DNA of 29,862 nucleotides from a virus: positions 1-29,862 of IMG/VR virus record IMGVR_UViG_3300025121_000119; one strand, 5' to 3'. The notes under the pieces are model-generated. The model saw only the letters and a program-made list of their open reading frames with translations. It was not told the DNA's origin and did no database searches. A program made the position numbers and the translations under genes. The number at the start of each line of letters is the position of its first letter. The stretch's first letter is position 1. Shown in pieces: positions 1-29,862 of the stretch.

Positions 1-2890
1 CCCCACCTCCCATTCCACCACCACCAGCAGCTTCTTCTCCGCCGCCTGCGCCAGCTCCACCGCCAGCCGCTAATGCTGCAGCTGCCTCTGGGTCTTCGTA
101 TCTATCATCCAATTCATCAAATAAACCAATTTTCTTGTATGTTTCAACAGCACTTTCGATTTCTGCAAATATTTTCTTTTCAATTTTCTTTTGTTTTAAC
201 ATAAGTTTTATATCAGACTTAGAAAATCCTAAAACATTTTCCATAGCCCATGTATATGATGCTGGAGCTGTTGCTTCTGTGTTAAAGAATTCTTTGAAAA
301 CTTCCAATCTAGCTTTCATTGTTTCCAATTTCAACAATTCTTGCTGTGTTGATGGATTAGTTAATGTAAGATGAAAATTTTCTAAATCGTCTTCAAATCC
401 TAAAAAATACAAATGAACATTGGCAACCCTTCTAAGTTCTAATAAAATAGCCTCTTGAATTGAGTTTATTGTTCTTGAAAATCTTATATCAGCTTGAGAA
501 AGAGTGCTTCCTCCTGGCATAGATTCTCCAAAGTTTAAATATGGCTTAGGAACTTGGAGCGCTGCAAAAAGCTTATTCTGCAGATACTCAATATCTTGGA
601 TGTCGCCTAAATTAGAATTTTGTGTGAACACTCCGCAACTTAAAGCAAAGTTGTGAAAGTTGTGATACACATTATTTTCATCTATTGTAATTGTTCCAGT
701 ATCTTGTTTTCCTTCTAAAAATTCAACAGAAACAATTTTATGATTAAATAGTTCAATTTTATTCTTAAAATCTCTCCAATTTTGATATCCGAATGATTTC
801 ATCATCTTATAAAGATTGTTGTGGGTAAATCCAAACTTCATTTTTTTAAGCTGTTTATTTCCTTCATTTAAAGAATTAAATTCAATCATGAAAAGAGAAT
901 GTGTAGAATTAATATCTTTCAATATCTCTTCTGCTGATAATCCATCTTTAAATCTATTCACAACAAATTGAAGCATTTTCTCCGAATATTTTATTATCTG
1001 TTTTTCAATTACAGTAGTTCTGAATTTCTCATCTTTCCATTGTAATTTAGCATATCCAGATTGCCTTTTTTTATTTTCTTCTGTGTTTTTGACTGTTTTT
1101 AAAGATGCACTTGTTTTTGCATAGAAATCTTTTTTAAAATTTTCGTCTTTTAATAATTTTTGAAGTTTATTAGAACCTTTTTTAAAATTGATTTTAGCTA
1201 TTTTTCTTTTTTCAATCAATTCTTCTTCTGAAATGTTTTTCCAATAAGTTTTTATCCCGTTTCTTCTATCATCTTTCCATTCTTCTACTTTTTTTTCTCC
1301 AAAAAAATCATACAATCTTTTTATGTTATCTTGGTGATAATAAAAATGGTCTTTTGAATTCATGTAGCATAAATTACATGGATTATTATTATATCTATTG
1401 AAATTTTTATGGTGAATAGTTTCTTTAAGCAGGTCATTAAATTTACTTAAATAAGAAAATTCTTCGTGTTCACCTAAATTTTTAAAATAGTTTGCAACGA
1501 TTCTGTGTGTATAAACCCATTTATTACTACTGTGGTCATAAAACATTTCGTAAGTGTTTCTTTTTCTTTTTTTACCAGCTCCTTTAATTTTTTCAAATTT
1601 TTTATTAAAGCTCCACAAAGATTCTCCTACAACTAAATCTTTAGCTTCTTTTTTTTCATTAAAACGAGTTGGAAACTTGTGGTCTGGAGTGCAAGTAATT
1701 GTTTCTCCATTATCTAAAGTTATTTTCACGACATCTGTGTTTTTTCTAGTTACTCCAGCCCATGAAATTTTTCCAGGAACAATTTCACCAGTTTTTGGAT
1801 TTATAGAATATGACCACAATTGTTTTCCTTCTTCATATTCTTTAATAACATCCTTTAATTCAAGATTTCTACCGTCTAATAGTTCTATCTTAGTATTTAA
1901 AGCCAAACACGCTCCTGGTAAAGTTTCAATTTTTGATGATTTGTCACCTCTAATTGGTATCCAATAATCTTCTGTTACATTCTCTGGGTCATATTTTTGA
2001 GTCATATTTCCAGTTCTAACATCGACAATAGGTTGTTTTCTAATTTGATTTTGAATTTTTCCCATATAAGTTTTTACATCACCATCTAGTAAATTTCCAA
2101 CTTCTATATAAAAAACTCTTCTTTCTGGGGCTCTTGTAATACGATAAACCAACATTGCATCTTCTGCAAGTTGTAATTGTTTCCAAAGCTTTCTGCTTGA
2201 GTCGAGGATTGAGCGGCCATAAGGAAGTTTCCTGCTATCTTCTAATAATCTAAAATGAGCAATTTGCCATTCTTCAAAATAGTCTCCCGTAGTTTCCCAT
2301 CTAAATCTTACTGAACTTGTTTGTCCATCATAACCCTCTTCTCTATGAACTTCTTCCATTGGAAGAGTAATAAAATCATAAATTCCAACTTCATGGTCAA
2401 CCTGTAACATTACAAAATAATCTCCGTATTTTACCAAATCTCTAATCCAAAGTCTTAAATTAAAATCAACATTAAGAACATTTTTAAATAAATCATTAAG
2501 AACTTGTTTGACCCTTTTATTTTCTGAGTAAACTTCAAGAATATTTCCTTTTTCACTTCTGGTTAAGCACTCATCACGTATTATGTTGAGTGCTGCTGCT
2601 ATCTCTGGAGTCCCATCCATAGCTCTAAAATCTTGATATGCACTTATTCTATCAGTATCAAAATAAACTGTTCTAGTATATAAATCATGAGAAATTTTAT
2701 GTACTTGCCAATCTAAAAATTGTTGTTGCATTTGCTCAACACCACCTCTTGGGTCAAGGTTTGGCATTGTTTGAGTCATACCTGCGCCTGGAGAATTAGG
2801 ATTAATAGTATCCTTTTTTCTTCTACTAGTGTTAAGTGCGTCTAAAACGCCCCCAAATATACTTACTCTTTTTTTATCTTTTTCTGCCAT
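1..2890 (-). CDS. gp20: Portal vertex protein (T4 gp20-like), interrupted by an intein; C-terminal end outside window
   Basis: The reading frame opens at the ATG complementary to 2888-2890 (MAEKDKKRVSIFGG) and stays open to the left edge: 963 complete codons, so it is partial at its 3' end. Residues 1-327 and 759-963 read as a T4-type portal. Visible motifs are GTPEIAAALNIIRDEC, VYRITRAPERRVFYIEVGNL, IETLPGA and then NLGDIQDIEYLQNKLFAAL. Residues 328-758 are an intein (listed separately). Without it the exteins total about 532 residues, close to T4 gp20 (524), and the last visible residues are a Gly/Ala/Glu-rich tail, so little is missing. The portal forms the dodecameric ring at one capsid vertex through which terminase packages DNA and to which the neck attaches. 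The gene follows terminase with 42 bases between them, and a TATTTATA element lies 14 bases before the start. Identification rests on reading these motifs. Confidence 0.96.
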   Translation of the reverse strand, partial: MAEKDKKRVSIFGGVLDALNTSRRKKDTINPNSPGAGMTQTMPNLDPRGGVEQMQQQFLDWQVHKISHDLYTRTVYFDTDRISAYQDFRAMDGTPEIAAALNIIRDECLTRSEKGNILEVYSENKRVKQVLNDLFKNVLNVDFNLRLWIRDLVKYGDYFVMLQVDHEVGIYDFITLPMEEVHREEGYDGQTSSVRFRWETTGDYFEEWQIAHFRLLEDSRKLPYGRSILDSSRKLWKQLQLAEDAMLVYRITRAPERRVFYIEVGNLLDGDVKTYMGKIQNQIRKQPIVDVRTGNMTQKYDPENVTEDYWIPIRGDKSSKIETLPGACLALNTKIELLDGRNLELKDVIKEYEEGKQLWSYSINPKTGEIVPGKISWAGVTRKNTDVVKITLDNGETITCTPDHKFPTRFNEKKEAKDLVVGESLWSFNKKFEKIKGAGKKRKRNTYEMFYDHSSNKWVYTHRIVANYFKNLGEHEEFSYLSKFNDLLKETIHHKNFNRYNNNPCNLCYMNSKDHFYYHQDNIKRLYDFFGEKKVEEWKDDRRNGIKTYWKNISEEELIEKRKIAKINFKKGSNKLQKLLKDENFKKDFYAKTSASLKTVKNTEENKKRQSGYAKLQWKDEKFRTTVIEKQIIKYSEKMLQFVVNRFKDGLSAEEILKDINSTHSLFMIEFNSLNEGNKQLKKMKFGFTHNNLYKMMKSFGYQNWRDFKNKIELFNHKIVSVEFLEGKQDTGTITIDENNVYHNFHNFALSCGVFTQNSNLGDIQDIEYLQNKLFAALQVPKPYLNFGESMPGGSTLSQADIRFSRTINSIQEAILLELRRVANVHLYFLGFEDDLENFHLTLTNPSTQQELLKLETMKARLEVFKEFFNTEATAPASYTWAMENVLGFSKSDIKLMLKQKKIEKKIFAEIESAVETYKKIGLFDELDDRYEDPEAAAALAAGGGAGAGGGEEAAGGGGMGGG
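617..1909 (-). mobile_element. Intein with HNH-type homing endonuclease, inserted in the portal protein
   Basis: This 431-residue in-frame insertion has all the splicing blocks. Block A begins with Cys1 (CLALNTKIELLDGRN, codon 1907-1909). Block B is DNGETITCTPDHKF with the TxxH motif at intein residues 74-77. Block F is KIVSVEFLEGKQDTGTITI. Block G ends HNFALSCGVFTQN, followed by Ser as the +1 residue (codon 614-616). The centre (about intein residues 160-195) is an HNH-like nuclease: ETIHHKNFNRYNNNPCNL, then DHFYYH. A basic, helical stretch that may bind DNA follows. The intein should excise itself from the precursor and join LPGA to SNLGDI. The endonuclease would cut intein-free portal genes in co-infecting phages and promote copying of the intein. 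The penultimate residue is Gln instead of the usual His. No frameshift or stop interrupts it, so it looks active. Confidence 0.95.
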
Positions 2891-2904
2891 TATTTTTGGT
2901 TTTT

Positions 2905-2912
2905 TATAAATA
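2905..2912 (-). promoter_or_regulatory. Candidate late-promoter element before portal
   Basis: TATTTATA on the coding strand, 14 bases before the portal ATG, in an A/T-rich leader with no Shine-Dalgarno sequence. It is one copy of the element found before most genes here. Confidence 0.45.
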
Positions 2913-2932
2913 TAATAATTTTAAATTTAAAT

Positions 2933-4705
2933 TCAAGTCTTTTTTCGTATTGGAGTTAAAAGCCAATCAATATCATCATTGTAATTTGTCTTTGTCTCAC
3001 TTCCAGAAAAATCATTAAAGAAAATTCCGCCAGCATCTGGGGGAACATCTGAAACATTTTTTGCGGCTGGATTTGTATTAAAGTCTTTTCCATCAATAGT
3101 TTTACTTACATATCCTATTGCATCAAGCATTCCTTTATACATTTCTTTAGTAGCTGATGCATTTTGATACTCTGTGTCTCTAATAAACAAGGCTATTCCC
3201 AAAGCAAATATTAAGTCATCATTTTTACCCCTTTCAGCCTCTGGTCTCTCTCTGTTTTGAATAAATGTCTTAAATTCATTCATTAATCTTTTTGAATATA
3301 TTTTTAATCCACCATCTCTTAAATGAATTCTTAAATTATTTATAAGAAGTGGTCTAGTTGTTTTTGATGTTTGAAATCCTGGGATTACCTCATTTTCATT
3401 CACTTTATAATCATAAGGTCTGACATAAATTTCTTTAACGTTTTTAGAATAATACATTCTTGGATAATTCATCTTTCTACTTAAATCTATTGCAGTTGCT
3501 AAACCATGATTATTGCATTCAACAACCAAATACGCTTCACCATAATCTTTTCCTACGTTGTAAATTACATGAGCAAAAAGGTCTGGAGCAATTTTATCTT
3601 TATATTCAGCAACAACCTCTAATGTTTCAATATCAACTATTTCAATTGTTGAATAATCGCTTCCATCTCCTCTTGCAACATCGGCCCCTAAAATGTACTT
3701 ATGTCCTTCAATATAAGGTTTATATATAAAAAAAGATGTTTCGTTGTTTACAAATCTTTGTCCTGGATTATTTCTATAATCATAATATGTTTTATTTTTA
3801 TCAATTAACTTATATTCTTCCAAAAGTAACCTTTTGTCATATTTGTTTATTAATTCATTTTCAATAGCCAAATATTTGGAACCCTCAAATGATAAATCAA
3901 GTTCTTGGGCAATTTTTACGCTATCATGTTGCATTCTTTTACATTCACTCTCGTACCATGGGCTCCAATAAACCTTTTCTCCATTGTCATCTTCTCGCAA
4001 TTCTAATCCTTCGGATGCAAATGGATTTTGAGTCCAATGTACCTTTGTTGGAACAAAATCATCTTTATCAAAATCCTTTTCCTTCTTATCCGCTTCAGTC
4101 CAAACATTATGATATAAATTTGACGTTCCATTTGGTGTGGAAATCATAATACACTTTCCTTGAGTTTGAGACAATGCAAGTCCAGCAGCCATCCAAATTG
4201 TATCGGCATTATCAATAAAAGCAGTTTCATCAAGAACTAATAAAGTCAATGAATCTCCACGACCAGCTTCTGGACTACTTGCCTGTGCACTTGCCGTTGA
4301 CCCATTTCCTAATGTAATTTCCTTTTGATTATCAGTAACTCTAACTCCTCCTTTTGGTAAAAGCCATTTTGGAGTATAATTTACAAATTGTTTTACAGTT
4401 CCCAAAAATCTAACAGCACCTTTACCATCATTAGCAATAATTAATATTTTTTCGTCTTTTCTAAATATCAATCTCCAAGCCACATACCCCGCTGTTATTA
4501 CACTTAATCCTGTTTGCCTCGATTTTAATACAACATTATTTCTATATTTATTAAATTTATAAACACAATCTTCTTGATACTCAAAACATGTCATTTTAGC
4601 TACACGCTGTTTTCTCGCATCAAAAACATATCCATAATTATTAAGAAAATAAATAGGGTCCGTTGCACATTTTAAATATTCGCTTTGTTGAAAACTTAAA
4701 TCCAT
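2933..4705 (-). CDS. terL: Terminase large subunit (T4 gp17-like packaging ATPase-nuclease)
   Basis: This 590-residue protein has both terminase domains. In the N-terminal ATPase, SRQTGLS at residues 62-68 is the Walker A variant used by gp17-type terminases, LLVLDE (155-160) is Walker B with catalytic Glu160, and STPNG (189-193) is the coupling motif. In the C-terminal RNase H-like nuclease, the likely metal-binding acids are Asp342 (ILGADVARGDGSDYS), Glu396 (LVVECNNHG) and Asp496/497 (RGKNDDLIFALG). It powers DNA translocation into the prohead through the portal and cuts the concatemer at headful. T4 gp17 is 610 residues, so this is full length. It starts 10 bases after the preceding small gene (4716-5021) and probably shares its promoter. 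The portal, its docking partner, is the next gene. No small terminase is seen in the window. Confidence 0.97.
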   Translation of the reverse strand: MDLSFQQSEYLKCATDPIYFLNNYGYVFDARKQRVAKMTCFEYQEDCVYKFNKYRNNVVLKSRQTGLSVITAGYVAWRLIFRKDEKILIIANDGKGAVRFLGTVKQFVNYTPKWLLPKGGVRVTDNQKEITLGNGSTASAQASSPEAGRGDSLTLLVLDETAFIDNADTIWMAAGLALSQTQGKCIMISTPNGTSNLYHNVWTEADKKEKDFDKDDFVPTKVHWTQNPFASEGLELREDDNGEKVYWSPWYESECKRMQHDSVKIAQELDLSFEGSKYLAIENELINKYDKRLLLEEYKLIDKNKTYYDYRNNPGQRFVNNETSFFIYKPYIEGHKYILGADVARGDGSDYSTIEIVDIETLEVVAEYKDKIAPDLFAHVIYNVGKDYGEAYLVVECNNHGLATAIDLSRKMNYPRMYYSKNVKEIYVRPYDYKVNENEVIPGFQTSKTTRPLLINNLRIHLRDGGLKIYSKRLMNEFKTFIQNRERPEAERGKNDDLIFALGIALFIRDTEYQNASATKEMYKGMLDAIGYVSKTIDGKDFNTNPAAKNVSDVPPDAGGIFFNDFSGSETKTNYNDDIDWLLTPIRKKT

Positions 4706-4715
4706 ATTAATTTAA

Positions 4716-5021
4716 TTATAATCCTACATATACTGTTACTTCTGCATCATCTGGCACCACGAAGTAAACGTCTGACATATATATAAGATTTGTTACGTCA
4801 TTCTTTGCATATAATTGATAATGGCCATAAGTACCAGCTGACCATGAAGCTGTAAATATTGCATTTTCAGCATCAGTTAATGAAACGTTAATCGAGCTTC
4901 CTGTATATAAAACTCCATCATTAAACAAATGAGTCGTTAGTGTAGTTGCAGAAATTGGATTATTATTAGTATCCACGGATACAATTGATTCATAAACGGT
5001 TTCTCCTGTCTCTATTTTCAT
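4716..5021 (-). CDS. Small beta-rich phage protein of unknown function
   Basis: A 101-residue protein with no signal peptide or membrane segment. It has the alternating hydrophobic pattern of a single beta-sandwich: NPISATTLTTHLFNDGVLYT, then SINVSLTDAENAIFTASWS, AGTYGHYQLYAKND and MSDVYFVVP. The order 'input value, default, Gly-x-Tyr strand' recalls small BppU/Ig-like tail proteins, and the 127-residue protein at 7271-7654 has a similar outline (STGIYYADLNP). I do not recognise a family. It lies between a fibre gene and terminase, has its own CTATTTATA element 16 bases upstream, and is followed after 10 bases by terminase, so it heads that transcription unit. A minor tail or fibre-associated role is a guess from position. 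Confidence 0.75.
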   Translation of the reverse strand: MKIETGETVYESIVSVDTNNNPISATTLTTHLFNDGVLYTGSSINVSLTDAENAIFTASWSAGTYGHYQLYAKNDVTNLIYMSDVYFVVPDDAEVTVYVGL

Positions 5022-5037
5022 AAAATTATTCTATTGT

Positions 5038-5046
5038 TATAAATAG
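5038..5046 (-). promoter_or_regulatory. Candidate late-promoter element before the 4716-5021 gene and terminase
   Basis: CTATTTATA on the coding strand, 16 bases before the ATG at 5021. It is one of eight copies that begin with C. Confidence 0.5.
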
Positions 5047-5063
5047 GCAATTTTTTATGAAAT

Positions 5064-6557
5064 TTAGGCATATTGATAAGTTCGAAGTGATGACCCTACA
5101 TCGCTCCCAAATAGAAAATAATATATATTATTATATTTAAATGATTGAGGTGATGTTGTTGTACTATTTTTATAAACACCTTGATATGATATAAATTCGG
5201 TAAGATTATAATCTGAAACAATTATTCTATTATCGAAATATGATAAGACTGAGTTTTTAGTGTTCCATAAAAATTTATCAGTATCTAAAAACACCTCCCC
5301 TTTATATGTTTTATCCATTTGAAACACTAATGATAAATTGTTAAAATCACTTATGTCAACAATGCTAAAAAAACTATATGTTGGGTCTGAATTATAATTT
5401 GTCATCAATGCAAGATAATGCCCATCAGAAGAGGTTGTTAAATAATATTGATTGTACACACCCATTAATGCACTTGGTGTACACATAATATTATAACTAG
5501 TATCATAAATAATACACGCATATGTACTCATAATTGCTAGATACCAAACACTATTTTGTTGAAATGTTTTAATATATCTATTACCATTACCTGCAATTAC
5601 TGTAGCACCTGTTGAAGTAATGTCTGTTTGCAATATTTTGTAAACTCCATAATCTGCGCCACTATTATATGCTAAATATACATAAGTATCATCTACATCA
5701 AATGGATAATATAAACAAGGCACCGCAGTTGTACCAGTTATAATATTATTATCATCTATACGAGTTATAAGTAAACCGTCAGTTTTTAATACCCAAAATT
5801 CATCAGATGCAGGACAATATCTAATATATCCACAAGAGGCAACTGAAAGTGAGGTAATTAGTTTCATTGTAGTAAGATTAATGATTTTAACTGTACCATC
5901 AGTAAATGATATTGCTGCTTTCGTGGCACCAGAATTTATTGCAAAATCCAATGCGGCCTCACTTGTCATAAATGTATCAATTTCTTTTAAATTGTATATA
6001 GTTGTTTGGGGAGTTGCAAAAATATTATATAAATCTGTGCTTCCAGAAATTATTGTGGATGCTGAAATTGATGTTACACTCAAAGTTCCATTTTCAGCAA
6101 TAATCCCATTAATATTAACTGGAGACATTCCAGATATTGTGTGTGTATAAATTGTATCAGCAGAAATTGTTGTTGCACTTAAATAATTCAAAGTTGCAGC
6201 TGAGATGTTTACAGATGGACTGTTATCGGTTCCTCCTGTATATGTATTTAATCCTGGCTGAACTCTTGTTATATCGGAAGCTGGAGCACTTGTTAGAAAA
6301 ATATCATATAAATTAGTTCCTGCAGAAAAAAATGTATTTGCACTTAAATTTCCAGATATGTATTGGCTTGATAAATTTGACCCAACTTCAAACACTCCTG
6401 GCTGGCCAACTGCGGGAGTATAACCACCACCAGATGCACCAGAAAACATTAAAATACCATCGTAAAGATTTACAAATGGTTCCCCCAAGTAAGCGTCTAA
6501 TGGAATATATATTGACCCAGTGGTCTCTTTTTTTCTTATCTGAATTCTTTCAAACAT
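5064..6557 (-). CDS. Tail fibre/adhesin with shared N-terminal modules and a propeller-like C-terminal domain
   Basis: A 497-residue protein of two parts. Residues 1 to about 170 are built from the modules of the giant fibre at 11835-17519: NLYDIF, DITRVQPGLNTYTGGT, NISAATLNYLSATTISA, then a second NLYDIF-type copy. These Ser/Thr/Gly-rich stretches are typical of trimeric phage fibres. Residues from about 190 to 497 differ: repeated strand units such as AAISFTDGTVKIINLTTMKL, DEFWVLKTDGLLITRIDD and DGHYLALMTNYNSD alternate with turns, as in a beta-propeller of WD/YVTN type. I infer a receptor- or glycan-binding head on a short shaft. It has its own CTATTTATT element, is divergent from the tail tube gene, and is followed by a small gene. 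The fold call is from pattern only; a fibre role is fairly secure from the shared modules. Confidence 0.85.
   Translation of the reverse strand: MFERIQIRKKETTGSIYIPLDAYLGEPFVNLYDGILMFSGASGGGYTPAVGQPGVFEVGSNLSSQYISGNLSANTFFSAGTNLYDIFLTSAPASDITRVQPGLNTYTGGTDNSPSVNISAATLNYLSATTISADTIYTHTISGMSPVNINGIIAENGTLSVTSISASTIISGSTDLYNIFATPQTTIYNLKEIDTFMTSEAALDFAINSGATKAAISFTDGTVKIINLTTMKLITSLSVASCGYIRYCPASDEFWVLKTDGLLITRIDDNNIITGTTAVPCLYYPFDVDDTYVYLAYNSGADYGVYKILQTDITSTGATVIAGNGNRYIKTFQQNSVWYLAIMSTYACIIYDTSYNIMCTPSALMGVYNQYYLTTSSDGHYLALMTNYNSDPTYSFFSIVDISDFNNLSLVFQMDKTYKGEVFLDTDKFLWNTKNSVLSYFDNRIIVSDYNLTEFISYQGVYKNSTTTSPQSFKYNNIYYFLFGSDVGSSLRTYQYA
6185..6325 (-). repeat. Fibre module copy (NISAAT / DITRVQPGLNTYTGGT / NLYDIF)
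   Basis: About 140 bases strongly similar at DNA level to copies at 15571-15735 and 16751-16910 in the giant fibre gene. For example, gctgagatgtt and gtatttaatcctgg recur in the same order. It encodes the linker module placed before fibre domains. Confidence 0.8.
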
Positions 6558-6575
6558 TCTAAAAATATATTTTCA

Positions 6576-6584
6576 AATAAATAG
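6576..6584 (-). promoter_or_regulatory. Candidate late-promoter element, leftward
   Basis: CTATTTATT on the minus strand, 18 bases before the fibre ATG at 6557. It shares the divergent intergenic region with an oppositely oriented copy at 6657-6665. Confidence 0.5.
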
Positions 6585-6656
6585 ATTCAAATTTATTAAG
6601 TGAATTTTAAAAAAAATAAGTTTTTTTAAAAATAAAGTTGGAAAAAATTTTTTTCA

Positions 6657-6665
6657 ATATTTATG
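6657..6665 (+). promoter_or_regulatory. Candidate late-promoter element, rightward, before tail tube
   Basis: ATATTTATG on the plus strand, 25 bases before the tail tube ATG. It points the opposite way from the copy at 6576-6584, matching the divergent genes. Confidence 0.4.
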
Positions 6666-6690
6666 AGAAACATTTAAAAACAATTTTATT

Positions 6691-7179
6691 ATGGCTGATA
6701 TGTTTAGACCAGTTCCCGTTGAACAGGAACCAAAAAGAAAAAATAGATTTGTTCTTGAATTCCCAACGGAATTAGGAATCGAATCTTATTTAGTTCAAAC
6801 TTCTGGAAAACCAACTGTTGAGATTGGAAGCACAGAAATTCCATACATGAATACCAGTACATGGGTTGCTGGTCGCTACAAATGGGCAACTCTTGATGTT
6901 TCATTTATTGACGTAATTGGTCCATCCACAACTCAAAAAATCATGGAATGGGTAAGATTACACGCTGAAAGTGCAACTGGAAGAATGGGTTATGCAATTG
7001 GATACAAGAAAAACCTTGTTCTTAAAGCTTTAGACCCAACTGGAATTGAAGTTGAGAAATGGACTTTGATTGGTTGTCAAATTACCAATGCATCTTTTGA
7101 TGATTATGATTATTCTGCTGAAGACTTATCTACAGTGAAAATCACAATCCAACCAGATAGATGTTTGTTGAACGCTTAA
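6691..7179 (+). CDS. gp19: Tail tube protein (T4 gp19-like)
   Basis: A 162-residue protein, the same size class as T4 gp19 (163). Its features are MADMFRPVPVEQEPKRKNRF at the start, then RFVLEFPTELGIESYLVQ, EIPYMNTSTWVAGRYKWATL, SFIDVIGPSTTQKIMEWV and the C-terminal LIGCQITNASFDDYDYSAED. This is the pattern of gp19/Hcp-type tube monomers, which stack as hexamers inside the sheath and carry DNA during ejection. The gene is on the plus strand and lies about 12 kb from the sheath gene, whereas in T4 sheath and tube are adjacent and co-oriented. It is divergent from the fibre at 5064-6557 and has its own upstream element. Two plus-strand genes follow. The start is the first ATG in frame after the AT-rich leader. 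Confidence 0.93.
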   Translation: MADMFRPVPVEQEPKRKNRFVLEFPTELGIESYLVQTSGKPTVEIGSTEIPYMNTSTWVAGRYKWATLDVSFIDVIGPSTTQKIMEWVRLHAESATGRMGYAIGYKKNLVLKALDPTGIEVEKWTLIGCQITNASFDDYDYSAEDLSTVKITIQPDRCLLNA

Positions 7180-7211
7180 CAAACTTAAAAACAAGCTTGG
7201 TGTTGCTTAAA

Positions 7212-7234
7212 GCAAATCTTAAGATTATATTTGC
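7212..7234 (+). terminator. Weak inverted repeat after tail tube gene
   Basis: GCAAAT and ATTTGC flank the palindrome AATCTTAAGATT about 30 bases after the tail tube stop. There is no clear U-run after it, so it may be an attenuator or RNA-stability hairpin and not a terminator. Confidence 0.25.
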
Positions 7235-7270
7235 AGCGTAAAAATTTGTTTAATTAATAAGTAGTTCACT

Positions 7271-7654
7271 ATGGCCGTAATTAGATTATATAAAAGATTT
7301 TATAAAATTAGTTCTAACGGAACAATTGAGTCTTATAGTTTGATTAATCCGATATCAATAAGTGCTGCCGTATATTTAAAAGATACGGCAACTCTTATTG
7401 AAACCATTTCTGTTATTGTAAACGAATCAACTGGAATCTACTACGCAGATTTAAACCCAATTCTTTATTCTTATGACCAAATATATGATTTAAAATGGAC
7501 AGTTCAATATTTGTATGGAAACTCAACAAAAATTCTTACTACTTCTTTTAAATTAAACCCAATTAATATTGCATCTGAAATAACAACAGAAATAGAAAAT
7601 CAATTAATAGAAACAACAATCGAAGACCGATTAATAGAGGTCATAATTTTATAA
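7271..7654 (+). CDS. Small hypothetical protein coupled to the BppU-like gene
   Basis: A 127-residue soluble protein with no signal peptide. Its core is beta-rich (SISAAVYLKDTATLIETISV, STGIYYADLNPILYSYDQ, IYDLKWTVQYLYGN) and ends in an acidic, helix-prone tail (EITTEIENQLIETTIEDRL). The core resembles small Ig-like phage tail proteins and, loosely, the 101-residue protein at 4716-5021. No family is recognised. It ends one base before the start of the next gene, a spacing that implies translational coupling, so the two proteins probably act together in the baseplate or fibre attachment. No TATTTATA element or Shine-Dalgarno sequence is evident upstream, so it may depend on read-through from the tail tube promoter. 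Confidence 0.75.
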   Translation: MAVIRLYKRFYKISSNGTIESYSLINPISISAAVYLKDTATLIETISVIVNESTGIYYADLNPILYSYDQIYDLKWTVQYLYGNSTKILTTSFKLNPINIASEITTEIENQLIETTIEDRLIEVIIL

Positions 7655-7655
7655 A

Positions 7656-8009
7656 ATGAACACATCTGTATTTAAAATAAAAAGAAACGACACCCTTCCA
7701 GCACTACAAGTTGGTATTGGAACTAAAGGTAATCTCGGACAAAAAACTGGATTCGACCTTAGTGGGGTTACTGCTGTAACCTTTACCATGATTGATGATT
7801 GTTCTAATTCTAAAATATATGCACAAACAGCACAAATAATCTGTACATCTGGAGGTACAATTCAATATAATTGGCAAGACGGAGACACAGATACAGAAGG
7901 AAATTTTCAAGGAGAATTCGAACTTAGATACTCAACTGGACAACGAATGTCCATTCCCACACAAGGGGGAATTAAAATAGAAATTTCAAAAGACCTTGAC
8001 CCATTTTAA
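7656..8009 (+). CDS. BppU-N-terminal-like baseplate protein
   Basis: A 117-residue protein with the outline of the phage baseplate upper protein N-terminal domain (BppU_N family). It opens with FKIKRNDTLPALQVGIG. After that come a 'DLSGVTAVTFTMIDD' strand pair, TIQYNWQDGDTDTEGNFQGE and a closing FELRYSTGQRMSIPTQGG. In phages with BppU this domain attaches receptor-binding proteins to the baseplate. Here it is a stand-alone domain with no C-terminal extension, so it may be an adaptor for a separate fibre. It is coupled to the upstream 127-residue gene and converges on the LamG-repeat gene with 34 bases between the two stop codons. The family call comes from motif pattern only. Confidence 0.8.
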   Translation: MNTSVFKIKRNDTLPALQVGIGTKGNLGQKTGFDLSGVTAVTFTMIDDCSNSKIYAQTAQIICTSGGTIQYNWQDGDTDTEGNFQGEFELRYSTGQRMSIPTQGGIKIEISKDLDPF

Positions 8010-8043
8010 AGTTTTCCCAATCCCCAACTCTATTTGTTTCGAT

Positions 8044-11000
8044 TTATATTTCGATAACTCTTGCCAACGCACTCAATCCATTTACTTCTCCCACAATATC
8101 TCCACATATTCTACCCCCGTCTTGCAAAGGGTAATGATTTCTCAAACTCCCAACTCCATCGGCTGTTGTATAGAATTTAATATTCCTAATTTGTCCTGCA
8201 AAACTATAACCTGCTGTTTGATTGGCGTGTCCAAAATTCATAGCATAAGTAGCATTAGCAACTGATAAGCTGCCAACAGGAGTTGTATCATTTCCTATTT
8301 CAACACCATCTCTCAATAAGTATATTGCTGTTCCAGTACCATAAAGAATATAAGAATGTGGTAAATCATCTAATGGATTTGCAACCGATGAAATAGCAAG
8401 ATAATTTGATGCTCCACCTGTGTTTAATGTTACTGTTATAAGAGCGTTTGCCTGGCTTATTCGAATACCGTAAGACACACCACCATTTTGATTTGCAAAT
8501 ATTCTTCGTCCTAATGAATAGTCATAAGAACTATTCAATATCATTTCCCATTCAATTCTAAATACACCTGTTTGATGTATATAATTAAAATCTGATACAG
8601 AACCAATGTTGTATAGCCAACTCGCAACGGTATTACTTAAATCACACCATAAATCTTTATGTCTTAAAACATTTGTATTATTGTTTATAATTGACACATT
8701 ATTAACTGTACCTTGCAAACCTGTTATTCTATCAGTCATTAAATCTTGTGCATTTTGTAGAGGTAAAGACATAAATGGAATTGTTCCTGCATAATCGGTA
8801 TAAATAATAAAGTTTCTTAAACTAAATTCAACTTGATATGAGCCACTTCTTAAAAGTGCGCTTGATGTTACTGCATTGGGTATATATGCACAAGCAACTA
8901 ATCCACTATCATAACCTACAACCCCTGTTGATATTACAGTTCTTATAACTCTTATATTTGTTCCATCGCCTTGAATTGTATAATGATATGGAACATTAAA
9001 ACCAATTGTTCCACCATTTGCATTATAGGCATATGTACCAGACCCGTTGCACCAGTATACTTGCATACTGGTTGAGTTTTGGATTAACATAAAGCCGAAA
9101 TTCGTTGTAGCATTTCCAGTATAAAATAATCTCTGTGTTGAAGAAACGTATCTAATATGTGTTAAATCGAATTGCATATTAAAAACACCTCCATTCATCC
9201 AACCCAATGTTGAAGTATCACCGATTGTAAATTGCGCATTAAGTGCTGGTGTTGCATTTGGTTTAAAATAAGCCCAATTTCCGTTTTCATTAATATCAAC
9301 CACAGTCAATGTTCCAGTCACAGTTCCATTTAATCCACCCACAATATCTTTTCCTATATTACCTCCATCTTGTAAAGGAAAATTATAAACTAAACCACTT
9401 GTATCTTGTGTATTATAAAATTTAACATTTCTTATTTTACCTCGCATTAAACTAACAGTTGTATAACCCCCAATAGTCCCAGCTAATGCAGCATTTCCAC
9501 TTGCCACTATTACTCCCGTCCAGGTTATTTTTCCATAACTTGTCGGCGTTGCACCATTTAAACCAGCCCATAATGTTACACCTGTTCCATCACCTATTAA
9601 TATTATTTTATAGGTTCCAATCGTAGTAAATAACGTCCAATAATTAACTGCTGGATATATATTAACTCCACCACTACCAAAATAACAATATAGTCTACCT
9701 GATGTTGTAGATTTAAATAAATACATCCCATTAGCGGCGGCTGCAATTCTCGTTGTAAATAAAATATCATTAACAGAAATCAATTGTTCAACAATACATT
9801 CTAATTCAATTCTAAATATACCTGTTTGATGTATCCAATTAAATGATGTAGCGTCTCCTATTGGACTTACTCTACCCAATGCACCTTCGGCTACACTTCC
9901 AAACTTGCACCAAGTATTCTTACTTTTCAATACATTTGTATTAGTATTTATTATTTGAACATTTGTTGCAGTTCCTATTAACCCACCAACTCTATCTATC
10001 ATTATATCCTGTGCATTTTGCATTGGCAAAGATAAAAATGGAATTGCACCTGCAGTATCTGAAAATATTTTAAAATCTCTAACATAACCATCTAAAAATA
10101 ATGGTGTTCCTCCACCACTAAATCTTAAAGGATAAGTAGTAACGGCTTGTGACACATAACCACCAGATGGACTTACATCTCCACTATCATAGAATATGCT
10201 ATCATCCTCATTATAAATTATGTAACGACATATAGACCCATCACCATAGCAGAGATATTTATAAACACTGCTAACTACTTGATTTGATGGTGGTCCAATA
10301 GATAAAATATTATTAGTAGTGTCACTCATTGTGAAATATACTCTTGGATTAGTTGTAACAAGTCTAAAAGCAAAGCCTGTATGGTTGTTATCAAATCCAG
10401 TTCCTATTAAACCATTATTATTTAAGTAATCAAAAGAATTTAATTTCATTGTAAATGAAATTCTAAATATTCCTGTGTGTATCCAAGCGAAAGTTGAGGT
10501 GGTGCCAAGTGATGCTCTTGCATCTACGCCATTAAAATATGACCAATTAGTTTCATTTATATCAACTACGCTCATGTCAGTTATTGTGGATGCTGTTAAA
10601 CCCCCTATTATATCTTTTGATATGTTGTTGGTGTCTTGAAGGGATGCTTGAAATACAAGAGTATTATTTTTTGTAATTTTAAGGTTGCGAAGGTAACCGT
10701 TGAAATAATACCCCGCTGAAGGATAACTTATAAAGAGACCATTTGTAGTATTTGTCATTCCAGTATAAGTCCCAGTCATAGAATTAGTTGTGGCCAATAA
10801 AACATTATTATTATATATTTTCAATCCATTTGCAGTTTTTGAACCATCATAAGTAAATTTTAAATGGTATAAAGTATTTAATGTTGTGGTATAAGATGCT
10901 AATATATATGATGCTGCATTAGAATTTAAACAGAAAAACCTTAATGTATTTGTGTTTACATTAAAATCTATTAGCCATTCAACGGTAGATGCTCCTTTAA

Positions 11001-11181
11001 ATATAATTCTATTATTACCACCCGAAATTATTGATATTCTTTTAAGGTCAAACTCAATAACAAAAGGCAAATCATTAATGCCGTCTGTAAATGAAAAGAT
11101 GTCTGCGTCTGCGTAGGAAATGTAACTGCTTACACCATTAAATTGGCTATATTGATTTCTTGATTTTAGGAGTTTAGACAT
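8044..11181 (-). CDS. Five-repeat LamG/concanavalin-like adhesin
   Basis: A 1045-residue protein composed almost entirely of five beta-sandwich repeats of about 200 residues. Each has a 'F.I..(T)GIFRI.(F/W/L)' start, a central strand series and a closing 'G.(I/V)R(N/D)(F/V)K(I/F)(Y/F)' strand of LamG type. The linkers alternate. After repeats 1, 3 and 5 comes a LQD..I..DI(I/V)G motif (for example LQDGGNIGKDIVGGLNG). After 2 and 4 comes an LPLQNAQDLMTDRITGLQG type, giving an A-B-A-B-A order. LamG domains bind carbohydrates, so a surface-glycan-binding adhesin or fibre tip is likely. The start overlaps the stop of the 218-residue gene by eight bases (ATGTCTAA), so it is translationally coupled. 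It is the last gene of a three-gene fibre operon. No enzymatic motif is visible. Confidence 0.88.
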   Translation of the reverse strand: MSKLLKSRNQYSQFNGVSSYISYADADIFSFTDGINDLPFVIEFDLKRISIISGGNNRIIFKGASTVEWLIDFNVNTNTLRFFCLNSNAASYILASYTTTLNTLYHLKFTYDGSKTANGLKIYNNNVLLATTNSMTGTYTGMTNTTNGLFISYPSAGYYFNGYLRNLKITKNNTLVFQASLQDTNNISKDIIGGLTASTITDMSVVDINETNWSYFNGVDARASLGTTSTFAWIHTGIFRISFTMKLNSFDYLNNNGLIGTGFDNNHTGFAFRLVTTNPRVYFTMSDTTNNILSIGPPSNQVVSSVYKYLCYGDGSICRYIIYNEDDSIFYDSGDVSPSGGYVSQAVTTYPLRFSGGGTPLFLDGYVRDFKIFSDTAGAIPFLSLPMQNAQDIMIDRVGGLIGTATNVQIINTNTNVLKSKNTWCKFGSVAEGALGRVSPIGDATSFNWIHQTGIFRIELECIVEQLISVNDILFTTRIAAAANGMYLFKSTTSGRLYCYFGSGGVNIYPAVNYWTLFTTIGTYKIILIGDGTGVTLWAGLNGATPTSYGKITWTGVIVASGNAALAGTIGGYTTVSLMRGKIRNVKFYNTQDTSGLVYNFPLQDGGNIGKDIVGGLNGTVTGTLTVVDINENGNWAYFKPNATPALNAQFTIGDTSTLGWMNGGVFNMQFDLTHIRYVSSTQRLFYTGNATTNFGFMLIQNSTSMQVYWCNGSGTYAYNANGGTIGFNVPYHYTIQGDGTNIRVIRTVISTGVVGYDSGLVACAYIPNAVTSSALLRSGSYQVEFSLRNFIIYTDYAGTIPFMSLPLQNAQDLMTDRITGLQGTVNNVSIINNNTNVLRHKDLWCDLSNTVASWLYNIGSVSDFNYIHQTGVFRIEWEMILNSSYDYSLGRRIFANQNGGVSYGIRISQANALITVTLNTGGASNYLAISSVANPLDDLPHSYILYGTGTAIYLLRDGVEIGNDTTPVGSLSVANATYAMNFGHANQTAGYSFAGQIRNIKFYTTADGVGSLRNHYPLQDGGRICGDIVGEVNGLSALARVIEI

Positions 11182-11830
11182 AGAAATTAGGAGTTTTTTG
11201 TTTTGTTGCTGTCTGAGTACTTTGATAATGCAAATCTATAAAAAATACAAATGGCTCATTTGGACTGCCACCAGTTATTGTTGGGATTGTTGTTTGAGTA
11301 TAATTTAGAGCCAAAACCCCATCAGGCTCTATGAGTGAAACATCAATGTGACTTGCATCTGTTGCCGCACTTGAAATCATGACTTCTTCAAGCCTATGTC
11401 CATATCTTGGAGTGGCATTTATGTCAATAGTATTATACGTTACAGTTATAATTTTTTCTGCATTAAAAGTATGAGCTGTCTGTCCATGTCCTTTACAATA
11501 TGTAAAAGCAAATGTTCCAACGAAATCTCCACTTATTGCAGTTCCATTATGAGACCAATGAACATGTGCATAAATATTTGTGCCAGGTACATAATCATGT
11601 GGAATATGAAATTCACAATCCATTTTATCTGCGGCACCATAAGCAAAACGCCTTACCGAACCACCTATAAATGTTGCAAGAGAAGGGGCATTTGCACCAC
11701 CAGTATCTGGCAATTGAAATCCTATCAAGTCTTTCCACCCATATGTTGGATTAACAGTATCTACTAGAATTCCATAACCACTAGCTTTATTTAAAACTAT
11801 ATTGTCAACAAATCTTTTTAGAAAACTCAT
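11174..11830 (-). CDS. Conserved phage structural protein of unknown role, fibre-associated
   Basis: A 218-residue protein with the signature of a widespread, uncharacterised phage family: GWKDLIGF near the start, CEFHIPHDYVPGTNIYAHVH in the middle (then WSHN), a mid-region FTYCKGHGQ, and a C-terminal FVFFIDLHYQST with KTPNFYV at the very end. From memory, family members occur beside tail-fibre genes in many phages and keep the HxDHDY..G..IY.HVHW segment. The His-rich motif may bind metal or stabilise a trimer, but that is inference. It begins 4 bases after the giant fibre stop, and its stop overlaps the LamG-repeat start, so it sits in the fibre operon. Possible roles are a capping, adaptor or head-decoration protein. 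Confidence 0.82.
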   Translation of the reverse strand: MSFLKRFVDNIVLNKASGYGILVDTVNPTYGWKDLIGFQLPDTGGANAPSLATFIGGSVRRFAYGAADKMDCEFHIPHDYVPGTNIYAHVHWSHNGTAISGDFVGTFAFTYCKGHGQTAHTFNAEKIITVTYNTIDINATPRYGHRLEEVMISSAATDASHIDVSLIEPDGVLALNYTQTTIPTITGGSPNEPFVFFIDLHYQSTQTATKQKTPNFYV

Positions 11831-11834
11831 AATA

Positions 11835-14800
11835 TTATTTTATATAATAGTTATTATTGTAAATTTTTAAATTCATTGTATCCCATTGTCCCAATGTTTG
11901 TCCTGTTTGCCCATTAATGGTTGACGGAGATGTCACAGCCACTGTTGTGCTTCCTGTATTAATGTTTACAATACTAATTTCATCAAATATCATTGTGTTT
12001 GCAAGTGGAAAAGTTATTGTTGAAGCTGTTGTGGAATTTACAAAAATGTTTTTTGCCCCAATCGTAACAGCTGTTGTACTTCCTGTATACTCAATAACTG
12101 AGTAATCCGCATATAGCATTCTATTAACTGTAGAATTTTGATACATGTACATGTAATATTGTCCTATATACATTTGTCCTTCAACCGCTGAAATTGTTGA
12201 CCCAGTGTAACTTCCATTATTCCAAGATGCAGGAGAAATTAATAAACTCAATAACGTTGTATCTGTTATCCACTCACTATCTGTTTGGAGATAGTTATAT
12301 AATTGCGAACTTCCAGTTGTTGTTGTAATAATTCTTTCAGTTGCGGCAGCCAAAGTTGTTGCTGATATATTTCCATTATCTGCAACGGAAAAATTTGCTG
12401 TTCCAGCACTGTTTGACACTTGGAAAGTAATGCTATCTCCTGTTATGACACTTGTTCCATGAATGTCGAATGTTGCTGATGGAATTATCGTATTAACTCC
12501 AACTGCAGTTAAGTTTTGATAAATGATTGAGTTGGTTATACTAGATGTGGAGTTAAAAACAGGAATATAATTTGTACTTCCAGACAAATTCGTATTAACC
12601 AAAGCCGTCCCATTTCCGTAAAACTCAGAATATATTGTTGTTGCTGTTGTAGAAGACAATGTTGAATTTCCTAATATGTTTAAATTACTAGCCGATAAAC
12701 TTGCATTAATAACAAGTTGTTGGTTGAGTGGATTAGAATTAAAAGTACCATATATCAAAGATTTTGAATAATCATTTAATAATGAACCCCTATCTTGATT
12801 ATCAACAAAAAATTGATTACTTCCATTGACTTGATTAAATCCAGCATAATATCCTATATATATATTATCTGAACCAGTATTTTGATAACCGCAATAACCT
12901 CCTACATAAACATTATTATCTCCAAGAGAATTATAACCAGCTTGAATTCCAACAGTTGTATTTGAATATCCTGATAAATTATAATGAAATGCATCTTTTC
13001 CAATTGCTGTATTTTGTCCCCCAACTGTATTTTCAAATCCTGTTGTTGCACCTATAAAAAGATTATCCATTCCTGATATATTATTATATCCTGCAGCGTC
13101 TCCAACAAATGTTAATTGACTACCATTAATATTATAATATCCAGCAGCATTACCAATAAATTTATTGTTTGCTCCATTAACATTTGAATATCCCGCTCTT
13201 CCTCCAATAAATATATTGGTATCTCCAACAGTTGTATTATAGCCTGCTAAATAACCAATCATTATATCTTGGTCGTATTGCGATTTTTTATTTCCTGCGC
13301 CATAACCAATTAATACCAATTCATTGCTATCTGTTGCATTCGCTCCTGCTTCATTTCCAATTATAACATTTCTTAATCCTGTTGTGATTCCTGAACCAGC
13401 AACGTTGCCTATTAATGTATTATCATTTTTTCCAATTTTTAATGATTGAGAATTTATAGAATAAGTAAATCCTGTGTCACCAGAAAATATGCCATTGTTA
13501 TTATATTGGACATTTGTATCTGAGCCACCAGGTATTGCAGGGGGAGATAAAGAAACTATTATTGTTTCAAGGGGAGTTCCGCCAGAAACAAAAGTTTGTG
13601 CACTTAATATTCCAATTATATTCCCACCAGATAATGAAAGATAATTTTCAAGATTTGTAATCCCACTCAAATCTACATTATATGCATTTAAAGTATCATT
13701 TCTGTTAAATGTTATTGTTGAACTATATAATGATGCCCCAGTCGTATAATAATTTGTATCACTTCCAGTAGTAGCAAAAATATCATATAGATTTGTTCCT
13801 CCACTTTGAAAAATTCCACTATTTAATGTGCTTGCAGATATATAACCATCCGCTTTTATAATTGATGTAGTAGTTCCAATAGCATTTATCCCTTCAATTA
13901 AATTCGTTACATTATCAGCGTTTCCAGTTCCATTTTTAATACTTAGTCCATCTAATTCAGCACTAATAATAATTTCGGGAGTTATACTATTGTTATAAGC
14001 CGTTTGAAGCGTAGCGGTTGTTATACCAGCAACCCCACCAAGTAGTTCGCCAAATTTACTAATTGGAATAAACTTAGCCTCAGTTGTTGATGATAAATTA
14101 CTTGCTCCTTTTTTTACAGATAAAATTCCAATTAAAATACCAGTGGTTGCTGCATTGGAATTTGTAATAAAAGTTTCTGTTTGTAACCCAGCAACAGCCT
14201 CAGTTAATGTATTATATAATGTTTGCCCATATTGAATATTCAGCATCCCTGTTGGATATTGAAATATTCTTTGATTTGTTGATTGATTTGGACCACCAGG
14301 TAACGAAATAATAACACCACTAACATCATATTTAGTTGGGTCAATAACATTAACTGCTCCACTTGTTCCCCCAGTTTGTGTCCTATAATAAAATGATGAC
14401 GGAGTAGTTGCAGTTAAATAAACACTACTTGGATTTAGTTGATTAAGTTGAAAGTTTATTCCAAGTCCCCATAATGTACCAGCTGTTTTACTAAATGTTA
14501 AACCAGTATATGGAATGCAAATAATTCCATCATTTATTAATTTAATTGGAGTAAACATATCTCTTAATTGAGATATTGGTGATATTCCAAAATCCGCTTG
14601 ATTATTTACATTAAGAATAGTTGACCTATCTGGATGAACTATTTTACCTAAATATATATTTTCTCTTCTTTGTTGAGGAGTTGGAAATATTACTTGCTGT
14701 GTTAATGTAGACGCACTCGTTATTAATAAATAAGTTGCATCTGCTGTTAAAATATTTGTACAAGTTAATCCTGTTTGTCCACTATAATTCACATAAATTA

Positions 14801-17519
14801 AATCTGGGGCTATTGCATACTCATAAGTGTTTTTAATTATCCACCCCTTTACTGGTGCAACATTAAAAGTGGTTGATAATACCTTTGTAATCCCAGAAAA
14901 TTCAAAAACGCCTGTAGAAGAGTTACTACCTAATAATGTATTTCTTTCTCTGTCAGTTAAAGATAATTGTATATTCTCATTTGAAATATCAACCAACATC
15001 GAAGCTGTTGTTGTACCCGTTGTAATTACTCTACCACCTTTATTTATCCTTGATGAATATCCTATATTATTTATATTATACTCAAAACCACCAGCCACAG
15101 AATCAGATAAAAAAATTGAAGCGCCTGGAGTTATCCCAGTTATTGTTAAATTTCTAACAATTCCAAATTGTGTAATAAAACCAACCTCTCCAATTGGAAT
15201 ATTATGTGTTGCAATACCAGATATTTCACTATCATCATAAGTAAAAACTGCATCAGCCAATGTTATTGTTGGAATTCCACTAAGTGCCCCATTAATATGA
15301 CATATATCACCATTATTAATTTGAGCCATAGTATTATTATAAACTTTAATAAGATTTTCTTGCCCAATATTGACTGTTACATCCATGTTATCTGTTAATG
15401 GATAATATGATAATGCATTATCACCTTCATCATAATATATTCTACCAGCAATAGGAATTGGGTCTAATGTATTAACAGCGAAGTCAATATATTGATTAAC
15501 ACAAATGGTTTCAGCACTAATAGATGTTGCTGAAAGTACCTCTAAATTAGAGACTCCAGAAACAGTTAAATTATTTAATGTGGCAGCTGAGATGTTGACT
15601 ATAGGGTTATTTTCTGTTCCCCCAGTATAAATGTTTAATCCTGGTTGAACTCTAGTAATATCTTCGCTTCCTTTTAGTTCAAAAACATCATATAAATTCG
15701 TACTTCCAGAAATAAATGTCGTTGCGCTTATTGTCGTAGCAGAAAAAACAGTTGTAGTTAATTGCCCCGTCATTGTATCGCCAGTAACGTTTATATACAT
15801 AGCATCCATTTGTGCTACTGTTTGATGAATGTCTGTATTTCCTGTATGAACTGTAAATACTGGTTCTAAAACAACTTCTTTTGTTGTGCCTGTTAATCCA
15901 GCTTCCCAACGCTGACTTGTTTCACTCCAAATTAAGCTGGCTGTTGTTCCAGAGTTTCTTAACACTTCAATTCCACTATCAACCATCAATGGAGCGGTAG
16001 TTCCAGTTTGATTACTATTAAGAGTAACAATATTATCTTTAACTTTTAAAGTTTCTGTATCAATTGTTGTAGCTGTTCCCATAATGGTAACATTTCCAGT
16101 AACCACAACGTTTCCATCAATAGTACCCCCACTTAAAGGAAGATAGTTGTTTAAATCTGAGACTAAAGCTAAAATCCCAGAATTATCTGGAAATTCAATT
16201 TCTCTACTTGCGGTAGCACTTGGAATAAGTACTGTATTAACTAATCCATTTTTAAATTTTATAGTTGGTTGGTTATAACTTAAATCATATTGTGTAAATG
16301 TAAATCCTCCACCCGAAGCAGAAGACATATTAAAACTAGTGAGATTTATATCGAAAGAATTTCCTGTTCCATCATTTACAGTCATTCCTACATTAGTTTT
16401 AAATTCTATCTGCCCAGCTGATTGAATATCATATTCAATATAATTATCAGCATCCCAATAAATTTTACTTGCACCATTATCAAGGTCGTTTTTATCAAGA
16501 ATTAAATTTACATTTGGACTCATATTAATGTTTCCAGACATAGTGCCCCCAGTCAAAGGAAGATAATTACTTAATCCAGCTATTCCACTTAAATTAACAT
16601 TATAAGCAGAAGGAGTATCATTTCTATTAAATGTTATTGTTGAACTATATAATGATGCCCCAGTTGTATAAAAATTATCTGTTGATATTCCACTCAATTG
16701 ACTCCCATCACCATAAAAAGTTGTTGCGGAAATTGTTGTTGCGCTTAAATAAGACAATGTTGCTGCTGAGATGTTGACTGTGGGGTTATTGGCTGTTCCT
16801 CCAGTATAAGTATTTAATCCTGGTTGGACTCTAGTTATATCTTCGCTTCCTTTTACATCAAAAATATCATATAGATTTGTGTTTCCAGAAATTATTGTTG
16901 TGGCTGAAACAATTTGTAATGAAGTATTTCCACTTGCAATAAAATCATTTACTGATGGAGATGCAACAAGATTTAAAATAGGTAAATTAGGAGTCCCTCC
17001 AGTTATAATATTTGTTCCTGGTTGAACTCTGGTTATATCATTTGTATCAGTTGTAGAAAAAATATCATATAAATTTGTAGAACCAGAAATAAACGTTCCT
17101 CCACTTATTACATCTCCAAATAATGTACTAGCAGTTAATAAATGGTCAATAGTAACACCTGTAAAATGTCCAATTGGAATAGAATACACAATTCCTCCAC
17201 TTGTTTGAAAGGCCAATTGGTTATCTATAAAGGTTCCACCAGTAGTAAAGGTATCTCCACTTAATTGAATTACAAATGATGTTAAATTAAAGGAAATATC
17301 AACTCCATCATTTCTTGATAATGTTACAATATATCCAGTATTAGTCCCCCCAGTAACATAATAATCATAAATTCCAGTAAGATTACTGCCATCTCCATAA
17401 TAAGTTGTAGCCGACATTGTTTCTGCAGATAATCCTTGCAAAAAATATGTATTTCCAGTAACAGTTCCTCCACTTAAATTTAAGAAACTAAGATTTATCG
17501 GCTTAATATAATTTCCCAT
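11835..17519 (-). CDS. Giant modular tail fibre protein (1894 residues)
   Basis: A Ser/Thr/Gly/Asn-rich fibre with many short fibre motifs. Residues 1-620 carry YYGDGSNLTGIY/FYGDGSQLSGI elements, LPLTGGTMSGNI and LPLSGGTIDGNV shaft repeats, and three NLYDIF-DITRVQPG modules. A fourth NLYDIF lies near residue 1245. Around 690-820 is a mixed beta domain (VNIGQENLIKVYNNTM, PIGEVGFITQFGIV). Residues 1370-1571 hold about twelve 17-residue repeats of the type IGxxAGYxNxxGxxNxF, like the coils of trimeric autotransporter heads. The C-terminus ends in the adhesin-like TINGQTGQTLGQWDTMNLKI. There is no S74 chaperone triad that I can see. The protein should be a long homotrimeric receptor-binding fibre. 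It is the first gene of a three-gene operon with its own CTATTTATT element. T4's long fibre subunits gp34/gp37 are 1289 and 1026 residues, so this one is larger. Confidence 0.93.
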   Translation of the reverse strand: MGNYIKPINLSFLNLSGGTVTGNTYFLQGLSAETMSATTYYGDGSNLTGIYDYYVTGGTNTGYIVTLSRNDGVDISFNLTSFVIQLSGDTFTTGGTFIDNQLAFQTSGGIVYSIPIGHFTGVTIDHLLTASTLFGDVISGGTFISGSTNLYDIFSTTDTNDITRVQPGTNIITGGTPNLPILNLVASPSVNDFIASGNTSLQIVSATTIISGNTNLYDIFDVKGSEDITRVQPGLNTYTGGTANNPTVNISAATLSYLSATTISATTFYGDGSQLSGISTDNFYTTGASLYSSTITFNRNDTPSAYNVNLSGIAGLSNYLPLTGGTMSGNINMSPNVNLILDKNDLDNGASKIYWDADNYIEYDIQSAGQIEFKTNVGMTVNDGTGNSFDINLTSFNMSSASGGGFTFTQYDLSYNQPTIKFKNGLVNTVLIPSATASREIEFPDNSGILALVSDLNNYLPLSGGTIDGNVVVTGNVTIMGTATTIDTETLKVKDNIVTLNSNQTGTTAPLMVDSGIEVLRNSGTTASLIWSETSQRWEAGLTGTTKEVVLEPVFTVHTGNTDIHQTVAQMDAMYINVTGDTMTGQLTTTVFSATTISATTFISGSTNLYDVFELKGSEDITRVQPGLNIYTGGTENNPIVNISAATLNNLTVSGVSNLEVLSATSISAETICVNQYIDFAVNTLDPIPIAGRIYYDEGDNALSYYPLTDNMDVTVNIGQENLIKVYNNTMAQINNGDICHINGALSGIPTITLADAVFTYDDSEISGIATHNIPIGEVGFITQFGIVRNLTITGITPGASIFLSDSVAGGFEYNINNIGYSSRINKGGRVITTGTTTASMLVDISNENIQLSLTDRERNTLLGSNSSTGVFEFSGITKVLSTTFNVAPVKGWIIKNTYEYAIAPDLIYVNYSGQTGLTCTNILTADATYLLITSASTLTQQVIFPTPQQRRENIYLGKIVHPDRSTILNVNNQADFGISPISQLRDMFTPIKLINDGIICIPYTGLTFSKTAGTLWGLGINFQLNQLNPSSVYLTATTPSSFYYRTQTGGTSGAVNVIDPTKYDVSGVIISLPGGPNQSTNQRIFQYPTGMLNIQYGQTLYNTLTEAVAGLQTETFITNSNAATTGILIGILSVKKGASNLSSTTEAKFIPISKFGELLGGVAGITTATLQTAYNNSITPEIIISAELDGLSIKNGTGNADNVTNLIEGINAIGTTTSIIKADGYISASTLNSGIFQSGGTNLYDIFATTGSDTNYYTTGASLYSSTITFNRNDTLNAYNVDLSGITNLENYLSLSGGNIIGILSAQTFVSGGTPLETIIVSLSPPAIPGGSDTNVQYNNNGIFSGDTGFTYSINSQSLKIGKNDNTLIGNVAGSGITTGLRNVIIGNEAGANATDSNELVLIGYGAGNKKSQYDQDIMIGYLAGYNTTVGDTNIFIGGRAGYSNVNGANNKFIGNAAGYYNINGSQLTFVGDAAGYNNISGMDNLFIGATTGFENTVGGQNTAIGKDAFHYNLSGYSNTTVGIQAGYNSLGDNNVYVGGYCGYQNTGSDNIYIGYYAGFNQVNGSNQFFVDNQDRGSLLNDYSKSLIYGTFNSNPLNQQLVINASLSASNLNILGNSTLSSTTATTIYSEFYGNGTALVNTNLSGSTNYIPVFNSTSSITNSIIYQNLTAVGVNTIIPSATFDIHGTSVITGDSITFQVSNSAGTANFSVADNGNISATTLAAATERIITTTTGSSQLYNYLQTDSEWITDTTLLSLLISPASWNNGSYTGSTISAVEGQMYIGQYYMYMYQNSTVNRMLYADYSVIEYTGSTTAVTIGAKNIFVNSTTASTITFPLANTMIFDEISIVNINTGSTTVAVTSPSTINGQTGQTLGQWDTMNLKIYNNNYYIK
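12807..13412 (-). repeat. Twelve tandem 17-residue repeats in the giant fibre
   Basis: About 606 bases encode units such as IGNAAGYYNINGSQLTF and IGGRAGYSNVNGANNKF. The unit period is about 51 bases. DNA copies are diverged, while the Gly, Ala-Gly-Tyr and Asn positions are kept, so selection is on the protein fold (a beta-roll of the YadA-head type). Confidence 0.85.
13660..13750 (-). repeat. Fibre DNA repeat R1, copy 1 (TTGASLYSSTITFNRND)
   Basis: It encodes YTTGASLYSSTITFNRND and then L.AYNVDLSGI. A 38-base run (13705-13742) is identical to 16627-16664. Confidence 0.85.
15571..15735 (-). repeat. Fibre module copy (NISAATL / DITRVQPGLN / NLYDVF)
   Basis: Similar to 16751-16910 over its length, including the near-identical cctggttgaactctagtaat stretch and tcttcgcttccttttag. 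A third copy is in the neighbouring fibre gene at 6185-6325. Confidence 0.85.
16582..16670 (-). repeat. Fibre DNA repeat R1, copy 2
   Basis: Second copy of the TTGASLYSSTITFNRND segment. The shared identical 38-base run is at 16627-16664, about 2.9 kb from copy 1. Confidence 0.85.
16751..16910 (-). repeat. Fibre module copy (NISAATL / DITRVQPGLNTYTGGT / NLYDIF)
   Basis: Best-matching partner of 15571-15735. A more diverged copy (DITRVQPGTNIITGGT, NLYDIF) follows at about 16981-17100. Confidence 0.85.
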
Positions 17520-17532
17520 TAATAACTTTTTA

Positions 17533-17541
17533 AATAAATAG
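17533..17541 (-). promoter_or_regulatory. Candidate late-promoter element before the fibre operon
   Basis: CTATTTATT on the minus strand, 13 bases before the giant fibre ATG. It is paired with an oppositely oriented copy at 17566-17574 in the same 63-base divergent gap. Confidence 0.5.
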
Positions 17542-17565
17542 TTCTAAAATCTTTTAAATTACTCT

Positions 17566-17574
17566 ATATTTATA
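17566..17574 (+). promoter_or_regulatory. Candidate late-promoter element, rightward
   Basis: ATATTTATA on the plus strand, preceded by CTCT, 8 bases before the ATG at 17583. Confidence 0.42.
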
Positions 17575-17582
17575 AAAATATT

Positions 17583-18050
17583 ATGAATAACGAGGAATAT
17601 ATAAGACATAAACTAAGAATATTAATTCGAGAAGGAATTGCTGACTTTATAATGAAAAGAGTTCTCAAAGACAAAGAAATGAAATTAATGATGTCAGCAA
17701 CGTTATACGGAGCTCCATATTCAACAAAACCATATGTACTGAAGAAATACACCGAGAAGAAAGAAGAAGAATTTACAATTGATTTAAAGCATATTTTTAA
17801 CGATAATGTAATAGTTAATCATGATAAAAAAGCTAGGGAAGTTATTACATATACAAAAGACAATAAACAACTTTTTACAATCAAGCTAAGTTCTGATAGA
17901 CTAAGACCATCCTACATAAGATTTGATTTTTTAAAACCAAAAGAAAAAATAAAAATCCCAGTTACAATTTCGAAAGAAGAGGTTGAAAAACTTATTTTAG
18001 ATAAAAAGCAAACTATGATAGATTCTGGGTTTGAAGATATTTTTAAATAA
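17583..18050 (+). CDS. Hypothetical protein, 155 residues
   Basis: A basic, soluble protein on the plus strand. The N-terminal part is helical (YIRHKLRILIREGIADFIMK), the middle has TLYGAPYSTKPYVLKKYTE, and the C-terminal half mixes strands and helix (KQLFTIKLSSDRLRPSYIRF, TISKEEVEKLILDKKQTMID). The (L)RxLIREGI type of N-terminus occurs in several phage head or tail proteins, but I do not recognise a family. It is divergent from the giant fibre gene across a 63-base gap carrying two oppositely oriented promoter-like elements. Its last 8 bases overlap the end of the convergent endonuclease gene. Structural or assembly function is possible from the neighbourhood only. Confidence 0.78.
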   Translation: MNNEEYIRHKLRILIREGIADFIMKRVLKDKEMKLMMSATLYGAPYSTKPYVLKKYTEKKEEEFTIDLKHIFNDNVIVNHDKKAREVITYTKDNKQLFTIKLSSDRLRPSYIRFDFLKPKEKIKIPVTISKEEVEKLILDKKQTMIDSGFEDIFK

Positions 18051-19098
18051 CACCATCAACAAACAATTCTATTTGTTGTTTAGATAATAAAACCACAATT
18101 TTATCTCCACTGTCAATAACTGATTTCCACTTTACTTTGTTAACTTCTTCGAGCTTTTTGTCTTTCCCATTTTTATTATATGTCCACCCAGATTTTATTT
18201 CTATATTATTTCCATTATAAAAAAAGTCTGTATGATAAACATGTTCCTTTTCTTCATAGGTATAACCATAAGATTTACCATTTTGGACTTCGTTTAATTT
18301 GCCTTTTTCTTCCATTTTTTCTAGGAAATGAAGTTCGTAGGAACCTTGATAGTTAATTCCAGATTCCTTATACTCTAAAATTTTATATTGAGCCTTTAAA
18401 TGTTTTTGAAACATGTCATAATCTTTAAGGTGATGAGAAACCCCAAAATTCTTTACTGATGTTTGTTTTTTCTTTTCTTTTATCTCTTTGTTTTGAGAAG
18501 CATTTTCGACCCCAAAATTCTTCATGGTTGTTTCTTTTACCTTTTCTTTTGTAGAATCTAATTCTGAAACATTTTCCACACCATAACGTTCTATATTTGT
18601 AGCTTTTTGTTTGTCTAAAAATTCTGGTAATTTTAAATGATGTTCAACTCCAAACTTTTCCATTGTAGTAACTTTTCTTCTTTTTGCAAGCTTTACATAA
18701 TAATCTTCCCCGTATCTTTCTTTTACTGTTTTAACTTGCTTTTCTTTGTTATTATAATTTTCATCTCCATACACTTCTTTTTTTGTGTTTTTCGACTTAT
18801 CTTTAATGTCATCCAATTGAAAAACATTGTCTACGCCAAATTTTTCTTTTATAGCTATTTTTGATAGTTTAATTCTTTTTTCAATGTTTTCTGGTATTTG
18901 TTGCCACTTTTTTCTACACTCTTCTGAACACAGCTGTCTTTCATCTTTTTTTCTTACTTCAAATTTTTCGCCACAAAATAAACAACTTCTAGTTTCTCGA
19001 CTGTTTATTTTCTTTAGTTCGTCTGCACATTTTCTACAACAAGTTTTCATCCCATGTTTGGGATTTTCTTTTTTACAAATCAAACAATTTGTTTTCAT
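18043..19098 (-). CDS. Free-standing homing-endonuclease-like protein (zinc ribbons, repeat array, PD-(D/E)xK-like nuclease)
   Basis: A 351-residue, Lys-rich protein in three parts. Residues 5-61 hold two Cys4 knuckles (C5/C8/C20-21/C24 and C39/C42/C57/C61). Residues about 80-235 are seven copies of a roughly 24-residue unit of the form (K/R)(F/Y)GV(E/D)N..Q...IKEK.K.T, a DNA-binding repeat seen in phage-encoded endonucleases. Residues 240-351 carry a restriction-type core: YQGSYELHFLEKM, then YHTDFFYNGNNIEIKSGWTY, giving E, D and ExK candidates. It probably cleaves a specific site in related phage genomes and spreads by repair. It lies between the sheath and fibre operons, converges on the 17583-18050 gene with an 8-base overlap, and has an ATATTTATA element 41 bases upstream. 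No portion looks broken. The exact nuclease family is uncertain. Confidence 0.85.
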   Translation of the reverse strand: MKTNCLICKKENPKHGMKTCCRKCADELKKINSRETRSCLFCGEKFEVRKKDERQLCSEECRKKWQQIPENIEKRIKLSKIAIKEKFGVDNVFQLDDIKDKSKNTKKEVYGDENYNNKEKQVKTVKERYGEDYYVKLAKRRKVTTMEKFGVEHHLKLPEFLDKQKATNIERYGVENVSELDSTKEKVKETTMKNFGVENASQNKEIKEKKKQTSVKNFGVSHHLKDYDMFQKHLKAQYKILEYKESGINYQGSYELHFLEKMEEKGKLNEVQNGKSYGYTYEEKEHVYHTDFFYNGNNIEIKSGWTYNKNGKDKKLEEVNKVKWKSVIDSGDKIVVLLSKQQIELFVDGVI

Positions 19099-19139
19099 AA
19101 AATATATTTTAATTTATACCAATAGGTGCTTTATTTGAT

Positions 19140-19148
19140 TATAAATAT
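19140..19148 (-). promoter_or_regulatory. Candidate late-promoter element before the endonuclease gene
   Basis: ATATTTATA on the coding strand, 41 bases before the ATG at 19098 and just downstream of the sheath terminator. Confidence 0.35.
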
Positions 19149-19172
19149 ATAAAAAAATTTAAAACAAATCAA

Positions 19173-19204
19173 ATAAAAAAGGGGAAACTTTTTGTTTCCC
19201 CTTT
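19173..19204 (-). terminator. Rho-independent terminator after tail sheath
   Basis: On the minus strand AAAGGGGAAAC, a five-base loop, then GTTTCCCCTTT make an 11-bp perfect stem (19178-19188 with 19194-19204). A T-rich run (TTTTTTATTT) follows. It lies 28 bases past the sheath stop. Confidence 0.9.
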
Positions 19205-19231
19205 GCTTATAACTAACTGATTTTCAGATTT

Positions 19232-21652
19232 TTAAAAGTCCTCGAAGCTAGCGCCAGTTGGCAATACTTGGAAAGTAAGGTCAATAAATTCAGCCGTTCT
19301 TGTTGGTTTTAATTGAATTTTACCAACCAACATATTACGGTCAATTGTATCAGTAGTATTATTTGATTGGTCCATAATTACACGGAAAGCCGTCAACCCC
19401 CTTTGGTTCTGTATTTGTAACAAGATAGGTTCAACTTTTGCTAAGAATTGGTCTCTTAAAGTTTGGTCGTTTTGTTCGAACAATAATGTTAATGAAGCTG
19501 CAGCAATTAACCTTCTAACTTGCAATAATAATCTTCTGATGTTAATTCTATCAAGTGCTGATTCTTTAACTTGAAGAGTTTTTTGTCCCCAAATAACAAT
19601 ACCTTGCTGTACAAAACTTGCGATAGGGTTAATTCTACCACCATATAGTGTATCTCTTTGTTCTTTTGTAAGTTTAATATCAGTTCTCTTAACACTTGTA
19701 CCTGCAGTAGCTCTATTTAAACCAGCTGGAGCAAACCAAGGAGCTGCAACATTATCAGTTAAAGCTAAAGTTTTAACAACCAATAAAGTTGGAGATTGAT
19801 AAGTATATTTTCCAGAAATAGAATCTTCAATTTGAATCCATGGCCAATAAGTTGCTGCATAATTTGAATCAATACCCGTAGACTCAAGGGCATCAACTGC
19901 TGATTCTGGAGCACCTTTTGTTTGTACACCCGTAGTGGAATCTGTAGTTGTAAGTCTTGGGGCATCAATTACATATAGCGTATCTGCTCTATCTTCAATC
20001 ATACTTAAAGCATATCTTATAATATCAGTATTATTATTATAATCAACACCAGGAGTTGCTAATAAATTAATATCAACTTCTTCTGAATTAGCAAATACAT
20101 CAATACCAGCCTCAAATTGAGATACGTTATCAGTTTGAGTTGCTGCAAACTCTTCATAAACATCTGAATAAGTTTTATATTTATCAAACCCATCAAATCC
20201 ACCAGCGGGAACAACAGTAAATTTAAGTTGAGCTTTGTCTGTAATTCCAACTAAGCCAGATTTTGTATATGCTGTCATAGTTGATTTATCGCCAGAAACA
20301 AAATATGTTGAGCTTGCGGTATTTTCCATATGAAAACCTTTAGTTGTTGTTTTTCCAGTAGATACAGCTCCATGATAAACAAATAAATCAGATTCAATTG
20401 ATTTTACTGAATTTCTAGTTCCAATTAAAGAAGAAGTAAGACTTGAATATGCTAATTCTGATATTCCTAAATAAGTTTTGTAAATTGAATCGCCAGAAAG
20501 ATAAAGTGTTTTGTAATAAATATCTGTAGTTGCAGCTGAAGTTGAGGCATTACCCCTTAAGTCATATCCTCTAAAACCAGCAGGAACCGAATTTGAAGGA
20601 TATCTTGTTGCTAATTCCACTGTAACAAACATTGATTTACTTGGGTATTCTTCATCCCATGTACCAATAACTTTTCCAATAAAATTAGAAGCGGTGTCAT
20701 CCAATGTCACATTAGAAAATCTTTCTAAAGCTGTTTGAGAAGCTGTTGCATCTGTATCTTCAAATCTTCTGATAATTACATCAAAAGTATAATTAATTAC
20801 ATCAATATTTGCAATTGAAATTTTTATTTCTCTCGCTGAAGCATCTCCATCAGAAATTGTATGAAATTTAAATAAATTATTAACATCTCCCCCAACTACT
20901 CTTGACACAATCCAAGGAGTTATAGAGTGAGTATAATCATCTGTATATTCAGTATATTCAGCATCTGATTTATAAGTTAATGTATTAGCTAATGTAGTAA
21001 AGTTAGAAGTATTTCTTGCAGTTGTCTCTCTAATAAAATGTGGATAAATTTCTTCAACATAAAGGTTAATTGCATCCGTTATTTGTTCTGGATTTTTTCC
21101 AAGAAGTTTAACAATATAATTTTCTTTAGTTTCATCTAAAGAAACTGTAATTCCACTATTTGTATAAGCTGTTAAAGGACCAGTAGTTGCACTAAGAACA
21201 AAATCGCTTAAAGGATTTACCATTCCACCTGTTCCAATTATTAAATCTGTTGATTGGTTAAAAATCTCAGTATTTGTACTATCTTTTTTACTTCTTATAA
21301 TTGCTAAAGTGGCACCAGAATAAACGCTAGTAGTACCAGTAGTAGATGCGCTCATTGTAATAAGCCAAGCATTTGAGTTTGTAAATCCATTTTTTCCCAA
21401 AACTCTAGAAATTGTTAAATCATTAGCTTGTCCTAAAAAAGAATTTGCTACATAAGTTAAAGGAAGGTCTGGGCTAGTACTTCCAAATCTTAATGAAAAT
21501 TCATCTGCACTTGAAACTTTAATTGCTTCAAAAGCAGGACCCTTTTCAGTTTTTCCAACCAAACCAAGTCTGGTTATACCAATTCTTGAAGCGAATACGG
21601 AGAAGTCTTGTTCTTTTGTATAAACTCCAGGACTAACAAATATTGATGCCAT
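19232..21652 (-). CDS. gp18: Contractile tail sheath protein (T4 gp18-like)
   Basis: An 806-residue sheath subunit, longer than T4 gp18 (659). The N-terminus MASIFVSPGVYTKEQDFS is the classic sheath start, followed by RIGITRLGLVGKTEKGPAFE and a 'FSLRFGSTSPDLPLTYVANS' segment. The C-terminal polymerising domain is well kept: VQQGIVIWGQKTLQV, INIRRLLLQVRRLIAAAS, LAKVEPILLQIQNQRGLTAF and VGKIQLKPTRTAEFIDLTFQ. The extra length is in the central, variable, surface-exposed domains. It wraps the tail tube and contracts on infection. The neighbours are gp15-like upstream and the terminator then an endonuclease gene downstream; the tube gene is not adjacent. The start follows an A-rich leader with a CTATTTATT element 27 bases before it. 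Confidence 0.97.
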   Translation of the reverse strand: MASIFVSPGVYTKEQDFSVFASRIGITRLGLVGKTEKGPAFEAIKVSSADEFSLRFGSTSPDLPLTYVANSFLGQANDLTISRVLGKNGFTNSNAWLITMSASTTGTTSVYSGATLAIIRSKKDSTNTEIFNQSTDLIIGTGGMVNPLSDFVLSATTGPLTAYTNSGITVSLDETKENYIVKLLGKNPEQITDAINLYVEEIYPHFIRETTARNTSNFTTLANTLTYKSDAEYTEYTDDYTHSITPWIVSRVVGGDVNNLFKFHTISDGDASAREIKISIANIDVINYTFDVIIRRFEDTDATASQTALERFSNVTLDDTASNFIGKVIGTWDEEYPSKSMFVTVELATRYPSNSVPAGFRGYDLRGNASTSAATTDIYYKTLYLSGDSIYKTYLGISELAYSSLTSSLIGTRNSVKSIESDLFVYHGAVSTGKTTTKGFHMENTASSTYFVSGDKSTMTAYTKSGLVGITDKAQLKFTVVPAGGFDGFDKYKTYSDVYEEFAATQTDNVSQFEAGIDVFANSEEVDINLLATPGVDYNNNTDIIRYALSMIEDRADTLYVIDAPRLTTTDSTTGVQTKGAPESAVDALESTGIDSNYAATYWPWIQIEDSISGKYTYQSPTLLVVKTLALTDNVAAPWFAPAGLNRATAGTSVKRTDIKLTKEQRDTLYGGRINPIASFVQQGIVIWGQKTLQVKESALDRINIRRLLLQVRRLIAAASLTLLFEQNDQTLRDQFLAKVEPILLQIQNQRGLTAFRVIMDQSNNTTDTIDRNMLVGKIQLKPTRTAEFIDLTFQVLPTGASFEDF

Positions 21653-21679
21653 GTTTTTTTGTTTTTTATTATTGTTTTT

Positions 21680-21688
21680 AATAAATAG
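21680..21688 (-). promoter_or_regulatory. Candidate late-promoter element before tail sheath
   Basis: CTATTTATT on the coding strand, 27 bases before the sheath ATG, followed by an A-rich leader. Confidence 0.5.
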
Positions 21689-21709
21689 ATAAAAAAAGTA
21701 TAAATTGTT

Positions 21710-22420
21710 TTATTTCTCTGAAATTTTAATAGAAATTTTCTTTATAGTGTTTACTTTCTCAAAATCTGAGGGGTCAACTATTTTCCCGTGAATAATTATT
21801 GGTACAGATATTTGATAAATTCTCTCTGATGAAATATCATCCAAAGAAGATTCATCAACTGGCTCCCCCATTTTCAAAGCAATATAATAACCATTAACAT
21901 CTAAGTAACCTTGTCCATTAGAATAAGCTTTATCTAACATCATTTCGTAAAAATCATCAACATCTTCTTGATAATGACCTACAAATTTCACATCAAATTC
22001 AATGTCAACCCAGGCTGGTTGTGGAACTTTATATAAATCATATCCCTTTAAAGTTCCATCAAAAACTGGGACTTTTAAAAAAGTAAAAGCTTTTTTATTC
22101 GGAATAGTAAATTTATTTGGAGAAGTTCCTCTTTTTACAGCAGTTCTAACCAACGCAATAAAAGGTCTAGCCATTTCTTCGCCATTTTCAGCTCTCATTT
22201 CTTTCCAATTCATTTTTCTTTCAGCCCATAATTCTTGAGATATATAAACCACTGGAACTCTTCTGGATAAGCCTGTTTCCATAATTAAAGAAAGATTTTG
22301 ACTTATAATAAAATTTTTAAAAGCCATACTTAAATCTTCTATATTAAGTTTTTGGGGAAGATAATTATGATTTTCAAATTGTTTGTCTAAGCTTTTTCCT
22401 ATGTTCCTATTGATACCCAT
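21710..22420 (-). CDS. gp15: Tail terminator / sheath stabiliser (T4 gp15-like)
   Basis: A 236-residue protein. Features are NIEDLSMAFKNFIISQNLSL, METGLSRRVPVVYISQELWA, ARPFIALVRTAVKRGT and a beta-rich centre PQPAWVDIEFDVKFVGHYQE, followed by DDFYEMML. The end is ISVPIIIHGKIVDPSDFE. This pattern (a modified base-changing field, 'P.P..I.I.V.FVG.Y.EDV..' and a 'V.G.ILD' type strand) fits the gp15/terminator family of T4-like phages (T4 gp15 is 272 residues). It caps the completed tail and joins it to the neck. Position supports the call: it lies between the neck genes and the sheath, as in T4 where 13-14-15 precede 18. It has its own CTATTTATA element 11 bases upstream and a 421-base gap before it. 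Confidence 0.85.
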   Translation of the reverse strand: MGINRNIGKSLDKQFENHNYLPQKLNIEDLSMAFKNFIISQNLSLIMETGLSRRVPVVYISQELWAERKMNWKEMRAENGEEMARPFIALVRTAVKRGTSPNKFTIPNKKAFTFLKVPVFDGTLKGYDLYKVPQPAWVDIEFDVKFVGHYQEDVDDFYEMMLDKAYSNGQGYLDVNGYYIALKMGEPVDESSLDDISSERIYQISVPIIIHGKIVDPSDFEKVNTIKKISIKISEK

Positions 22421-22431
22421 AATGCTTTTTT

Positions 22432-22440
22432 TATAAATAG
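22432..22440 (-). promoter_or_regulatory. Candidate late-promoter element before gp15-like gene
   Basis: CTATTTATA on the coding strand, 11 bases before the ATG at 22420. Confidence 0.5.
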
Positions 22441-22496
22441 CAAAAAATTATTTGCTTTATTAGTTTTTTTTTTATAAATTTGCTTTGATTTTTATT

Positions 22497-22782
22497 ATAT
22501 CAGACGGACAGAAATGCAACACCTGGGTATAATGTATAGCTCTAAAGGGAAGTCGATGAGCAAGTTGAGGACAAAAGGAATAACCAACGACAGGCGAATG
22601 TATCATTCGAGTGTATTCCATACCCAATCAGTGATATGATGAATTGGGGAGCGATAGGCGGGGGGGCGACACCTCAAAAAGTGAGTGTTTAACTAACCAA
22701 ACAGCTAAGTTCTTAATTCCAAAAATCTTTTTTTTGGGGATAGGGGGAACTTAGCTCTGAACGAAAAGGCTATCCCTAAAAA
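22497..22782. ncRNA. Candidate structured RNA in the gp14-gp15 gap
   Basis: The 421-base gap 22421-22841 has no convincing gene. Its central part is about 46% GC by hand count (83 of 180 bases, 22501-22680) against clearly AT-rich surroundings. It contains several perfect complementary pairs. TGGGTAT (22524-22530) pairs with ATACCCA (22620-22626), and CGAATG with CATTCG (22595-22600/22604-22609). CCCAAT pairs with ATTGGG (22623-22628/22643-22648). A bulged hairpin lies at 22669-22688, and a 10-bp stem joins AGCTAAGTTC (22703-22712) to GAACTTAGCT (22747-22756). GGGATAG in the loop of that stem can pair with CTATCCC (22770-22776), a pseudoknot. The transcribed strand is unknown. The flanking genes are leftward, so a leftward co-transcript is simplest, but no clear terminator follows on either strand. 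Function unknown. Confidence 0.45.
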
Positions 22783-22806
22783 GTAAATGATTTATATAAT
22801 AAAAGT

Positions 22807-22838
22807 AACTTATAATAATAACAGCACACTTATAAGTT
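22807..22838 (-). terminator. AT-rich inverted repeat after gp14-like gene
   Basis: AACTTATAA and TTATAAGTT form a perfect 9-bp stem a few bases past the gp14-like stop. On the minus strand it is followed by ACTTTTATT. The stem is weak and AT-only apart from one pair, so it may act as an inefficient terminator or processing site. Confidence 0.35.
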
Positions 22839-22841
22839 CTA

Positions 22842-23408
22842 TTACCTTCCTTTCATGATATCTTCATCAATTTCGCAGGCTTTTATAGAAATATAGAATC
22901 TTCTATCACCACCCCAAGAATGTTTATTTGAAATTTGAGAGAAACCATCATCTGTAATTTGATAATACTGCCCCTTATAATTAATAAAATCGCCCATTTT
23001 AATTTTTGTTATAATTATATTTCCTTGTTCTTTTTCTATTAATTCCAACTCTCTAAGTTGTTCTATATAAATATGAGCAGTAAGATTTCCAAAGCCTTTT
23101 TTAGTAAGGCCAGCTTTTGTCTGATATGAGGGGTCGATTACTTCTACATTTATTCTTCCAAATATTTCTATAGGAGGAAAATAATGTTTTACTTTTGCTT
23201 CACCATATAGCGGATGTAGCTTTGTTTTTTTATAATCAATTTTAAATAGCAGAAAACTTGATTGTAATATATCTTCTGTTATTTCTCTACCAGTGCTAGT
23301 AAAAAATTCAGTTTCCTTATCTGAAAAAAATAACTTTATACCTTTTACATCATTAAGAAGATTGCTTACATCTTCTTGATTTGTTCCTATTTTTCTTATG
23401 TCAGTCAT
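22842..23408 (-). CDS. gp14: Neck protein (T4 gp14-like)
   Basis: A 188-residue protein. Features are GIKLFFSDKETEFFTSTGRE, SSFLLFKIDYKKTKLHPLYG then EAKVKHYFPPIEIFG, and a strand-rich end MGDFINYKGQYYQITDDGFS then WGGDRRFYISIKACEID. The 'PLYGE...Y..P..I.G' and 'G.(F/I)..Y.G..Y.I' segments recall gp14-type head-completion proteins. T4 gp14 is 256 residues, so this is shorter. Gp13 and gp14 together form the neck collar that seals the portal after packaging and receives the tail. It begins 6 bases after the gp13-like stop with no independent promoter element, so they are one operon. Downstream is an AT-rich inverted repeat and the structured gap. The call rests mainly on position plus the pattern. 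Confidence 0.8.
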   Translation of the reverse strand: MTDIRKIGTNQEDVSNLLNDVKGIKLFFSDKETEFFTSTGREITEDILQSSFLLFKIDYKKTKLHPLYGEAKVKHYFPPIEIFGRINVEVIDPSYQTKAGLTKKGFGNLTAHIYIEQLRELELIEKEQGNIIITKIKMGDFINYKGQYYQITDDGFSQISNKHSWGGDRRFYISIKACEIDEDIMKGR

Positions 23409-23414
23409 AATTTT

Positions 23415-24602
23415 TTACCATAAATAAATTCCCATTGGACCATAACTAAGTGATTTATTTACATTTTCTTGAATTAAGGCTCTATTTTCCATTATTTTAT
23501 TATAGCTTAATTCATCTAATTGCAATTTTAATTCTTCTTTTAAGTCCTTTTTATCTTCTCTGGCGGTTGATATTAAATCATCTTTATTAAGTGTTAATTC
23601 AGCATCTGGAATAGGTAATTGTCCATTAAATTTTCCTCTTATTCCAATACCCAATAATTCTTTTGCTAACGCTTGAGCATATTTTTTAACCCAAGTTTGA
23701 GCAACAGAATTAAGCTGCATAAATGATATATAATTTAATTTTGCATCAGCAGGGGTTGAAACTAAGCCATTCCCTTGAAAAGTTGAGTTTGAATAACCAG
23801 TAAATCCAGGATTTGCAGTGCTTCCAGAAAAATCTGGATTGCCATAATTTCCAGGTCTATCATAATAACAATAAAACACAGTTCCAGGAGTACCTGCTCC
23901 TCCGCCAATTCCTCCAGCATTTTGCCCTCCATTTGCATTATTTGGCATTGGTATTGGATATAATGTTAAAACTTTTGTCCCATTAGCTCCAGGACGAACA
24001 ATGTAAGAATATTCAGACCCCCTTACTCTATTTCTTAATTCAGCAGCTTGCGCAGTCATAATTGTGTCAAATACTGGCATTACATGATAAAGTGTATGCC
24101 CAGCAAATGAAGCGCCAAATTCAGAAAAAGCTATATTTGTATTAGCAAACGGGTCCAATCCAAATAAATTTATAAAAGAGGGGGTAAACCACAAAACATC
24201 ATTTATTTCACGGTCAGCTGGAATTATGTAATTTTGTGTTCCTGCGGTTAATATAATGGAGGTAGTTTTTAATTCTCTAGTACCATCCATTCCTAATCCA
24301 GCTTGTTCAGCAATAGATTTTCCAAAACTTTTCTCAAAATATAAACTATTAGAAACATATTTAAGAGTAAAATCCATATCAGAAGGAAGACCAAGTATTT
24401 CTCCTAATCTATTTGTAAGTATCCAATTATTAATATAAGTAGAATACTCTTCTATAGATTCACAAATACATTCTTCTATTTGCTCATCTACAAGCTCCAC
24501 ATTCATTACAGGAGCTCCAACTTTTCTTCTAATTCTATTTAAAAGAGCTACTTTGTCAGTTTCAGACATTCCAGAAAGACAGTTTTCACTACAAAATGAC
24601 AT
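23415..24602 (-). CDS. gp13: Neck protein (T4 gp13-like)
   Basis: A 395-residue protein. The N-terminal third has VALLNRIRRKVGAPVMNVEL then VDEQIEECICESIEEYSTYI, a pattern typical of gp13-type neck subunits ('I...LGAP...VELTDEQ(I/L)...I..AL..Y'). It continues with TAGTQNYIIPADREINDVLW and a C-terminal helical domain QTWVKKYAQALAKELLGIGI then RGKFNGQLPIP. Between them is a Gly/Asn/Pro-rich insertion (about residues 223-285, including GGQNAGGIGGGAGTPGT and FSGSTANPGFTGYSNSTF) that looks like a flexible surface loop. T4 gp13 is 309 residues, and the insertion explains most of the difference. Gp13 and gp14 connect portal and tail. It heads the gp13-gp14 unit and follows the 95-residue gene. A TATTTA-like stretch lies about 11 bases upstream. 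Confidence 0.88.
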   Translation of the reverse strand: MSFCSENCLSGMSETDKVALLNRIRRKVGAPVMNVELVDEQIEECICESIEEYSTYINNWILTNRLGEILGLPSDMDFTLKYVSNSLYFEKSFGKSIAEQAGLGMDGTRELKTTSIILTAGTQNYIIPADREINDVLWFTPSFINLFGLDPFANTNIAFSEFGASFAGHTLYHVMPVFDTIMTAQAAELRNRVRGSEYSYIVRPGANGTKVLTLYPIPMPNNANGGQNAGGIGGGAGTPGTVFYCYYDRPGNYGNPDFSGSTANPGFTGYSNSTFQGNGLVSTPADAKLNYISFMQLNSVAQTWVKKYAQALAKELLGIGIRGKFNGQLPIPDAELTLNKDDLISTAREDKKDLKEELKLQLDELSYNKIMENRALIQENVNKSLSYGPMGIYLW

Positions 24603-24620
24603 AATTATAGGTTTTAAATA

Positions 24621-24908
24621 TTAATATTTATAATAAGGGATTTGATTTCCTACTTGATGTTGGATTTTAAATCCAACAAATAATCCACTTGATACTATAC
24701 AGCTTCCTAATGAAATATCTATTGATTGCCCAGCTGTTGCTCCCCATGTAAAAGTTCCCCCACCTAAAGCGGTCATTGAAATTGTTCCAGCACTTACACA
24801 GAACACTTGATGAACAGTTGTAGCTGTAAATCCATCACCCAAAGTTGAAGCTGTGTATGACCCTGCTGGGAGAATTTTTGCTTCGTAATTTGTATTGTAC
24901 ATTGCCAT
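24621..24908 (-). CDS. Small virion-type protein of unknown function, 95 residues
   Basis: I place the start at 24908 (MAMYNTNYEAKILPAG) and not at the earlier in-frame ATG at 24953. The upstream ATG would lie inside a terminator hairpin and upstream of the CTATTTATA element, which sits 15 bases before 24908. The protein is Thr/Gly/Ser-rich and beta-rich (GSYTASTLGDGFTATTVHQV, GTISMTALGGGTFTWGATAG, SLGSCIVSSGLFVGFKIQHQ) with a Tyr-rich end. Short proteins of this style, next to capsid and neck genes in many phages, are often head-decoration or fibre-stub proteins, but no family is recognised. It lies between the capsid module and the gp13-like gene, 18 bases before the latter's start. Confidence 0.75.
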   Translation of the reverse strand: MAMYNTNYEAKILPAGSYTASTLGDGFTATTVHQVFCVSAGTISMTALGGGTFTWGATAGQSIDISLGSCIVSSGLFVGFKIQHQVGNQIPYYKY

Positions 24909-24923
24909 AATAAAGTTTTTTTT

Positions 24924-24932
24924 TATAAATAG
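24924..24932 (-). promoter_or_regulatory. Candidate late-promoter element that fixes the start at 24908
   Basis: CTATTTATA on the coding strand, 15 bases before ATG 24908, just past the terminator at 24942-24973. Confidence 0.5.
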
Positions 24933-24941
24933 CAGCAAAAT

Positions 24942-24973
24942 AAAAAACCCCACTATTTAAAGCAGGGTTTTTT
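24942..24973 (-). terminator. Rho-independent terminator after the frameshifted remnant
   Basis: On the minus strand AAAAAACCCTGC, an eight-base AT loop, then GTGGGGTTTTTT make a 12-bp stem with two G-U pairs, ending in TTTTTTATT. It starts right at the end of the remnant ORF and could also work in the other direction. Confidence 0.8.
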
Positions 24974-24974
24974 A

Positions 24975-25302
24975 TTAAAATTCCATTTCATATTTAAATT
25001 TGCCGCAGTCCCATATTCTATCATAGCCTAATTCTTGCATCATTTCCCATTCGGTTTTTTTATCGTTGTAAATTTGGGGGAATTTTCTTTTTAAGGAAGA
25101 CTTACCAAAAGAAAATTTGTGGAATCTTTTATACCTATGAATTTTAGGATTATAATATGTATAATCTGGGTAAAGTTTCTGTTATAAAGCTATAGGAAAA
25201 AGGTAATATCTTTGCTATTTGCTTTGTAGTAAGTTTGTCTTTTAAATAAAGTTCTTTTATTTTTAAGAATTCACTTTCACTGATAATAATTTTTTCTGCC
25301 AT
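24975..25302 (-). pseudogene. Frameshifted small endonuclease-like protein (HTH plus YDRIWDCG domain)
   Basis: The first frame opens at 25302 (MAEKIIISESEFLKIKELYL, then KDKLTTKQIAKILPFSYSFI) and stops at 25150 after 50 codons. It carries a helix-turn-helix-like segment. A second frame, open from 25181 to its stop at 24975, continues as LYPDYTYYNPKIHRYKRFHK, then FSFGKSSLKRKFPQIYNDKK and TEWEMMQELGYDRIWDCGKF. The TEW..MQ..GYDRIWDCG ending is, from memory, common at the C-terminus of phage homing-endonuclease-type proteins. The two frames differ by +1. Dropping one A from the GAAAC run near 25175 gives a continuous SFITELYPDYTYY and about 108 residues. It has its own CTATTTATA element and a terminator, so it was a complete small transcription unit. 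No nuclease catalytic motif remains. A sequencing error or programmed +1 frameshift are alternatives. Confidence 0.72.
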
Positions 25303-25319
25303 AATACTTAATTTATTTT

Positions 25320-25328
25320 TATAAATAG
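25320..25328 (-). promoter_or_regulatory. Candidate late-promoter element before the remnant
   Basis: CTATTTATA on the coding strand, 17 bases before the ATG at 25302. It is the same element as at structural genes, so the remnant was expressed late. Confidence 0.45.
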
Positions 25329-25364
25329 ACGGAATAAAGTTGAAATGGTTGCTTTTGTCGTAAA

Positions 25365-25505
25365 CTATTTATAAACAAATAAAAAGCTTTTAGTAAACTA
25401 TTATTCCTTTTAATGGAGTAAAGTCAAACCACTTCTCCTTATAGTGGAATAAAATCATTTGTTTTATAAAAACAAAAAAAGCGAGTATTAAACTCGCTTT
25501 CTTTA
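25365..25505 (+). ncRNA. Possible small plus-strand RNA in the capsid downstream gap
   Basis: A plus-strand CTATTTATA (25365-25373) is followed by a foldable segment. The pairings are TTATTCC with GGAATAA (25401-25407/25446-25452), GGAG with CTCC (25415-25418/25435-25438) and a competing CCACT/AGTGG. It ends at the capsid terminator stem, which also has a T-rich tail on this strand (TTTCTTTATAATT). No ORF fits. The total would be about 120 bases. The promoter orientation is the only evidence for strand, and a chance match is possible. Confidence 0.28.
25478..25500 (-). terminator. Terminator after major capsid gene, possibly bidirectional
   Basis: AAAGCGAGT and ACTCGCTTT form a 9-bp perfect stem with a five-base loop. 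On the minus strand a TTTTTTTGTTTTTAT run follows, 25 bases past the capsid stop. The plus-strand side has TTTCTTTATAATT. Confidence 0.88.
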
Positions 25506-25524
25506 TAATTATCTTATTAATAGA

Positions 25525-27189
25525 TTAATAAGTGTTGATGTTGTCAATATAAATTACTCCGTAGAAACGGTTATTAACCATTTTCTTTGCGTATCTAGTC
25601 ATAATTCCCTTACGTGGAGTAAAGTCGTTAGGGTCAGTGATTGTTTGTGTTAATTGCAATGGAATATATGGTGCGTAGATGTAACCAGCTTCTAAGAAAG
25701 TGTTACCTTTGTGACCTAAAAGTACCAATGATGATGGTAAATAAGGGTCTTTGTATACTACGTAACGTGAACCTAAGTTTCCGATTTTTTCTACTCCAAG
25801 GTTGTATTTTTCAGATTCTGGTGAAGCTGATGTATCTACATGGAAATATTCTAAATCGTCAAAGATTGCTCCAGCTTCAGCTGAACAAACTACCCAGTTT
25901 GCACCACCACGAAGCGTTGCTTTATGGATTTGAGCTGAAAGCTCATTAATTCTTGTAATAAGAGTTTGGTTCCAGTCTTTTTGAGTTCCAAAGAAGTTAG
26001 CATTGTTAGCTAAACCTTGATAATCCCAACGAGCACGGAATGGAGCTCCATTAGCAATGTCAATAATAATTTCTCTGTCAATTTCAGCAGCAACATGTTC
26101 TGATAATAAAGCTGTTAATTCAGCTTCAGCATCAATTGAATGGTATGCTTCTAAATCTTGAGCTAATTCTGGTGTCCAGTGTGCACGTAATTTACGTGTA
26201 ATTGTGTTAACTGTTACAGAAGAAAATCTTAATGTGATTTCAGCCATTTCTGCCTTACCTTCTAAATCATTAAAAATTTCATATATTGGAGTAAATCCAA
26301 TAGCTGTAGCTGTAAAGAATGCTCCAGCACCGTCATTAATCATAGCTGTGTTAAAATCGCTACCAATTACAGAAGCTGGTCTAATATCAAAAACAACTTT
26401 TGCAATGTTACCATCAAATTGGTCATATCCCCATTGTTGAATTTGTGAAAAGAATGGAATATTTCCACCTGCAGCAACAATAAGAATGTTTTGTGAACCT
26501 GCACTGTAATAAATTGCAGTGTGAGCTGAGAACCTTACGGTTGCACTTGATTGTTGTTTACTAATGTTAAAAGAACTTCCTAAAGTTGCACTTACTGCTG
26601 CAAGACCATTTGCAAAACTAGATGCTGATAAAGTCGTTGGATAAGCTGTTCCTTGAGCTGTTTCACCTGTACCAAAAGATAAATCAAAACCCCTATTGTT
26701 ATAAAATCTTTCATAAGCTGATGTATCAGTAAAACTTGGTCCAGTATTTCCATTTGCTGTGCTATAAGGAGCAACTTTACCAGTATTTTCATATCCAGTT
26801 TGTGTTGCTTGACTAATAGGATTAGCTAATGTATTATCACTTTGTCCATTTGCATAAGATACTCTAGCATCCATGTAAAACAAAAGTCCAGAAGGGAGAG
26901 CTAAAGGTTGTACAGATACAATTTCGTTTGCTAACAATCTTGAGAATACTCTTCTTACGATTGGGAAAGCTACTGTGTCAAATCTACCTGCTGCTGCATC
27001 TAATGTTACTTCATTTAACATATGATGAGCTTGGTTTTCTAAAAGTTGTGCAATGTTAGTTTTTTTCATACCATTAAGGTTTTCTAATAAACCAGATTCA
27101 CTCCAGTTTCTAACAATTGCTTTTCTTTGTTCGGCTAAGTCTTTGAACACTGTCAAGCCTACTTTGCCGCTGTTTAATAATTCACTCAT
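25525..27189 (-). CDS. gp23: Major capsid protein (T4 gp23-like, HK97 fold)
   Basis: A 554-residue protein, compared with 521 for T4 gp23. Key features: AFPIVRRVFSRLLANEIVSV then QPLALPSGLLFYMDARV, the conserved gp23 segment where T4 has VGVQPM..PTGLIFA. Then come ITLRFSSVTVNTITRKLRAH with WTPELAQDLEAYHSIDAEAE, a GANWVVCSAEAGAIFDDLEY segment and the C-terminal PYIPLQLTQTITDPNDFTPR then KGIMTRYAKKMVNNRFYG. It forms the capsid shell hexamers. The N-terminal 65 residues are helical and contain LLE sites (residues 34-36 and about 49-51), the type of sequence the gp21 protease cuts, so part of it is probably removed on maturation. It follows the scaffold gene, has a CTATTTATA element about 38 bases upstream and a strong terminator downstream, consistent with a high-abundance product. 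Confidence 0.97.
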   Translation of the reverse strand: MSELLNSGKVGLTVFKDLAEQRKAIVRNWSESGLLENLNGMKKTNIAQLLENQAHHMLNEVTLDAAAGRFDTVAFPIVRRVFSRLLANEIVSVQPLALPSGLLFYMDARVSYANGQSDNTLANPISQATQTGYENTGKVAPYSTANGNTGPSFTDTSAYERFYNNRGFDLSFGTGETAQGTAYPTTLSASSFANGLAAVSATLGSSFNISKQQSSATVRFSAHTAIYYSAGSQNILIVAAGGNIPFFSQIQQWGYDQFDGNIAKVVFDIRPASVIGSDFNTAMINDGAGAFFTATAIGFTPIYEIFNDLEGKAEMAEITLRFSSVTVNTITRKLRAHWTPELAQDLEAYHSIDAEAELTALLSEHVAAEIDREIIIDIANGAPFRARWDYQGLANNANFFGTQKDWNQTLITRINELSAQIHKATLRGGANWVVCSAEAGAIFDDLEYFHVDTSASPESEKYNLGVEKIGNLGSRYVVYKDPYLPSSLVLLGHKGNTFLEAGYIYAPYIPLQLTQTITDPNDFTPRKGIMTRYAKKMVNNRFYGVIYIDNINTY

Positions 27190-27228
27190 TTTTTAAGTTT
27201 TTTAATTGTTTGTTATTTGTTTTGAGAT

Positions 27229-27237
27229 TATAAATAG
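27229..27237 (-). promoter_or_regulatory. Candidate late-promoter element before major capsid gene
   Basis: CTATTTATA on the coding strand, about 38 bases before the ATG at 27189. It gives one of the longest, A-rich leaders in the window. Confidence 0.5.
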
Positions 27238-27253
27238 TTTAAATTTTTAAAAA

Positions 27254-28561
27254 CTAAATAAAATCTTCATTTTTTTCGATTCCTGCTAAAACTTTTCTAC
27301 GTTTCATATCTGCACTTTCGTACACAACTTCCTTAGCTTTAATTGTATTGGTAATAGAAGTTTTGATTTTTGAAGCCCCATCTTTGTTAACAGAAATTTT
27401 ATTTTCTTCTAAAATTTTGTTATAAAGTTTTTTTGCTTCATCAACAGTTTGAGTTTTATCAAACTCTTCTGCTATTTTAGCTTTATCAGTTGTAGATAAT
27501 CCGCCACTTGCAAAAATTTTATTAGCATAAGCTAATTTTGCATTGAAAGTTTGCATTTCATCGAATTGTTTTCTTAAATCAACAAAAGATTCTTGATAGT
27601 TTTTTATAACATCGCCAAGTTCTTTATTTGATTCGTTTAAACGCTTGTTTTCCTTTGTAAGTTCGCCTAATTTAGACTCATATTGAACTTTTATTTTTTT
27701 AACAGATTCTTTAAGATTAGGAGTTCCTTCTCTTGGTTCTAATCCAGCTCTGTTACTTGTATTTTTTATTACTTTTCCAACACCTTTCATTTCTTCAAGG
27801 CCTTCTTCTTCTATTGAAATTTTTTCTTCATCTTCGGTAATTTCAAATTCGAACATTTCTTCTTTTTCTTTTTTTCCACCTAAACCATCTATATCATCAA
27901 ATTCGATATATTCATCCACAGCACCTTCAATTTCTTCTAAAGAAAGTTCTAAGAGGTCATCTTCTTCTTGGACTGGGGCTGCTGGAGTTGCTGGAGTTGC
28001 TGGAGCTGCTGGAGCTGCTGAAGCTGCTGGAACTGTTTCATCATCTATATAATCAACATCAACACCCTGTTCATTATTTTCGCCGCCTACTTTTTTGTCT
28101 ATAATTTTATCTATAAGTTGTGCAAGTTCTAAAACATCAGAATCAACCTCTGGAGTTTCTTCTACTGGCATTTCTTCTGCTGCAGGCACTTCTGCAGGCA
28201 CTTCTGCTGGGGCTGTTGGAGCTTCTGCAGGGACTTGTTCTTCTTCAAATTGTATCATTTCATCTATGTTTTTTTCAATTTCAATTTCTTCATCATCAAC
28301 TTTGATTTCCTCTTTATGTTCTGCTTTTTCTTCAACTTCAACTTCTCCAGTATTACTTACTTCAATAACTTTATCTTCTGTTGAAACAGTTACATTTTTT
28401 TCATCATCAACATCAACTGATAAAGATTCTTTTAAAAGATTATCAATTTTTTGATTAATTTCACTTTCAAATTCTTTTTTTACAGCTTCAGTGGCAAATT
28501 TTTTAATTTCTTCAAAATTTGCTTTTGCTTCTTCTAGTGATGATTTCTTTATATTGTCCAT
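27254..28561 (-). CDS. gp22: Prohead scaffold/core protein (T4 gp22-like)
   Basis: A 435-residue, strongly acidic protein. Residues 1-120 are helical and Glu/Lys-rich. About 105-145 and 175-200 are Pro/Ala/Val low-complexity (PAEVPAEVPAAEE, APAAPATPATPAAP). Residues 285-345 form a coiled coil (KIKVQYESKLGELTKENKRL). The C-terminal segment FNAKLAYANKIFASGGLSTT with EEFDKTQTVDEAKKLYNKIL is the part most like scaffold proteins of T4 relatives. T4 gp22 is 269 residues, so the acidic and low-complexity regions account for the extra length. The scaffold shapes the prohead and is then degraded by the protease encoded just upstream. The order protease-scaffold-capsid is the T4 gp21-22-23 order, which supports the call. 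The promoter element ATATTTATT lies 22 bases before the start. Confidence 0.9.
   Translation of the reverse strand: MDNIKKSSLEEAKANFEEIKKFATEAVKKEFESEINQKIDNLLKESLSVDVDDEKNVTVSTEDKVIEVSNTGEVEVEEKAEHKEEIKVDDEEIEIEKNIDEMIQFEEEQVPAEAPTAPAEVPAEVPAAEEMPVEETPEVDSDVLELAQLIDKIIDKKVGGENNEQGVDVDYIDDETVPAASAAPAAPATPATPAAPVQEEDDLLELSLEEIEGAVDEYIEFDDIDGLGGKKEKEEMFEFEITEDEEKISIEEEGLEEMKGVGKVIKNTSNRAGLEPREGTPNLKESVKKIKVQYESKLGELTKENKRLNESNKELGDVIKNYQESFVDLRKQFDEMQTFNAKLAYANKIFASGGLSTTDKAKIAEEFDKTQTVDEAKKLYNKILEENKISVNKDGASKIKTSITNTIKAKEVVYESADMKRRKVLAGIEKNEDFI
27978..28030 (-). repeat. Short tandem repeat encoding the Ala/Pro-rich scaffold segment
   Basis: Near-tandem 9-base units (gctggagtt / gctggagct / gctgctgg variants) code for PATPATPAAP-type sequence in the scaffold gene. 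Slippage in such repeats can change linker length without breaking the frame. Confidence 0.7.
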
Positions 28562-28583
28562 ATTTTTTGTTTTGAGACTTTTT

Positions 28584-28592
28584 AATAAATAT
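28584..28592 (-). promoter_or_regulatory. Candidate late-promoter element before scaffold gene
   Basis: ATATTTATT on the coding strand, 22 bases before the ATG at 28561. Confidence 0.4.
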
Positions 28593-28617
28593 TAAAAAAA
28601 ATGTAAAAACTAATTTT

Positions 28618-29349
28618 TTATGATATTTTTTTCCAAAATTCATTATTTGATAAAGTAAAAAGTTCTTTATATCCTTCGCACATACAATTTGAATTAATTA
28701 CAATTTTTGGAATTTCTGGAATTATAATTATCTCGGATTCCTTAACTTCATTAACTACTTTGCAAATTCCGTTTTCACATTTTATTCTTTTATAAGTTTC
28801 TTCAGTTATAGGAGTTAATCCCCATTGTTTTCCTTCTTTAAACATATATGCACCTGGAGTCGATGGCGAGGAAACAAAATCAAAAGCTATTAATTCAAAA
28901 TCGCTTTGAACAACATCCTCTCCTTTAATTGTTTTTACAGAACCAACACCTCTCGAAGAAATACCTAATCTAAATCCAGTTTTTAATAATCCTTTTAATG
29001 TATCTCCAGCTTTTGTTTCAGCAATTTGTATTTTTCCATATAATTCTTCTCCTTGCCACCACATATCAATAACTTTATGAGAAACATTTGCTAAAGAAAT
29101 AACAGCTGAATCTGGATGGTCTAATTCTCCCCCAGCTAAATCATTTTCTATCAATTCCATGTATTTTGTAGCTTCTCTTCTTAAAATATCATATGGATAA
29201 ACCCTACCATTTCTATTTAAAGTATTTGCTTTTTGTAAAATACCACTCATTATAATAACAGAGCCTCTATCTTCTGCTTCTTTGATAATGTTTGCATTTG
29301 GCTTAAAGCTGTAAAATTCAGAAATTATATATTTGTTATTTTGTGTCAT
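28618..29349 (-). CDS. gp21: Prohead core protease (T4 gp21-like, serine protease)
   Basis: A 243-residue protein, compared with 212 for T4 gp21. Motifs in order: GSVIIMSGILQKANTLNRNG then RVYP, GGELDHPDSAV with the likely catalytic His78, GFRLGISSRGVGSV with the likely nucleophile Ser131 or Ser132, and FDFVSSPSTPGAYM. This is the herpes-assemblin-like fold of T4 prohead proteases (family S77). Residues from about 175 to 243 add a short Cys-containing tail (CENGICKVV, NCMCEGYKELF) not needed for the fold. The enzyme sits in the prohead core, digests the scaffold and trims capsid proteins at (L/I)xE sites. It is the first minus-strand gene in the head module and is divergent from the partial plus-strand gene at 29470. 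Confidence 0.96.
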   Translation of the reverse strand: MTQNNKYIISEFYSFKPNANIIKEAEDRGSVIIMSGILQKANTLNRNGRVYPYDILRREATKYMELIENDLAGGELDHPDSAVISLANVSHKVIDMWWQGEELYGKIQIAETKAGDTLKGLLKTGFRLGISSRGVGSVKTIKGEDVVQSDFELIAFDFVSSPSTPGAYMFKEGKQWGLTPITEETYKRIKCENGICKVVNEVKESEIIIIPEIPKIVINSNCMCEGYKELFTLSNNEFWKKIS

Positions 29350-29363
29350 AAATTAACTTTATT

Positions 29364-29372
29364 AATAAATAT
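29364..29372 (-). promoter_or_regulatory. Candidate late-promoter element before protease gene
   Basis: ATATTTATT on the coding strand, 14 bases before the ATG at 29349. A second TATTTATA match lies at 29405-29412. Confidence 0.4.
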
Positions 29373-29469
29373 GTATTTTTTTTCGTTTTCATTAGTTAAG
29401 CTTTTATAAATATTATAAAATTTGATAATTGTGATTTTTTTTTTTATATTTTATTAAAACCAGGTAGAA

Positions 29470-29862
29470 ATGAATAAGAGAACAGCAAGAGAAATTATAG
29501 TGAAGGATAATATTTTGAGCAATAAAAAACTTAATACAAAAATAGGAACAGTTGAAAATAGAGACTTTCCGCAGACCGTTTATATTAACATTAGTTTTTG
29601 GATTAAACCCAAAGAAAATATAATTGAACATAATGAAACTACAAGAGAAAATCTTGAAATGAGATTAAAAAATATATTAAACAAAAAGTTAATAAAGTTT
29701 TTGGAAAATAATTATTATTTTCCTAAAGAAAGAGAAAATATTTACATTTATAATATTCCAGAAAATTTTAATTATAATAATAAATCAAATTTTATTTCTC
29801 TCGAAGCTTATCTTCATACTTTAAATATTAAATCAGAAAAAAAATATCCTTTGAATATAAAA
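29470..29862 (+). CDS. Hypothetical protein, C-terminus beyond the window
   Basis: An open frame of 131 codons runs from ATG 29470 to the right edge without a stop, so the gene is partial. The start is preceded by AGGTAGAA, the nearest thing to a Shine-Dalgarno sequence in this window. The sequence is Lys/Asn/Ile-rich: MNKRTAREIIVKDNILSNKK, then a strand-like QTVYINISFWIKPKENIIEH, a helix LEMRLKNILNKKLIKFLENN, and YYFPKERENIYIYNIPENFN. It is soluble with no signal peptide. No family is recognised. It is divergent from the protease gene across a 120-base gap and reads away from the structural genes. Coding is supported by the uninterrupted frame and its regular hydrophobic pattern. Confidence 0.7.
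   Translation, partial: MNKRTAREIIVKDNILSNKKLNTKIGTVENRDFPQTVYINISFWIKPKENIIEHNETTRENLEMRLKNILNKKLIKFLENNYYFPKERENIYIYNIPENFNYNNKSNFISLEAYLHTLNIKSEKKYPLNIK

Follow-up and report, generated by a model that had tools for sequence, protein, structure and literature searches.

The slot and its neighbouring genes

The window, by which we mean the whole 29,862-base record of an uncultured virus that was analysed in this study, carries T4-type genes, including those for the large terminase, the tail sheath, the prohead protease and the Gp23 major capsid protein. Between two complete genes, both located on the minus strand, lies an intergenic slot (22421-22841) in which no ORF of at least 60 aa was found. 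The protein encoded on one side is assigned a gp15 fold based on a structure model with a mean pLDDT of 66, for which the T4 neck complex and T4 gp15 were the best Foldseek matches (E 2.5e-9 to 1.2e-7); the neck-region protein on the other side is without a Pfam or PHROG match (Table 1). An earlier note on this DNA had put the GC content of a segment of the slot at about 46%, and this is borne out by the letters: 22500-22680 has 46% GC as against 31% window-wide, the island region has 43-46%, and only 0.3% of all 280-nt segments of the window are as high. The run of seven Gs that had also been pointed out is the sole plus-strand run of at least six Gs in the window, the minus strand having one run of six. 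A repeated CGAYAGGCG is likewise present as described, at 22588-22596 and 22652-22660; it is not kept in the relative L004 and is probably incidental.

A candidate promoter precedes the structured part of the slot. The pattern TTTG-N18-22-TANNTTTG, which we take to be the Bacteroidetes promoter consensus, has two matches in the window, of which this is the intergenic one, and in 26 slot RNAs a distance of 58-76 nt separates the gp15 start codon from the end of the TANNTTTG-type element. The sequence TATAAATA was also considered as a late promoter of the RNA; it was rejected, since a motif similar to its other-strand form, CTATTTATA, precedes several minus-strand structural genes in the window. 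At the other end of the slot, the AT-rich tail is a possible terminator or unwinding region; the tails of 26 loci have a median length of 65 nt and 20% GC.

Some further features of the window are recorded here in their own right. A CTATTTAT-like motif stands shortly ahead of many start codons, several structural genes included, and may be a phage late promoter or leader motif. A homing-endonuclease-like gene (18043-19098, minus strand; DUF7487, PHROG homing endonuclease) lies between the sheath and tail tube genes; it is also found in the relatives L004, L006 and L040 and was undetected in others. The window's tail sheath protein is matched in two segments about 260-270 nt apart in L005, L012, L014, L015 and others, which suggests an inserted variable domain near residue 115. 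The capsid gene and a 110-aa ORF are separated by a 571-nt gap (24954-25524), which appears to contain a hairpin terminator and, on the minus strand, a degraded coding stretch. A tRNA-Tyr (anticodon ATA) called by ARAGORN at 8973-9062 on the minus strand lies inside a long ORF and is probably false.

Table 1. Features in and next to the slot (positions in the window)
Feature	Position	Strand	Details	Basis
Tail terminator, gp15 fold (flank)	21710-22420	-	236 aa	Foldseek on predicted model
CTATTTATA motif of gp15 gene	22432-22440	-	TATAAATAG on plus strand; divergent from RNA promoter	
Candidate promoter, Bacteroidetes primary-sigma type	22451-22482	+	TTTG-N20-TAAATTTG	Pattern match
Structured noncoding RNA, class A	22488-22780	+	5' and 3' ends approximate	Covariation, G-U asymmetry
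H1	22495-22532	+	22495-22501 / 22526-22532; loop GACGG..CCTG	Class A comparison
H2	22539-22561	+	22539-22542 / 22558-22561; loop AAAGGGAA	Class A comparison, MAFFT covariation
H3	22564-22588	+	22564-22567 / 22585-22588	Class A comparison, MAFFT covariation
PK1	22577-22619	+	GGAATA 22577-22582 / TATTCC 22614-22619	Class A comparison, covariation
H4	22595-22609	+	22595-22599 / 22605-22609	Double change, window vs L012
H5	22623-22648	+	22623-22628 / 22643-22648	Two double changes, window vs L012
G7 tract	22660-22666	+		Sequence
H6	22703-22756	+	22703-22712 / 22747-22756	Class A comparison
PK2	22737-22776	+	22737-22743 / 22770-22776	Class A comparison
AT-rich tail	22781-22841	+	9-bp inverted repeat 22807-22815 / 22830-22838	Sequence
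Neck-region protein (flank)	22842-23408	-	188 aa	Pfam/PHROG: no family

Structure and strand of the slot RNAs

The neighbouring proteins served as anchors for the retrieval of homologous loci. Most of the distinct related contigs have a noncoding gap, mostly of 310-450 nt, between the same two genes, and the slot is kept down to about 46% protein identity. The close relatives found are all metagenomic, and the matches of the anchor protein in phage collections have only 23-26% identity. In Flavobacterium phage immuto no such RNA was noticed in the corresponding gap, which reads as coding, and a distant blastn search of the island against GenBank phages gave AT-rich noise only.

A known RNA or intron, an identity that the earlier note had considered, did not emerge from a scan of the window with Rfam 15 (tmRNA, RNase P, group I and II introns, 6S, GOLLD and others), which gave nothing at the gathering threshold and, at E up to 10, sub-threshold chance matches only; the loci of six relatives likewise gave none at gathering level. 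The suggestion that the island is a degenerate mobile intron, or some other selfish insertion, has the nearby homing endonuclease gene in its favour; however, no group I or II intron model matches, no exons are interrupted, both flanking genes are complete and the window's slot is without a nuclease gene. Furthermore, the slot RNA is not degenerate, because compensatory change maintains its fold, and we regard this origin of the island as extremely improbable. The GOLLD and ROOL RNAs are much larger than the slot RNA. They resemble it as conserved structured RNAs of unknown function, some of which occur in phages (PMC12286853), but the slot RNA is without an Rfam match. The VIPR vrRNAs, which are defined by 9-16 tandem YNNGG repeats (PMC13142463), were also considered, as a vrRNA or guide RNA, and rejected, this repeat pattern being absent from the island sequence.

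The RNA of the window and those of five relatives (L012, L004, L015, L110 and L072) make up class A, which has six helices (H1-H6) and two pseudoknots (PK1 and PK2). H6 and PK2 are the 10-bp stem, formed by AGCTAAGTTC and GAACTTAGCT, and the pseudoknot, with the loop GGGATAG complementary to CTATCCC, that the earlier note had described, and both are present in the letters. PK2 recurs with different letters in L004, L015, L110 and L072, and L012 has one mismatch. PK1, which joins the H3 loop to the strand preceding H5, occurs in several sequence versions, every one of which is complementary over at least 5 bp. Across class A, 278 of 285 cells are paired despite differing letters, a figure that is not unbiased as the helices were picked by eye; H1 was not identified in L072. 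In a MAFFT alignment of four members H5 is 100% paired and the core has 12 double-change pairs, a number equalled by none of 500 shuffles, and slid controls of this alignment collapse. Between the window and L012 the RNA is 89% identical, compared with 75% for the adjoining promoter side and 59% for the tail.

L110 and L072 were fitted into the class by hand and were missed by the covariance model R1, built from the other four members, so that their membership is probable rather than proven. R1 found W-type class A members only, apart from a hit in L127 that was rejected because by inspection it looks like coding sequence. A strict three-helix descriptor (H3-PK1-H5) matches all six class A slots, but in 2.04 Mb it also picks out some tens of background places, which with few exceptions are AT-only, and an exact-pattern scan for the core of L110 and L072 gave no matches beyond these two.

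Class B is the commoner architecture and occupies the slot in most relatives. It starts with a hairpin with the loop GGGGGCGTTG, followed by TTTTRCACTGR and a small hairpin with GGTAGT; after these come a long stem whose last strand is G-rich, CCCTAA and CTGGTAGT, in this order. Based on plain MAFFT alignments, RNAalifold gives this fold strong support, with both sides changed in 31 of 65 pairs for nine class B sequences, and in 17 of 72 for eight others. A class B pattern scan found 19 stretches, every one at the slot locus. A B-like GGGCGTTG segment in L072 and a B-like G-rich stem in L025, both read by eye, are reasons to think that the two classes may share parts. Also by eye, the GGGGGCGTTG and TGGTAGT motifs occur twice each in class B RNAs such as those of L007, L014, L017 and L036, and the paired copies seem to change in concert between phages; they could stem from a duplication within the RNA or be a pair of sites for the same partner. 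In L127 the class B RNA is directly followed, in the same direction, by a gene for a monothiol bacilliredoxin (BrxC; 10346-10720, minus strand; Pfam match), and L128 appears by eye to have a BrxC gene at the corresponding place.

G-U pairs outnumber A-C mismatches by 12 to 1 in class A and by 54 to 8 in class B, and because of this asymmetry the RNA is assigned to the plus strand, which is opposite to both neighbouring genes. The fold energy (z = -2.2 on the plus strand, with 2 of 100 shuffles equally good, and z = -0.8 on the minus strand) is, taken alone, only suggestive. The decisive evidence is comparative, in that relatives have the same stem and pseudoknot made of different letters, and it upholds the earlier reading of the island as a structured phage RNA with a pseudoknot. 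It is therefore very probable that the island is genuinely a gene for a noncoding RNA, about 300 nt in length, which lies on the plus strand among the late structural genes and has a host-type promoter; that the RNA is transcribed, and when, we infer from the promoter. An alternative is that the slot is a cis element of the minus-strand late mRNA, either a leader of gp15 or a processing signal, and judging by the gene order late transcripts of this strand probably do read through the slot. However, the plus strand is favoured by the G-U asymmetry, the minus-strand fold barely beats shuffles, and gp15's own CTATTTATA motif sits between the RNA gene and the gp15 start codon, all of which makes this alternative very unlikely. 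The more specific proposal of a processed gp15 leader fails on the orientation, since gp15 is on the minus strand and the promoter of the RNA faces away from it.

An exchangeable cassette inside the late genes

The occupant of the slot changes between relatives. L109 and L110 have flanks that are 89% and 84% identical, yet the approximately 380 nt of RNA between these flanks are without detectable similarity, and class A members branch from three different parts of the protein tree. One protein family with two winged-helix domains (wHTH) takes the place of an RNA in the slots of three lineages. The wHTH gene is on the plus strand in the L087-type slots and in L117 and on the minus strand in L093 and L111, and in L087, L093 and L111 it is directly preceded by a host-type promoter. 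RNA and wHTH gene exclude each other in the contigs tested: a profile of the winged-helix family had no match in RNA-bearing contigs of 372 and 389 kb, nor in 23 further loci whose slot lacks the gene. Neither occupant is present in the slots of L028, which has a nuclease-like gene, and L016, which has tail-fibre-like genes. This swapping of RNA and protein among relatives, together with the host-type promoters, leads us to conclude that the late genes contain, in this slot, a cassette that is exchangeable and driven by a host-type promoter; its occupant may be a class A, class B or other RNA or a two-winged-helix DNA-binding protein, and most occupants have a host-type promoter of their own.

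The predicted model of the winged-helix protein (pLDDT 74, moderate confidence) has two winged helices and a long helix joining them. Its neighbours in the PDB are mostly transcription regulators, all of them weak matches, and its BFVD fold matches are mixed, with several replication initiators among them. Among PHROGs, the family has its best hits in the replication initiation O-like proteins (L087, 5e-5; L111, 0.0022 and 0.0037).

Possible functions of the slot RNA

We favour, with a probability of roughly 0.4, the reading that the slot RNA is a trans-acting regulatory RNA that is interchangeable with a DNA-binding regulator; this weight, and that given to a replication origin below, is a judgement and not a computation. 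Its action in trans, its partner and its effect, all of which we infer, would be as follows. The RNA would be made from its host-type promoter as soon as infection starts, and would take the part that a DNA-binding control protein plays elsewhere. The helices and pseudoknots of the RNA would keep the G-tract and single-stranded segments in position for the binding of a partner, and the bound RNA would determine how phage genes are expressed or whether there is immunity to related phages. That the RNAs are swapped so often would agree with a selection that favours differing types, as it does in phage immunity regions. The P4 CI immunity RNA, which resembles the slot RNA in the latter's putative role, carries out in its phage what is the task of a DNA-binding repressor in others; it is about 80 nt long and works by pairing with its own leader transcript. 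Several observations speak against a regulator: the best PHROG hits of the winged-helix family point to an origin, the slots of L028 and L016 hold neither occupant, and two of the six class A members are those fitted by hand and missed by R1.

A regulatory or decoy RNA had been among the earlier proposals, and this is still the class of explanation that we prefer. As a counter-defence or host-takeover decoy, the folded RNA would block a host protein, for example RNA polymerase or a defence sensor. This would go well with the host-type promoter, the elaborate fold and the allelic swapping between close relatives; however, it does not specially predict an exchange with a DNA-binding protein, and with no match to 6S RNA or another Rfam family we consider a decoy unlikely.

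The main rival to a trans-acting regulator is an RNA-primed replication origin, which we hold to be possible but not probable. According to this model, host RNA polymerase would make the G-rich RNA, which through its fold and G-tract would form a lasting RNA-DNA hybrid; after trimming by RNase H its 3' end would prime phage DNA, and in relatives the initiator-like winged-helix protein would do the same job. The PHROG and BFVD matches of this protein are in agreement with such a role, as are the G runs of 5-7 that were found in 25 of the 26 slot RNAs measured and the AT-rich tails. A promoter and AT-rich DNA for unwinding are both present, which is not discriminating in an AT-rich genome. On the other hand, the cumulative GC skew of three large contigs has its nearby minimum 16-20 kb away from the slot, at the switch in gene direction, a location that is typical of several T4 origins, though not strictly defining. 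In addition, no convincing iterons were found close to the winged-helix genes, the slots of some relatives contain neither of the two occupants, and the PDB neighbours of the winged-helix protein, weak as they are, are mostly regulators.

Precedents for an origin of this kind are the RepA/RNA prophage origins of mycobacteriophages, the T4 R-loop origins and ColE1 RNA II (PMC7157519, PMC3016281, PMC5043065). Prophage origins of mycobacteriophages are either RepA-based or RNA-based, with repA and the RNA both read opposite to the neighbouring genes (PMC7157519). As in the slot, RedRock and Alma compared with Miko have a noncoding RNA or a helix-turn-helix gene at corresponding places near virion genes, and the RNA is read against its neighbour; however, these phages are temperate and carry parABS, and their autonomous replication has been shown, whereas a replication role of the slot is putative (PMC7157519). 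The T4 R-loop origins include an AT-rich unwinding element, and oriF and oriG resemble the slot in belonging to a T4-like phage and in having a promoter with a short transcript and AT-rich DNA behind it, but they use a MotA middle promoter, about 100 bp are enough and no particular R-loop sequence is needed (PMC3016281). The promoter of the slot, in contrast, is host-type, and the conserved fold of its RNA is unlike the simple origin transcripts of T4. ColE1 RNA II has a G-run, as has the slot RNA. It is also an untranslated structured RNA made by host RNA polymerase, as we presume the slot RNA to be (PMC5043065); however, the slot RNA is only about 300 nt long, and priming by it is putative.

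The most far-reaching claim, that an unknown RNA class is interchangeable with a DNA-binding protein at one locus and that several unrelated folds do the same job, possibly as RNA-primed, cassette-swapped T4-like origins, appears doubtful to us. With the present findings, the core of a T4-like phage lineage gains a structured RNA family that Rfam does not contain, as well as a locus at which RNA and protein take each other's place. Two questions thereby become open to experiment: whether an RNA can substitute for a DNA-binding protein of control or initiation, and what kind of selection maintains the exchange of RNAs between phages that are otherwise similar.
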